Source of the DNA: Alphaproteobacteria bacterium
Lineage (GTDB): Bacteria > Pseudomonadota > Gammaproteobacteria > Burkholderiales > Burkholderiaceae_C
DNA: 64,000 nucleotides
Assembly: GCA_030054175.1 (NCBI GenBank)
Contig: JASGCM010000008.1
Location: 62,001 to 126,000 of the forward strand
Reading direction: 5' to 3'
In this document: piece by piece, positions 1 to 64,000 of the stretch
Position numbering within the stretch: position 1 is the first letter of the stretch
Layout of the letters: each line of letters opens with the position of its first letter
The notes under the pieces: model-generated
Databases searched by the model: none
What the model saw: the letters and a program-made list of their open reading frames with translations, nothing else
Told to the model about the DNA's origin: nothing
Program-made: the position numbers and the translations under genes

Positions 1-594
1 GCCGAAACCTTGGGCCGCACGGTAGCGTACAGGCGGCTCCTGCAAGAAGGGCTGGGTGTCTCGGACGCTCTGCGCCGGGCGATGCGTCTCAAGGCTCATG
101 AAGCCCTGGCGCTCGCTGAGCAGTACCGTCGCCACGCCAACGGTGTGATCAGCGACATGATCGTGGCCAGCACCGAGATCACCGAGGTCGACTTTGCAAG
201 CATCGTCAAAGCGGGCCATCCCCCGGGCTACACGGATTTTCGGGACTTCATTCAGGGGGACTACACCTACCAGCGCGCCTTGTTTAGGGCCATCTTGAAG
301 TCCAGAAACTCCGACCGGGGTTTTATTGACGCGCTACGCGTGACGGTAGACGTGCCCGATGTCTTTGACCGGGGCACTGTGCAGATCACCGATGCGCAGG
401 CAGGTGCTGTGATTGGCTTTGCCCGAATTTTTAGGGTGCCGCCCGAGGTGACCATGACCCACAAGGGCGGCACGGTGGTCGCCATCCCGCGCCTGTCCAG
501 TGCGGTCACCCGAACAGGCTTCACGGCAGTTTTAGAAAACACCGCTGGCGCTCGCGTGACCGGCACCTTCACCTGGATCGCTCAGGGGTACTGA
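1..594 (+). CDS. C-terminal part of phage tail tip / host specificity protein J-like protein (5' truncated by window edge)
   Basis: Frame is open from base 1; protein carries gpJ-like C-terminal content and is followed by a tail-fibre-like gene. Confidence 0.55.
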   Translation, partial: AETLGRTVAYRRLLQEGLGVSDALRRAMRLKAHEALALAEQYRRHANGVISDMIVASTEITEVDFASIVKAGHPPGYTDFRDFIQGDYTYQRALFRAILKSRNSDRGFIDALRVTVDVPDVFDRGTVQITDAQAGAVIGFARIFRVPPEVTMTHKGGTVVAIPRLSSAVTRTGFTAVLENTAGARVTGTFTWIAQGY

Positions 595-634
595 CAGCTC
601 CCATGTACCTCAGTCACTTGCCCACCCATTCACC

Positions 635-1570
635 ATGCAAAACTTCACCGACATACCGTCGTCGCGCACGCTGTCTGACTCGCTGATTGAGATCCTGAAC
701 AACGACAAGACGGCGATCTCCTGCAACAGTGGCACTACGTTTCCAACGACCAACCAGCAAGTGGGCATGCTGTGCTACCGCACGGATCAGCTCAAGCTCT
801 ATCAGTTGATCGGCACCAACCCAGACAACTGGCGCTTCATCATGGATCTGGCCAGTGGGATCGACGCCCAGTTTGCGGCCAAGCTCAATGCCGCTGCGTA
901 CACCGCTGCCGATGTGCTCGCCAAGCTGCTTACATTGGATGGCGCTGGCTCCGGGCTCGATGCCGACCTGCTCGACGGCCAGCACGCCAGCGCTTTTGCA
1001 TCGGCTTCACACAACCACAACTCGGCCTATCTGGGCATCAGCGCCAAGGCGACGGACGCAGACCGGCTGGACGGCTACGACGCCTCGGCCTTCGTCCGCT
1101 CAGTCAATGGCGGCGGACCCGATGCCAACGGCAATGCCACCGTCAATATCGATTTGTCAGGACGCGTAGCACGTACGGGTGACAGCATGAGTGGGCGCCT
1201 GACACTGCCCAGCCAGACCGTACAGAGCACCTCGCCCACGATCGACTTTTACGACACAGACCAGGGCAGCACCCGCTACCTGCACGTCAACAGCAACCTG
1301 ATGGGATTTCTGAAAACTGACGGCAACTGGGACATGTACATGAACAACGGCGGCTCCATGTGGACCGCCAACTATGGCTGGCTGCACGACTACTTCTTCA
1401 GGCAAGTGGCCAATTGCGGTGGTACTGGTTACGCCATCAATTGCTATGGCAGCGGCAACATCACCAGTCGGCATGACTACGAGTTGATTGATGAAGGTGG
1501 ACAGGTGAGGTTGCGCACGGTGAACGTGCTGACCAATTGCAACTGCAATTGCAACTGCTGTGGCTGCTGA
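635..1570 (+). CDS. Phage tail-fibre-like protein with Cys/Asn-rich C-terminal tail (NVLTNCNCNCNCCGC)
   Basis: Repeated fibre motifs (LDADLLDGQHASAF, DADRLDGYDASAF) and position after the gpJ-like gene. Confidence 0.7.
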   Translation: MQNFTDIPSSRTLSDSLIEILNNDKTAISCNSGTTFPTTNQQVGMLCYRTDQLKLYQLIGTNPDNWRFIMDLASGIDAQFAAKLNAAAYTAADVLAKLLTLDGAGSGLDADLLDGQHASAFASASHNHNSAYLGISAKATDADRLDGYDASAFVRSVNGGGPDANGNATVNIDLSGRVARTGDSMSGRLTLPSQTVQSTSPTIDFYDTDQGSTRYLHVNSNLMGFLKTDGNWDMYMNNGGSMWTANYGWLHDYFFRQVANCGGTGYAINCYGSGNITSRHDYELIDEGGQVRLRTVNVLTNCNCNCNCCGC

Positions 1571-1583
1571 AAGGGATCTGCTC

Positions 1584-2378
1584 ATGAAAACCATCCGCAT
1601 GCCTTATCCGCTGCAAAGCCCTGCGAGCACAACAAACGCGCACCGAACCAACCTCATTCGCATTCAGAAGGTGGAGGCCGATTTCTTGATCGAACACCTC
1701 ACGCCCGCTTTTGAGCAAGCCTTGGATGAAAGTGGCCGGGTCATTGATGAGTCGTCTGCGCCCATGTTGGTCGGCCATCAAAGTGCATTTGTCCACGCTG
1801 TCATAGTAAGTGACCTGCAAAACCTCGCGCAAGATCCCGGCAATGCCCACACCGTCTGGCTCTTTGCACTGCGTCGAGGGGAGAGCGAGCCGGTGTGGAT
1901 CAACAAGTTCGCGCAAACTGCCTTGTCTAAAGAAGGGTTTCGGCAGTACTGGAACCAGCAGCCCATGCTGGTCTTGGCCCAGCTTTGGATTCCACCCTTG
2001 GCCTTGGAGCCTTCGCTGGTGCTCATGTGTTCGCCACAGGCGGGTCAAACCGAGGTGATGGGTTTTGAGTTTGACCAAGAGTGGGAAAGCAATTCGGTTG
2101 CCATGGCTCTGGCGTTTCCCTCGTTTCGCTTGGTCGATGAAGGTGGTGATCCCCGGCGCATCCGCATCACGGCGGTCAATCACCAGGGGATGGTGCTCCC
2201 GGCGTCAGGGCAGGTGCTTCTGAGCACCACAGCTGGAGCCCTGAGCAACAGCCGCCCAAACCTGGAGCAAGGGCAAGCCCTTGTCACGCTCTTTGGCGCA
2301 GACCCTAGTGCCCTGGCCAAGATCAAGCTGGGGTTCAAGTGGTTCAGCGGTGTCGAAGAGCTGGAGGTGCGGGTGTGA
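1584..2378 (+). CDS. Hypothetical phage protein
   Basis: ORF with ATG at 1584, colinear with tail genes; no family recognised. Confidence 0.55.
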   Translation: MKTIRMPYPLQSPASTTNAHRTNLIRIQKVEADFLIEHLTPAFEQALDESGRVIDESSAPMLVGHQSAFVHAVIVSDLQNLAQDPGNAHTVWLFALRRGESEPVWINKFAQTALSKEGFRQYWNQQPMLVLAQLWIPPLALEPSLVLMCSPQAGQTEVMGFEFDQEWESNSVAMALAFPSFRLVDEGGDPRRIRITAVNHQGMVLPASGQVLLSTTAGALSNSRPNLEQGQALVTLFGADPSALAKIKLGFKWFSGVEELEVRV

Positions 2379-3364
2379 GGGGTGCTGAAATAGTCCGTGC
2401 GCGCTTCGTGCAGCGGGTCGATGAGTTGACACAACCGCTGGCTGTGGAGGTCCTGGCTGAAGCGGATCGCCTGACCTGGCGGCTGTGGGAGCCATTGGAG
2501 GCGCTCAGGCCAGACCGTCCGATCGGCAAGGTGACCCAAAAGCAGTATCGGGTCCATCCTTCGGGCGTCTCAATCCCCAAAGCGCATTCATTGCCCAGAC
2601 GCGGCCAGCCCAGTCCCTATATCTTGCCAGTCAGACTGGACATGCCATCCGGCCACACCGAGACCATTGATGGCGTGCCGTGGGGCCTCGTTGATGAAAT
2701 CGCGCTGGACCCACAGGACATGCGCGCCAAGCCTCGCATGTATGGCGAGCACCTGAGTGATTGGGCCGCCTGGATGTTTGTGATGTGCACAGATACATGG
2801 CGCTTCATGGCACCCTTCAACCGCCATGTGCTCACCCGCAGCAGCCTGGTAGACAGCGAGGGCTTTACCGCCTTGTCTTTGCCGCTCACCAAGGCGCGTC
2901 AGACGCACTTGGTTGCCGGGTCATGCCTGGTGCCATGGCATGAATCGCCGCTCAGCGCTCAGATGGTGCTGCGCATCAACGCTCACCCAGGCGGACCACT
3001 TTGGACCAACCTTCAAGTGGATGAGCACGTGACTTATGCCAAGCCAAGTGACGCATTGACCCAGCATGCCCACACCATTACCCGGCTGCATGAATACATG
3101 CCCAAGCTCACCGTGCAAGCTCCGCCAGTGGTGTCTCCAGACCAGTGGGTGGAGTTGGAAATACGGGCTTCAGAGCCCGCCGATGCCTGGCTGCATGTGC
3201 ACGCCGTCTCGGGCTATGTCCCACACCAGCGCGTTCGCATGCAATCAGGTCGCGCCCAAGTGCGGGCCCTGGCCCAGGGCCTGCGTGCCGGAGAAAACCT
3301 GCACCTTCAATTTGGATTCGGGGCCGTCACCGCACTGGCCCAAGGAGTGATTCATGTCATTTGA
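2375..3364 (+). CDS. Hypothetical phage protein
   Basis: GTG start overlapping upstream stop; colinear; no family recognised. Confidence 0.55.
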   Translation: MRGAEIVRARFVQRVDELTQPLAVEVLAEADRLTWRLWEPLEALRPDRPIGKVTQKQYRVHPSGVSIPKAHSLPRRGQPSPYILPVRLDMPSGHTETIDGVPWGLVDEIALDPQDMRAKPRMYGEHLSDWAAWMFVMCTDTWRFMAPFNRHVLTRSSLVDSEGFTALSLPLTKARQTHLVAGSCLVPWHESPLSAQMVLRINAHPGGPLWTNLQVDEHVTYAKPSDALTQHAHTITRLHEYMPKLTVQAPPVVSPDQWVELEIRASEPADAWLHVHAVSGYVPHQRVRMQSGRAQVRALAQGLRAGENLHLQFGFGAVTALAQGVIHVI

Positions 3365-4073
3365 CGCATCAGCGCACGCCCCGCCACCTACCATGGCGGT
3401 GGCCACACAAGCCAGCCCGTATCCGTTCGCGTCAGCCGATGCATCAGAAAACCACCCAACGTCACTCCAACGTTGGGTTTTTTCTTTGTGGCCCAGCACC
3501 GTGTACGTCCAGCCGTCGGGCTTGCCGCCGGAACGGCTTGAGCAACTGGCGGAGGCTGTCTTGCGGGAAGACGCCGAGCATCGCTGGGGTCCCGAGGCCT
3601 GGCAGTGCCGCAGCCATGACTTGCTGCAGGGGGGTGTATCCCCGGCGGATGGTCTGCATGACATGTTGGCGGTGGTCCGTGAGCACCTGCAAACCATCTG
3701 GGGCACATACCGCTACCGGCTGAGCGCACACATCATGCGCTGTCAGCCGGGTTTTCATGTGGCTGAGCACATTGCCAGCTCACGTGCGGGGCTCAACACG
3801 GTGCTGTTTTTGCAAGCTGACTACCCAACGACCGATAGCCCCAATGTGCGAACTCCGGGTTGTATGGTCATTGGCAATCCGGCCAAACGCGTCAATGAAA
3901 AACTGTTGCCCTGGGAAACACCGGTGCATTTCCCGATCACGCCCCAGCCGGGCCTGCTCGTGACCATGCCCTTGTGCACGCCGCATGGCTACTTTCCGCT
4001 GCGCACCCAGATGCGCGACACCCTGGCCATCGAGTTTCACTCCGTAGCAGAACCGGAGGTTGGTCATGCTTGA
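3354..4073 (+). CDS. Putative 2OG-Fe(II) oxygenase-like protein (true start may be downstream of 3483)
   Basis: HVAEH ... PHGYFP ... R pattern compatible with a double-stranded beta-helix oxygenase; paired with a clearer oxygenase downstream. Confidence 0.45.
   Translation: MSFDASAHAPPPTMAVATQASPYPFASADASENHPTSLQRWVFSLWPSTVYVQPSGLPPERLEQLAEAVLREDAEHRWGPEAWQCRSHDLLQGGVSPADGLHDMLAVVREHLQTIWGTYRYRLSAHIMRCQPGFHVAEHIASSRAGLNTVLFLQADYPTTDSPNVRTPGCMVIGNPAKRVNEKLLPWETPVHFPITPQPGLLVTMPLCTPHGYFPLRTQMRDTLAIEFHSVAEPEVGHA
3454..3483 (+). terminator. Intrinsic-terminator-like hairpin
   Basis: ACCCAACGT-CACTCCA-ACGTTGGGT (9-bp perfect stem) followed by a T run; lies inside the annotated 5' end of ORF 3354-4073. 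Confidence 0.55.
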
Positions 4074-4674
4074 CGCCCGTAGTCCCGTTTCATTTACCGA
4101 TGGCGTTCTGGATCCGAAAGCAGCGCAGGGACTTGTCGACTGGCTGCAGCACCTGCAATACCGCTACTACCGCATCACCAACAAAAACGAGCCGGAGCCG
4201 TTTCCGATCTGGCACTGCGAATTGTTGGGTCGGGACTGGCCCATCAACCAAGCGTCTGACTACAGCTGCACGCCGCAATTTCTGCAGGAGCAGACGGGCG
4301 TGCTCTCTGATGTTTGGCGGTCATGCATGCGGGCGCTGCACCTGCCTGTCATGACCCAGTGCCATGGCGTCTACGCCAATGCCAACACCCATGGCAACGA
4401 AGGCAATGTCCACATCGACAGCCAGCACCCGCTGGACAGAACCCTGTTGATCTACGGCGTGCGGCAGTGGCAGGCGGGGTGGGGCGGAGAAACAGTTTTC
4501 TACGACCAGGAGGATCGCCTGCTGGGCTCGGTCATGCCTGCACCCGCTCGGGTGGTGTTCTTCGCTGGGCACATCCGCCATGGCGTCAACCCCATCTCTC
4601 GTGCCTGCCGCGATCTACGGCCGGTCCTGGTGTTCAAAACGCGGCTGCAGGAGCCGCAAAAGGCCCTCTCATGA
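4066..4674 (+). CDS. 2OG-Fe(II) oxygenase (prolyl-4-hydroxylase-like)
   Basis: HID (HxD) in GNVHIDSQHPLDRTLLIYG, WGGETVFYD, distal H in IRHGVNP followed by R. Confidence 0.75.
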   Translation: MLDARSPVSFTDGVLDPKAAQGLVDWLQHLQYRYYRITNKNEPEPFPIWHCELLGRDWPINQASDYSCTPQFLQEQTGVLSDVWRSCMRALHLPVMTQCHGVYANANTHGNEGNVHIDSQHPLDRTLLIYGVRQWQAGWGGETVFYDQEDRLLGSVMPAPARVVFFAGHIRHGVNPISRACRDLRPVLVFKTRLQEPQKALS

Positions 4675-6029
4675 AGTTTCAAATTCACGCCTTGCGTCAA
4701 GATGGCCAGAAAGTCTTGCTGTACTACGACAACCACTTGTCCACGCTGACCTGGCAGGACGGCACGCCCGTGGTGCCGGTTCAGCCCGGCAGTTTCCGGG
4801 ATGCCACGGTGGTGTCGGTCAACCAACCCGGCCGCAAAGGCCAGGTACGCGTTCTCAAGATCAGCCTGGGGCTGTCATGCAATTACGAATGCAGCTACTG
4901 CAACCAGCGGTTTGTGCCGCATGCGGATGCGAGCAACCCGGATGACATTGAGCCGTTCATCATTCAACTCACGGACGCGCTGATTGAGCCACCCGAGCGC
5001 ATCGAATTCTGGGGTGGCGAGCCCTTGGTGTACTGGAAGACGCTCCAACCGCTGGCAGAACGTCTTCGCGGCTTGTATCTGGATGTTCCGTTCAGCGTCA
5101 TCACCAATGGCAGCTTGCTCGACGCCCAGAAGAACGAGTGGCTCGACCGCATGGGGTTTTCTGTGGGCTTGTCACACGACGGTCCGGGCCAGTCGACCCG
5201 TGGACCCGATCCGCTGAACGACCCTGAGAAATACGCCGACATCTTGGACCTGTATGCCCGATTGCATCCTCAGGGCCGTATCAGCATCAACGCCATGGTC
5301 CATGCCAGCAACCAAAGCCGGGCGCAGATTCAGGCTTGGCTGCAGCAGCGCTTTGGCCAGGATGTGAACATCGGGGAGGGCGCCTTCATTGACCCCTACG
5401 ACGAAGGCGGCTTGGCAGCAACCTTGCAAACCCAGCAGGACCATGTGCGTTTCAGGGCCTTGGCTTACAAAGAACTGCGCCAGGGCCTGGCTTCGCGCAT
5501 GTCGGTGGCGCAGCAGCGGATCATGGATTTTGTGCAGTCCATCCGCACCGCACGCCCAGCGTCCTCGCTGGGTCAAAAGTGCGGCATGGACAAACCGGAC
5601 AACCTGGCGGTGGACCTGCACGGCAAGGTTCTTACCTGCCAGAACGTCAGCGCAGCAGCCACTGCGCCCAATGGCCAACCCCACCACATTGGCTATTTGT
5701 CCAATTTGCAGGCAGTCAAGATTCGCAGCGCCACGCACTGGAGCCACCGATCAGACTGCCCCAGTTGCCCGGTCCTGCAATTGTGCAAAGGCTCATGCAT
5801 GTTTTTGCAGGGGCCACTCTGGGATGTGGGTTGCGACGCAGCCTATTCGGACAACGTGCCGTTTCTGGCTGCCGCCATCGAGTACCTCACGGGTTGCATT
5901 CCGTACTGCATAGACGGCGATTTCCGTGAAGACCGCAAAGACATCTTCGGGCAAGTTCATGGGGTCCCCGAACAAAGTGCCAGACGCGTGATTCCGATCC
6001 TGGCCTACGACCGAACTGTTACAGCCTGA
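4671..6029 (+). CDS. Radical SAM/SPASM protein
   Basis: CNYECSYC (CxxxCxxC), EFWGGEPL, and C-terminal CGMDKPDNLAVDLHGKVLTC ... CPSCPVLQLCKGSC SPASM-type cysteines; start overlaps the upstream stop (ATGA). Confidence 0.88.
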   Translation: MKFQIHALRQDGQKVLLYYDNHLSTLTWQDGTPVVPVQPGSFRDATVVSVNQPGRKGQVRVLKISLGLSCNYECSYCNQRFVPHADASNPDDIEPFIIQLTDALIEPPERIEFWGGEPLVYWKTLQPLAERLRGLYLDVPFSVITNGSLLDAQKNEWLDRMGFSVGLSHDGPGQSTRGPDPLNDPEKYADILDLYARLHPQGRISINAMVHASNQSRAQIQAWLQQRFGQDVNIGEGAFIDPYDEGGLAATLQTQQDHVRFRALAYKELRQGLASRMSVAQQRIMDFVQSIRTARPASSLGQKCGMDKPDNLAVDLHGKVLTCQNVSAAATAPNGQPHHIGYLSNLQAVKIRSATHWSHRSDCPSCPVLQLCKGSCMFLQGPLWDVGCDAAYSDNVPFLAAAIEYLTGCIPYCIDGDFREDRKDIFGQVHGVPEQSARRVIPILAYDRTVTA

Positions 6030-6044
6030 GTCAAAACACAATTA

Positions 6045-6080
6045 GTTCAACAGTCCATTCAACAGTCTATTCAACAGTCA
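6045..6080 (+). repeat. Three tandem 12-bp repeats (N-TTCAACAGTC-N)
   Basis: GTTCAACAGTCC / ATTCAACAGTCT / ATTCAACAGTCA. Confidence 0.85.
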
Positions 6081-6091
6081 ACCCAACACAC

Positions 6092-6123
6092 ACCCGCCTG
6101 GCTTCGGTCAGCGCGGGTTTTTT
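6092..6123 (+). terminator. Rho-independent terminator
   Basis: ACCCGC-CTG-GC-TTCG-GT-CAG-C-GCGGGT stem with TTCG loop followed by a T run. Confidence 0.75.
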
Positions 6124-6138
6124 ACTTTGGAGATTCGT

Positions 6139-6522
6139 ATGCCTGAACCGACAAGCTCTGGCGTGGCAGGGGCGGCCGTCGTCTACAAGGCCTTTGGCGG
6201 CACCGCAGCAGCCGTGGCCAGTGGGGCCACTTTGGCCGCCGTGGTGGTCATGCTCATGACGCCACCGCGCGACAAACGCGAATGGGCCGTGGGGCTCATC
6301 AGCACGGTGGTCTCCAGCATTGGGGGCGGTGCCATCACGGTGGAGCATTTTCATTTGCACCACTGGGCGTTTTCTACGGTGGGTCTGTGCGCCCTGGGCG
6401 GGCTCATGTTCGCCTGCGGCTTGCCTGGCTGGGCCATGGTGCGCTGGGTGTTCAACTTCATCGGTCAGCGCCGGGATGCCTCCATCGACCAGGTGGCCAA
6501 GGACGTGAAGGAGATGCTTTGA
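6139..6522 (+). CDS. Phage holin-like membrane protein
   Basis: Small multi-TM protein immediately upstream of the endolysin. Confidence 0.6.
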   Translation: MPEPTSSGVAGAAVVYKAFGGTAAAVASGATLAAVVVMLMTPPRDKREWAVGLISTVVSSIGGGAITVEHFHLHHWAFSTVGLCALGGLMFACGLPGWAMVRWVFNFIGQRRDASIDQVAKDVKEML

Positions 6523-7001
6523 AACCGCAAGACTTCATCGCGCTCATCGCTCCAGCTGCCCAAGCCAGCCGCTTACAGACAGGCATCCCCGCCAGCTTCG
6601 TGGTGGCTCAAGCCGCTCTGGAGTCTGGCTGGGGTGAGTCGGGCCTAGCTAAGCGGGCCAAGAACCTCTTTGGCATCAAGGCTGACCACAGCTGGACGGG
6701 CCAGCGCATCACGCTCAACACCCGAGAGTTTCTGAACCAGCAGTGGGTGGTCATCCCGGCCGACTGGCGTGCCTACCCCGATTGGCAGGCCTGCTTGGTG
6801 GACCATGGGCAGTTTCTGCGCCGCAACAAACGCTACGCCGCCTGTTTCGCCTGCACCACAGGCAAAACCTTCGCCCAAGCCGTGGCCAAGGCGGGCTATG
6901 CCACCGACCCGCGTTATGCAGACAAGTTGATCGCCATGATCGATAACTACCAGCTTGAGGCGCTGGACCTACCGCTGAACCTATCACCGGAGGCCACATG
7001 A
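6519..7001 (+). CDS. Endolysin, glucosaminidase/FlgJ-like
   Basis: IPASFVVAQAALESGWGESGLAKRAKNLFGIKAD ... YATDPRYADKL; TTG start overlapping the holin stop. Confidence 0.85.
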   Translation: MKPQDFIALIAPAAQASRLQTGIPASFVVAQAALESGWGESGLAKRAKNLFGIKADHSWTGQRITLNTREFLNQQWVVIPADWRAYPDWQACLVDHGQFLRRNKRYAACFACTTGKTFAQAVAKAGYATDPRYADKLIAMIDNYQLEALDLPLNLSPEAT

Positions 7002-7579
7002 GTGCGTGGCTATTACCTTGGCTTGGCGCCTTGCCCCTGAGATGGATCGTCTCAAGCCTGCTGGCTGCGGGCCTGTTTTGGGCTGGCTATCAGCTGGGGC
7101 AGCAAGGTGTTCAGCTAGCGTGGAACGCAGAGCGATTGCAGCAACAAACCGCCGCCTTGCAGCAATCCCTGCAGGTGGCCCAGGTCCAAACCCGGCAAGA
7201 ACAGATTAACCAGCGCATTACCACCGATCATGGCATCCGCAAAACCCAACTTCAGCGCCTGTGGCAACCCCCAAAGGCTTCCGCCATTGCAGCTACTGTT
7301 TCTCCTGATGCGCAGTCTGTGCCTGCTGACCTTCGCACTGACGCTGACCGCCTGTGCAATTCAGCCGCCAGCTCCAAGAGTCTCGGCCCCGTGCCCGCCC
7401 ATGCCCAGCCTGCCACAGGTGTTGATGCAGCCGCCGCCCACGTTGTACCTGATCCCACCATCGCTCAGATCCCCGTGAGTTGCGAACAACTTGCCAGTGA
7501 TGCGGCCGAGGCCACGCTCATGGTCTTGTCATTCCAGCGTTGGTACACCGAGCAGGCCAAAGCCACAGAAAAGCCATAG
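6998..7579 (+). CDS. Rz-like spanin (inner membrane subunit)
   Basis: N-terminal TM helix followed by Gln-rich coiled coil; directly downstream of endolysin and contains an out-of-frame Rz1. Confidence 0.75.
   Translation: MSAWLLPWLGALPLRWIVSSLLAAGLFWAGYQLGQQGVQLAWNAERLQQQTAALQQSLQVAQVQTRQEQINQRITTDHGIRKTQLQRLWQPPKASAIAATVSPDAQSVPADLRTDADRLCNSAASSKSLGPVPAHAQPATGVDAAAAHVVPDPTIAQIPVSCEQLASDAAEATLMVLSFQRWYTEQAKATEKP
7308..7478 (+). CDS. Rz1-like outer membrane lipoprotein nested in Rz
   Basis: MRSLCLLTFALTLTAC lipobox followed by a Pro-rich tail, in a different frame within the Rz gene. Confidence 0.75.
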   Translation: MRSLCLLTFALTLTACAIQPPAPRVSAPCPPMPSLPQVLMQPPPTLYLIPPSLRSP

Positions 7580-7696
7580 AACGGTGGCATTAGCCATACC
7601 CCTTTAAAACAGCGCTCCCCTAGGAGTCAACCTCCTTTTGAGAGCGGTAGTTAAATTTTCTGATGCGCACTCGGCACACTTCATCTTGTGGTGATT

Positions 7697-7719
7697 TCGG
7701 CGGTTTTTTTTGCCGCCGA
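7697..7719. terminator. Short hairpin, possible terminator of the phage lysis operon
   Basis: TCGGCGG-TTTTTTTTG-CCGCCGA; T-rich loop rather than a clear T tail, so weak. Confidence 0.3.
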
Positions 7720-7727
7720 GAACAAAG

Positions 7728-7747
7728 ACCTACTATTTTTAGTAGGT
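7728..7747 (+). promoter_or_regulatory. lux-box-like 20-bp palindrome
   Basis: ACCTACTA-TTTT-TAGTAGGT; 8-bp perfect arms, ACCT/AGGT ends as in lux boxes, about 50 bp upstream of the luxI-type start. Confidence 0.65.
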
Positions 7748-7774
7748 TGCACAAAGAAAATAATTGAATACAAT
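7747..7774 (+). promoter_or_regulatory. Putative promoter of the luxI-type gene/BGC operon
   Basis: TTGCAC-16 bp-TACAAT; the lux-box-like palindrome abuts the -35. Confidence 0.6.
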
Positions 7775-7799
7775 ATGTTCATATGTGTAGAGGTTGTGT

Positions 7800-8372
7800 A
7801 TGCTTTTGGTGGATTTAATACGAGACGACTTGCCGTCGCACCTGATGGAAGCGGTGGGGCGCTATCGTCACAAGGTTTTTGTCAGTCACCTTGGTTGGTC
7901 GTTGCGATCCTCGGGAGAGGTTGAGGCAGACGAGTTCGATGGGCATGACGCTGTTTACGTCTCCTCGCAAGACAAGCATGGTCACGTTAACGGCGTAGCA
8001 CGCCTATTGCCGACAACGACCCCTTACTTGTTGGAGAAAGTATTTCCATCGCTTTGGGGTGGATTTGAGTTACCGCGCAGCGCTGAAGTATGGGAGTTGT
8101 CGCGATTTGCTGCAGTCGATTTTGATACTTGCGCATCCCTGGCAAATCAGGCTTCTCCAGGTCATGCGGCAAGTCTATTTCAACAGGTGGTTCGGATTGC
8201 AACAGAGCACGGAGCCCGCACTTTGATTACCGTATCGCCGGTCGGAATGGAGCGTCTGCTCCGAGTCAATGGATTTCGAGCTACTCGAGCAGGTGTTCCT
8301 GCGCAACAGGGCGGGTGCTCTGTTGTTGCGCTCAGTATTCCCCTTGGTGCATACATGGAGATGTGGCAATGA
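7800..8372 (+). CDS. LuxI-family autoinducer synthase (acyl-homoserine-lactone synthase type)
   Basis: LuxI signature positions present: RHKVF, LGW, DEFD, ARLLPTTTPYLL, VFP, WELSRF. Confidence 0.9.
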   Translation: MLLVDLIRDDLPSHLMEAVGRYRHKVFVSHLGWSLRSSGEVEADEFDGHDAVYVSSQDKHGHVNGVARLLPTTTPYLLEKVFPSLWGGFELPRSAEVWELSRFAAVDFDTCASLANQASPGHAASLFQQVVRIATEHGARTLITVSPVGMERLLRVNGFRATRAGVPAQQGGCSVVALSIPLGAYMEMWQ

Positions 8373-9169
8373 ACCGTTCAAAGCTAACTCGCTGGTCACG
8401 CGTCGTGAACCCTCAGACCAATCGCGGGCTGCTCATCCCGATTGATCATGGCCTTACGTCGGGAGAGATGGACGGTCTCCTCCACTCGTCGATGCCGGCA
8501 CGCTGGTTGAGTCACCCAGCGATAACTGCGGTGGTGGCGCATAAGGGTATGGTCGCCCGGCTGAATGAAACAGGCTGCCTCCTGGGGAAAGGTGTCATCT
8601 TGCAGCTGAACGGGATGATCTCGAGTGCTGCTCAGCCTCACCGCAAGGAGTTGCTGACCTCTATCGATGCGGCGCTGCGCATCGGAGCTGATGCGGTGAG
8701 TCTTGACCTCGTCTTCGATGGTGAACAGGACAGCCATAACTTGAAGCTTCTCGGATGCGTGGCAGACGAAGCAGTCGCCTATGGATTGCCGATCCTCGTG
8801 ATGGTCAAGTGCCTCGGCGCGCAGGCCTCTGGCGATTCGGCAATTCCTCGTCTGCGCCGGGTTGTGAGGTCACTCTGGGAGCTAGGCGCAGACGCCGTCA
8901 AGCTACAAAAGCCTGATTCGATGAGCGACATCCCTGTTTTGCTTGATGGGCTCACAAAGGACATCGACGTCTTCTTCGCTGGTGGTCCACGAAGCAGCGA
9001 CGATGAGATCGCTCGTCTTCTGACTCTGGGACTGAACTCGGGTGCCAGGGGCTTGTGTGTTGGACGTAATGTGTTCCAGAACGCTCATCCGGAGAAGTTC
9101 CTGACTGCACTGGGCTTGCGAGCGGCAAGGCAGTCTGACCAGAGCCTATCCCTGGTCAGCGCAGTTTGA
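8369..9169 (+). CDS. DhnA-type class I aldolase, GriI / archaeal ADH synthase-like
   Basis: LLIPIDHGLTSGEM, ADAVSLDLVFDG, GADAVKLQKP, FFAGGPRSSDDE, GARGLCVGRNVFQ; ATGA overlap with the luxI-type gene; partner of the DHQ synthase II gene at 38836. Confidence 0.82.
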   Translation: MNRSKLTRWSRVVNPQTNRGLLIPIDHGLTSGEMDGLLHSSMPARWLSHPAITAVVAHKGMVARLNETGCLLGKGVILQLNGMISSAAQPHRKELLTSIDAALRIGADAVSLDLVFDGEQDSHNLKLLGCVADEAVAYGLPILVMVKCLGAQASGDSAIPRLRRVVRSLWELGADAVKLQKPDSMSDIPVLLDGLTKDIDVFFAGGPRSSDDEIARLLTLGLNSGARGLCVGRNVFQNAHPEKFLTALGLRAARQSDQSLSLVSAV

Positions 9170-9194
9170 TGTACGAACGAGAGGACCGAACGGA

Positions 9195-10847
9195 ATGAGC
9201 CAGAACAGCGACGATCAGCCTACCTCCGTACTCAGCGATGCGCAGCGCTATTGGCTAAAACTGAATCCGGCCCTGGGTGCTGGCAACTTCCTGCATGTTG
9301 CGCACGGTCTCAACACTGCATCGGACGTGCCGCTGGTGTGGACCGACGAGCCGTTCAACCTGGGCGGACAGGTGGTCGAAGGGCCGCTGTCTCTGAACCA
9401 GCTGAAGGCGGCGGCCGATGCCCTGGCCCGCTGGCATGTAATGCAGGACGTGCGTGCTAAGGACCCGGTTGGTGTCTACGGCAGCAACGGGCTGCACTAC
9501 CTGCTTCACTACATGGCGCTCACCGCACTCGGCGCGATCCCGGTGCTCACCAACGGGGCGATGCCGCATGCCACCGCGTTGGCGCACATGCGTCGTGTTG
9601 GCGCGGTCGGTGTGGTGGCCGATGAAGCCCAGCACGCCGCGCTGACCGAGAGCGCGACCGCCGGTGAGTTCCGCTTCCTCGCACGCATGGATCAAATCGT
9701 CGCCCCGGGTGCCGAGGTTTCGCTGCCGCAGCCGTACCCGTTCGTCCACGACGAGCTCGACCCGGTGATGATCACCCACAGTTCCGGTACCACCGGGGTA
9801 CCAAAGCCGGTGCTGCTGCAGCATGGCAAATGGTTCCACGGCATCCGCCACCTGCTCGGCCTGCCGGCCGCGCAGGGCGCCGAGCGTTACCTGTCGTGCT
9901 TGCCGGTGTCGCACAACGCGGCCATTGCCTATGCGATGCACGCCATCCTGTGTGGTGCCGCGCTGATGATTTTGTCGAAGCAGCGCGCCGAGGTTCTGCT
10001 CGAAAGCATCGAACGCTTCAAGCCTTCGACGGTCGTCTCGTTCCCGGCGAACTATGTGGCGATGGTGGCCGGTGGCCTGGAGGGCCGCGCGCTGGAGTCA
10101 GTCAGCAACTGGATCAACAGCGGCGACGCGGCGCACGAGGCCCACATCCGCCAGCTGGTGCGCCACGGCCACCATTACCGGGGCGCGCAGCGGGTGACGG
10201 GCTCGCAGTTCATCGACGGTCTCGGCTCGTCGGAGATGGGCCACTCGAGCTTCCGGGTGGTCTACACGTCGGCCGACCAGAACTTCGATCGCTGCGTCGG
10301 CCTGCCGCAGGAATGGGTCGACGCCAAAGTGCTGGGCGAGGACGGCCGCGAGCTGCCGGTCGGCCAGGTCGGCCGGCTGGGCATCAAGTCGCCCAGCGTG
10401 ACCAGCGGCTACTGGAACGACTCACTGCTCACCCACCGCAGCCAACTGGCCGGCTACTGGCTCACCGGTGACCTGGTCTACAAGGACCGGATGGGCTGCT
10501 TCTTCCACGTCGACCGGACGACCGACCCGATCCGCACCGAGCAAGGCACGCTGTACAGCCTGCAGACCGAGGAGTTGATCCTGAAAATCTGCCCGGAACT
10601 GCTCGACTGCACGGTGCTGGGCCATTCAGTCGGCGAGTTCTTCGAGCCGGTCGTCTACGGCTACCCGTACCCCGGCGGCGCCGTCGACGAGGCGGCGCTG
10701 CTGGAGCGCATCAACGCCGCGCAGCAGCGGCTGGGCCGCCCCCGGCTGGTTCGGCTGAAGCAGGTCGATGCGGCCGACATCCTGGTGGGTGTCACCGGCA
10801 AGGTCACCAAGCAGGCGATGCGCCAGCGCATGGCCGAGACCGCCTGA
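9195..10847 (+). CDS. Stand-alone AMP-dependent acyl/aryl ligase
   Basis: HSSGTTGVPKPVLL, GSSEMGHSS, YWLTGDLVYKD, TGKVTKQ adenylate-forming motifs. Confidence 0.85.
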   Translation: MSQNSDDQPTSVLSDAQRYWLKLNPALGAGNFLHVAHGLNTASDVPLVWTDEPFNLGGQVVEGPLSLNQLKAAADALARWHVMQDVRAKDPVGVYGSNGLHYLLHYMALTALGAIPVLTNGAMPHATALAHMRRVGAVGVVADEAQHAALTESATAGEFRFLARMDQIVAPGAEVSLPQPYPFVHDELDPVMITHSSGTTGVPKPVLLQHGKWFHGIRHLLGLPAAQGAERYLSCLPVSHNAAIAYAMHAILCGAALMILSKQRAEVLLESIERFKPSTVVSFPANYVAMVAGGLEGRALESVSNWINSGDAAHEAHIRQLVRHGHHYRGAQRVTGSQFIDGLGSSEMGHSSFRVVYTSADQNFDRCVGLPQEWVDAKVLGEDGRELPVGQVGRLGIKSPSVTSGYWNDSLLTHRSQLAGYWLTGDLVYKDRMGCFFHVDRTTDPIRTEQGTLYSLQTEELILKICPELLDCTVLGHSVGEFFEPVVYGYPYPGGAVDEAALLERINAAQQRLGRPRLVRLKQVDAADILVGVTGKVTKQAMRQRMAETA

Positions 10848-10880
10848 TCCCGATCAGGCGACAACGAAGGATTCAGGGCG

Positions 10881-11357
10881 ATGGCAAAGCAACACGTTTT
10901 CGAATGCGAAGGTCAATGGAACGGCGCGCTGATGCGCGGCAAGGGCCAGTTCCGGACCGGTTCGCTCCAGGGTGAGTTTTCGGTCCCGCGGGATATGACG
11001 GGCCCGGGTGTGGGGACCAACCCCGAAGAGCTGCTCGTCGCCGCGGCCCACACCTGCTACCTGATGACCCTGTCGGCCCTGCTGAGCGCCGAGGGCGTCA
11101 GCTACAACGAGCTGTCCAACCGCACCAGCGCCATCTTCGACAGCGCGCCGCAAGGCCCGGTGCTGGTCGCCTTGCAGCACGCCCCCGTCGTGCGGATGGC
11201 GCCCGATGCCCGCATGCTGTTCGGCGGCACGGTGCAGAGCTGCATGCTGCAGGCCGAGACGGCCTGCATGGTGGCCAAGACGATGGCGGGCAACGTCACA
11301 GTGAAAGTGCAAGGGCGCGTCGAAGCCGCGCTCGAGACCGCTGGGACTCGGCCATGA
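10881..11357 (+). CDS. OsmC-family protein
   Basis: GTNPEELLVAAAHTCYLM and second Cys in QAETACMVAK; OsmC/Ohr-type fold signature. Confidence 0.8.
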   Translation: MAKQHVFECEGQWNGALMRGKGQFRTGSLQGEFSVPRDMTGPGVGTNPEELLVAAAHTCYLMTLSALLSAEGVSYNELSNRTSAIFDSAPQGPVLVALQHAPVVRMAPDARMLFGGTVQSCMLQAETACMVAKTMAGNVTVKVQGRVEAALETAGTRP

Positions 11358-14300
11358 CCAGACTGACAGATTGGCTGCAGGCCACAGCGGCTCGACTTCG
11401 CCCGCTTGCGGCATCGATCGCCGCACACGGCGCCTCGAACGCGACGCCTCGGCCGCCGCTGACCGAGGTGGCCACGGCTGCCTCGTGCATGCGCGGCCCC
11501 GTGCGGCCCTATCCGTTCGACCAGCGTCTGGAGAGGCTCTATTTTGCCAACAGCGCGGCGTGGCTGGACCGGGTGGCCCTGATCGACTCACAGGCACCGG
11601 GCGTTCGCCGTGAACTCAGCCACCGTGAGCTCGGCCACCGGGTGGTGGTGCTGGCCCATCGGCTGCGCGCCGCGGGCGTGCAACCGCAGCAGACCGTGGC
11701 GGCTCATGTCGAGCGCACGAGCGATCTGGTGGTCGTCGTCCTCGCGACCTGGCTGGTCGGGGCGGTCTACCTCCCGCTGGACCGGGCGTTCCCACCGGCT
11801 TACCTGGCCTCGCTGTGCGAGATCTCACAGCCGAGCCTGGTGCTGACGTATGGCGGCGACGCAGCCGAGCTGGTCGCTGCCGGCGTTCCGCGCCTGGACC
11901 TGGCGTCGATCGACTTCGATGCGGCGGCCGCGGGCAGCACCAGCCTCGAGCCGTTCGCGCAGGTCTCGCCTGATGCGCCGTCGCTGCTCATGTTCACCTC
12001 CGGCTCGACGGGCCAGCCCAAGGGGGTCGTGCACAGCCAGCGCCAGCTGATCAACCGGCTGCACTGGATGTGGGAGGACTACCCCTACGAGCCCGGCGAT
12101 GTGCAGGGGCAGCGATCCCCGATGAACGTGATGCCGTCGATGTGGGAGCTTCTCGGCGGCGTGCTCGCCGGCGTGCCGACGGCGCTGGCGCCCGACCGGG
12201 TGCTGCGCGAGCCGAGTGCGCTGTTCGGATGGTTCGCCGACCAGGGCGTGAGCCAGCTGACGCTGACGCCGCCGCTGATCAAGCTGCTGCTCGACCTCAA
12301 GCGCCGCGGCGCGCAGCACCCGTCGCGCTTGCGCCGGGTGATCAACGGCGGGCCGATGAGCGCGGGCTTGCAGGAGCGCTTCCACGCCGAGCTGTCCGGC
12401 GTCAAGCTGCTGCACGACTTCGGCTGCACCGAAACCAACACCTACCTGCACGACGCGAGGCCCATCGTGCCCGGTGCGGCCGACGGCATGGGCGGCTACC
12501 GCCCGATCGCCAACACCACCATCCACCTGCTCGACGAGCAGGGCGCGCCGGTCGCGCCCGGCGTCGAGGGCGAGGTCTACATCCACGGCCCGAGCTTGGC
12601 GTTGGGCTATCTGGGGCGGCCCGAGCTGAGCGCAGAGCGCTTCATCGCCGGTGGGCCGGCGGGTTGCCGGGTCGAAGGGCATCTGTTTCGCACCGGCGAA
12701 ATGGCGGTGCTGCAGCCCAACGGCACGCTACGCATGACCGGCCGCTTCGACCACCAGGCCAAGGTCAACGGGTTGCGGGTCGAGCTCGAGCATGTCGAGC
12801 TGGTGCTGGGCGACCACCCCGGCGTGTCCGAATGCGCCGTGGTGGCCCAGGCAACGTCCGAGCTGCACACGCGGCTGACCGCCTTCTGGGTCGCGCGTGA
12901 GAGCCAGCCGGCGACCGCCGAGGCGCTGCAGCAGTTCCTAGCCGAGCGGCTGCCCACCCACATGGTGCCCGGCCACTTCCAGCTGCAATCGGCGCTGCCG
13001 CGTCGCCCCAACGGCAAGGTCGACCGGATGCTGCTGAAGCAGCAGGCAGTGGACACGGCACCTCAGGTCGCGGTCGTGGCCGCGCCGATCATCGGCGTGC
13101 CGTTGCTGCGCGAGGTGGCGGCTGGCGTGCTGGGTGTTGCGGTGGACAGCATCGACCCGCAGGTCGAGTTTGCCAACCAGGGCTTCGACTCGGCGTTGCT
13201 GATGAGCTTTGCCGAGGCCGTCTCGGCGCGCACCGGCATCGAGCTGCAGGTGGCGAGCTGCTTCGACCACCCGAGCATCGAGCTGCTCGCCCGCCACCTC
13301 GGCCCGGGCCAGCTGGCCGGTGGCCACCGCGTGCCGGCGGCGCCCGTGCTGCCGGCGGCACAAGACGGCATCGCCATCATCGGCATCAGCCTGCGTGTGC
13401 CGGGTGCCGCCGATCGGCTTGCGTTCTGGCGCAACCTCGAAGGTGGCGTCGAGAGCGTCGGCGAGATCCCCCCTGAGCGCTGGAACGCCGAGGCCTGGTA
13501 CGACCCCGACATCTCCGTCCCCGGCAAGTCCAACAGCAAATGGGGCGGCTTCCTGCGCGATGTCGACCAGTTCGAGCCGCTGTTCTTCCACCTGTCGCCG
13601 AAGGATGCGGCGGCCATGGACCCGCAGCAGCGCATGTGCCTGATGGAGTCGTGGCGTGCGCTGGAAGACGCGGGTTATGCGCCCGACAGCCTCGCCGGCC
13701 GGCCGGTCGGTGTCTATATCGGTGCCCGCGAGCCCGAATACCCGGTGCTGGCCGCGCGCCAGGGGCAGCCGGCGAATGCCGGGCTGATGCTGGGCGGCGA
13801 CATGTCGCTGATCGCGGCGCGCTTGTCCTACTTCCTCAACATCGACGGCCCCAGCGTCGTGGTCGACACCGCCTGCTCGTCGTCGATGACCGCCTTGCAC
13901 CTGGCCTGCACGGGCCTGCGCCAGGGCGACGCCGAGATCGCGCTGGTCGGCGGCGTCTGCCTGACGCTGGACCCGTCGTTCTACGTGGCCAGCAGCAAGC
14001 TCGGCATCTTCTCGCCGACCGGCCATTGCCGCGCGTTCGACGCCGCGGCCGACGGGTTCGTCCACGGCGAAGGCGTGGCCTTCGTGGTGCTCAAGCCGCT
14101 GGCCGCCGCGCAGCGCGACGGCGACTCGGTGTACGCGGTGATCCGCGGCACCGCGATGAACCAGGACGGCCGCTCCAACGGCATCACCGCGCCCAACGGG
14201 CTGGCGCAGACGCGGCTGCAGACAGGGCTGTACCGCAAGCTCGGCATCGACCCCGCGAGCATCGGCTATGTCGAGGCCCACGGCACCGGCACCGCGCTGG

Positions 14301-15598
14301 GTGACGTGGTCGAGCTGCAGGCCTTGGTGCGCAGTTTCGAATCCGCGCCGCTCGCGCCGCGCTCGGTGGCCATCGGTTCGGTCAAGCCGAATGTCGGTCA
14401 TCTGACGGCCGCCTCCGGCCTGGTCGGTGTGATCAAGGCCGCGCTGTGTGTCCACCACGGCCGGCTCGTGCCGTCGATCAACTACCGCGAGCCCAATCCG
14501 AAGATCGACTTCGACCGCACGCCGTTCTACGTCAACACCGTGGCCCGGCCGTGGCCGGCGCCGGCAGGCGACGTGCGCCGCGTGGCGATCAACTCGTTCG
14601 GCATCGGCGGCACCAACGGCCACTGCGTGATCGAGGGCCTTGTGCAGCGAGACGCCGCGCTGCCGGAGCGGACGCGCTGGCTGCTCGCACCGGTCAGTGC
14701 GCGCACCGAGCGCGCGCTGGCCGCCCGGTTGCGGCAACTGCGCGACTGGATCGACGAGAACCATGACGTGGCGCTGCACACGGTTGCCTTCACGCTGGCC
14801 TGCGGTCGCAGCCGCTTCGCCGACGGCCATGTCTTCGCCTTCCGCGATCGGCAGCAGTTCCGCGCCCAGCTGGATGCGGCGATCGCCGGCCGATCCCATG
14901 ACGGCGTATGGCCGTTGGCGCCAATTGAACAGCGCCGCGCGATCGACCCGTCGGCGCTGGCCGAAGGCGTGCGGCGCTGGCGGCTCGCGCTCGACGCCGA
15001 GCCCGATCAGCCGGCCGTCGAACAACTCGGCCGCCTGATCGCCGCCGGCTTCGAGCCGCGGTGGGAGGAGTGGTTCGCCCGCGACGAGCGCCGCCGCACC
15101 GCGCTGCCGGCCTACCCGTTCGACACCGAAAGCTGCTGGCTGTTGCGCCGCGACGTGGCCGCACCGACCCGGGCCGTGCCGGCGCCGACCGCGGTCGCAC
15201 CGCAGCCGGATCGGGCATCGGCCGCAGCGATAGCAGCCGTCCTGGCGACGGTGCGCACGGTGCTGGCGCATGAGCTGGGCATGGACCCGGCCGCGATCGA
15301 CCCGAATGCCGCGCTGTCCAACTACGGCATGGAGTCGGTCAAGGCCATCAACCTGCGCTACGTGTTCGAGGCGCAGTTGGGCGTGGACCTGTCGGTGCAG
15401 GACATCGTCGGTGCCGACACCGCACGCGACCTTGCCGTGCTCGCGCACACGTTGTCGTCCCGGTCGACAGCCGTCTGCACCGCGGGCGATGACGACGCCT
15501 TGCCCGCCGATATCGAGCACGCCTCCGACGCCGAACTGATCAAGCTGTTCCAGCAGCTGTCGAACTCTACCGAATCGAACCAGAGCCATGCAAGTTGA
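11354..15598 (+). CDS. Hybrid NRPS/PKS: A-T-KS-T
   Basis: A domain (MFTSGSTGQPKG, GCTET, YLFRTGE-like, NGKVDR), carrier (GFDSALLM), KS (DTACSSSM, VEAHGTGTALGD, NVGHLTAASG), carrier (GMESVKAI); no integrated AT. Confidence 0.9.
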   Translation: MTRLTDWLQATAARLRPLAASIAAHGASNATPRPPLTEVATAASCMRGPVRPYPFDQRLERLYFANSAAWLDRVALIDSQAPGVRRELSHRELGHRVVVLAHRLRAAGVQPQQTVAAHVERTSDLVVVVLATWLVGAVYLPLDRAFPPAYLASLCEISQPSLVLTYGGDAAELVAAGVPRLDLASIDFDAAAAGSTSLEPFAQVSPDAPSLLMFTSGSTGQPKGVVHSQRQLINRLHWMWEDYPYEPGDVQGQRSPMNVMPSMWELLGGVLAGVPTALAPDRVLREPSALFGWFADQGVSQLTLTPPLIKLLLDLKRRGAQHPSRLRRVINGGPMSAGLQERFHAELSGVKLLHDFGCTETNTYLHDARPIVPGAADGMGGYRPIANTTIHLLDEQGAPVAPGVEGEVYIHGPSLALGYLGRPELSAERFIAGGPAGCRVEGHLFRTGEMAVLQPNGTLRMTGRFDHQAKVNGLRVELEHVELVLGDHPGVSECAVVAQATSELHTRLTAFWVARESQPATAEALQQFLAERLPTHMVPGHFQLQSALPRRPNGKVDRMLLKQQAVDTAPQVAVVAAPIIGVPLLREVAAGVLGVAVDSIDPQVEFANQGFDSALLMSFAEAVSARTGIELQVASCFDHPSIELLARHLGPGQLAGGHRVPAAPVLPAAQDGIAIIGISLRVPGAADRLAFWRNLEGGVESVGEIPPERWNAEAWYDPDISVPGKSNSKWGGFLRDVDQFEPLFFHLSPKDAAAMDPQQRMCLMESWRALEDAGYAPDSLAGRPVGVYIGAREPEYPVLAARQGQPANAGLMLGGDMSLIAARLSYFLNIDGPSVVVDTACSSSMTALHLACTGLRQGDAEIALVGGVCLTLDPSFYVASSKLGIFSPTGHCRAFDAAADGFVHGEGVAFVVLKPLAAAQRDGDSVYAVIRGTAMNQDGRSNGITAPNGLAQTRLQTGLYRKLGIDPASIGYVEAHGTGTALGDVVELQALVRSFESAPLAPRSVAIGSVKPNVGHLTAASGLVGVIKAALCVHHGRLVPSINYREPNPKIDFDRTPFYVNTVARPWPAPAGDVRRVAINSFGIGGTNGHCVIEGLVQRDAALPERTRWLLAPVSARTERALAARLRQLRDWIDENHDVALHTVAFTLACGRSRFADGHVFAFRDRQQFRAQLDAAIAGRSHDGVWPLAPIEQRRAIDPSALAEGVRRWRLALDAEPDQPAVEQLGRLIAAGFEPRWEEWFARDERRRTALPAYPFDTESCWLLRRDVAAPTRAVPAPTAVAPQPDRASAAAIAAVLATVRTVLAHELGMDPAAIDPNAALSNYGMESVKAINLRYVFEAQLGVDLSVQDIVGADTARDLAVLAHTLSSRSTAVCTAGDDDALPADIEHASDAELIKLFQQLSNSTESNQSHAS

Positions 15599-17054
15599 CG
15601 ACTTCACGAACCTGTCGTTGCCAGAGAAGCGGCGCGTGCTGGCGATGATGCAGGCGCGGGCGAACGGCAACGACGCAGCCGCAGATCGACCTGCGGGCTC
15701 GGCACCGGCCGCGGTGCGCCAGATCCATCCGCGCCTGGTGCGCGATCCGGCACCGGCCGACTCGCCGTTCGCCCTGACGGACCTGCAGACGGCCTACCTG
15801 GTGGCCAAGGTCAACCCGGTGAAGGTTGACCCGGCCGGCTGCCACGTCTACCTAGAATTCGAAGCCGACGGGATCGATCCGCAGCGCCTGGAGCGGGCCT
15901 GGGCACAGGTGGCCAAGGCGCACCCGATGCTGCGCGCGCAGGTGCTGCCGAACGGCATGCAGCGCATCGTCGACGACCGCGCATTGCCGGCCTTCGGCGT
16001 GGCCGACCATCGTGGCGACGCGGCGGCGGGCCAGCGCTGCATCGAGCGCGTGCGCGAAGAGCTCTCGCATCGCCTGTATCTGCCCGGCGACTGGCCGCTG
16101 TACGAGATACGCGTGACGCAGTTGCCCGAAGGGGCGGCGCGCATCCACGTCAGCATGGACTCGTGGATCGTCGACGCGCACAGCGCCGAGCAGATCTACG
16201 CCCAGTGGCAGGCCTGCTACGAACAGCCGGACCAGGCCCCGGCCGCGCCCGACGTCCGCTTCACGGATTTCATCCACAGCATGAAGGCGTTCCGCACGTC
16301 CGACGGCCACGCGCGCAGCCTAGCCTACTGGCAGCGGCGCCTGGCCGACATGCCCGATGGCCCCGCGCTGCCGTGGTCGGACGCGATCGACAAGGCCCCA
16401 GTGAACCCGCGCAACCGCCGGCGCGACGTGGCCCGTGTGCCGGCAGCGCAGTGGACGAAGCTGCAGGCGCTGTTCGCGCAGCGCAGGCTGTCGGCCACCG
16501 CGGGTGTGCTCGCGGTGTTCTGCGATGTGCTGCGCACCTGGACCGCGAATGACCGCTTCGGCCTGGTGCTGACGCTGCAAAACCGGCCGCCGATGCACGC
16601 TGACATCCAGCGCGTGTCCGGCCCGTTCACGTCCAGCGCGATGTTCGCCGCCGACCGTGTCGACGGCGAAACCTTGGGCGAGCGGGCACGCCGCTACGGT
16701 GAGCAACTGCTCGATGCGCTGGACCACGGGCACGTCGGCGCGATCGAAGCCTGGCGCAGCCTGGGGCCGGATCGCCCGCAGCGCAACGACCGCGTGGTCT
16801 TCACCAGCCTGTTGGCGGCCGGCGGCAGCCCGGGCGAGCAGGCGGGCTGGATGCAGCGCGTGGCCTTCGCCGCGGCGCAGACGCCGGGCACGGCGCTGCA
16901 TTGCCAGCTGCGCGCGGTGCAAGGAGCGCTGGAGATCACCTTCGATGCGGTGCCCTCGTGGTTCAAGGATGGTGTGGTCGAGCGCATGCTCGAGGCCTTC
17001 CAGGCCGCGCTGCGGCACCGAATGCATCTGCCACAGCCACCAGCGTGCCGATGA
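15588..17054 (+). CDS. Stand-alone NRPS heterocyclization (Cy) domain protein
   Basis: Condensation-fold protein with DSWIVDAHS (DxxxxDxxS) at 16158-16184 instead of HHxxxDG. Confidence 0.82.
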   Translation: MQVDDFTNLSLPEKRRVLAMMQARANGNDAAADRPAGSAPAAVRQIHPRLVRDPAPADSPFALTDLQTAYLVAKVNPVKVDPAGCHVYLEFEADGIDPQRLERAWAQVAKAHPMLRAQVLPNGMQRIVDDRALPAFGVADHRGDAAAGQRCIERVREELSHRLYLPGDWPLYEIRVTQLPEGAARIHVSMDSWIVDAHSAEQIYAQWQACYEQPDQAPAAPDVRFTDFIHSMKAFRTSDGHARSLAYWQRRLADMPDGPALPWSDAIDKAPVNPRNRRRDVARVPAAQWTKLQALFAQRRLSATAGVLAVFCDVLRTWTANDRFGLVLTLQNRPPMHADIQRVSGPFTSSAMFAADRVDGETLGERARRYGEQLLDALDHGHVGAIEAWRSLGPDRPQRNDRVVFTSLLAAGGSPGEQAGWMQRVAFAAAQTPGTALHCQLRAVQGALEITFDAVPSWFKDGVVERMLEAFQAALRHRMHLPQPPACR

Positions 17055-20000
17055 CACTGCTGCAGCAAGGCTACCTCGCCGAGCGCATCCGGCAACCACG
17101 CCAGGCCAGCGGCTACATCTTCCGTTCGTTCCGCTGCGAAGCCTTCGAGCCCGCGCGCTGGCAGCAGGCGCTGGATGCGCTGCTGGCCGACCACCCGATG
17201 CTGAGGGCCTATGTGAGCCCGCGCGGCACGCTGGAATGCCCCGACGCGGTGGCGGCCTACGAGATCCCGGGCGCCGACGCGTCGGACGTCGACGCGCAGA
17301 CCCGCACGATGCTGCAGGACTTCGTCAACGACCGCGGCTGGCCCGCCTTCCGCCTGCGCCTGCTGCGCCAGGCGGACGGTTCGGCACTGCTGCTCAGCCT
17401 GCTCGACATGGCCGCGTTCGATGCCCATTCGGCGTGGAGCTTCTACCGCGAGCTGATCGGCCGCGCGCAAGGTGCGGCGGGCACGCGTGAATCGAGCGGC
17501 TGGAAGCCCTTCTTGCTGCAACGCGGCGCCGCGCGAGGCAGTGAGGCCCACCGGCGCCACTGGGCCGCACGCTGGGCCGATCTTCCGGCAGGCCCGCGCC
17601 TGGCCGCCCCGCGAGCCGCTTCGGCCAGTGCGACCGACACCCACGCCACGACGCGCTGGACGCACACCTGGGCCGACATCGGGCCGCTGGACGCGTGGGC
17701 ATCGGCGCACGGCGTCAGTCTTGAAGCGCTGCTGCTCGCCGCCTATGCCCGCGCGCTGCCGAACGACAACCAGCCATTTGCGCTGGGTGTCGTGGACTAC
17801 GGCCTGCGCAAGTCGGGCGGTTCACCGCTGATCGGCTTTGGCGATGCCACGCGCTTCGCCTGGGCGACGGCGCCGGCCGATCGTTCGCCCGTCGCGCTGC
17901 TGGCCCTCGCCACCGCGTTCGATCGCGAGCTGGCGGCGGATCGCCAGTATGCCGACGCCGAGCCGTTCCACGCGCTGCGCGCTCATCTGGCATCAGGTCA
18001 CCCCGCCGTCGTGCCCTCGGCGGTGATGACGAACTGCCTCGACGTGCCGGCCCCCGCGTTCAGCGGTGTCACCGAAGTGGATGCGGCGTCGGACACGCCG
18101 GGCGTCGCGATCGACAACATGGTGCAACCCAGCGCCGGCGGCCTGGCCGTCAGCTGGATCGTGCGCCGCGAGCAGGTCGACCTGGCCGAAGCCCAGCGCT
18201 GCTTCGACCGCTATGTCCAGGCGATCCAGTCGCTGGTCGAGACCCCGTCGCTGGCCGAAGCGGCCGGCGAGAGGATAAGCGCCGACGAGCGCGCGAAGCG
18301 TCTCGCGCAACTGGCCCGCTGGAACGCCACGGACGTGCCCTACGACCGCACGGTGTGCCTGCACACGCTGTTCGAGCGCCGCGCCCGGGCCGAGCCGTTT
18401 GCCATCGCCGTGCTGAGCGACGACGAGGTGCTGACCTACGGCGAGCTCGATGCACGTACCAACCGGCTGGCCAACCACCTGCAGGATCTGGGTGTCGGCC
18501 GCGGCACGCTGGTGGCGATGATGCTGCCGCGCACCAACCACCTGGTCATCGCCGCGCTGGCGATCATCAAGTGCGGCGGCGCGTTCATCCCATTGAACAT
18601 CGACGACCCGCAAGACCGGCTGACGCGCGTGCTGGCGCAGGCCCAGGCGACCATCTTCGTCTCGACGCGCGAACACTACGGCCGCTTCGACGATCCGGCG
18701 CGCCGCGTGGTGCTGCTAGACGCAGAAGTCGAGCAGATCGCCCGCCGTGCTGACCAGTTCCAGCCGCGTGAGGCCGTCTCGTCGGACGACCGCGCCTACA
18801 TCATCTTCACCAGCGGTAGCACCGGCACACCCAAGGGCGTGATCGTTCGCCATCGGCCGGTGGTCAACCTGATCGAGTGGGCCGAGCGTACTTTCCACTT
18901 CAACGCGACCGATCGGGTGCTGTTCGTCAACCCGCTCAGCTTCGACCTGTCGATCTTCGACCTGTTCGGCATGCTGGCCTACGGTGCCAGCATCCGCATC
19001 GTCAGCGATGCGGACCGCACCAATGCGCTGGCGGTGGCGGGCTTCCTGAAGGACGAGCCGATCACCTTCTGGAACTCGGCACCAGCCTACCTGCAGATGG
19101 TGTTGCCGTTCCTCGAAGGCGGGGTCAACCGGGCCCGCGCGCAACTGGAGCGCATGCGAGTGGTCTTTCTCAGCGGCGACTGGATCCCGCTGACGATGCC
19201 CGATGCGATGAAGGCGGTGGCGCCCTCGGCCCAGGTCATCAGCCTGGGTGGCGCGACCGAAGCGGCGGTGTGGTCGAACTACTTTCCGGTCGGGGCTATC
19301 GACCCGGCCTGGCGCAGCATCCCGTACGGGCGCCCGATCCAGAATGCGCGCTACTACATCCTCGACGAGCAGCGCGAGCCGGTGGCCGTGGGCGAGGCAG
19401 GTAACATGTTCATCGGTGGCGAGTGCCTGAGCGACGGCTATATCAACGAGCCCGGGTTGACCGCGCAGAGCTTCGTCAGCGACCCGTTCCATGAGCGCGC
19501 CGGCGCGATCATGTACCGCACTGGCGACCGGGCGCGCTTCTTCGCCGACGGCAACATCGAGTTCCTCGGCCGCGTCGACCATCAGGTCAAGCTGCGCGGC
19601 TACCGCATCGAGCTCGGCGAGGTCGAGGCCGCGCTCGAGGCCGCCGGCCTGCCGCGCGCGGTGGCGGTGGTGCGCGACGACGAAGCCGGCCGGCGCCTCG
19701 TCGGCTTCGCCGCGGCGTCGGCCGCGGTGAAGCCGGGCGAGCTGGTCGACGAAGCCTGCTTGGCGTCAATCCGCGGCCGGCTGCCGGCCTACATGGTGCC
19801 CGCGCAGGTGATCGTGCTGCCAGCCTTGCCGATCACGCCGAACGGCAAGGTCGATCGCAAGCGCCTAACGCAAGAGCGCATGGCGGTGCTCGCCGCCACG
19901 ACGGCGGTGTCCGAGACCCCGGCACCTTTGACGGCGACCGCCGGCCCGATCGACACGCGACTGGCCGAGTGGCTGACGCGCGCGGTGACCGAGATCCTCG

Positions 20001-23000
20001 GGCCGGACCAGGCCGCTGTCGACCTGGACGACAACCTCGGTCAACTGGGCTTCAGCTCGCTGCACTACACGATGCTCGGCGCCAAGCTGGCCAACGAGCT
20101 GGGCGTGGCGATGAACCCGGCGCTGTTCTTCCGCTATGTCAGCGTGGCCGAGATCCGCGACCACCTGTTGCGCGAGCAGGCGGCAGCGCTGGCGGCGGCA
20201 TTGGCCGCGCCCCCCGCTGCGCCGTTGGCTGCGGTTGCCGCGCCTGCCGCCGCCGCAAGTGATCTGTCGGGCGCGTTGGAGCGCTGGCTGCGCGACGCGG
20301 TGAACGCCGTGCTCGGCGCGACCGAGACCCCCGTGCAGCTGGACGACAACCTCGGCCAGCTCGGCTTCAACTCGCTGCACTACACCTCGCTCGCCGCCCG
20401 CCTGGCCGACGAGCTGAGCATGGCGCTGAACCCGGCGCTGTTCTTCCGCTATGTCAGCGTGGCCGAGATCCGCGACTACCTGCTGCGCGAACATGCCAGC
20501 GCGCTGGTTTCGGCGCTGCTGCCGGCGGCCGCACCTGTGGCGCCGGGCCCCGCGGTGCCGGCTGGCGAGCCGGCCGCGATGCCCGGATCGCCGGCGGCCC
20601 CTGCGGGCGCCATCGCGATCATCGGCATGAGCGGCGTGTTGCCTCAGGCCGCCGACCTCGACGCCTTCTGGCGCAACCTGCTGGCCGGCGCCGACAACAG
20701 CAGCCTGATCCCGGCCGACCGCTGGGACTGGCGGGCGGTCGACGGCGACCCGCATGGCCCGGGCAACTTCACCAACGTGCACCGCGCGGCGTTCATGGAC
20801 GACGTGGCCGGCTTCGACGCCGCCTTCTTCTCGATCTCGCCCCGCGAAGCCGAGCTGATGGACCCGCGCCAGCGCCTGCTGCTGGAGGGTGTCTGGTCGT
20901 GCCTGGAAGACGCTGCGCTGCGGCCGGGCGACCTGCGCGGTGAGTCGGTCGGCCTGTTCGTCGGGGCCACGGGCGACGAATACGCCACGCTGTCGCTGCA
21001 GCCCGGGCGCGAGATCGACCGCTTCACGCTGTCTGGCGTGTCGCGCACGATCCTGGCCAACCGGGTCAGCTACCTGTTCGACTGGCATGGCCCGAGCGAA
21101 GTGGTCGACACCGCGTGCTCTAGCTCGCTGGTGGCCGTGCACAACGCGGTGCGGGCGCTACAGCACGGTGATTGCAAGCTGGCTATCGCCGGCGGCATCA
21201 ACGTGATGATCGACCCGGTGCCGCATGTCTGCCTGAACAAGATCGGCATGCTTGCCGCCGATGGCCGGTGCAAGACCTTCGATGCGCGGGCGGATGGCTA
21301 TGCCCGCGGCGAGGGCATCGGGTTGATCCTGCTGAAGCCGCTGGCCGATGCGCTGCGCGACGGCGACCCGATCCATGCGGTGATCCGCGGCAGCGCGGTC
21401 AACCATGGCGGCCGCGCCACGGCGCTGAGCGCGCCGAACCCGGCGGCACAGGTGCAGGTCATCCAGGCGGCGATCCGCGCGGCGGGTGTCGACAGCGGCC
21501 GCATCGGCTACATCGAAGCCCACGGTACCGGCACGGCGCTGGGTGACCCGATCGAGATCGAAGCGCTGAAAGAGGTTTTCACACACCTGCAAGGCGAGCG
21601 CGGTCACACGCGCGCCGAAACGGGATCAGTGGCGCTGTCGTCGGTCAAGCCGAACGTCGGCCATCTCGAATCGGCGGCAGGCATCGCCGGCTTGCTGAAG
21701 GCGATCCTGTGCGTTAAGCATGGCCAGTTGCCGGCGACGCTGCACCTGCAGCAGCTCAACCCGAATATCCACCTCGACGGCAGCCCGTTCTTCATCGTGC
21801 GCGAACGCCAGGACTGGCCGATGCCGCGCGGCGCTCACGGCGGGCAAGGGCCGCGGCTGGCGGGTGTCAGCTCGTTCGGCTTCGGCGGCGTGAACGCGCA
21901 CGTCGTGGTCGAGCAGCATGTCGCACCGGCACCGAACCCGGCGGCGCGTGGTGGCGACGCGTGGTGGATTCCGCTGTCGGCGCAGGGTGCTGCTGAACTT
22001 CGCAGGCTGTGCCTTCGTCTGTCTGATTACCTCCGCGGACAGTGGCGCGATGTCGCACTGGCCGATGTGGCGCAGACGCTTCAGTCCGGCCGAACCAGCC
22101 TGAAGGAGCGGGCACTGCTTCGCGTCGGCTCGCTGGATGAACTGATCGATGCGTTGACGGCGCTGGCCGAGGACCGGCCGACGCCGGCCCTGCGCTGGCG
22201 CGGCAGCGTCAAGGCGGCGCCAATGCGCGGGGTGACGCGGCGTGTGGCCGGCGAGCTGCTGCCCGGCGGTGACGACGTGGCCGAGCGCTGGAGGCAGCAC
22301 GGCGACGCAGCGTGGCCACGTAGCACCGCGAACGCTGCGGGTCGCCGCATCCACCTGCCGACCTACCCGTTCGCGCACACGCCGTACTGGTTGTCGCCCC
22401 TGGCGACCGAGGCCGCCTGGGCGCCGTCTGGCCTGTTGCCGGCCAGCGTGCCCGACGGCATCGCGTTGTCGCCGACGAACACCGTGCTGTCGGCCCACGT
22501 CGTGGCCGGCCGCCCGGTGCTGCCGGCGGCCGCCTACCTGGCGCTGGTGCGGCGTGCGGTCGGCGTGACGGACCAGCGCGTCATCACGCTGGCCGACGCG
22601 GTGTGGATGCAGCCGTTCTCGGCCACCGGGCCGCAGTTGCTTCGGCTGACGTCACGCATCAGCCGTCAGGAGCTGAAGCGCTTCACCTTCGCCAGCGGCG
22701 CGGGCGATGCGCCGGCGGAGCACTGCACGGTCGACGTGCTGGCGACCGGGCATTCGGTGATCGACGGCGAGCCGGTGCAGGTGTCGGCTTCGCTGCCGCA
22801 CCGGGCGACCCACGACGGCTGCTATGCCACCTTCGAGCGTGGCGGTGTGCAGTTGGCCCATCCCTATCGCAGCGTGCAGAGCCTGAGTTTCGACCAAGCG
22901 AGCGCAGTTGCGAGCCTTCGCATCGAAGCGGGCGACGCCGAGTCGTGTTGGCTGCTGGCATTGGACGGGGCGCTGCAGGCGATCGCGCTGCACCATCAGC

Positions 23001-24697
23001 TCTCGCGGCCCGATGGCACGCCGAGCCTGCCGTTCCACGTCAAGCGGGTGCACCTGCATGGGCATGTCGGCGGCGCCGGCGTCACCGAGCTGACCGTGAG
23101 GCTGGCGGTGCAGCAAGCGGCGGCCGGCCGCCCGACCCGCGTGGCGAAGTACGACACCGATCTGTTAGATGCGTCCGGGCGCCGCATCGGGCGCATCGAG
23201 TCGTGCGCAGGCAAGAGCCTCGGCACGACGGCGCCGCCGGCACGGCCACCGAAGGCCGTTGCCACCGAAGCGCAGGCGGCGCATCTTTACGTGCCCCACT
23301 GGGAGCCGGTGAATGCCGCACGGGCCCCGTTGCCAGTGCGCGGCATGCTGGTCAGCACCGGTTCGTCGTGGGCCACGCCGGCGGGCTGGCTGCGGGCGGA
23401 ACGTTCCGGCAGCGACCATGCCGCTCCGGCGCGCTCGCTGCGCATCGATGCCGGTGCCGAGGCCGACTGGTCGGCCGTGCTGGCCGACGATGCGGCGCCC
23501 GAGCTGATCGTGCTGGACTACATGACGTGGCCGGTGGCCGGCGGTGACGCGGCACACGAGGCGGTCTACGCGCCGTTCAACGAGGCCTTCGCACTGGCTC
23601 GCGCCGCGATGAAGCTGCGTACGCGCCGTCCCTTGTCGGTGGTTGCCGTCTACAGCGACCAGGCCGGTTCGCTGCTGATGCCGGCGGTGCAGGCGCTGGG
23701 TGCGTTCGGCCGCGCGGTGCGTAACGAGTCGCCAGCGCTGCGTTTCAGTGCGCTCGCGCTGGCCGCCGATCCGCGGCGGATCGATCTGGCGGCGATCGGC
23801 GCCACCATCGCCGCGTTGCCGGGCGACGCGCAGCGGGCGGTCAACTACCGCTGTACCGCGGACGGCCGGCTGCTGGCTGAACGACTGACGAAGGCAGCGG
23901 CCGACACGGCACCATCGGCGCGGCCGCTGGCGGTCGGCAGCGTCGTCGTGGTCAGTGGTGGCGCGGGGGGTATCGGTCGCCTGATGGCCAGCTTCCTGAC
24001 CGCGCGAGGCTGTCGCGTGGCGCTGCTCGGTCGCTCCGACCCTGCTGTCGTCGCGACCGAGCTGACAACGGCCGGCTTGGCCGACCCGCGGCGGTGCCGC
24101 TACCTGCAGGCCGATGTCACGCAACGCGACCAGGTCCACCACGCGCTCGACCAGGTGCGACGCGACTGGGGCCCGATCCAGGCGGTGTTCCACGCTGCCG
24201 GGGGGCGCGCTGACGGCATGCTGTTGCGAAAGGACAGCCAGACGGCGCGCACGGTGCTCGCGGCCAAGGTGCTCGGCGCCATCGTGCTCGACGAGGCCAC
24301 ACGCGGCGACCCGCTCGAACACTTCATTGCGTTCTCTTCGCTGGCGTCGTACCTGGGGCCGGTAGGCCAGGCCGACTATGCCTATGCGAACGCCTTCCTG
24401 AACGGGTTGGTGACGGCGCGCAACGAGTTGGTCCGCCAGGGGCTGCGCCGCGGCGCGAGCTGTTCGGTGGGCTGGCCGCTGTGGCGCGAGGGCGGCATGC
24501 GCATGAGCGATGCCGAGCGCGACTACATCGCGCAGCTGCACGGCATGACCGACATGGCCACCGACACGGCCATGCAGTGCTTGCTCGCCGTTTTGGGCGG
24601 GGCGCATGAGACCGTCGCGATCGCAGTGGGCGACAGCGAAAAGATCGACCGCTCGATGCTGGGCCGCGCTGCCGGTGACCTCATCTACGCGACATGA
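17051..24697 (+). CDS. Hybrid NRPS/PKS: Cy-A(Cys-like)-T-T-KS-DH-KR
   Basis: Cy motif DMAAFDAHS (17405-17431); A domain FTSGSTGTPKG; two carriers GFSSLHY and GFNSLHY; KS DTACSSSL/EAHGTGTALGDP/NVGHLESAAG; DH HVVAGRPVLP and DGALQ; KR SGGAGGIG ... YAYAN. Start ATG overlaps the upstream stop. Confidence 0.9.
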   Translation: MTLLQQGYLAERIRQPRQASGYIFRSFRCEAFEPARWQQALDALLADHPMLRAYVSPRGTLECPDAVAAYEIPGADASDVDAQTRTMLQDFVNDRGWPAFRLRLLRQADGSALLLSLLDMAAFDAHSAWSFYRELIGRAQGAAGTRESSGWKPFLLQRGAARGSEAHRRHWAARWADLPAGPRLAAPRAASASATDTHATTRWTHTWADIGPLDAWASAHGVSLEALLLAAYARALPNDNQPFALGVVDYGLRKSGGSPLIGFGDATRFAWATAPADRSPVALLALATAFDRELAADRQYADAEPFHALRAHLASGHPAVVPSAVMTNCLDVPAPAFSGVTEVDAASDTPGVAIDNMVQPSAGGLAVSWIVRREQVDLAEAQRCFDRYVQAIQSLVETPSLAEAAGERISADERAKRLAQLARWNATDVPYDRTVCLHTLFERRARAEPFAIAVLSDDEVLTYGELDARTNRLANHLQDLGVGRGTLVAMMLPRTNHLVIAALAIIKCGGAFIPLNIDDPQDRLTRVLAQAQATIFVSTREHYGRFDDPARRVVLLDAEVEQIARRADQFQPREAVSSDDRAYIIFTSGSTGTPKGVIVRHRPVVNLIEWAERTFHFNATDRVLFVNPLSFDLSIFDLFGMLAYGASIRIVSDADRTNALAVAGFLKDEPITFWNSAPAYLQMVLPFLEGGVNRARAQLERMRVVFLSGDWIPLTMPDAMKAVAPSAQVISLGGATEAAVWSNYFPVGAIDPAWRSIPYGRPIQNARYYILDEQREPVAVGEAGNMFIGGECLSDGYINEPGLTAQSFVSDPFHERAGAIMYRTGDRARFFADGNIEFLGRVDHQVKLRGYRIELGEVEAALEAAGLPRAVAVVRDDEAGRRLVGFAAASAAVKPGELVDEACLASIRGRLPAYMVPAQVIVLPALPITPNGKVDRKRLTQERMAVLAATTAVSETPAPLTATAGPIDTRLAEWLTRAVTEILGPDQAAVDLDDNLGQLGFSSLHYTMLGAKLANELGVAMNPALFFRYVSVAEIRDHLLREQAAALAAALAAPPAAPLAAVAAPAAAASDLSGALERWLRDAVNAVLGATETPVQLDDNLGQLGFNSLHYTSLAARLADELSMALNPALFFRYVSVAEIRDYLLREHASALVSALLPAAAPVAPGPAVPAGEPAAMPGSPAAPAGAIAIIGMSGVLPQAADLDAFWRNLLAGADNSSLIPADRWDWRAVDGDPHGPGNFTNVHRAAFMDDVAGFDAAFFSISPREAELMDPRQRLLLEGVWSCLEDAALRPGDLRGESVGLFVGATGDEYATLSLQPGREIDRFTLSGVSRTILANRVSYLFDWHGPSEVVDTACSSSLVAVHNAVRALQHGDCKLAIAGGINVMIDPVPHVCLNKIGMLAADGRCKTFDARADGYARGEGIGLILLKPLADALRDGDPIHAVIRGSAVNHGGRATALSAPNPAAQVQVIQAAIRAAGVDSGRIGYIEAHGTGTALGDPIEIEALKEVFTHLQGERGHTRAETGSVALSSVKPNVGHLESAAGIAGLLKAILCVKHGQLPATLHLQQLNPNIHLDGSPFFIVRERQDWPMPRGAHGGQGPRLAGVSSFGFGGVNAHVVVEQHVAPAPNPAARGGDAWWIPLSAQGAAELRRLCLRLSDYLRGQWRDVALADVAQTLQSGRTSLKERALLRVGSLDELIDALTALAEDRPTPALRWRGSVKAAPMRGVTRRVAGELLPGGDDVAERWRQHGDAAWPRSTANAAGRRIHLPTYPFAHTPYWLSPLATEAAWAPSGLLPASVPDGIALSPTNTVLSAHVVAGRPVLPAAAYLALVRRAVGVTDQRVITLADAVWMQPFSATGPQLLRLTSRISRQELKRFTFASGAGDAPAEHCTVDVLATGHSVIDGEPVQVSASLPHRATHDGCYATFERGGVQLAHPYRSVQSLSFDQASAVASLRIEAGDAESCWLLALDGALQAIALHHQLSRPDGTPSLPFHVKRVHLHGHVGGAGVTELTVRLAVQQAAAGRPTRVAKYDTDLLDASGRRIGRIESCAGKSLGTTAPPARPPKAVATEAQAAHLYVPHWEPVNAARAPLPVRGMLVSTGSSWATPAGWLRAERSGSDHAAPARSLRIDAGAEADWSAVLADDAAPELIVLDYMTWPVAGGDAAHEAVYAPFNEAFALARAAMKLRTRRPLSVVAVYSDQAGSLLMPAVQALGAFGRAVRNESPALRFSALALAADPRRIDLAAIGATIAALPGDAQRAVNYRCTADGRLLAERLTKAAADTAPSARPLAVGSVVVVSGGAGGIGRLMASFLTARGCRVALLGRSDPAVVATELTTAGLADPRRCRYLQADVTQRDQVHHALDQVRRDWGPIQAVFHAAGGRADGMLLRKDSQTARTVLAAKVLGAIVLDEATRGDPLEHFIAFSSLASYLGPVGQADYAYANAFLNGLVTARNELVRQGLRRGASCSVGWPLWREGGMRMSDAERDYIAQLHGMTDMATDTAMQCLLAVLGGAHETVAIAVGDSEKIDRSMLGRAAGDLIYAT

Positions 24698-24727
24698 ACC
24701 ACAAGCATTGACGAACAAGGAGAAGGC

Positions 24728-27700
24728 ATGTCCAACACTGAAACGAACGGTCGTGATGCGTGGCCGAAACGAGTGGAAGAGATCGTTCGACAGGCGATCA
24801 TGCAGGAGACCAAGCTGCCGGCCCATCAGCTGGCCAGCGACACCACCTTCGAAGAATACGGCATCGAGTCGGTGATGGTGGTGGCGATCACCCGGCGCCT
24901 GGAAGAGACCTTCGGTGAGCTCGCGAAGACACTGTTCTTCGAGTTCCAGACCATTCGCGAGTTGGCGGGCTTCCTGGCCCGCGAATACCCGCAGTCGGCT
25001 GCCGAGCCCGCACCGGTCGTGGTGAAGGCCGAGCCGATCGTGGCGATGGCAGCGCCTGCCACAGTCGCCGCGTCGACTGCCTCGGTGCCGGTGCAAGCCG
25101 CAGTGCCCGCGCCGGCTGTCGACGCCCAGGAGCTGGGCGCCGCCTTGCCTTGCACCTTCTTGCTGGCCGAGGAGCCGGCCACGGCGCCCAGCCCGCAGGA
25201 CGAGCCGATCGCGATCATCGGCATGAGTGGTCGCTTCCCGATGGCCGACAACCTGGACGAGTTCTGGGCCAACCTCGTGGCCGGCAAGAACTGCGTCTCC
25301 GAGGTGCCGGCTGAGCTGTGGGACTGGCGCGAGATCTGGACGACCGAGAAGGGCGTCGAAGGCAAGTCGTACACCCGCTGGGGCGGGTTCATGAACGACG
25401 TCGACAAGTTCGACCCGCTGTTTTTCAACATCTCGAACCTCGAGGCCCAGTCGCTGGACCCGCAAGAGCGCCTGTTCCTCGAGACGGTCTACCACACGAT
25501 CGAGGACGCCGGCTATGCACGCGAGCAGCTGGCCGGTCGCAAGGTGGGCGTCTATGCCGGCGCGATGTGGAGCCAGTACCAGCTCTACGGCGTCGACTCG
25601 GCGAACGCCGGCTCGTCGTACGCGTCGATCGCCAACCGGGTGTCGTACTGGTTCAACTTCACCGGCCCGAGCATCGGGCTGGACACGATGTGTTCGTCGT
25701 CGCTGACGACGGTGCACCTGGCGTGCGAAAGCCTGCGCCGCGGCGAGACCGAGCTGGCGATTGCCGGAGGCGTGAACGTCACCGTGCACCCAAACAAGTA
25801 CATGTTCCTCAGCAAGACCGGTTTCGCATCGACCGAAGGCCTGTGCCGCGCCTATGGCGAAGGCGGCGACGGTTATGTGCCGGGCGACGGTGTCGGTGCG
25901 CTGCTGCTCAAACCCTTGAGCGCGGCCCAGCGTGACGGCGATCGCATCCTGGCGCTGATCCGCGGCTCGGCGATCAACCATGGCGGCAAGTCGAACGCCT
26001 ACACGGTGCCCAACCCGAAACTGCAGGCCTCGCTGATCAGGGAGGCGCTCGACGCGGCCGGTGTCGACCCGCGCACCATCAGCTACATCGAAGGCCATGG
26101 CACCGGCACGGCGCTGGGCGACCCGATCGAGGTGCGTGCCCTGACGCAGGTCTTTGGTGAATCGTCCGACGAGGTCGGCTACTGCGCGCTCGGCTCGGTC
26201 AAGTCGAACGTCGGTCACCTCGAATCGGCCGCCGGCTTTGCCGGTATCGCCAAGGTGGTGCTGCAGATGCGGCACCGGCAGCTGGTGCCGTCGATCCACA
26301 CCGAGGTGCTGAACAAGAACATCGACTTCGACAAGACGCCGTTCGTCGTGCAGCGCACGCTGGCGCCGTGGCGCCAGCCGGTGATCAAGGACGAGCAGGG
26401 CGGCGAGGTTCGCGTGCCGCGGCGCGCGGGGGTCAGCTCGTTCGGCGCCGGTGGCGCGAACGGCCATGTCGTGCTCGAAGAATACGTCGAGGCGCCGACG
26501 CCCGCCGTCGCGGTGCCGGCGTCGTCGCAGCTGTTCGTCTTCTCGGCGAAGAACAACGAGCGCTTGCAGGCGGTGGTGCAGCGCTTCGTCGCCAGCGCGC
26601 TGTCCGATGCACCGGCGCGCGTGGCGACCGGACCGGCCGCCGAAGAGGTGCTGGTTGTCGTCGCCGGCGCGCTGGGCGTATCGGCCCGCCTGCTGGAGGC
26701 CGACGACGCGTGGGCCGATCTGTCGATCGACTTCTGGGCCGCCGAGCGGATCGCGCGGCGCGTCAACGAAGCCTTCGAGACGGGCTTGACCGCCGACGAC
26801 GTGCTGCGCGCCGGTACGGTGGGGCAGTTGTGCGCGCTGTGCGGTGGGGCTGGCGGCGCAACGGGCGCGAACGAGCCCGAGCGCTTTGCCAACCTGGCCT
26901 ACACGCTGCAAGTGGGCCGCGAGGCGCAGGCCAAGCGGCTCGCGGTCGAAGCCGACAACTTCGGCCAGCTGCTCGAGCGGCTCGAGCGTTTCCTGACCGG
27001 TGCGCAGGAGTTCGACGGCGTGGCGACCAGCCCCGCATCGAACCGCGACCGCGTGCAGGCCGACGGCGAGCAGGACCAGGAGTTCCTGCGCTCGCTGGCC
27101 CGCGGCCGCAAGTGGGCCAAGCTGGCGCGCCTGTGGTGCCATGGCGCCAGCTTGCCGTGGGCCGAATGCCATCGGGGGTGGCCGGTGCGTCGTGTCGACC
27201 TGCCGCTGTACCCGTTCGCCAAGGAACGCTGCTGGGTCAACACCGCCGCGACGGCGAAGCCGGTGGCCGCGGCCAGCGGCCTGGCGGCCCAGTTGAACGC
27301 CCTGCAGAGCCTGGACGGCACGCTGCGTTTCGATCTGCGTTGGGACGCCGCCGCCGCCGCCGCCGCTGGCGCTGCCGAGGCCCGCATCATGGGCTGGATC
27401 GGCGAGGCGGCGGACTTCGTCGGTGAGCGCGGCAGCGCGAACGACGTGCGCTGGCAGCGCGGCGCGACGCTCGACGCCGGTGCCGCCTTGACGCTCGAGA
27501 TTGCGCAGGGCCCGGCCGGCGCCGAAGCGCCTGCGGTTCGCCTGCTGGATGCGGCGGCCCAACCGCTGGCCGGCGCGGTGCTGCGCCAGCGCGACGAGAC
27601 CGGTAGCGAGGTGGTGGCCGCGACGACGGACCTGGCCGCGATCAAGGCCCGCTGCCCGCAGGCGCTTCCGGCGTTCCGCGCGGCGGGCGTGAGCATGGAC

Positions 27701-30700
27701 GATGCGGCTACCGGTGAGCAGACCGCGGTGGCGCGGTATCAGCTCGCACAGCGCACGCTGCCGGCCTGGCAGGCAGCGTTGGCGCTGGTCGATGCGGCGG
27801 CTGGCCTGGTGGCACGCGCCTGGTCCGGCGCCGTCGGCAGCGATGCGTCGGCCTGGCGCGTCGACCATGTCCGGCTGGTGGGCGTGTCGGCGCCGGCGGG
27901 CTCGATTTTCCTGCGGATGCTGCCCGAAGGCGGCTATGCCGTCGACGCGCTCGACGCGGAAGGGCGCATCTGGATGACCGCGCGCGGGCTGCGCGCGAAC
28001 CAGGGCGACCCGGTGCTGGAGCGCATGTTCTACCGCCCCGAGTGGGTCGAGCATGCGCTGCCGAGGGCCGAGCCGACGGCTGGTGAGGCGAAGGGGGCCG
28101 TGGTGCTCGTTTACCCGAGCGCCGCTGCGTTCGTCGCCGAGGGGCTGAAGAAGCGCCTGAACCAGCCGGTGCACGAGATCGTGCTGGGCGGCAAGACGGC
28201 GGTGCTGTCGGCCCGCTCGTGGAGCGTGGCGCTGACCGACGAAGCGGCCGTGCCGGCCTGCGCGCAGCACATCGGCGCGATCGACACGGTCTACTTCCTC
28301 GGTGGCGTGAACATCGAGCATTGGCACCCGCGCAGCACCAAGGAGCTGCGCGACGTGCAGACGGCCAGCACGGCGATGCTGCTGCGCCTGGTCAAGGCGA
28401 TCGAGGCACAGAACGGGTCGCGCCAGCGCTGGTCGCTGCGGATCGTCAGCAATGCCGTCGCGAAGATCGCCGACGACGATGTGATCCAGCCGTTCACCGC
28501 CGGCCTGCTCGGCTTCGCGAAGGCGCTGACCAACGAGCTGCCGCACGTCGCGACGCAGTGGGTCGACCTGGCGCTCGGCGAAGGCGTCGTTGCGCTGACG
28601 CCCGAACTGGGCCAGGACCTCGACCGCGTGATCGCCGGCGTCGGTGACGGGCAGCAGCTGGCGTTGCGCGGCGGCATGGCCTATCGCCGCACGCTGCGGC
28701 CGGCCAGCCTGCCACAGCCTCAGGCGAGCGCGTGGCGTGACGACGGTGTCTACGTGATCGTCGGCGGCGCCGGCAATGTCGGCGTGCGCATCAGTCAATA
28801 CCTGGCCGAGCGTTGCGGCGCCAACATCGCGTGGATCGGCCGCCGCGCGGCGGACGACGCGATGCTGGCCCAGCGCGCCGAAGTGGCCGCCGGCCGCGTC
28901 CGCTACTACCAGGCCGACATCGGCGACGACAAGAAGCTGGCCAAGGCGCTGCAAAAGATCGAAGCTGAGATGGGCACCCTGCGCGGGGTGTTCCATTCGG
29001 CGATGGCATTCTCGGGCGGCCGTCTGGCGACCTTGTCCGAAGCCGAGTTCAACGACGCGCTGCATGCCAAGACGATCGGCTCGCACGCGCTGTACCGCGC
29101 GCTGAAGGGGCGCGACCTCGACTTCCTGATGTTCTTCTCGTCGGGCGAGGCGTTTGTCGGCAACAGGGGCTGGGGCGCCTACACGGTGGCCTGCAACTTC
29201 CAGGACGCCTTCAGCCTGCACCTGCGAGAAGAGACCGGCTGGCCGGTCCACGTCATCAACTGGGGCTTCTGGGAAGGCAACGACCGCGGCGACCCCGAGC
29301 TGCTGCGCGCCAAGGGCATCTACCCGCTCAACGGCGAACATGGCGGCCAGGCGATCGAACGCCTGCTGACCAGCGGCCTGGGCCAGGTGATGGCACTGAA
29401 CGTCTCGGACGCGGTGCTCGAACGCATGGGCGTCGAGCTGCCGAAGCCGGCCCAGCCGGCCCAGCCGGCACCGGCGAAGCCCACGGCGCGCCCGGTCGTC
29501 GAGTCGAAGGTCGCCGAGGCGGGCCGCGAGGCCGGCAAAGTGATCGAGCATATCTCGCAGCAGGCCAAGGTGGCGCATGTCGAGGCGGCGCTGACTGTCG
29601 ACGCGGTGGCGCAAAGCATGCGGGCGATCGTGGCTGACACGCTGATGATCGAGCGCGAGAAGATCGACTTCGATGCCGACCTGGCCGACTTCGGCGTTGA
29701 TTCGCTGATCGTCGTCAACCTGCACCGCGCACTCGAAGAGCTGGCCGGCACGCTGCCCGCGACGCTGTTCCTCAACTACCAGTCGGTGCGCGAGGTCGCC
29801 GAGTTCCTGATCAACAACCATGTCGAACAGGCGCGCCAGCTGCTGGGCGGGTCGGCTCCAGCCGCGGTCGCGGTGGACGAGACGCCGGTACAGGTCGTGA
29901 CGACCGCGGCCGGGCCGACGGCGGCCGAGCTGTCCGACCGGGCCCGCGTGCTGCGCCGCATCCCGGCCGACCAGATCGAGTCGTTCCTGTTCTCGTACGG
30001 TGACCTCTTCCGCGAAGGCGAGCTTGCCAATGCGCAAGCGAGCGGCACGGCCGAGGTCGGTGCGGACGAGCTGCTGCACCTGCTGGTCGAAGTGCCTTCG
30101 TGCCCTCAGGTCGAGGTGTTCGTCACCGGGGAGGGCTCGCCGCTGGTGCTGATGCCGGCGGTCGCGCTGACCGCGCCGGTCTGGCTGAAGCAACTGGAGT
30201 CGCTGCGCACGCAGCACCGCCTGATCGTGATCCACGCGCCGGGCTACGGGCTAAGCAAGACGATCCGCGAGTCGACCGCCGCCGGCGTGTCGCGCGTGTT
30301 CTCCGAGGTGCTGCAGCGCCTGATCGGCGCGCAGCCGGCGCACCTGGTGTCGTCGTGCTTCGGCTCGATCGCGGCGGCGCACCTGGCCCGCTTCCATCCG
30401 GAACAGGTCGCGTCGCTGAGCATGGTCGGCGGCTTCTACGACGGGTCCGACCTGCCGCCGGTGACGGCCGACAACCTCTCGATCGAAGAGGTGATGCAGA
30501 TGATCCAGACCGTCTCTGGGTCGCTGAAGCTGGACTTCGACACCGTCGCGGCGCAGTGGCCGGCCGACGATCCGCGCCGGCTCGAGACCGAGCGCATGGG
30601 CGGCCTGCTGATCGGCAGCCAATGCGCCAACCCGCTGGTCGCGATGCGCTACCTGAACGAGATGATCACGCTGTCGACGCTGGACTGGGTGCGCGAGATC

Positions 30701-30934
30701 CGCCGGCCGCTGAACTTTGTGTTCGGCGATCTGGACACCGTGATCCGCCCGGTGCACTCGCAGACGATGCACGAGGCCACGGCCGGCTCCGGCCTGGTCG
30801 AGATCAAGGGCTCGGGCCACTACCCGTTCTTGACCCACCCGGGCGAGTTCGACGACGCGCTGACCCGCTTCGTGACTCAGGTCGATGCGACGCTCACGTC
30901 GGACGCTGCGGCCGATTCCTCTGTCCTTTCCTGA
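24728..30934 (+). CDS. PKS: ACP-KS-(degenerate DH region)-KR-ACP-TE
   Basis: ACP GIESVMV; KS DTMCSSSL/EGHGTGTALGDP/NVGHLESAAG; KR VGGAGNVG ... AYTVACN; ACP GVDSLIV; alpha/beta-hydrolase TE with SSCFGS at the nucleophile elbow. Confidence 0.9.
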   Translation: MSNTETNGRDAWPKRVEEIVRQAIMQETKLPAHQLASDTTFEEYGIESVMVVAITRRLEETFGELAKTLFFEFQTIRELAGFLAREYPQSAAEPAPVVVKAEPIVAMAAPATVAASTASVPVQAAVPAPAVDAQELGAALPCTFLLAEEPATAPSPQDEPIAIIGMSGRFPMADNLDEFWANLVAGKNCVSEVPAELWDWREIWTTEKGVEGKSYTRWGGFMNDVDKFDPLFFNISNLEAQSLDPQERLFLETVYHTIEDAGYAREQLAGRKVGVYAGAMWSQYQLYGVDSANAGSSYASIANRVSYWFNFTGPSIGLDTMCSSSLTTVHLACESLRRGETELAIAGGVNVTVHPNKYMFLSKTGFASTEGLCRAYGEGGDGYVPGDGVGALLLKPLSAAQRDGDRILALIRGSAINHGGKSNAYTVPNPKLQASLIREALDAAGVDPRTISYIEGHGTGTALGDPIEVRALTQVFGESSDEVGYCALGSVKSNVGHLESAAGFAGIAKVVLQMRHRQLVPSIHTEVLNKNIDFDKTPFVVQRTLAPWRQPVIKDEQGGEVRVPRRAGVSSFGAGGANGHVVLEEYVEAPTPAVAVPASSQLFVFSAKNNERLQAVVQRFVASALSDAPARVATGPAAEEVLVVVAGALGVSARLLEADDAWADLSIDFWAAERIARRVNEAFETGLTADDVLRAGTVGQLCALCGGAGGATGANEPERFANLAYTLQVGREAQAKRLAVEADNFGQLLERLERFLTGAQEFDGVATSPASNRDRVQADGEQDQEFLRSLARGRKWAKLARLWCHGASLPWAECHRGWPVRRVDLPLYPFAKERCWVNTAATAKPVAAASGLAAQLNALQSLDGTLRFDLRWDAAAAAAAGAAEARIMGWIGEAADFVGERGSANDVRWQRGATLDAGAALTLEIAQGPAGAEAPAVRLLDAAAQPLAGAVLRQRDETGSEVVAATTDLAAIKARCPQALPAFRAAGVSMDDAATGEQTAVARYQLAQRTLPAWQAALALVDAAAGLVARAWSGAVGSDASAWRVDHVRLVGVSAPAGSIFLRMLPEGGYAVDALDAEGRIWMTARGLRANQGDPVLERMFYRPEWVEHALPRAEPTAGEAKGAVVLVYPSAAAFVAEGLKKRLNQPVHEIVLGGKTAVLSARSWSVALTDEAAVPACAQHIGAIDTVYFLGGVNIEHWHPRSTKELRDVQTASTAMLLRLVKAIEAQNGSRQRWSLRIVSNAVAKIADDDVIQPFTAGLLGFAKALTNELPHVATQWVDLALGEGVVALTPELGQDLDRVIAGVGDGQQLALRGGMAYRRTLRPASLPQPQASAWRDDGVYVIVGGAGNVGVRISQYLAERCGANIAWIGRRAADDAMLAQRAEVAAGRVRYYQADIGDDKKLAKALQKIEAEMGTLRGVFHSAMAFSGGRLATLSEAEFNDALHAKTIGSHALYRALKGRDLDFLMFFSSGEAFVGNRGWGAYTVACNFQDAFSLHLREETGWPVHVINWGFWEGNDRGDPELLRAKGIYPLNGEHGGQAIERLLTSGLGQVMALNVSDAVLERMGVELPKPAQPAQPAPAKPTARPVVESKVAEAGREAGKVIEHISQQAKVAHVEAALTVDAVAQSMRAIVADTLMIEREKIDFDADLADFGVDSLIVVNLHRALEELAGTLPATLFLNYQSVREVAEFLINNHVEQARQLLGGSAPAAVAVDETPVQVVTTAAGPTAAELSDRARVLRRIPADQIESFLFSYGDLFREGELANAQASGTAEVGADELLHLLVEVPSCPQVEVFVTGEGSPLVLMPAVALTAPVWLKQLESLRTQHRLIVIHAPGYGLSKTIRESTAAGVSRVFSEVLQRLIGAQPAHLVSSCFGSIAAAHLARFHPEQVASLSMVGGFYDGSDLPPVTADNLSIEEVMQMIQTVSGSLKLDFDTVAAQWPADDPRRLETERMGGLLIGSQCANPLVAMRYLNEMITLSTLDWVREIRRPLNFVFGDLDTVIRPVHSQTMHEATAGSGLVEIKGSGHYPFLTHPGEFDDALTRFVTQVDATLTSDAAADSSVLS

Positions 30935-30948
30935 AGGTCCTGACAACC

Positions 30949-32472
30949 ATGCGCAATTCACTTTCCTACCAGCTCGAGATGCGGCTGGACCAAGCCACGG
31001 GCTGCCTGACCGGTGCGGGCTACATCCAGAGCCTGCGCGATTCACGCGACCTGTGGCTTGATGGCCGCCGCGTCAGCGTCACCGAGCACCCGGCGTTCGC
31101 CGGGTTGCGCAACGAGATGGCGCGCCTGTACGACTTGCAGCACCGCGCCGACCTGCGCGAGGCGATGTCCGAGCCGCTCGAAGGCGCGCCGTATCGCGTC
31201 AGCCGCTCGTATGCGCGTCCCTACACCGAAGAGCAGCTGCAGGCCAAGTGGGCCAACTCGCACCTGTGGATGGAGCACAGCTGGGGCCAGCTGCCGCGGG
31301 TGCCCGACTTCATGGCCAACGTGGTGGTCGGCCTGTACGACTACCGCGAGGCGTTGGCCAAGGTCGCCCCGCAGTTCGGCGACAACGCGGCGCACTACTA
31401 CGCCTACTGCAGCCGCCACGATCTGAGCATCACGCACGCGATCGGTGACCCGCAGATCGACCGCTCGGCCGGCCCGAGCGACAACCCCGACCTGGCGCTG
31501 CGCGTGGTCCGCGAGACGCCGGACGGCGTGGTGATCCGCGGCGCGAAACAGGTCGCGACGCTGTCGCCGTTCGCGCACGAAGTGCTGATCTACATGTCGC
31601 CGACCTTCGCGATGCGCGACAAGCCGGAGTTCGTCATCTGGTGCGCGCTGCCGATGCAGACGCCGGGCCTGCGCGTGATGTGCCGCGAGGCGCTGCCGCG
31701 CACCGAGGGCAGCTTCGCCCACCCGTTCGCCGGCCGCTACGACGAACAGGACGCGATGCTGTTCTTCGAGGACGTCTTCGTGCCGCGCAACCGCATCTTC
31801 CTGCTGCGCGACGCTAAGACCGCCTTCGACGGCTTCCGGCGCCTGAACGCCTGGTCGCTCTATGTTGGCCAGATCCGCTTCTACCACCGGATGATGACCC
31901 ACCTGGCGGTCGCCGCGATGGTCAGCGATTCGATCGGCGTCAGCGGTTTCCGCGAGATCCAGGGCAAGCTCGGCGAGCTGGCCACCTATGTCGAGATGAC
32001 CCGGCTGGCGCTGCTGGGCATGGACAAGCAGACCAGCCGCACGCCAGGCGGGCTGCTGGCGCCGGGCTCGACGCTCGGGCCCGATGCATTCGCGGCGCAG
32101 ATCGGCACGCGGGCCAGCGAGATACTGCGCGAGCTCGGCGCCTCGGGCCTGCTGATGCAGCCCAGCGAAGCGGACCTGGCGACGCCCGAGCTGCGCCCGC
32201 TGCTCGAGCGCTACATGTGCGGCAAGGACATCGATGTCGACCGCAAATCACGGCTGTTCCGCATGGCCTGGGACCTTACCTGCGATAGCTACGGCATGCG
32301 TCAGGAGCTCTACGAAAAGTGGAACCGCGGTGACCTGGCACGCAATCGCATCGCCCTATTCAACACCCTGGACCGATCGGCGATCACCCAGCGCATTCAG
32401 GACGCGATCGCATCGCCGTCGTTCGGCCTGCAGGACCGTCCGGTGCCCGAGCGGGTCACCAAGGTGCCTTAG
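30949..32472 (+). CDS. HpaB-family (4-hydroxyphenylacetate 3-monooxygenase-like) FADH2-dependent oxygenase
   Basis: CLTGAGYIQSLRDSRDLWLDGRRVSVTEHPAF and overall acyl-CoA-dehydrogenase-like HpaB organisation. Confidence 0.82.
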   Translation: MRNSLSYQLEMRLDQATGCLTGAGYIQSLRDSRDLWLDGRRVSVTEHPAFAGLRNEMARLYDLQHRADLREAMSEPLEGAPYRVSRSYARPYTEEQLQAKWANSHLWMEHSWGQLPRVPDFMANVVVGLYDYREALAKVAPQFGDNAAHYYAYCSRHDLSITHAIGDPQIDRSAGPSDNPDLALRVVRETPDGVVIRGAKQVATLSPFAHEVLIYMSPTFAMRDKPEFVIWCALPMQTPGLRVMCREALPRTEGSFAHPFAGRYDEQDAMLFFEDVFVPRNRIFLLRDAKTAFDGFRRLNAWSLYVGQIRFYHRMMTHLAVAAMVSDSIGVSGFREIQGKLGELATYVEMTRLALLGMDKQTSRTPGGLLAPGSTLGPDAFAAQIGTRASEILRELGASGLLMQPSEADLATPELRPLLERYMCGKDIDVDRKSRLFRMAWDLTCDSYGMRQELYEKWNRGDLARNRIALFNTLDRSAITQRIQDAIASPSFGLQDRPVPERVTKVP

Positions 32473-32524
32473 GCCCGCGTGCTGCCCGAACCCTATCTCC
32501 AATGACAAGAAGGATGACCCTGCC

Positions 32525-33895
32525 ATGAGCCAACAACAAGCCGCCCCTGGAGGCCCGCAACAACTGCCCCCGGTGTGGGCGATCGTGATCCCGGTGTTCA
32601 TCGAGCTGGTGCTGACGTTCTCGGTGTTTTTCTCGGATTCGTTCTTCCTCAGCCGGATCTCCGACGCCGTAGCCGCGAGTGTCGGCACCACGATCCCGAT
32701 CTTTATGGTCTGCGTGCTGGTCGCGATGATGATGGCGCAGGGCGCCAGTAACGCCGCCGGCCAGTTCAACGGCGCGGGCCAAACGAAGGAGTCTGGCCGG
32801 ATCTACTGTGCTGCGCTGGTGGTGAACGCTGTCCTCGGACTGTTGGCCGCCCTGGCGATGGGCTTCGGCGCTTCGGTGATCGCCAAGGGCTTAGGGCTTA
32901 CGGGTGACGAGCACGGCCATGCGGTCGCGTTCATGTCGGCCATCGCACCGGCGTTGATCTTCATCGGTCTGAAGTACGCGCTCGGCTCCGTGTTCGTGTC
33001 GCGCGGCCAGACGGTCTGGACGATGTTCGGCGGCGTCGTTGCGATCGCCGTCAACATCGCGCTGAACATTGTCTTCCAGCGGGCCGGCATGGGCATCGAA
33101 GGCGTCGCACTGGCCACCATCCTGGCGCAGGTGGCGGTGATCGTGTTCTATGTCGTCGTGATGCTGACCAAGGTGAAGTCGCCGCACGAGTGGCGGGCCT
33201 TCTTCGCCGCCCCGGCCGAGCCGATCCGCAACGTGCTTCGCATCGGCGTGCCGTCCGTCGTCCAGCCAGTGTCGGCCGAACTGGCGATGCTGGTGATCGC
33301 CGCGGCAGCCGTCCACCTGGGCACCGAGGCGATGGCGGCACGGGTCTACGTGATGAACCTGGCCACGGTGGCGATCTGCTGGGCTGCGGCGGTCTCGATC
33401 GGCAACCAGGTGCTGGTGGCGATCCTGGTCGGTGCCGGGCAGCCGCAGGCGGCCAACGCGGTGCTCATGTCGAACCTGCGCATTGCGGTGGTGGGCAGCC
33501 TGCTGATCGCGCTCGCGCTGTGGGCCTCGGGCGGCACGCTGGTGGGCATTTTCACCCAGGACCCTAAGATCATCGCGATCAGCACGGACCTGCTGGTGCT
33601 GGCGATCCTGCTCGAGCCGGCGCGCTCGCTCGGCACGCTGTCCAGCTTCGCACTGAAGGCGGCGGGCGACGCCAACTACCCGGCCGCCGTCGGGCTGGGG
33701 GTGACCTGGCTGGTGGCCGTGCCGCTGGCCGTCTACCTGTGCCTCTACAGTGGCCTGGGTATGGCCGGCCTGTGGGTCGGTCTGGTGGTTGACGAAACGC
33801 TACGCGGCATGATCAATTTCCGGCGTTGGCAGTCTGGTAGGTGGCAGAGTAAGGCTTTAACGATGCCTGCTTCTTCAGCCAAAGAAGCGCTATGA
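32525..33895 (+). CDS. MATE-family efflux transporter
   Basis: Polytopic membrane protein with two homologous halves typical of MATE; ATG at 32525. Confidence 0.82.
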   Translation: MSQQQAAPGGPQQLPPVWAIVIPVFIELVLTFSVFFSDSFFLSRISDAVAASVGTTIPIFMVCVLVAMMMAQGASNAAGQFNGAGQTKESGRIYCAALVVNAVLGLLAALAMGFGASVIAKGLGLTGDEHGHAVAFMSAIAPALIFIGLKYALGSVFVSRGQTVWTMFGGVVAIAVNIALNIVFQRAGMGIEGVALATILAQVAVIVFYVVVMLTKVKSPHEWRAFFAAPAEPIRNVLRIGVPSVVQPVSAELAMLVIAAAAVHLGTEAMAARVYVMNLATVAICWAAAVSIGNQVLVAILVGAGQPQAANAVLMSNLRIAVVGSLLIALALWASGGTLVGIFTQDPKIIAISTDLLVLAILLEPARSLGTLSSFALKAAGDANYPAAVGLGVTWLVAVPLAVYLCLYSGLGMAGLWVGLVVDETLRGMINFRRWQSGRWQSKALTMPASSAKEAL

Positions 33896-33958
33896 GTACT
33901 CTATCTTTCATTGATGCTGACTGGCGGCAAAGACTTACCTGCACGAAAAATTTCACAC

Positions 33959-34068
33959 AAGTAAGCGGCCCCGATAAATTTCGCTCCGCGACTTTTGCGC
34001 CGTCTGCTTCAAAAAACAATGACTTAGCCAAGTTTTTCGGAGCGAAACTTGTGCTAGGGCGCTTACTT
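33959..34068. repeat. Imperfect ~30-bp inverted repeats bracketing ~50 bp (MITE-like or hairpin)
   Basis: 33959-33988 AAGTAAGCGGCCCCGATAAATTTCGCTCCG; reverse complement of 34038-34068 is AAGTAAGCGCCCTAGCACAAGTTTCGCTCCG. Confidence 0.75.
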
Positions 34069-34096
34069 TTCGATTTAACTGAATTTGGAGACTTTA

Positions 34097-34534
34097 ATGG
34101 AATATGAAATTGTTGATTATGGCGGCATGACAATTGTTGGCATCTCTTCCAGAGTGGACAACAGCGATGCTGGTTTCAAGAAAATAGAACTTATATGGAA
34201 GGAATTTTTTCAACGAGATATTAAGCGTAAGCTTGGTCTTGAAGGCGATTCTGAAATCTGCGAGGCATATTTTGATTATGAAAGCGATGCCAACGGCCCC
34301 TACACAATTGTCCTGGGTGCAGTGCTTCATCCGTATGTTCCTCCAATGAACGAGGAGTTGGTGATGCACCATGTTGAAAAAGGGCGTTATGCGAAGTTTC
34401 ACACTGTCAACCCAAATGGTATCCGTGATATTTGGAAACACGTTTGGGGTCGTACTGATTTGAATCGTCGCTACGCTTGCGACTTCGAGTTAATTAGCTC
34501 ACAGGGTGCTGACGTGTATGTGTCTGTGAAGTGA
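34097..34534 (+). CDS. GyrI-like / AraC effector-binding-domain protein
   Basis: MEYEIVDYGGMTIVGISSRV ... GPYTIVLGAVLHP ... VEKGRYAKFHTVNP; AT-richer than its surroundings. Confidence 0.65.
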   Translation: MEYEIVDYGGMTIVGISSRVDNSDAGFKKIELIWKEFFQRDIKRKLGLEGDSEICEAYFDYESDANGPYTIVLGAVLHPYVPPMNEELVMHHVEKGRYAKFHTVNPNGIRDIWKHVWGRTDLNRRYACDFELISSQGADVYVSVK

Positions 34535-34540
34535 CAGGGA

Positions 34541-35242
34541 GTGAGGCTGTTGCGTAAGTCATCGAAGTTGAAAAGCATCATGCTGAAGGTACATCCCGAT
34601 CGTCCGTTGCTGGAACCTAGCATGGCACCGGAGGCGCTCGACGCGTACTACTGGTACATGCAGGAGTTGGTGACTTATTGCCGCGAGCAGGGTCTGTCGA
34701 CCCACGGGCACAAGCACGAAGTGTTAGAGAGCGTTCGCGATCACCTCTGCGGCAGTCTGGTCATGACGCCACGGGAGTCTGCTCGTGCCAAAGCGACTCG
34801 TGCAGCTACCGGCGATCACACGATCACGTTCGAAACACGGATCGGTCCCGACTACAAGTGCGATGCCAATACCCGAGCCTTCTTCGAGTCAGTCATCGGC
34901 CCGCACTTTCACTTCACTGCGCATCTGCAGAGATTTCGCCGTGCCAACACGCACCGACAACTAACCTATGGCGACTTAGCGACCGAATGGATCGCCGAGC
35001 ACGAACGGCGCAAGGACAAGAGCTACAAGTCCACGCTGATGCACACCTGGGAATACAACCGCTTCGTCCGGGACTACATGCGCGACAAGGAGCGCAACCA
35101 TGGCAAGACCCTGAAGGACGCGGCAGTCGCCTGGAACGAGCTGCGCCAGTCGTGTGGCCCACGTGACTACGCCAGCAGCATCGCCGCACGGAACGCCGAG
35201 GGCAGCCGAGCCGCGCACCTCTACCGAGACCCACAAGCATGA
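34541..35242 (+). CDS. SAP-domain/DUF6434-like hypothetical protein
   Basis: Conserved-looking ORF, internal start MLKVHPDRP possible; family assignment from memory of motif style only. Confidence 0.5.
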   Translation: MRLLRKSSKLKSIMLKVHPDRPLLEPSMAPEALDAYYWYMQELVTYCREQGLSTHGHKHEVLESVRDHLCGSLVMTPRESARAKATRAATGDHTITFETRIGPDYKCDANTRAFFESVIGPHFHFTAHLQRFRRANTHRQLTYGDLATEWIAEHERRKDKSYKSTLMHTWEYNRFVRDYMRDKERNHGKTLKDAAVAWNELRQSCGPRDYASSIAARNAEGSRAAHLYRDPQA

Positions 35243-36012
35243 TCGATTCCGCCAACCACGGTGGGGCGGCGGGCCGCTGCATGGCCTGTCCAGCCCCCCA
35301 TGACGGCCTGCACGTGTGGCAGGTCGACCTGGACGACCCGCACGCCCGCGCCGACGACTGCGCGCAAGTGCTGGACTCCCGCGAGCGCGCGCGGGCGGAC
35401 CGGTTTGCCTTTGCGCCGCTGCGCCGGCGTTACCTGGCGGCGCATGCGGCACTGCGCGGGATCCTCGGCCTGTCTCTGGGCCGCGCGCCGGACGCGATCG
35501 CGCTGCGCACCGATGCCAACGGCAAGCCCTGCCTGGCCGACGTGCCGTACCCGCTGCGCTTCAACCTGTCCCACTCGGCGGGCATGGCGCTGGTGGCGGT
35601 GTCATGGCGGCACGAGGTCGGCGTCGACCTGGAGCGCTGGTCCGAACCGGCGCACCTGATGGCGATGGTCGGGCGCTATTTCAGCGTCAGCGAGAAGGAA
35701 GCGTTCTGGACGTTGCCCGACGACCAACGCATGCACGGTTTTCATCGCTGGTGGACGCTGAAGGAGGCTTGCCTGAAGGCCACCGGCGTCGGCCTACGGT
35801 TTCCGCTGGATGCCTTTAGCGTCGAGTTCCGACCGCAGTTCCGCCCGCGGCTGCTGGACGGCCCTTCGACGATGCAAGGACTGCAACTGTGGTCGCTGGA
35901 CATGCCCGGCGTCGGCTGGTCTGCGGCGTTGGCCTGGGCGCAGCCCCAAGCTAACGGCGTGCGGTCGTCGCCCACCGTTCGGCAGTGGTCATGGCAAGGA
36001 TGGAGGATTTGA
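35239..36012 (+). CDS. Sfp-type 4'-phosphopantetheinyl transferase
   Basis: FNLSHSAGMALVAV, VGVDLERW, FHRWWTLKEACLKATGVGL. Confidence 0.88.
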   Translation: MIDSANHGGAAGRCMACPAPHDGLHVWQVDLDDPHARADDCAQVLDSRERARADRFAFAPLRRRYLAAHAALRGILGLSLGRAPDAIALRTDANGKPCLADVPYPLRFNLSHSAGMALVAVSWRHEVGVDLERWSEPAHLMAMVGRYFSVSEKEAFWTLPDDQRMHGFHRWWTLKEACLKATGVGLRFPLDAFSVEFRPQFRPRLLDGPSTMQGLQLWSLDMPGVGWSAALAWAQPQANGVRSSPTVRQWSWQGWRI

Positions 36013-36013
36013 G

Positions 36014-36835
36014 ATGTCGTACCTAGACGCTTTGACAAGACCGTCGCCCGTTCCGATCGTGACCGCGCGGCCCGTTCGCTCGCCGTGGGTCGGGCTTCAG
36101 ACCGGCGCGCCTGGCGCGCGGCTGCGGCTCATCGCCTTCCACCACGCGGGGGGTAACGCGAGTTTCTTCCAGCCCTGGCTGAAAGAGTTCCAGTCGCTCG
36201 ACTGGCTCGAGTTCACTGCCGTGCAGTTGCCGGGCCGCGGTCGGAGCCTGTCTGAACCGCCGTTCACCGAACTGCCGCCACTGCTCGACGCCATGGACGG
36301 AGGGCTGCGCGAGCTGACCGACCAACCGTACGTGCTGTTCGGCTTCAGCATGGGCGCGATCCTGGCCTTCGAGCTCGCGCTGCGCAGGCAGAGGCAAGGG
36401 CGTCGCATGCCGCTGGCCCTGGTGTTGGCCGGGCGAGGCGCGCCGCGCACCGTCCGCCCCACCGTCAGCCGCGCTGCGTTCTCGCGCGAAAAGATCGTTC
36501 GCGAGCTGACGCGGCTGGGTGGCACCGACCCGGTGCTGCTGCAGGACGGGCCGTTCCTGGATGTCTTCATGCGCACTTTCCAGGCGGACTTCGCGATTGC
36601 CGACGCGCACCACTGCGCGACGCCCGAGCCGCTGCGCTGCCCGATGCATGTGTGGGGCGGCGCCGACGACCCCGAGGTGTCGATCGAGCGCATCTTCCGC
36701 TGGGACGACTTCGCTGGCGACACCTTCGTCGGGCACCTGTTTCCCGGTGGCCACTTTTTCGTGAGGAGCGCGCATGCGCCCATTATGGAGAACTTGATGA
36801 GAGTACTAGACATAGCCAGGAGGACTTCATGCTGA
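36014..36835 (+). CDS. Type II thioesterase
   Basis: FHHAGGNASFFQPW, QLPGRGRS, GFSMGAILAFE, GGHFFV. Confidence 0.9.
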   Translation: MSYLDALTRPSPVPIVTARPVRSPWVGLQTGAPGARLRLIAFHHAGGNASFFQPWLKEFQSLDWLEFTAVQLPGRGRSLSEPPFTELPPLLDAMDGGLRELTDQPYVLFGFSMGAILAFELALRRQRQGRRMPLALVLAGRGAPRTVRPTVSRAAFSREKIVRELTRLGGTDPVLLQDGPFLDVFMRTFQADFAIADAHHCATPEPLRCPMHVWGGADDPEVSIERIFRWDDFAGDTFVGHLFPGGHFFVRSAHAPIMENLMRVLDIARRTSC

Positions 36836-37668
36836 CCTTCATGTTTCCGGGCCAGGGTGCCCAGCACCGTGGCATGGGGGCTGCCTTGTTCGAGCAGTTC
36901 CCGCTCCAGGTCGAGCAGGCCAACTCGATCCTCGGCTACGACCTGCCGGCGCTGTGCCAGCACAGCGGGCCGAAGCTGAACGACACCGCCTTTACGCAGC
37001 CGGCCCTGTTCACCGTCAACGCGCTGGCCGAGATGTCGGTGCGCCGCACCGGCGTTGAGCCGGACTTCGTGATCGGCCACAGCCTGGGCGAGTACAACGC
37101 GCTGCTGAGTGCCGGCGTGATCGATTTCGAGACCGGCCTGCAGCTGGTGAAGATGCGCGGCGAGCTGATGGCGCGGCAGAACGGCAAGGGCACGATGATC
37201 GCAGTGCTCGACCCCGACCTGGCGCAGCTGCAGGCGGTGGCCGACGAGCTGTCGCCCGATTTCTGCATCGCCAACGACAACTCGCCGAAGCAGCTCGTCT
37301 GCGCCGGCTCGCTGGCCGCGGTCGAGGAGGCCTCGCGGCGCATCACCGCCGGCAACATCGGCAAGGTCGTGCCACTGAAGGTCAGCGGCGCGTTCCACAC
37401 CCGCTTCATGGCCGATGCGGCGGCCGAGTTCCGCCAGTTCTGTGCGCGCTTCAGCTTCAAGCCCGGCCGGCTGCCGGTGGTCTCGAACCTGAGCGCCCGG
37501 CCGCACGACGGGTGCGACTGGCCCGAGCGCCTGTCCGAGCACCTGACCCGGCCGGTGCAGTGGCGCCAGACCCTGGCCTACCTGCGCCAGCAAGGGCCGA
37601 TGTTGTTCCAGGAAGTCGGCCCCGGCACCGTGCTGACCACGCTGGCCAAAGCCAACCTCACCCACTGA
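36829..37668 (+). CDS. Discrete malonyl-CoA:ACP acyltransferase (trans-AT)
   Basis: FMFPGQGAQHRGMG, GHSLGEYNAL, GAFHTRFM. Confidence 0.92.
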   Translation: MLTFMFPGQGAQHRGMGAALFEQFPLQVEQANSILGYDLPALCQHSGPKLNDTAFTQPALFTVNALAEMSVRRTGVEPDFVIGHSLGEYNALLSAGVIDFETGLQLVKMRGELMARQNGKGTMIAVLDPDLAQLQAVADELSPDFCIANDNSPKQLVCAGSLAAVEEASRRITAGNIGKVVPLKVSGAFHTRFMADAAAEFRQFCARFSFKPGRLPVVSNLSARPHDGCDWPERLSEHLTRPVQWRQTLAYLRQQGPMLFQEVGPGTVLTTLAKANLTH

Positions 37669-37685
37669 ACGGGAGTCCACCTTAA

Positions 37686-38354
37686 ATGTTCGAGACCATA
37701 ACCCAGTCCCATGTCGAACGCTTGCGCGAGCATCCGTTCATCCAGCGCTGCCGCGAGGGCACCATCACGCGGCATGAGCTGAACGTCTTCCTGGCCCAGC
37801 AAGCCAAGTACAGCGGTTACTTCACCCGCTACCTGTGCGCACTGATCTCCAACCTGCGCGACAACGACGACGTGATGCGCCTGGCCGAGAACCTGGCCGA
37901 GGAGCTTGGCTTCGGCGGAGACGCCGGTGAGCCGCATGCGAAGCTGTTCTCGCGCATGCTGTCCGAACTGGGCGTGCGCCAGCACGAGGTGCCGACGTTT
38001 CCCGAGACCGAGCACCTGATCGACACGGCGCTGCACTACTGCAAGCAGCCCAACCCGGCCTACGGGCTGGGCGCGCTGTGCCTGGGCGCCGAGGCGATAG
38101 TCGCGCCGCTCTACAGCGACATCATCGAAGGCTTCCTTGCCAACGGCATCAAGCGCGAGCAGCTGAAGTTCTTCGAGATCCACGTCGATTGCGACGACGA
38201 CCACGCCGAGACGATGCGCCAGATCCTGCTGCGCATGCAGGGGGAGCGACCGCAGGATGCAGCGCTGATCCTAGAAGGCGCGCATGCCATGATCGATGCC
38301 CGCCTGGGGTTTTTCAACGGCATTCTGAATGGAGCAAATCAGGCATGTCACTGA
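37686..38354 (+). CDS. Heme-oxygenase-like diiron oxidase (HDO/CADD-like) protein
   Basis: TenA/CADD-like helical protein with candidate metal ligands AEELG ... EPHAKLF ... LGAEAIV ... HVDCDDDH (H-x3-D-x2-H). Confidence 0.75.
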   Translation: MFETITQSHVERLREHPFIQRCREGTITRHELNVFLAQQAKYSGYFTRYLCALISNLRDNDDVMRLAENLAEELGFGGDAGEPHAKLFSRMLSELGVRQHEVPTFPETEHLIDTALHYCKQPNPAYGLGALCLGAEAIVAPLYSDIIEGFLANGIKREQLKFFEIHVDCDDDHAETMRQILLRMQGERPQDAALILEGAHAMIDARLGFFNGILNGANQACH

Positions 38355-38797
38355 CCACTACCCATTCGTCGAAGGACTTTGCAAAGGTCCCTGCCTCACT
38401 CGATGCGACTTTGCCGGACAGGCTGTTCCACGCCGACGTAGTCGGCAGCAGCCATGACGGGAACCGTGACTTTTCCCAGGAGCGCGGGCACGCTGTCAGC
38501 GTGGTGGATCTACCGTCGAAGGTCATCAGCATGACCGTTGGCGGGCTCGAGCCGGGTCAGAGCACGCGTAGGCACCGGCACAACTACGAGACGCTAATTT
38601 ACGTGCTTGAAGGCGAGGGCAAGTCGGTCATTGGAGAGCGCGAAGTTGTCTGGAAGCGCGGCGATGCGTTCTACGTGCCGATCTGGGCTTGGCACCAGCA
38701 CATCAACCTCAGCTCGCAACAAAAGGCGACCTACCTGGCCTGCGAGAACGCGCCGCACCTGCAGAATCTGGGCGTCGCCCTGCGCGAAGAAGCCTGA
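38345..38797 (+). CDS. Cupin-domain protein
   Basis: GGLEPGQSTRRHRHNYETLIYVLEGEG ... GDAFYVPIWAWHQHIN. Confidence 0.85.
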   Translation: MSLTTTHSSKDFAKVPASLDATLPDRLFHADVVGSSHDGNRDFSQERGHAVSVVDLPSKVISMTVGGLEPGQSTRRHRHNYETLIYVLEGEGKSVIGEREVVWKRGDAFYVPIWAWHQHINLSSQQKATYLACENAPHLQNLGVALREEA

Positions 38798-38835
38798 GCG
38801 GTACTTTCCCTTGTTGTCAAAAAAGGAACCACATT

Positions 38836-40197
38836 ATGTCAAAACCTACAGAGAGCACCGCTATGCTCCAAGTCACTAATACAGACGTGGCTGTGCCACT
38901 ACCTGTCGCTGCAAAACCAAAGACGGCTCCACCTGTCGTTCTGGCGCCCAGCTCAAATCCCGCATCGAGCAAGACGAGCGAGGTGCAATGGTGGTTTGAT
39001 GCTCGAAAGCTTGCGAGCGAGCGGATCTTGCCTATTGTTGAGCAGAGCAACTGTACTCATGTTGTGATCAATCATGCCCAGCATCGTGGGTTCACGACTG
39101 CTAAGCAGAAAGTCATTGTCGTTGACGCTCCAGCTCAGTTGAAAGACCTTGAGCACGGCGTCTGGGTGATGACCCATGAGGAGTCAATCCTCCGCCAGGC
39201 CGTTAGTTCCGGCCACAAGGCCGGTTTGTGCATCGATGTGATAGATCTCGAGCGAGAGTTTCCGTACTGTATTGAAGTTTGCGAACGTGGTGACGATTTC
39301 GTAGTGATCGATATCGAGCATGCCACCTACATTCCTTACGAGCTTCTGCTGGCCAAAACGGAAGGCAAACCGACCAAGGTCCTCCGCAACATTCCAATCA
39401 GGGGGCTGCAAGGCGTGGTCGACGACATCAACCAGTCCTTAAACGCTTTTGCGACGATGGAGCATGGCATTGGAGTCGTGCTGCGTACGGAGCATGCCGA
39501 GGTGGTCGAGAACCTATCGCAGCGAATCGAGCGGCGCCAAAACACGTCCATCCACCTAGTGAAGGCGCGCGTCGAAGAGGTGCAACACACCGGGCTGGGC
39601 CATCGAGTTTGCGTCGATTGCACGTCGATGATGTCGGCCGAAGAGGGAATGATCGTCGGCTCGACTGGCTGGGGCGGACTGTTTGTCTGCTCCGAGACAC
39701 ACTACCTGCCGCACATGAATCTGCGTGAGTTCCGTGTCAATGCTGGTGCGGTGCATTCATACATCTGGGGACCTGACGATAGCGTCAAATACCTGAGCGA
39801 AATGCAGGCCGGCGCTGAGGTTTTGTGTGTGGACCTCCATGGCAACTCACGCGCTGTAACGGTAGGTCGAGCCAAGACTGAACGTCGGCCAATGCTTAAG
39901 ATTCGATGCAGTGTCGCGCTTGACAACGTAAGTCCAGAAATACAAAACGCAGTCCTAACTGCGAATGCCGCCAAACGAGCGGTGACACCTAGTCAAGAAA
40001 CTGTTTCCGTTGAGGATCCGAATCGAATTTACTTGAATGTTTTTCTGCAGAATGACTGGCATGTTCGGCTCATGGGTGCCGATAGGAAAGTACGACATGC
40101 GACTTTGGTAGAGCCCGGAGATGAGTTGTTGGCCCATGTAGAGTTGCCTGGGAGGCATACAGGATTGCGAATTTCCGAAAGTATCATTGAGCAGTAG
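38836..40197 (+). CDS. 3-dehydroquinate synthase II (archaeal-type), GriH-like
   Basis: EEGMIVGSTGWGGLFVCSETHYLPHMNLREFRVNAGAVHSYIWGP ... YLSEMQAGAEVLCVDLHG ... VGRAKTERRPMLKI. Confidence 0.88.
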   Translation: MSKPTESTAMLQVTNTDVAVPLPVAAKPKTAPPVVLAPSSNPASSKTSEVQWWFDARKLASERILPIVEQSNCTHVVINHAQHRGFTTAKQKVIVVDAPAQLKDLEHGVWVMTHEESILRQAVSSGHKAGLCIDVIDLEREFPYCIEVCERGDDFVVIDIEHATYIPYELLLAKTEGKPTKVLRNIPIRGLQGVVDDINQSLNAFATMEHGIGVVLRTEHAEVVENLSQRIERRQNTSIHLVKARVEEVQHTGLGHRVCVDCTSMMSAEEGMIVGSTGWGGLFVCSETHYLPHMNLREFRVNAGAVHSYIWGPDDSVKYLSEMQAGAEVLCVDLHGNSRAVTVGRAKTERRPMLKIRCSVALDNVSPEIQNAVLTANAAKRAVTPSQETVSVEDPNRIYLNVFLQNDWHVRLMGADRKVRHATLVEPGDELLAHVELPGRHTGLRISESIIEQ

Positions 40198-40833
40198 GAA
40201 ATATTTACTGCTGTGACGACTTGTGCATTCCATAGATCAGTAGCCTAAAAGGACGGTAGTTGTTGCAAGAGTTTTTTGTATTCAATTCTGTATTCCTCAC
40301 CAATCACCACCTGGGGGTCAATTCATTGATGAGGTTGACTCCTTTCATTTGCGCGAACAGCGTGGCGGGTGCAAGTCCCGCTGCTAGCTGGTCACAGTGA
40401 GCAAAGCGAAGCGTAACTACGTGAGGGCGACCGAACGAGGTAGCTTAAGCGTGAATCCGCAGGCGATGAATAAAAACCATAGAAGGTGTTGTCAAGCCCC
40501 TGATGAGAACTCAAAGTGCTCCATTTATGGTCACCCAAATTGCTCCACCTAGCCAGGAGTGGTATGACCCACTCAATCGGGCGTGTCATAGGCCACTTGC
40601 CAGACGCAGGACATTCTTTCAACGCCTCACGAATGAAGGTGCAGCCTGAGTGAGCGTCTCGCGTGCGATACCTACTTGGGCCGGTAAAGTCTCTACAAAG
40701 TGCCGTCAGGATGTCCTCCAGACTGTGATCGGCGTGCGTCAAGGTAGTTGCCGCCTAATTTACGCAGCTAACGGCTGAATAAGCTTTTGCCCTACATGCT
40801 GCGCAATGACGGAATCACGTTCGGGGTTGAGGG

Positions 40834-42166
40834 TCACCGCACCCATGGCGTATGGCGCGCCCAGCGGGCCGGATGGCGCTGTTTTGCTTCGGTGTACAAG
40901 GCATGGCGAGCGGCCAGAATGGCATGGTCCTCACCGGCATGGCGCTGGTGTGGCGACGCATAGCGGATGCCGCTGTGCTTGTGCTCCAGGTTGTACCAGT
41001 GCACAAATGCCGCACCCCACTGGCGTGCTGCCTCCATTGTCTCGAAGCCCTTGTAGGGGAACTCCGGGCGGTATCTGGCGGTGCGAAATAGCGACTCGGC
41101 GAAGGCGTTGTCGTCGCTCAACCTCGGGCGTGAGTACGAGGGCTTCACGCCCAATCAGTTGAGCATGGCCAGCACCGCGGTGGCCTTGAGTGTGGAGCCG
41201 TTGTCGCCGTGCAATACCGGCTTGTCAGCCAAGGCCGCAATGGCCTCGGCCAAGGCGGTGCGTCGTACCAGATGCACTGCGTACTCGGTGGAGTCGTCGG
41301 CGTGCACTTCCCAGCCCACGATCCTGCGGCTGTACAGATCCAGAATCAGGTGCAGGTGGAACCAGAGGCCAATCACTGTGGCGGGCAAATAGGTCACATC
41401 CCAGCACCAGACCTGGCGTGCGGCCGTGGCGATGTGGGTGGTCAGTGGTCGTTTGGCCTTGGGTGCCTTGGCCCGGCCCCGGTGGGCGCTTTGTCCATGG
41501 GCGCGCAGCACCCGTGCGAACGTGGACTCGCTGGCTAGGTACACGCCCTCATCGGCCAGCATGGGCACGATGCGCGCCTGCGGCACCGATGCAAAGCGTG
41601 CCTCGTTGGCCACGCTCAAGAACTTGGCGCGCTTCTCAGTGCTCAAGACATGGCTAGGTAGCGGGCGCACCGCTGCGGGCCTGCCATCCCCTTTGCTCAG
41701 GCCCTCCTGTGCATTCCAGCGCTGCAGAGTGCGCTGGTCTATGCCGGCGATCTCACACACCTGTTACAGGCGTGCTCCAGCAGCACGGGCCTCGGTAATG
41801 TCTTGAGCCAAGCTGCGGCGATCTTCAAGGACGATCATGCGTCCTCGCCCTTATTGTAGATCGCCGCGACTTTTTTGACAGTACCAAGAGGGCTGCGGTT
41901 TCTGCCAGGGCGCTGTCTTTGCGTAGCCGTTCAAGCTCCAGGTCTTTGATGCGTTTGCGGTCCTGGCGCGTGGCCTGCGGACTGGCACGCGCATCCTGGG
42001 GCTCGGCCAGCGCGCTGGTGGAACTGGCGCACCATTGCTCCAGTTCTGCCGGGTAGATGCCGTGTTCGCGGCACCAGGCGCTCTTGTCTGCTTGCGACAG
42101 TGCTGCCGTAGTAATCACGGCCTGCAGTCTGGCCGGCGCAGTCCATGCCCGCCCTCGGGAGTGCAT
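40834..42166 (-). pseudogene. Degraded IS3-family transposase (orfA/orfB with in-frame stops)
   Basis: orfA-like 41825-42166; orfB DDE fragments 41155-41760 and 40834-41154 separated by TGA where LNWLGVKPSYSRPR would be expected, plus a TAA upstream of QVCEIAGI. Outer IS ends not located. Confidence 0.8.
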
Positions 42167-42453
42167 GGACTGGACATACTCTCTCCAGCGTTCCAGCGTA
42201 CCAACCGCAATACCAACTTCAGTGTTGCGCTCTCAGGCTGCAACAGCCGAGCAATTGCCCGGTCCTTGAATGATTTTCCGTAACGTGCCACTGATTTCCT
42301 TCATCGCCGCCCCTAGGGTTATTGGTTCTAAGGAGGCGACAACTATTGTGACGCGGGGGGTGATTCAGGGAGCTAACTCACCACTGTCCGTGTCGGTTTA
42401 CCGAATTCTTCTCGATGATGGCCTGCTGGTGAAGAGATTTAGGGCTGTCGAAC

Positions 42454-43774
42454 TGAATCGCCCCGGATTTTGAGGAAGTTTCACACTTTGAGAAGATGGA
42501 GCCATGAGCAAGAAATCGAACTGTTTTCACCCGAGGTACTCGAACGCGCTGTCCGTATGGTGCTCGAACACCGCGGCGAGTACCCCTCCCTGTGGGCCAC
42601 CATTGAGTCCATTGCACCCAAGATCGGCTGCGTGCCGCAAACACTCAACGACTGGGTTCGCCAGCATGAAGTGGATGCTGGCATGCGCGATGGCGTCAGC
42701 TCTGATGAGCGAGCCCGCATAAGAGACCTTGAGCGCGAAGTCAAGGAGCTGCGCAAAGCCAACGAAATCCTCAAGCTGGCGAGTGCTTTTTTGCCCAGGC
42801 GAGCTCGACCGCCGACTGAAGTCTTGAGGTCGTTTGTCGACCAACACCGCGACACCCACGGGGTCGAGCCGATTTGCAAAGTGCTGCAAATCGCCCCGAC
42901 TGGCTATAGGTGCCATGCTGCTCGGAAACGCAAGCCCGAACTGCTTGGCGCCAGAGCTAAACGTGATGAAGCCCTGACGCCACAGATCCAAGCCGTCTGG
43001 CAGGCCAACATGCAAGTCTATGGGGCCGACAAAGTCTGGCACAAGATGAATCGTGAGGGCACCAAGGTAGCCCGCTGTACGGTCGAGCGACTCATGAAGC
43101 GCGTGGGATTGCACGGCGTTCGCAGGGGCAAGGTCGTGCGCACCACGGTGCCAGAAAAAGCAGCACCATGCCCGCTGGATCGGGTCAATCGCCAGTTCAA
43201 AGCAGACCGTCCGAACCAACTGTGGGTGTCGGACTTTACCTATGTCAGCACCTGGCAGGGCTGGCAATACGTGGCCTTTGTGATTGACGTGTTTGCCCGG
43301 CGCATCGTGTGCTGGCGCGTCAGCAGTTCCATGCGCACGGACTTTGTGTCATCGATGCGCTGGACCAGGCCCTGTTTGACAGGCAGCCCGAACGCTCTGA
43401 TGCCTTGATTTACCACTCAGACAGGGAGGCGCAATATGTTTCCATTCTCTATACCGAACGCCTTGCGCAGGCAGGGATAGAGCCCTCGGTCGGCAGCCGT
43501 GGCGACAGCTACGACAACGCCCTGGCCGAAACGATCAATGGGCTGTACAAAGCCGAATTGATCCACCGCCGTGCACCATGGAAAACCAAGGAAGCACTTG
43601 AGCTGGCGACCCTGGAATGGGTGGCTTGGTTCAACCACCACAGACTGCTCAGCTCGATTGGGTATATTCCACCGGCTGAAGCTGAGGTGAACTACTACCG
43701 GCAGCTAGCCGGGAAGATCGAGACCGAGGTCACAACTTAAACCAACTGGCCTCCACGAAATACGGGGCGATTCA
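42454..43774 (+). mobile_element. IS3-family insertion sequence with frameshifted transposase
   Basis: Terminal inverted repeats TGAATCGCCCCGGATTTTG... and ...CGAAATACGGGGCGATTCA; transposase in frames 42470-43408 and 43309-43740. Confidence 0.85.
42470..43740 (+). pseudogene. IS3-family transposase, frameshifted near 43350
   Basis: [11 protein letters not shown] in one frame versus [16 protein letters not shown] in the other; apparent 2-nt insertion relative to the expected [14 protein letters not shown]. Confidence 0.75.
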
Positions 43775-44106
43775 TCACGCAGGATTTGGGGTGGATTTAA
43801 CGAGTCCAACTTGACGGACTGACTTCCAGGCTCCAGGGCGTCTGAAGCTTGTTCGCCGGGGAGGGAATTTCCATAATCAGTTCTGTTTAGACGGTGATGG
43901 CGCCAGTACTCCGGATTCCTGTCGGTCCATGCTTTCTGCGCACGCGACTGGTTGTCCCGGTAATCCGGGTCGGATTGAAGCTTGCTTTTTTGCCATTGCC
44001 GACGGCGCTCTTTCTGGCAGACGGGCTTGGAGCAGTACGCCTGGTTCGGTACCTGGGGGGCAGGGGTAAAGTGGATGCCACAGTGGGCGCAACTAAGCTT
44101 GGTCAT
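43742..44106 (-). CDS. Small CxxC zinc-finger-like hypothetical protein, C-terminus replaced by IS sequence
   Basis: MTKLSCAHCGIHFTPAPQVPNQAYCSKPVCQKERRRQWQKSKL; reading frame runs into the adjacent IS end. Confidence 0.45.
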
Positions 44107-44445
44107 GGATGTTCTCCAGTCAGTTGAGGAACTGGAAACATCGCCCGATTGATGGGATGACGGAGGCCCCGAGGGGGAGTTGTTATATGTGGTTGATTGG
44201 CACTTGTGGATCTGGGTTCAATTCCTGAAACCGGATTTGAATTTGGGTCGGTGAAGAGTGCCGATGCAAATGTGTGCAAAACAGACATCATTGGGCTTGC
44301 ATAGACTTACCTCTGAGTGCCGAATCTGATGCGCTGCGAAAAAGATGGTGTTTTCCAACTTTACGAACTTGACAAATCAATCGTAATGATCCAAAATATC
44401 CCTCGTGAGTTGCAATAGAGCACCTCGTGAGCTGGAGAAGCACAC

Positions 44446-44620
44446 ATGTTGACTTTGAAAGAAACAGCCTTTTCGGAGCCTGCAGGCGAGAGCCAAGCAC
44501 TGGCCCATTACCAAATCATTCGCCGCAACGCCGCAGTGGTGCCGTTTGAGCCCAACAAAATTGCCCACGCTATGATGAGGGCGTTCATGGCGGTCCATGG
44601 TGTCTATGCATTTGCTCGAA
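44446..44620 (+). pseudogene. 5' fragment of class I ribonucleotide reductase alpha subunit (ATP-cone start of nrdA)
   Basis: HYQIIRRNAAVVPFEPNKIAHAMMRAFMAVHG resembles NrdA N-terminal ATP cone, after which similarity stops. Confidence 0.65.
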
Positions 44621-44826
44621 GCATTTGCAGTGGATGGCTTCACGGCTTTTGGCGCGCACTCAAGCCATCTAAGCTAGGTGCCCGGTCCGGCGATCGTTCA
44701 GCATGCCTTGATCGCCCAATTCACTTGATCCCACTGCAAGGCCAATCGAGGATGCAAGGATTTTTCGGTAGCAGCAAACCCGCTATGCGCAACGCACCTT
44801 AAACGGGTGTCTAAGACTCAATCGCC

Positions 44827-45297
44827 ATGAACACATTAACTTCCCCTTTTTCTGTTGCCTTTGACTCCTTCAGCACACGTCGCACCACCACAGCAGACCC
44901 ATATGCCACTGAGGCGCAGACTGCGGCGTTGCTGAGTCGTGGTGCGGATTACAGACGTCAACGAATCAATGCTTCGGACATGATTACCACCGATGAAGCC
45001 GCTGAACTAAGCGGGACGACTCGTGTCACGATCAACTCTTGGATCAAGAGTGGCCGTAGCATTGGTGTTGCGCATTTGCGTCGTGGTTTCAAGATGCCGA
45101 AATGGCAGTTTGAGCCCTATGTTTTCCCAGTGATTCAGTCACTGTCCGAAGCGTTGGGCACCACCGATGGGTGGCAAATGCTGTCGTTTTTGGAAACACC
45201 GCACGAAGCACTTGACGGACTGGCGCCACGCATTGCCCTGGAGCAGGGCGTGTCTGGCCAACGCATTGTTGACCTGGCAACAGCAGAAGGGCATTGA
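44827..45297 (+). CDS. Xre/ParS-type antitoxin
   Basis: MITTDEAAELSGTTRVTINSWIKSGRSIGV HTH-like segment; immediately upstream of the RES toxin. Confidence 0.7.
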   Translation: MNTLTSPFSVAFDSFSTRRTTTADPYATEAQTAALLSRGADYRRQRINASDMITTDEAAELSGTTRVTINSWIKSGRSIGVAHLRRGFKMPKWQFEPYVFPVIQSLSEALGTTDGWQMLSFLETPHEALDGLAPRIALEQGVSGQRIVDLATAEGH

Positions 45298-45309
45298 GCT
45301 TGACTGCCC

Positions 45310-45891
45310 ATGAAATTCAAAGACCTTAACCCAACCATTATTGAACTTGCTGCCCCTTACATTTTTCACCGTATTCAGCTGATTCGGTCACGAACCACGA
45401 GCGTGCAAATCAATGGAGTGGCCATGCCGCCAGTCGGCTTGATGTATGGCCGTTATTGCTTACCGGATGAGCCCGTTGCTTATTTGGCCGACAGCCCGGA
45501 GACGGCGCTGTACGAGACACTGCTCAGGCGAGAGACGGTAAGCAGAAGCTTGTCGGAACTGCGTCGAAGGTGTCTGGTCGAATTTGTGACGACTGGCCCC
45601 TTGCGTCTTGCCGATTTGCGTGGTTTGGCTGAGCCATACCCTGTGCTGCAGTCGCTTCGCGTGGCACAAACACAGGAACTGGCGACCGACTGCAGAGCCA
45701 TGAATTTGAATGGGATGGTCTACGCTTCAGCCCAGCACCCGCATCACACATGCATCGCTTTGTTCCAGTCGGGCATCAATCAGTTGAGTAAGCGTAACTC
45801 CCAGCGACTCATCAACCCTGGCACCAACCGCATGCTGCATGTCTTGCACACCGCGCTGTGGCGATCTGGTGTCCCGTTGGATGAGAGTTGA
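45310..45891 (+). CDS. RES-domain toxin
   Basis: YGRYCLPDEPVAYLADSPETALYETLLRRE (R...E) and downstream Ser region typical of RES. Confidence 0.82.
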   Translation: MKFKDLNPTIIELAAPYIFHRIQLIRSRTTSVQINGVAMPPVGLMYGRYCLPDEPVAYLADSPETALYETLLRRETVSRSLSELRRRCLVEFVTTGPLRLADLRGLAEPYPVLQSLRVAQTQELATDCRAMNLNGMVYASAQHPHHTCIALFQSGINQLSKRNSQRLINPGTNRMLHVLHTALWRSGVPLDES

Positions 45892-45901
45892 GACAGCCCA
45901 T

Positions 45902-46243
45902 CACTTTTTGATGTGCATTCCGCAGAACTATGAATCTTATTTTGAGGATTTCAAAATGATTATTGAAAGAGCAATTCAAAATCGCCGTCTGTTGGCGTTT
46001 ACTTACGATGGTTTTTCTCGCACGGTTGAGCCGCACACCTGTGGAATTGATTCCAAGGGACACAAAGCACTGCGAGCATTCCAAGTTGGTGGTGGAAGTG
46101 AATCCGGGGAATACATCGGATGGAAAATGTTCCATGTCGATGAAATTTTCGGCTTGTCTGAGTTGCCACGGTCTTTCGATGGTCCACGCCCTGGTTTCAA
46201 AAGAGGTGACATCGCCTTCAGGGCTATCACTGCAGAGCTTTGA
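45902..46243 (+). CDS. WYL-like hypothetical protein
   Basis: IIERAIQNRRLLAFTYDGFSRTVEPHTCGIDSKGHKALRAFQVGG; start uncertain (45956 region possible). Confidence 0.5.
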   Translation, partial: HFLMCIPQNYESYFEDFKMIIERAIQNRRLLAFTYDGFSRTVEPHTCGIDSKGHKALRAFQVGGGSESGEYIGWKMFHVDEIFGLSELPRSFDGPRPGFKRGDIAFRAITAEL

Positions 46244-46359
46244 TCTCATCCGTTCGGTCCGGTCAAAATCTCTTCCTCGCGTTCACGCTCTGGTACTCGC
46301 TAGCATGATTGAATGCGAATAGAAAGTTCCTGAGTGGTGAACCATCCACCACCATATAC

Positions 46360-46389
46360 GGGGGACAGATTTTCTCTGTCCCCCTTTTT
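46360..46389 (+). terminator. Rho-independent terminator
   Basis: GGGGGACAG-ATTTTCT-CTGTCCCCC followed by TTTTT. Confidence 0.75.
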
Positions 46390-46966
46390 CTTTCCCGGAA
46401 GGCACTGTTTCTGCGGGCTTTCGCGTTTTGCCTTGCGGACGCGACGGGTCAGATTTCCCTGGCTTTTGTCCTCAGAGAGCAAATTTCTCTCTTTTTTCTC
46501 TGTTGGCTTGTGGACGTGTCCATGAGTTGAGGCCAGTATTCATGCGGGTTTCATGGATTCGGTTGGACCTTGCCGCTGCATGAGCATTGTGGATGTGAAC
46601 TTTTTGAAGACGTCCAAATGCAGCTAGGAGGCCACCACTGAATCATCAGATGTTCTGCAGCAGTCGGTCAGAAAATACATTGAGTCAATCGCTGGTCTAG
46701 GCTGGGGGCGGTCGGTCAGGTTTGGCCGCTCAATGCCGACGGTCGCCGATACCTGACATTGGCCGACGCGCCGGGTGAGCAACTGCGATGACCAAAGGCG
46801 AACTCTGCAACCCCACGAATAGTTTGGTGCACATCACGACTGGCCGTCTTCCTTTGCGAACTGGAGTTATTCCAAAGGGAAATAAAGTATTTTTGGATGA
46901 GATTGACATCGATGATGATGGCACCGCGCAGCAGACTTGGCATTCCCCCAAATCAGTAGACACTTT

Positions 46967-47830
46967 TCATAGCGCAGTTTGACGCTGGCGCTCGAACTCA
47001 TGGGGGCTGAGTTGATCGAGATGCTTGTGGCGTCGCACTCGATTGTAGAAACCCTCGATGTAATCGAAGATTTCTGACTTGGCTTCAGCCCTTGTTTGGT
47101 AAATCCGTTTTTTGATCTGCTCGCTCTTCAAGCTGCTGAAGAACGACTCAGCCACAGCGTTATCCCAACAGTTGCCCCGACGGCTCATGCTGGGGCTCAA
47201 CCGGTTGTCTTTGCACCAGCGATTGAACTCGTCACTGCCAAATTGACTGCCCTGATCCGAATGGATGATCACAGAATCCTTTGGTTTTCTGCGCCAAACC
47301 GCCATCGTCAGTGCATCCAGCACCAAACTCGTCTGCATTCGTGCGCCCATACTCCAGCCAACGACCGCACGCGAGTGCAAATCCAGCACGGCAGCCAAAT
47401 ATAACCAGCCCTCATGCGTGCGGATGTAGGTGATATCCGTGACCCAAGCGTGGTCTGGCTCATCGTGCTGAAATTGACGCTCCAATTGATTGGGAGCCAC
47501 TTGCGCAGGCTTGCCCACCTTGTACCTGGGTCTCTTGTACCCCCGTACCGATTTGATCTGCGCTGCGCGCATCAACCGGGCAACACGGTTTTCGCTACAC
47601 GCCACACCCGCCTCCTTGAGATCAAAGAAGATGCGAGGACTGCCGTAGATGCCCATGCTTTGGTCGTAGAACTCACGAATCTGCGTGGTCAACTTTTCAT
47701 TGGCCTTGGCCCTTGGAGAGAGCGGCTCACGCAGCCAAGCGTAATAGCCGCTGCGGTGCACCTTAAGAACACGGCACATACTGGTCAGACGAAACTCGCG
47801 CTGGTGTACCTGCATGAACGCGTACTTCAC
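46967..47830 (-). CDS. IS3-family transposase orfB (DDE integrase)
   Basis: HAWVTDITYIRTHEGWLYLAAVLDLHSRAVVGWS ... HSDQGSQFGSDEF ... CWDNAVAESFFSSLKSE. Confidence 0.93.
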   Translation of the reverse strand: MKYAFMQVHQREFRLTSMCRVLKVHRSGYYAWLREPLSPRAKANEKLTTQIREFYDQSMGIYGSPRIFFDLKEAGVACSENRVARLMRAAQIKSVRGYKRPRYKVGKPAQVAPNQLERQFQHDEPDHAWVTDITYIRTHEGWLYLAAVLDLHSRAVVGWSMGARMQTSLVLDALTMAVWRRKPKDSVIIHSDQGSQFGSDEFNRWCKDNRLSPSMSRRGNCWDNAVAESFFSSLKSEQIKKRIYQTRAEAKSEIFDYIEGFYNRVRRHKHLDQLSPHEFERQRQTAL

Positions 47831-48114
47831 CCGGACTGCTTGGCAAAGTACGCTGCGGCCTTTTTTAAGATGTCGCGCTCCTCTGTTGTTCGCCTGAGTT
47901 CAGCCTTGAGCTTGGTCATCTCAGCTTGCAGCGCTTTGAGGTCGCTTGACTGGGGTGCGTCTGATTTCTTGAACTTGTTGACCCAGCTGTACAGAACCCC
48001 CTCCGGAATTCCCAGCCGCTTGGCCACATCGACGACGGCATGACCTTTATCGATGACTTGTTTGACCGCCTCGGACTTGAACTCGGCGGCATATTTCGTT
48101 CGTTGCATTTGCAT
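47827..48114 (-). CDS. IS3-family transposase orfA
   Basis: RTKYAAEFKSEAVKQVIDKGHAVVDVAKRLGIPEGVLYSWVNKFKK. Confidence 0.92.
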   Translation of the reverse strand: MQMQRTKYAAEFKSEAVKQVIDKGHAVVDVAKRLGIPEGVLYSWVNKFKKSDAPQSSDLKALQAEMTKLKAELRRTTEERDILKKAAAYFAKQSG

Positions 48115-48302
48115 GGCTCCAATTCAGTTTTGACATCATTATTTGTCTACTAATTTGGGGGAATGCCAATGTAATGAATTACCATTGCAAGAAGATGAAT
48201 TCATGCAGGATCAATTTCTATTGATCCTGACTTTCCTTAATGGCAAGAGCTATTTGAGATGCTGAGAACAAATGCAAAAGCGCTGACTGGGTTAGAACTG
48301 TA

Positions 48303-48668
48303 ATGACAACCGAAATCCTAGTGTGCATCACATGTCAACCGCCTGAACTGTCCCGAGATGATCCAAGAGAGGGGCAGCGCTTGTTTGAGACACTAAGGGA
48401 CAAGGCGTTTGAAGAGGAGCCCCCCTTTTCTGTCCGGCCTGTTGAATGCATGAGTGGCTGCTCTCATGCCTGCACGGTGGCTTTTCAGGCCAAAGGCAAG
48501 ACGAAGTATTTGTTCGGTGAGTTGAAGCCCGACAGGGAGACAGTAGAACAAATTCTCAAATGTGCAGAACTCCACAGCGAAGACCCCCATGGTGTGATGC
48601 CATGGTCTAGTCGGCCTGCGCTCTTCCAAAAAGGGTTGATCGCCCGACTGCCAGAGGTTTTAGACTGA
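48303..48668 (+). CDS. DUF1636-type putative metal-binding protein
   Basis: ILVCITC ... VECMSGCSHACTVAFQAKGKTKYLFGEL; next to the cobalamin operon. Confidence 0.75.
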   Translation: MTTEILVCITCQPPELSRDDPREGQRLFETLRDKAFEEEPPFSVRPVECMSGCSHACTVAFQAKGKTKYLFGELKPDRETVEQILKCAELHSEDPHGVMPWSSRPALFQKGLIARLPEVLD

Positions 48669-48675
48669 TAGAACG

Positions 48676-48897
48676 ATGTACCAAGAAAAATACATTCTTC
48701 TGGGCAAGTTTGCGCCAAATGATTGGCGACCAATAGGAGCCATTTATGACGAGCTCAGAGGTATGAGCTTCACCTATGACAGCTATGAAGAAGCGAACAT
48801 GGCGCTTCGTGATCTTAAAAACTTATTAAAAACTTACAAAAAGCAAAGGAAAGTTCCGCTGACGATTCGAGCCGAATCGTTTGATTACGGTCCCTAA
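48676..48897 (+). CDS. Small hypothetical protein
   Basis: 73-aa ORF directly downstream of the DUF1636 gene. Confidence 0.45.
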   Translation: MYQEKYILLGKFAPNDWRPIGAIYDELRGMSFTYDSYEEANMALRDLKNLLKTYKKQRKVPLTIRAESFDYGP

Positions 48898-48924
48898 GCA
48901 CGCATCCGTCTGGTAGACTCTTGA

Positions 48925-49125
48925 ATGTTATAGGTGCTTTGATTGCCCATGCAGTCAAAGTTAAACGGGAAAGCGGTGAGTTTCTCTTCAAGAGAAGCAA
49001 AGCCGATGCTGCCCCCGCAACGGTAAGTAAGTGCGGGCGTACCAATATGCCACTGGGTTCAGACCTGGGAAGGCGGTGCGTCAAAACTTACAAGCCCGGA
49101 TACCGGCCTATGGCATCACCGAAGT
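48925..49125 (+). ncRNA. Cobalamin (AdoCbl) riboswitch
   Basis: GGTGC...GGGAAAGCGGTGAG, AAGCCGATGCTGCCCCCGCAACGGTAAGT, GCCACTGGGTTCAGACCTGGGAAGGCGG, AAGCCCGGATACCGGCC upstream of btuB. Confidence 0.93.
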
Positions 49126-49225
49126 GCTACGGGGTGTGGCTGGGCCATTAATGGTTCGTATGAATGCTCCCTGCACTTTTTTTGTGCAATACGACTGCGG
49201 GTGCGCTTAGTCGTTAGGAGATTTT

Positions 49226-51064
49226 ATGAAACCACGTCTTACGCTGGTGGCAGCTTCGCTGTCAGCCATTTTTGCTTCACAAACTTTTGCCCAAACGGCA
49301 GCGACCCTTGATCCTGTCGTTGTTACAGCTACACGTACCGCTGTATCACTGACTGAAGTGTTAGCTGATGTCAGCATTGTTGACCGCGACCAGATTGAAC
49401 GTAGCGGCGCTGCATCCGTGTCCGATGTATTGGCTCGTCTTCCCGGTATCACAATCAGCCAAACTGGTGGTCCGGCATCTACAACTGGTGTTTTCATTCG
49501 TGGCGCAGAGAGTCGTTTTACAGCTGTATTTGTTGACGGTGTGCGTATTGACTCGCAATCGACTGGCGGCGCTACTTGGGAATCCATCCCGCTGGCTCAA
49601 GTGGAGCGAATCGAGGTACTGCGAGGGCCTGCTGCAGCTGTGTATGGCTCTGATGCCATGGCAGGAGTAGTTCAGATTTTCACTCGCGATGGGGAGCCGG
49701 GATTTCATCCCTCTATTCGAGTTGGCATTGGCTCGTACAACACTCGTGAAATTAGTACCTCTTTGCGGGGTGGTGAAGGTAATGTGACTTACGCCCTGGG
49801 GCTGGCGGAAGATAAAAGTGATGGCTTCGACGCCCAGCCAAACGGAACAAATCATGACCGTGATGGCTATCGCAATAGATCTTTTTCTGGTCGATTGGGT
49901 TGGAAAGTGCAGCCAGGTCAAAAGCTAGAGCTGACAGTTTTGGACAATGATCAAAAAGTGGGTTACGACGGTTATGGTTCAGTGCCGCCTCAAAACGATA
50001 TTGCCAAGCATCATTTGCAAACAGTTGGTGTCAACTGGTCATCTCGCTGGAGTGATGATTGGTCTACTCGATTGGGCATGACCAAGGGAACAGATCGATA
50101 TGAAACAACACCTTCTGTTTACCTGACAGAAACGCAGGTTACGACCTATTTGTTTCACAATGAGTTGCGTCTGGCCTCAGGATTGTTGACTGCCGACCTG
50201 GAGCGAAGAGAAGATGAGCTTCAGAACTCGAGCACTCGTCCTAGCGCTAATACAAATCGCAGTCAAAATGCGGTCGCCCTAGGATACGGTATCAAGTTAG
50301 GTGATCATTCGCTGCAAGCCAATGCACGTCATGACGAAGACAGTGAATTTGGTGGAAAGTCTACGAGCGCTCTTGCTTATGGATACGCCATCAGCCCAAC
50401 GCTCAGAGCGACAGCTTCAACGGGCACGGCCTTTCGCGTACCTACGTTGTTCCAGCGCTTCAGCATTTATGGCACATCTAATCTGAAGGCTGAGACGTCC
50501 AATAACCATGAGATTGGACTTCGCTGGTTGTCCGGTGAAAACCGTGCTTCAGTGGTTGTGTACCACAACGATGTGGACAATCTGATCAATTATGTCAGTG
50601 GCCCTGGTACATGTATCAACGGTGTCGGCGCATACGCGGGATGCTATGGCAATACGGGTCATGCGCGCATGACGGGGACCACGATTTCGGGTGGAACTCG
50701 GGTTGGCAATGTCAATCTTGGCGCCTCGGTCGATTGGATGGCCCCCCAAAATCTGGATACCGGAAAAGTCCTCGCACGCCGCGCGCGTAATCAAGCCATG
50801 TTGACGGCTGACGCGCCTCTTGCTGATTGGCGAGTTGCAGGCGAGTTGCAGTACGTGGGAGAGCGTTTTGACAATGCCTCGAACACTACCCGACTGGCCT
50901 CATATAACTTGATCAACGTTTCGGCCAGTAAGCAAATTGACCGTGACTGGAAATTGCTGGCCAAGCTCAACAACCTCAATGACAAGAATTATGTTCTGGC
51001 CAATGGCTATGCCACGCCTGGTCGCACGTTCTATCTGGGGTTGACTTGGGCCCCGCAAAAATAA
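49226..51064 (+). CDS. btuB: TonB-dependent cobalamin receptor
   Basis: LDPVVVTATRT TonB-box region, plug motif IEVLRGPAAAVYGSDAMAGVVQIFT, C-terminal aromatic strand; under the B12 riboswitch. Confidence 0.92.
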   Translation: MKPRLTLVAASLSAIFASQTFAQTAATLDPVVVTATRTAVSLTEVLADVSIVDRDQIERSGAASVSDVLARLPGITISQTGGPASTTGVFIRGAESRFTAVFVDGVRIDSQSTGGATWESIPLAQVERIEVLRGPAAAVYGSDAMAGVVQIFTRDGEPGFHPSIRVGIGSYNTREISTSLRGGEGNVTYALGLAEDKSDGFDAQPNGTNHDRDGYRNRSFSGRLGWKVQPGQKLELTVLDNDQKVGYDGYGSVPPQNDIAKHHLQTVGVNWSSRWSDDWSTRLGMTKGTDRYETTPSVYLTETQVTTYLFHNELRLASGLLTADLERREDELQNSSTRPSANTNRSQNAVALGYGIKLGDHSLQANARHDEDSEFGGKSTSALAYGYAISPTLRATASTGTAFRVPTLFQRFSIYGTSNLKAETSNNHEIGLRWLSGENRASVVVYHNDVDNLINYVSGPGTCINGVGAYAGCYGNTGHARMTGTTISGGTRVGNVNLGASVDWMAPQNLDTGKVLARRARNQAMLTADAPLADWRVAGELQYVGERFDNASNTTRLASYNLINVSASKQIDRDWKLLAKLNNLNDKNYVLANGYATPGRTFYLGLTWAPQK

Positions 51065-51070
51065 GGGCTC

Positions 51071-52417
51071 ATGTCTCAAAGCATCCGCTGCCCTGCGCTG
51101 ATGATCGTAGCCCCTGCTTCCGGGCAGGGTAAAACCTCGGTTACTGCAGGCCTTGCCAGGCTATTGACCAAGCAGGGTATGCGGGTGCGGGTGTTCAAAT
51201 GTGGTCCGGATTTTCTGGATCCGTTATGGCACACCCTGGCCAGCGGTCATGAGGTATACAACCTTGATCTTTGGCTCAATGGCGAAGAAGATGTTCGTCG
51301 CCGCTTGTACCAAGCAGCAAAGCAGGCAGATCTGATTCTCATCGAAGGGGTGATGGGCCTTTTTGATGGAGATCCGAGTGCAGCAGATTTGTCGATTAAA
51401 TTAGGTATTCCTGTATTGGCTGTAATTGATGCATCGGCCATGGCAGGTACTTTTGGTGCCATCGCGTATGGCTTGCGTCACTACTGCCCCAGTTTGCCTT
51501 GGGCGGGCGTGCTGGCGAATCGGGTGGCCGGTGTTTCCCATGCCCGCATGCTGGCATCGGCTGTATGTGAAAACCCAATGCAAAAAAAGGCCCTTGATGC
51601 CGGTTGGTTGGGTGCTTTGTATCGAAGTGAGGCAGGTGCAATGCCAGAACGTCATTTGGGCTTGACTGTTGCATCCGAATTGGCTGATGCAACGTCTCGG
51701 TTGGATGCGATTGCCGATTTGCTGGCGACTGAGCCCGTAGGTCAGATGTCGCTGACCGATTGGCAGCGTTGGGCAGTCGAGTTTCCTGAACCCCCACCGT
51801 TGTCAATAACGCCCTATTTGGCCGGTCAGACCATTGCGGTGGCGCGAGATGCCGCGTTTTGTTTTATCTACCCATCTAACCTTGATGCCTTGCGTGAGTT
51901 AGGGGCCAACGTGGTGTTCTTCTCGCCTGTGGCAGACGAGCTTATACCTCAATGTGATGCCTTGTGGCTACCTGGGGGGTATCCAGAGCTTCACGCGCCA
52001 GCGCTATCAGGTGCCGAGAAATTTCGTGGCTCCCTTCAACTCCATTTGGAGGCAGACAAGCCGGTTTGGGCAGAATGTGGCGGCATGATGGCACTATTTC
52101 AGGGGCTCTCACTTGTTGATAGCACCGAGGTTCCTATGTGGGGCATCTTGCCGGGTTACGTGCGAATGCAAAAACGCCTGGTGGCTCTGGGGCCACAGCA
52201 ATGGGTAACGTCTAACGGTCAACTGCGTGGTCACACTTTTCATCACTCATTGACCGAAACGACACTCACACCTTTATCCCACACTAAGCCACAAGGTGTT
52301 TATGGGAAACCAGAAGCGGTGTACGGCATGGGGTCATTGCGTGCAAGTTATTTCCATGCATGGTTCCCCTCCAATCCCAAAACGACTGCCATGTTGTTCT
52401 CCAAGGCGCTGCAATGA
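51071..52417 (+). CDS. cobB: Cobyrinate a,c-diamide synthase
   Basis: APASGQGKTSVTAGLARLLTKQGMRVRVFKCGPDFLDP; amidotransferase motif WAECGGMMAL. Confidence 0.92.
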   Translation: MSQSIRCPALMIVAPASGQGKTSVTAGLARLLTKQGMRVRVFKCGPDFLDPLWHTLASGHEVYNLDLWLNGEEDVRRRLYQAAKQADLILIEGVMGLFDGDPSAADLSIKLGIPVLAVIDASAMAGTFGAIAYGLRHYCPSLPWAGVLANRVAGVSHARMLASAVCENPMQKKALDAGWLGALYRSEAGAMPERHLGLTVASELADATSRLDAIADLLATEPVGQMSLTDWQRWAVEFPEPPPLSITPYLAGQTIAVARDAAFCFIYPSNLDALRELGANVVFFSPVADELIPQCDALWLPGGYPELHAPALSGAEKFRGSLQLHLEADKPVWAECGGMMALFQGLSLVDSTEVPMWGILPGYVRMQKRLVALGPQQWVTSNGQLRGHTFHHSLTETTLTPLSHTKPQGVYGKPEAVYGMGSLRASYFHAWFPSNPKTTAMLFSKALQ

Positions 52418-53235
52418 CTCAAATAGCATTGGGGTCACAACGCATTGTTTGCCTTACCGAGGAAACGACCGAGTGGCTATACCTGCTTGGGCAAGAATGG
52501 CGCATCGTCGGCATCTCGGGTTACACCGTGCGTCCGCGCCGTGCACGCGATGAAAAACCCAAGGTCAGTGCATTTTTGAACGCCAAGATTGACAAGATTT
52601 TGGCGTTGGAACCAGACTGTGTATTTGGATTTTCCGACCTGCAGGCCGACATCGCTGCAGCCTTGATTCGTGCCGGTGTGCAAGTCACTGTGTTTAACCA
52701 GCGCAGTGTGGAGCAGATTTTTTCTATGCTCTACCAGGTGGCGGCTATGGTGGATTGTGCTTCAGATGGGATGAAGCGCATTGCGGTCATGCGAGAGCGT
52801 TTGCAAGCTATCTGTGCCGAAATTGTGGCTTTGCAGAATTCAGGCAAACGCCGACCGAGGGTATTTTTCGAAGAATGGGACGAGCCGCACATCAGTGGCA
52901 TTCGCTGGGTGTCCGAGTTGCTCGGCATTGCAGGTGGCGATGACATTTTTCCTGAGTTGGCTGTGCAGCCGATGGGGAAGAATCGAATCATTGCGGATGG
53001 AGCAGAAATCGTTGTGAGAGCACCAGACATAGTCATCGGCTCTTGGTGTGGTAAGAAATTTCGCCCTGAAAAAGTGGCGCAACGCCCTGGCTGGCAAGAA
53101 GTTCCTGCTGTACGCAATGCTCAGTTGTTTGAAATCAAGTCGGCCGACATCCTGCAACCGGGGCCAGCCGCTTTGACCGATGGGGTGGAACAACTACACC
53201 GCATCGTGCGCCAATGGATGGTGACCTATGGTTGA
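52414..53235 (+). CDS. Cobalamin-binding BtuF-like protein without obvious signal peptide
   Basis: Periplasmic-binding-like fold pattern RIVCLTEETTEWLYLLG ... PGWQEVPAVRNAQLFEI; N-terminus lacks signal sequence. Confidence 0.75.
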   Translation: MTQIALGSQRIVCLTEETTEWLYLLGQEWRIVGISGYTVRPRRARDEKPKVSAFLNAKIDKILALEPDCVFGFSDLQADIAAALIRAGVQVTVFNQRSVEQIFSMLYQVAAMVDCASDGMKRIAVMRERLQAICAEIVALQNSGKRRPRVFFEEWDEPHISGIRWVSELLGIAGGDDIFPELAVQPMGKNRIIADGAEIVVRAPDIVIGSWCGKKFRPEKVAQRPGWQEVPAVRNAQLFEIKSADILQPGPAALTDGVEQLHRIVRQWMVTYG

Positions 53236-53803
53236 AATTGCCCGCAGCGAATTGATTCTGGGTGGGCAGCGCAGCGGCAAATCGCGTCGCGCAGAAATGC
53301 TGGCCAGTCAATGGCTCTCTCAAGATGCCCAACACCGTGCTGTCATGCTGGCCACTGCTCAAGCTTGGGATGCCGAAATGCAGGCCAGGATTGAAAGGCA
53401 TCAGGCCGACCGGGCACAGCGTTTGCCAGGCATGCAGACGGTCGAAGAACCTGTTGCGATTGCCGAAGCAATAATCAAGCTAAGCACACGCCAAACGCTC
53501 ATTGTGGTGGACTGCATGACCCTGTGGTTGACCAATTTGTTGATGCCCGCCAATGCAAGCAAAGCACTCGACGAGAAGGAGATGCAGTTGGCCGCTGGGC
53601 AACTTATTCAAGCTATTGCAGATGCATCGGCCCCGGTGGTTTTGGTCAGCAATGAGATCGGCCTCGGAGTAATCCCTCTGGGTAAGGATGTCCGCATGTT
53701 TGTGGACGCACAAGGAAGATTGAATCAACTCCTGGCTGCAGAGTGCTCGCGCGTCACACTCATGAGTGCTGGGTTGCCCTTGACCTTGAAAGGAAACCCA
53801 TGA
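53228..53803 (+). CDS. cobU: Adenosylcobinamide kinase/guanylyltransferase
   Basis: LILGGQRSGKSRRAE ... DCMTLWLTNLL ... VSNEIGLGVIP. Confidence 0.93.
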   Translation: MVEIARSELILGGQRSGKSRRAEMLASQWLSQDAQHRAVMLATAQAWDAEMQARIERHQADRAQRLPGMQTVEEPVAIAEAIIKLSTRQTLIVVDCMTLWLTNLLMPANASKALDEKEMQLAAGQLIQAIADASAPVVLVSNEIGLGVIPLGKDVRMFVDAQGRLNQLLAAECSRVTLMSAGLPLTLKGNP

Positions 53804-54693
53804 GTTCATGGAAGGTTTTTTTACGCACCTTTGCTTGGGTATTGGTTGCCTGGACCCCTGTATCGGGGCATGCCCTGACGGTGATCGATGACCGAGGAGT
53901 TTCGGTATCCTTTGATCGCTCGCCCCAGCGGATCGTGAGTCTCTTGCCGTCGCTGACCGAGACCGTTTGTGAACTCGATCAATGCCACAGACTGGTCGGC
54001 GTTGACCGGTACTCCAACTATCCGGCCTCTGTGCAACGCTTGCCTCAGGTAGGAGGTGGACTCGATCCCAGCATCGAGGCCATTGTTGCGCTGCGGCCAG
54101 ATGTGGTGTTGATGGCCACATCGTCCAAGGTGGGGGATCGTCTGCAATCGCTGGGAGTCAAAGTTGTGGCCTTGGAGCCCAGAACTCATGCCGATGTGCA
54201 GCGCGTCTTGCTCAAAGTTGGTCAATTGCTGGAGGTGCCCGATGCTCAGAAAGTCTGGCGTGCGATCGATGCTGGGGTCTCTGCTGCTGCGCAGTCCTTG
54301 CCATCCTCGGTTCGAGGTACCCGTGTTTATTTCGAAGTGAATCAAGGACCGTATGCAGCAGGTGAGTCTTCATTCATTGGTGAAACACTGACGCGACTGG
54401 GTGTGAAGAACATTGTCTCTTCCGAGATGGGCCCTTTTCCTAAACTGAATCCCGAGTTTGTGGTTCGAGCCAACCCTGACCTCATCATGGTCGGACAACG
54501 AAGTGCGGTTGGTTTGGTCCAACGACCAGGGTGGGGGAAGATTCGAGCTATTCGAGAGAGTCGGTTGTGTGTATTTGAGGTTGATCAGTCAAATGTGTTG
54601 GTTCGACCAGGTCCTCGAATGGCTGAAGCTGCACGCATCATGGCTGGGTGTCTTACCGCCAAAGCGCAAATCATGGCAGGAAAGAAACCATGA
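53800..54693 (+). CDS. btuF: Vitamin B12 ABC transporter substrate-binding protein
   Basis: Signal-peptide-like N-terminus, RIVSLLPSLTETVCELDQCHRLVGVDRYSNYP. Confidence 0.88.
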   Translation: MSSWKVFLRTFAWVLVAWTPVSGHALTVIDDRGVSVSFDRSPQRIVSLLPSLTETVCELDQCHRLVGVDRYSNYPASVQRLPQVGGGLDPSIEAIVALRPDVVLMATSSKVGDRLQSLGVKVVALEPRTHADVQRVLLKVGQLLEVPDAQKVWRAIDAGVSAAAQSLPSSVRGTRVYFEVNQGPYAAGESSFIGETLTRLGVKNIVSSEMGPFPKLNPEFVVRANPDLIMVGQRSAVGLVQRPGWGKIRAIRESRLCVFEVDQSNVLVRPGPRMAEAARIMAGCLTAKAQIMAGKKP

Positions 54694-55769
54694 TGAAGCA
54701 ACGAACTCGCTGGCTGGTCTTGTTGGGCGTGGTGCTGGCATTGCTACTAACTGCAATTGGCGTTTGCGTTGGCAGTACAGGCCTGGAAAACCTAATGTTG
54801 CTGCTCTGGAGGGCTGATGTTCCTACTGAACAGGCAGCTATGGCCAGGCAAATCGTTTGGGAAATCCGCTTGCCCAGAACGGTGGGGGCGTGGGCGGCAG
54901 GGGCCTTGTTGGGGCTGGCTGGTGCCGTGGCGCAGGGCTTGTTTCGCAATGCGTTGGCAGACCCTTATCTGCTGGGTAGTGCGTCAGGGGCTTCGCTGGG
55001 TGTGGCTATGGCTTTAGCTGCATTGGGTGGTGGTGCGGGCATGCTGGGCGGGGCCAGCATGATGAATGGCGGCATGGCCATTGGCGTCTTTTCCAGCAAC
55101 CTATGGGTGCGACTGGGTTTAACAGGCGCTGCATTTGTGGGCGCCGTCTTGGCGGTGTTGCTGACGCTGCTGCTCTCGCGTGGTGTCGGGCACACCTTGC
55201 GTCTTTTGCTTTCAGGCGTTGTTGTCGGGGTGGTGCTGGGGGCTTGCACCCACTTGGTCTTGCTGTTTTCGCCGGATTCTCTTCAGGCTATGCAAGCCTT
55301 CATGCTTGGCTCCACGGCTTTTGTCGGCTGGACATCGTCGGTGTTGATGCTGGGGGTTTGGTTGATTTGCTGGTTGGTTTCCTGGTTGCTGGCGCGTGTG
55401 CTGGATGGTCTCAGCCTGGGCGATGCAACCGCTTTCAGCCTGGGCTTGCCTGTGGGGCCCATGCGTGTTGCACTGGTGGCTGTTCTGGCTCTGGCCACTG
55501 GCACGGCAGTGGCCCAAACGGGTTTGATCGCTTTTGTGGGCTTAGCTGCCCCACATTTGACGCGTTCTCTTGTCAAAACCACACACGCTAACCTCATGCT
55601 ATTGGCCAGTCTGGTGGGCGGAATCTTGCTGCTGAGTGCTGACATTTTGGCCCGTGGCCTGATTGCCCCTCAAGAATTGCCGGTTGGGGTTTTGACGGCC
55701 GTCTTGGGAGGGGGTTATCTGCTCTGGTTGATGCACCGGGGTCAGACACGTCCAGGAGAAGCCGGATGA
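54690..55769 (+). CDS. btuC: Vitamin B12 ABC transporter permease
   Basis: FecCD-type permease: IRLPRTVGAWAAGALLGLAGAVAQGLFRNALADPYLLGSASGASLG. Confidence 0.9.
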   Translation: MMKQRTRWLVLLGVVLALLLTAIGVCVGSTGLENLMLLLWRADVPTEQAAMARQIVWEIRLPRTVGAWAAGALLGLAGAVAQGLFRNALADPYLLGSASGASLGVAMALAALGGGAGMLGGASMMNGGMAIGVFSSNLWVRLGLTGAAFVGAVLAVLLTLLLSRGVGHTLRLLLSGVVVGVVLGACTHLVLLFSPDSLQAMQAFMLGSTAFVGWTSSVLMLGVWLICWLVSWLLARVLDGLSLGDATAFSLGLPVGPMRVALVAVLALATGTAVAQTGLIAFVGLAAPHLTRSLVKTTHANLMLLASLVGGILLLSADILARGLIAPQELPVGVLTAVLGGGYLLWLMHRGQTRPGEAG

Positions 55770-56563
55770 CAGCCATGAGCAATTTGCGTGCGCTGCAAGT
55801 GGACCATGTGAATGTGTTCTTGGGCCATGGTGCAGCCCGAAAGCAGGTGCTGCACGGCGTGTCACTGAGTCTTGCAGCAGGCCGATGGACGAGCATTGTG
55901 GGTCCCAATGGCGCGGGCAAATCCACTTTGTTGAAAGTGTTTGCCGGTTTGTTGCCGTGCGAGGGGGATGTGCAACTATTGGGCGCGCCATTGCGAAGCT
56001 GGACACATCGGGAACGGGCCCGCCAAATGTCATGGCTTGGACAAAATGAAGCCTCCGCCGATGATTTGACGGTTTGGGATGTGGCCATGTTGGGTCGCTT
56101 GCCGTATCAAGCGTGGTTGGCTCAGCCCAATGAGCAAGACCGCGCTGCAGTGGAGCAGGCCCTGCGAACTACCCAGGCATGGGACTGGCGTGCACGACCG
56201 TTGGGTCAACTCAGCGGAGGGGAGCGTCAGCGTGTTTTATTGGCGCGTGCTTTGGCTGTTGAAGCGACTGTGCTGCTGATGGATGAACCGCTGGCCAACC
56301 TCGACCCGCCACATCAAACAGACTGGATGAACATGGTGCAAGCTTTGGTGAAACAAGGACGCACCGTGGTGAGTGTGTTGCACGAAATCCCCATGGCACT
56401 GCAGGCTGACGAATTGGTCATCTTGGCTAAGGGGTGTGTGACCCATCAGGGTGCAAGCTCGGCAGCAGAAACCCACCGGGCATTGGAGGCGGTGTTCGAT
56501 CACCGTTTGATGGTGCGGGCGCTCGAAGGCCAGTGGGTGACCTTGCCCAGATCGCCCGCCTGA
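55766..56563 (+). CDS. btuD: Vitamin B12 ABC transporter ATP-binding protein
   Basis: GPNGAGKST, LSGGERQRVLLARAL, LLMDEPLANLD. Confidence 0.9.
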   Translation: MTAMSNLRALQVDHVNVFLGHGAARKQVLHGVSLSLAAGRWTSIVGPNGAGKSTLLKVFAGLLPCEGDVQLLGAPLRSWTHRERARQMSWLGQNEASADDLTVWDVAMLGRLPYQAWLAQPNEQDRAAVEQALRTTQAWDWRARPLGQLSGGERQRVLLARALAVEATVLLMDEPLANLDPPHQTDWMNMVQALVKQGRTVVSVLHEIPMALQADELVILAKGCVTHQGASSAAETHRALEAVFDHRLMVRALEGQWVTLPRSPA

Positions 56564-56580
56564 TTGCGGAGTCAAATTTC

Positions 56581-57150
56581 ATGCAACTTGAAAAACCACC
56601 AACAGAAAAACCTTACGAAAAACCCGAAGGTGAGCGACGCGGCATTTTGATCGTCAACACCGGAGATGGCAAAGGTAAGAGTACGGCCGCTTTTGGTCTG
56701 GCGCTGCGCGCGCATGGGCGCGGCAAGCCGGTTAAGATTTATCAGTTCATGAAAGTGCCCAGTGCCCGCTTTGGTGAGCACCGTATGTTCGAACAGATTG
56801 GCATACCGATCGAAGGGCTGGGCGATGGCTTCAGCTGGAAGAGCCAGGATCTGGACCGATCAGCCCAGCTGGCCCGAGAAGGCTGGCTTCGAGCTAAGGC
56901 GATCATTCTTGCCGGTAAACATTTCCTGGTGGTGCTTGATGAAGTCACTTATCCTTTGATCTACGGTTGGCTTGACCTTCAAGACGTTTTGCAGACACTG
57001 CGTACCCGTCCGGCCGACGTGCATGTGTGTCTGACCGGTCGCCGCTGTCCCCCGGAAATCATCGAGCTGGCCGATACCGTGACCGAGATGCAAATGGTCA
57101 AGCACGCCTTTAAGGCTGGTATTCCGGCCCAGCGAGGCATCGAGGACTAA
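56581..57150 (+). CDS. cobO: Cob(I)yrinic acid a,c-diamide adenosyltransferase
   Basis: GILIVNTGDGKGKSTAAFGLALRAHGRG ... VLDEVTYPLIYGWL. Confidence 0.93.
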   Translation: MQLEKPPTEKPYEKPEGERRGILIVNTGDGKGKSTAAFGLALRAHGRGKPVKIYQFMKVPSARFGEHRMFEQIGIPIEGLGDGFSWKSQDLDRSAQLAREGWLRAKAIILAGKHFLVVLDEVTYPLIYGWLDLQDVLQTLRTRPADVHVCLTGRRCPPEIIELADTVTEMQMVKHAFKAGIPAQRGIED

Positions 57151-57151
57151 G

Positions 57152-57862
57152 ATGCATTCATCATCGTCCAGTCCGCAGGCACAGGCTTTTTCTGTTGATG
57201 AACGCGAGGCCGTGTATCGGGCCATTTTCGAGCGTCGGGACATGCGCCACTTTGCCGGTGGCAGTGTGGCTCCTGAAGTATTGCTCCGTTTGCTCACCGC
57301 AGCTCATCATGCGCCCAGTGTGGGATTCATGCAGCCCTGGCGATTCATTCGTATTCAGGATCCTGCCCAGCGTCATCGTCTGCGCGACGCGGTTGAAAGA
57401 GAACGGTTGGCCACGGCACAGGCACTGGGTATGCGGCAGGAAGAATTCATGCAACTCAAGGTTGAGGGCGTGCTCGATGCTGCCGAGCTGTTGCTCGTCT
57501 GTCTGGCTGATGGGCGCGAGCAGCATGTGTTTGGTCGCCGTACCTTGCCGCAGATGGACTTGGCCTCGGCGAGCTGTGCAATCGAGAACCTCTGGCTGGC
57601 AGCCCGTGCCGAAGGGCTGGGTATGGGTTGGGTATCCTTGTTTGAACCTGCCGAACTGGCTGGACTGATGCGTTTGCCTGCGGGAGCCGAACCTATTGCC
57701 TTGCTGTGTCTGGGGCCGGTGCGCAAGTTTTATAACGAGCCCATGTTGCAACAGCAAAAGTGGGCGCGTCGCCAACCCTTGGCTGAACTGGTTTATGACG
57801 GTGTCTGGGGGCAGCCCTGCAGTCTGTTTGCTTCAAAGCAGGATGAGAAGGCTCAGCCTTGA
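57152..57862 (+). CDS. bluB: 5,6-dimethylbenzimidazole synthase
   Basis: RAIFERRDMRHFAGGSV ... HHAPSVGFMQPWRFI ... GLGMGWVSLFEP. Confidence 0.93.
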   Translation: MHSSSSSPQAQAFSVDEREAVYRAIFERRDMRHFAGGSVAPEVLLRLLTAAHHAPSVGFMQPWRFIRIQDPAQRHRLRDAVERERLATAQALGMRQEEFMQLKVEGVLDAAELLLVCLADGREQHVFGRRTLPQMDLASASCAIENLWLAARAEGLGMGWVSLFEPAELAGLMRLPAGAEPIALLCLGPVRKFYNEPMLQQQKWARRQPLAELVYDGVWGQPCSLFASKQDEKAQP

Positions 57863-58827
57863 ATATGGAGGCCTTCCTGCATAACACCACGCTCGCCATT
57901 CTGGTGATGGCGGTGGCTTTGCTGGTGGATACGGTCTGGGGGGAGCCGCCTGCAGGCTGGCATCCCGTGGTTTGGATTGGACATTTCCTGGGCTGGGCGG
58001 GGACTTGGGTTGCGCCTGCAGCGCAGCAGATCACGCCCCGCATGGATGTAAGGGCTTTTGCGCGTGGCGCTCTGGCTTGGCTGGCTGGCGCTGTGGTCGT
58101 TGCCGGGTTGGCTTGGGGTGCCGCGGCTTTGCTGGCACGGTTGCCAGTTTGGGCACATGTTCTCTGTCTTGGCCTTATCCTCAAACCTTTGATGGCTTGG
58201 CGAATGCTGCGTGAAGAGGTGATGGCGGTAGAGCAAGCACTTTCGGATTCCCTGCACGCAGGGCGCAAACGGCTTGGCTGGCTGTGCAGCCGTGATGTGC
58301 ACATACTCGATGCGACGCAAGTGCGTGAAACCGCCATCGAGACCTTGGCCGAGAACCTCAACGATTCGGTCATTGCCCCACTTTTCTGGTTTGCAGTCGC
58401 CGGTCTGCCGGGGGCAACCCTTTACCGTTTCGCGAATACCGCTGACGCCATGTGGGGCTACCCCGGTAACCGTGCGGGTCGGTCCTGGACATGGGCAGGC
58501 AAGTGGGCAGCCCGAGCCGACGATGTGCTTTCTTGGGTGCCTGCGCGACTGACTGCGGTTTTGCTGGTGCTGGTTGCTGGTCGTCTATGGTTGCCAGGGC
58601 TACGCAGTGAGGCTGTGCGTACCCCTTCCCCTAATGGGGGCTGGCCCATGGGTGCCATGGCTTTGCTTTTGGGCGTGCGGCTGGGCAAACCTGATGTTTA
58701 CATGCTCTACTGTGCGGGCAGAAACGTTTTGCCAGAAGACACTGAACATGCCTGCCATTTGTCCAAGCGTGCGGTGGGGCTTGGATTGTTTGTATGCGGG
58801 GTTTTAGCAGGAATGGCACATGCTTGA
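57859..58827 (+). CDS. cbiB: Adenosylcobinamide-phosphate synthase
   Basis: DTVWGEPPAGWHPVVWIGHFLG ... LAENLNDSVIAPLFWFAVAGLPGA. Confidence 0.92.
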   Translation: MNMEAFLHNTTLAILVMAVALLVDTVWGEPPAGWHPVVWIGHFLGWAGTWVAPAAQQITPRMDVRAFARGALAWLAGAVVVAGLAWGAAALLARLPVWAHVLCLGLILKPLMAWRMLREEVMAVEQALSDSLHAGRKRLGWLCSRDVHILDATQVRETAIETLAENLNDSVIAPLFWFAVAGLPGATLYRFANTADAMWGYPGNRAGRSWTWAGKWAARADDVLSWVPARLTAVLLVLVAGRLWLPGLRSEAVRTPSPNGGWPMGAMALLLGVRLGKPDVYMLYCAGRNVLPEDTEHACHLSKRAVGLGLFVCGVLAGMAHA

Positions 58828-59833
58828 AAAACGCATCCACGGCGGCGCAGATGCGCTGGGCCAGCCGCTCTATGATTTCTCAACAAACAGCAACGCCTGC
58901 GGCCCCTGTCCGGTTGTGCTCCAAGAGATTCAGGCTACAGATGCAAGTCATTACCCAGACCCGTTCTATGCAGAGTTGCGTCAAGCGATCGCAGCTTTTC
59001 ACAAGGTAGACGTTACACATGTGGTTTTGGCTGCAAGTGCCAGCGAGTTCATCTTCCGCATCAGTGCATGGGTGGCGCAATTTGCTCATCGGCAGCAACG
59101 CACGGCCCGAGTTGAGCTGCCCGTACATGGTTACGGTGACTATCTCCATGCCTCCACAGCTTGGGGGCTAGCGGCGTCCGAGTCGCCTGCCCAGGCTGAT
59201 CTGATCTGGGGTTGTGATCCTTCGAGCCCGCTGGGTGAGCCCCACATGAGGCTGGCAGAGCGTGTACAGGATTTATTGCCCACCCAGACCTTTGTGCTAG
59301 ATGGCGCTTACCGCCCCCTGCGGTTGGATGGCGATTTGGCACTTTCTGATCATCATCTCGATCGGGTTTGGCAATTGTGGAGCCCCAACAAGGCGCTTGG
59401 TCTGACGGGTATTCGGGCGGCTTACGCGATTGCTCCGGCTGGATTTCAGCAGCAGGTGGAACAAATCGAAGGGTTGGCTCCCTCCTGGCCTATTGGGGCG
59501 CATGGCTGCGCCATGCTGGCCGCTTGGGTGCGACAGGACGTGCAAGATTGGCTAGCAGAGAGTCGGGACATCCTTAAGCGTTGGAAACTACGCCAGCTGG
59601 CTATTTGTACTTCGTTGGGCTGGCAGCCCGGTTCAAGCGTTACCAATTTTCACTTGGCGACGCCTGACACAGCGCACATGGCGCAGGATTTGGCCACCCT
59701 GCGTGCGCAGGGCATCAAGTTGCGCGATACGAGCTCGTTCGGTTTGCCGGGACAGGTGCGCATGGGTGTGCTACCGCCCGTTGCACAGGATGCCTTGTCG
59801 CAAGCCTGGTGCCGAATAAAGGATAAAAGATGA
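58820..59833 (+). CDS. Threonine-phosphate decarboxylase-like aminotransferase
   Basis: Aminotransferase class I/II pattern; WSPNKALGLTGIRAAYAI PLP-Lys region; operon context. Confidence 0.85.
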   Translation: MLEKRIHGGADALGQPLYDFSTNSNACGPCPVVLQEIQATDASHYPDPFYAELRQAIAAFHKVDVTHVVLAASASEFIFRISAWVAQFAHRQQRTARVELPVHGYGDYLHASTAWGLAASESPAQADLIWGCDPSSPLGEPHMRLAERVQDLLPTQTFVLDGAYRPLRLDGDLALSDHHLDRVWQLWSPNKALGLTGIRAAYAIAPAGFQQQVEQIEGLAPSWPIGAHGCAMLAAWVRQDVQDWLAESRDILKRWKLRQLAICTSLGWQPGSSVTNFHLATPDTAHMAQDLATLRAQGIKLRDTSSFGLPGQVRMGVLPPVAQDALSQAWCRIKDKR

Positions 59834-61296
59834 CTGCTCGATGCGTGATGGTGCTGGGCACCACCAGCGGCGCTGGCAAGAGCTGGTTGGTTACAGCCTT
59901 GTGCCGCTATTACGCCCGTCAGGGACTCAAGGTCGTGCCCTTCAAAGCGCAGAACATGAGCAACAATGCCCGAGTGGTGGCGAATGCAGGTGACCGGGAG
60001 GGTGAAATCGGTTCGGCCCAGTATTTCCAGGCCTTGGCCGCAAAAGCCGAGCCCGAGGTGCGGATGAACCCTTTGTTGCTCAAGCCTGAAGCAGACACTC
60101 GCAGCCAGGTCGTGCTGCTCGGTGAGGTCAGTGGAGAGCTCAGCGCCATGCCTTGGCGCGGCCGCAGCGAAAAAGTCTGGCCGCATATCGTGGCAGCTCT
60201 CGATGCGCTGAGAGCCGAAAACGATGTGGTGGTTATTGAGGGTGCAGGATCCCCGGCGGAGATTAACCTGCACGCCAGCGACATCGTCAACATGCGTGTA
60301 GCGCGTCACGCCCAAGCACAGTGTCTTTTGGTCACCGACATCGACAGGGGAGGCGCGTTTGCACATCTCTACGGTACGTGGGCGCTACTGCCTCCAGAAG
60401 AGCGGGCGCTCATACGCGGTTTTGTGCTGAACAAATTCCGAGGCGACCCCGCGTTACTTGCGCCTGCACCACAAATGGTGTACGAGATGACTGGGGTCCC
60501 GGTGGTGGCTACGCTGCCCATGTGGTGGCAGCATGGACTGCCTGAGGAAGACGGTGTGTTCGACGATAGAACCCACGCCAATGGTGCAATCACCCGCACA
60601 GTTGCTGTCATCGCCTATCCACGCATCAGCAACGTGGATGAATTCCAGCCACTCAAGAATGTACCTGGCGTGCGCCTGATCTGGGCCCGCACGCCGGCAG
60701 ATTGCGCCTTAGTTGACTGGATAGTGCTGCCTGGCTCAAAGGCCAGTGCCGCAGATCTGGATTGGCTACGTGCACAGGGCCTTGACCAGACGGTTGCAAA
60801 ACACGCTGCACAGGGCGGTGCTGTTCTCGGTATTTGCGGAGGACTGCAGATGCTGGGTGAAGCACTGATCGACCCGCACGGCATCGACGGTAACTCTCCC
60901 GGTCTGGGACTTTTGCCACTCGTCACCGTCTTCGAACCGCACAAAATCGTTTGTCGCACGCAAGCGCATTTTGGTACCTTGACCGGGCCCTGGGCGGGAC
61001 TCACTGGCGTGATTGCGGGCGGTTACGAAATTCATCACGGCCAGACAATGCAACACCTGGGCATGGCTGAACAAGGTCAGTTCGCCCGAGAGGTCATGCC
61101 CGATTTGGCTTGGCAAAATCGGAATGGAAACGTGCTGGGCTGTTATCTACACGGATTGTTCGAATCACCCGCTGTACTGAATGCCTTGTTCGGTGCTGAG
61201 GCTCCTTCGCTGGAGCGAGTGTTTGAAGGACTGGCTGATTTTCTGCAAATCCATGTCGAGCCAGGTGTGCTCGACGCTCTTATTGAAAAGGACTGA
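59830..61296 (+). CDS. cobQ: Cobyric acid synthase
   Basis: GTTSGAGKSWLVTALCRYYARQGLKVVPFKAQNMSNNARV ... LGICGGLQMLGEAL. Confidence 0.95.
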   Translation: MTARCVMVLGTTSGAGKSWLVTALCRYYARQGLKVVPFKAQNMSNNARVVANAGDREGEIGSAQYFQALAAKAEPEVRMNPLLLKPEADTRSQVVLLGEVSGELSAMPWRGRSEKVWPHIVAALDALRAENDVVVIEGAGSPAEINLHASDIVNMRVARHAQAQCLLVTDIDRGGAFAHLYGTWALLPPEERALIRGFVLNKFRGDPALLAPAPQMVYEMTGVPVVATLPMWWQHGLPEEDGVFDDRTHANGAITRTVAVIAYPRISNVDEFQPLKNVPGVRLIWARTPADCALVDWIVLPGSKASAADLDWLRAQGLDQTVAKHAAQGGAVLGICGGLQMLGEALIDPHGIDGNSPGLGLLPLVTVFEPHKIVCRTQAHFGTLTGPWAGLTGVIAGGYEIHHGQTMQHLGMAEQGQFAREVMPDLAWQNRNGNVLGCYLHGLFESPAVLNALFGAEAPSLERVFEGLADFLQIHVEPGVLDALIEKD

Positions 61297-61298
61297 CC

Positions 61299-62360
61299 AT
61301 GAGCTATTCCATCCCTTATATCGACGACATTGCCCAGCCCGAACTTGCCACGCGGCTTCAGTACAAGCTCGACAACAAGACCAAACCGCTGGGCTCCTTA
61401 GGGCGCATCGAATCGCTGGCTAGGCGCATCGGATTGGTGTTGGGCAGCGACGCCCCAGAGCTGCACGAACCGCAACTTGTGGTCTATGCAGGTGACCACG
61501 GCCTGGCAGCGCGCGGGGTTTCAGCCTACCCCAGTGATGTGACTTGGCAGATGGTGGAGAATTTTCTAGCCGGGGGCGCCGCAGTTAGCGTGCTGGCACG
61601 CCAGAACGGCATTGGCCTTACCGTGGTGGACTGCGGTGTGCGGCACGACTTTGGGCCACGCGCAGGTTTGTTAGTGCGCAAGGTGGCTGCTGGGACTGCC
61701 GATGCACTGCAGGGGCCTGCAATGACCGTAGCGCAACGCGACATGGCCCTTGCGAATGGGGCCGATTTGCTCCAGGACCTGCCTGGCAACGCCCTGTTGC
61801 TGGGGGAAATGGGCATTGGCAACACTTCGGCAGCATCCCTCTTGATGAGCCGTTTGACCGGGCTCGATATCGAGGACTGCACAGGCGCCGGCACTGGACT
61901 GGACGCTCCTGCGGTACTACGCAAGATTGGCATCCTGCGTGAGGTGCTGTCCCACCATGCCGATGTTCATGCGCCGCTGGATGCCCTTGCGGCATTCGGT
62001 GGTTTCGAGATCGCCACCATGGTCGGCTCTGTGCTGCAGGCCGCCGCGCAGCGGCGGCTCATCGTGGTCGATGGCTTCATTGCCACGTCTGCCGTATTGG
62101 TGGCCAGCAAGCTTCAACCTTCGGTACTGCAGCGCTGCGTATTTGCGCACCGCTCAGGCGAGCGAGGTCATGCGCTGATGTTGGCCCATCTTCAGGCTGA
62201 GCCCTTGCTGGACCTGGGTCTTCGCCTGGGAGAGGGATCGGGGGCGGCCTTGGCGTGGCCGCTGCTGGTTTCTTCCTGCGCCGTGCTGCGCGAGATGGCC
62301 AGCTTCGAGTCCGCTGGGGTGTCCCGCCAGGAGGAGACCGCAGCACTGCAGAAAGTTTGA
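61299..62360 (+). CDS. cobT: Nicotinate-nucleotide--dimethylbenzimidazole phosphoribosyltransferase
   Basis: LDNKTKPLGSLGRIESLA ... VYAGDHGLAARGVSAYPSDVTWQMV ... GEMGIGNTSAAS. Confidence 0.95.
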   Translation: MSYSIPYIDDIAQPELATRLQYKLDNKTKPLGSLGRIESLARRIGLVLGSDAPELHEPQLVVYAGDHGLAARGVSAYPSDVTWQMVENFLAGGAAVSVLARQNGIGLTVVDCGVRHDFGPRAGLLVRKVAAGTADALQGPAMTVAQRDMALANGADLLQDLPGNALLLGEMGIGNTSAASLLMSRLTGLDIEDCTGAGTGLDAPAVLRKIGILREVLSHHADVHAPLDALAAFGGFEIATMVGSVLQAAAQRRLIVVDGFIATSAVLVASKLQPSVLQRCVFAHRSGERGHALMLAHLQAEPLLDLGLRLGEGSGAALAWPLLVSSCAVLREMASFESAGVSRQEETAALQKV

Positions 62361-62362
62361 GT

Positions 62363-63184
62363 ATGTCGGTCAGGTTGGTCCGTCTTGCCCGCCACTTATT
62401 GTTGGCGCTCCAGTTTTTTACACGCATACCCGTGACAGGACGCTTGGCGCAATGGGTCGGTTATTCGCCTGCCATGCTGCGGGCCAGTGCTGCCCACTTT
62501 CCGGCAGTGGGATGGGTTGTGGGTGGGTTGACGGCGGCGGTCTTTGCAGTATGGACGATCGTGCTGCCGCCGCAGCCAGCCAGTGCCTGGCTGGCCGCTG
62601 TTCTGAGCACCTCGTTCAGTGTTGTGCTGACTGGCGCCTTTCACGAAGATGGGTTGGCCGATACCGCTGATGGCCTAGGGGGTGGGCTGACACGCGAGCG
62701 TGCGCTTGACATCATGAAGGACTCTCGCATTGGTACTTACGGCGCTATTGCGCTGATGCTGGCTCTGGGGACCAAATTGGGCCTGTTGGTGCTACTGGCC
62801 CAGATCGGCATGGCATCTGCCGTGACTTGCGTTTTTGTAGCACATGTCACGTCGCGACTGATGCCACTGTTTTTGATTCGCAATATGGTGCATGTGGGCA
62901 GCATGCCGACATCCAAGTCCAAGCCCTTGGCCGAGCAGATCGACAATGCAGGCGTGTTTGTGGGCTTGCTTTGGTGGAGCGCGTCCATGGTGCTGTCCGG
63001 CTTCTGGTTGCCGTCAGCACACTTGTTTGCAGGTACGCTGCTGTCCGCTTTTTTCGCGCTTTGTATTGCTTGGCGTTTACAGCGGCGCTTGCAAGGCTTC
63101 ACCGGTGATGGCTTGGGCGCGACTCAGCAAATGGCAGAAATCGGTTTCTTGCTTGGGGTGGCGTTGGCCGCCAACTCTGCATGA
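62363..63184 (+). CDS. cobS: Adenosylcobinamide-GDP ribazoletransferase
   Basis: LQFFTRIPV ... GAFHEDGLADTADGLGGGLTRERALDIMKDSRIGTYGA. Confidence 0.95.
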   Translation: MSVRLVRLARHLLLALQFFTRIPVTGRLAQWVGYSPAMLRASAAHFPAVGWVVGGLTAAVFAVWTIVLPPQPASAWLAAVLSTSFSVVLTGAFHEDGLADTADGLGGGLTRERALDIMKDSRIGTYGAIALMLALGTKLGLLVLLAQIGMASAVTCVFVAHVTSRLMPLFLIRNMVHVGSMPTSKSKPLAEQIDNAGVFVGLLWWSASMVLSGFWLPSAHLFAGTLLSAFFALCIAWRLQRRLQGFTGDGLGATQQMAEIGFLLGVALAANSA

Positions 63185-63735
63185 AGCTTTGGTTACTTCG
63201 TCATGCGCGCGTTTTGGTGTCTTCAGGTCTATGCTACGGAATGAGCGAGGTGTATGCCGATCAGGCCGAGACCGAAGCAGTAGCGCAGCGATTTGCAGAC
63301 ATTCCAGTGTCGGGTAGCAGTCTCTGGGTTTCTCCGGCTGCGCGCGCACAGCAACTGGCGACCGCCTTGCTGAGTCGGCGCAGAGACCTGCAGGGACCGA
63401 ATGTCGATATGCGTTTGCGCGAGATGGATTTTGGAGTGTGGGAGCTTCAGCCGTGGTCGGAAATTCCACGAGAAGCCATAGACGCATGGACAGCTGATTT
63501 TGCTCATCATCGCTTTGGTGGAAATGAATGCACGCAAGAAGTGATTGACCGTGTGGCCCAAGCTCTAGATGAAACATTGTCGCAGTCGGTACCAGAAACA
63601 GTGTGGATCACACACGCAGGCGTGATTCGGGCAGTCCAGTTCTTGCAAGCTGGCGGGTATCGATCTATTCACTCAGCCAATGATTGGCCTGTAACTGCAC
63701 CGTCAATGGGGGAGTGGATTTGCGTCGATATTTAA
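63181..63735 (+). CDS. Histidine-phosphatase family, alpha-ribazole phosphatase-like
   Basis: KLWLLRHARVLVSSGLCYGMSEVYAD ... LREMDFGVWE ... WITHAGVIRA. Confidence 0.88.
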   Translation: MKLWLLRHARVLVSSGLCYGMSEVYADQAETEAVAQRFADIPVSGSSLWVSPAARAQQLATALLSRRRDLQGPNVDMRLREMDFGVWELQPWSEIPREAIDAWTADFAHHRFGGNECTQEVIDRVAQALDETLSQSVPETVWITHAGVIRAVQFLQAGGYRSIHSANDWPVTAPSMGEWICVDI

Positions 63736-64000
63736 TCTGATGTTTGAGACTTAATTTTCAAATAAAGCTTTTTGGGGAATAACCCATAGTTCGACCAGAT
63801 GACGAACAACAGCGGAGAAAAATGGTCATGAATGACTGTTGTCGTTTGAAGATTTGATTCAAAAAGTGACCGCTTCACCAAATCCCCAATGACTGCAATG
63901 GGTCGGACTGAGTCACTCAGTAGCGACCGGCTTCACACGACCCAAAGCCGTCACTGGTCTTTGGGTTTGGAATGTCTGCTTTCATGCTCCAGCAGGTCTT

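Follow-up and report, generated by a model that had tools for sequence, protein, structure and literature searches.

A lux box in class II position before luxI and an NRPS/PKS cluster in a draft genome assembly without a detected LuxR

The luxI–NRPS/PKS block and its prophage neighbour

The window, by which we mean the whole 64,000-nucleotide stretch of DNA that was analysed, contains an intact luxI gene (7800–8372, plus strand) that is the first gene of a predicted operon. Its product belongs to the acyl-homoserine-lactone (AHL) synthase family (PF00765, E=2.7e-22) and retains R23, F27, W33, E42, D44, D47, R68, E99, S101, and R102, each of which is invariant in the alignment. All ten are residues that an AHL synthase is expected to have, and together with the PF00765 domain they identify the protein as a LuxI-family AHL synthase. 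The protein is 53–58% identical to the LuxI proteins of Verminephrobacter aporrectodeae and Limnohabitans. Phage LuxI matches are only 28–45% identical and give no indication that luxI came from a phage.

Immediately downstream on the same strand, a gene for a DeoC/LacD-type aldolase of the ADH-synthase/BagB-FevI-like kind (8369–9169, plus strand) overlaps the luxI stop codon in an ATGA, and is followed by an antibiotic-type NRPS/PKS cluster (9195–40197, plus strand) that probably shares the luxI promoter. The cluster encodes an AMP-ligase, an OsmC protein, PKS/NRPS modules, a MATE exporter, a PPTase, an acyltransferase and a cupin, as well as a CADD/haem-oxygenase-like oxygenase and a DHQ-synthase-II (DHQS-II) of the BagC/FevH-like type. 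The aldolase and the DHQS-II, whose scores fall below the equivalog cut-offs, suggest supply of a 3-amino-4-hydroxybenzoate (3,4-AHBA)-type precursor, for which the bagremycin/ferroverdin systems provide the comparison (PMC6692506). GC3 is 0.50 in luxI, 0.65 in the aldolase gene, 0.86–0.90 in the NRPS/PKS core and 0.57 in the DHQS gene, and because it varies from 0.50 to 0.90 along the block, we regard the block as a mosaic. The cluster is bounded by the aldolase gene (8369–9169) on one side and the DHQ-synthase-II-like gene (38689–40197) on the other, and both are lower in GC3 than the core.

The immediate upstream neighbours of luxI are prophage lysis genes (endolysin and Rz-like spanin; 6522–7579, plus strand). 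They belong to a lambda-like prophage, and the luxI block starts straight after them. In relatives, luxR commonly lies upstream of luxI, at the place where the window has the lysis genes, and the junction between prophage and block is a plausible site of luxR loss. A search of this junction (7580–7727) for luxR remnants and att-like repeats found neither; no match was longer than 13 nt. A 13-bp inverted match, AGGAGTCAACCTC, is present at 7622–7634 and 40331–40343 and brackets the luxI-NRPS/PKS block; it may be due to chance or mark the end of an element.

The prophage tail region is duplicated on the contig, at G000:C17:2422–11233 and 54179–63170, the two copies being 70–74% identical. The copy at 54179–63170 extends to positions 1–1170 of the window and the other is located further upstream. 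A prophage tail-fibre ORF (635–1570 of the window) ends in Asn-Cys repeats, NCNCNCNCCGC, and downstream of it the same phage carries a radical-SAM gene (4578–6029; phrog_1802, E=8e-54). The tail-fibre repeats and the radical-SAM gene possibly represent a phage-borne peptide modification.

The lux box and its promoter geometry

The 20-mer ACCTACTATTTTTAGTAGGT is located at 7728–7747 (plus strand), and the luxI ATG at 7800 is 52 bp past it. The 20-mer is a palindrome in which 8-bp perfect arms, ACCTACTA and TAGTAGGT, flank a TTTT centre. An earlier note on this DNA had described it as a Lux-box-like element, and both its coordinates and its letters proved exact. The same note had proposed a genome scan for other copies; none was found in a genome-wide pattern search that allowed up to three mismatches, making the 20-mer a single-copy sequence in the 3.1-Mb genome, and it is also the sole match in the genome to a relaxed symmetric pattern. 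The probability of a 20-mer with eight perfect outer pairs arising in a 220-nt region of the same composition is ~0.004.

We compared the site with the luxI loci of ~110 LuxI relatives from 400 sampled family genomes and the GTDB species set (overlapping sets). A profile scan recovered relatives; LuxI scans with a single sequence against genome contigs and viral contigs, and a blastn search against plasmids, yielded none. Of 81 loci, 75 have an inverted repeat of the family consensus NNCT-N12-AGNN, to which our 20-mer conforms, before luxI; the loci are related, such that the counts do not represent independent events. The identical 20-mer is found 75 bp before luxI in V. aporrectodeae At4 (L079), with a luxR gene nearby whose product contains the PF03472 and PF00196 domains. 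The boxes of two genomes of the Limnohabitans genus have two (G387) and five (G088) mismatches to ACCTACTATTTTTAGTAGGT, the box of the congener G419 has two, and that of G066 has three. The luxI gene of G066 is split over two frames (L063:15102–15852), by a frameshift or a sequencing error, and its box is still conserved. The region between luxR and luxI of V. aporrectodeae (L079:2010–2740) resembles, by eye, an insertion-sequence remnant that ends just before the intact box.

The −10 element TACAAT (7769–7774, plus strand) ends 27 nt past the lux box, and the spacing is equal in relatives. When the loci were aligned on their boxes, the sole strong downstream signal was a T at +22 and AAT at +25 to +27, i.e., a TNNAAT −10. 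The AAT ends exactly at +27 in 40 of the 75 boxed loci, and the window's promoter fits this pattern; no conserved −35 was present in the alignment of the 75 boxes. The earlier note had postulated a TTGCAC-16-TACAAT promoter. Both elements are present, separated by a 16-nt spacer, and the −10 and its 27-nt distance are conserved, but the −35-like TTGCAC (7747–7752, plus strand), which shares the last base of the lux box, is weak, matching TTGACA at three of six positions, and is unconserved in relatives. A promoter scan with a cut-off of at least 9 of 12 matches made no call for the pair.

The −10 predicts a transcription start at 7781 (plus strand), followed by a Shine-Dalgarno-like AGAGG (7789–7793, plus strand) 6 nt before the luxI ATG. 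With this predicted start the box centre would lie near −43, and the proposal of a class II position agrees with the 27-nt distance seen in relatives. By sequence, the arrangement corresponds to that of a class II site, which is centred at about −42.5 from the start and replaces the −35. The lux box of the Vibrio fischeri archetype overlaps the −35 region. Our locus shows what a class II site would lead one to expect: the box appears to take up the −35 region, and the −10 alone is conserved.

The 20-mer is thus an inverted repeat of ~20 bp upstream of luxI whose sequence is common to the boxes of LuxR-containing relatives (Verminephrobacter, Limnohabitans, and the congener), and the box and its spacing are shared with the luxI loci of these relatives, bearing out the identity first suggested for it. 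We conclude that ACCTACTATTTTTAGTAGGT is a true lux box, that by sequence it occupies a class II position, and that it is the predicted operator for a LuxR–AHL dimer. The 75 boxes, with their fixed 27-nt distance to the −10, can serve to define the lux promoter in this set of LuxI loci.

The search for a receptor

The window lacks a LuxR-type gene, as the earlier note had observed, and we found none genome-wide. The assembly is a 39-contig draft with an estimated completeness of 99.59% and an estimated contamination of 4.9%. It contains no Autoind_bind (PF03472) domain. Three GerE-domain proteins are encoded in the genome, all of them receiver-HTH response regulators as judged from their sequences, and a profile of the relatives' LuxR proteins matched solely the HTHs of these three. 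A receptor combining PF03472 with PF00196, which would make a complete LuxI/LuxR circuit, was not found in the assembly. The idea of an orphan or distant LuxR acting on the box from another place in the genome is therefore unsupported: three approaches revealed neither an Autoind_bind domain nor a LuxR-family receptor in the assembly. With zero luxR genes in the assembly, which is a draft, luxI here is a candidate LuxI solo.

We examined how common this is among relatives. Each of the 20 family relatives that were tested and have an intact LuxI also has LuxR, and so does G066 with its split luxI. A search of 85 genomes of the genus found LuxI in three of them; G419 and G460 have LuxR too, and the window genome has LuxI alone. 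LuxR lies within the ~6-kb flanks in 70 of the 80 named luxI loci. Nine of the other ten were searched genome-wide, and LuxR was found elsewhere in seven, at a sub-threshold score in one and not at all in one, the last two being MAGs of unknown completeness. Because LuxI-bearing relatives nearly all have LuxR, the window genome is unusual, subject to its draft status.

A promoter probably parted from its receptor, and known systems

These observations are probably best explained by a stranded lux box, one built for LuxR–AHL activation of luxI and the cluster, with a receptor that was lost or never acquired. Ancestrally, the AHL that LuxI produced would have bound LuxR, and LuxR–AHL would have bound the lux box beside RNA polymerase at the class II promoter, thereby switching on luxI and the cluster with positive feedback. 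The transcript would begin with luxI and run via the ATGA overlap into the 3,4-AHBA-type NRPS/PKS cluster. The receptor gene is then absent from the genome, presumably through loss of luxR. The operon, with a weak −35 and a good −10, may now be expressed at a basal level, and the cell would make an AHL that the same cell cannot sense. Several points stand against this explanation. A draft of 39 contigs with an estimated 4.9% contamination may lack a small contig or plasmid that carries luxR; no luxR remnant was found at the junction; and a box that stays perfectly symmetric after its receptor is gone would be surprising, except after a recent loss or in the presence of a receptor after all.

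Such a receptor is the main alternative, though an unlikely one: a cognate luxR that lies in an assembly gap, on a plasmid left out of the bin or in the accessory DNA of sister cells, and that would place the cluster under ordinary LuxI/LuxR control. It would be in keeping with the 39-contig draft, with LuxR in 20 of 20 tested family relatives that have an intact LuxI, with the few relatives that keep luxR apart from luxI, and with the perfect preservation of the box. On the other hand, completeness is estimated at 99.59%, and 70 of 80 loci have luxR next to luxI or at most a few kb away, whereas here luxI sits >60 kb into a 133-kb contig and no luxR is close to it. Use of the palindrome by an unrelated regulator, for example a receiver-type GerE or other HTH protein, appears very improbable. 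Regulators of many families recognise symmetric operators, and the genome does encode three GerE-domain proteins, but the palindrome agrees in sequence and in geometry with the LuxR-linked boxes of relatives, with an identical copy beside the Verminephrobacter luxR, and the site has no second copy in the genome. It is hardly credible that the palindrome is a product of chance or an intrinsic terminator hairpin. A scan labels it terminator-like on the minus strand, but there is no convincing minus-strand gene to terminate, the stem has only three GC pairs and on the plus strand is not followed by a U-tract; it is not the GC-rich stem with a U-tract downstream of a gene that defines an intrinsic terminator. 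Both its sequence and its fixed distance to the −10 are conserved across genera, and the chance probability is ~0.004.

Returning to a receptor that was lost or never acquired, a more speculative and rather doubtful proposal is that this LuxI solo at the head of an NRPS/PKS operon keeps a perfect box with AHL emission uncoupled from sensing, the AHL being broadcast along with the product to neighbours with a matching receptor (e.g., Limnohabitans-like relatives), or with a non-LuxR protein having taken over the box. The locus would be a natural case of a quorum-sensing promoter parted from its receptor, before a biosynthetic cluster that is perhaps silent as a result. Should the box still respond to a heterologous LuxR, the addition of LuxR and AHL would be a direct way to turn on the uncharacterised 3,4-AHBA-type cluster.

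In a limited literature search, we did not find a description of a LuxI-headed NRPS/PKS operon that retains a lux box in a LuxR-less genome. As in the Vibrio fischeri luxI archetype (PMC5601948), a ~20-bp inverted repeat lies upstream and luxI is first in the operon presumed to be controlled; unlike the archetype, our assembly lacks a LuxR gene and an NRPS/PKS cluster makes up the body of the operon. The luxI loci of V. aporrectodeae and Limnohabitans have an identical or near-identical box and equal −10 spacing, but their luxR is only a few kb away at most, and no cluster homologous to the present one was detected beside their luxI. LuxI solos of Sphingobium (PMC4288048) and the Roseobacter clade (PMC3824088), proposed to emit AHL without sensing it, likewise have an AHL synthase with conserved residues and no adjacent LuxR. 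Those solos are defined by their neighbourhood, whereas here LuxR was not found genome-wide, a canonical box is kept and luxI stands at the head of a biosynthetic cluster. Biosynthetic clusters linked to LuxR are common, and about half contain a luxI homologue (PMC5872303); those resemble our case, with quorum control considered likely. That survey required a LuxR gene, and the present cluster has LuxI without LuxR. The case thus combines the known LuxI solos with the known quorum-linked biosynthetic clusters.
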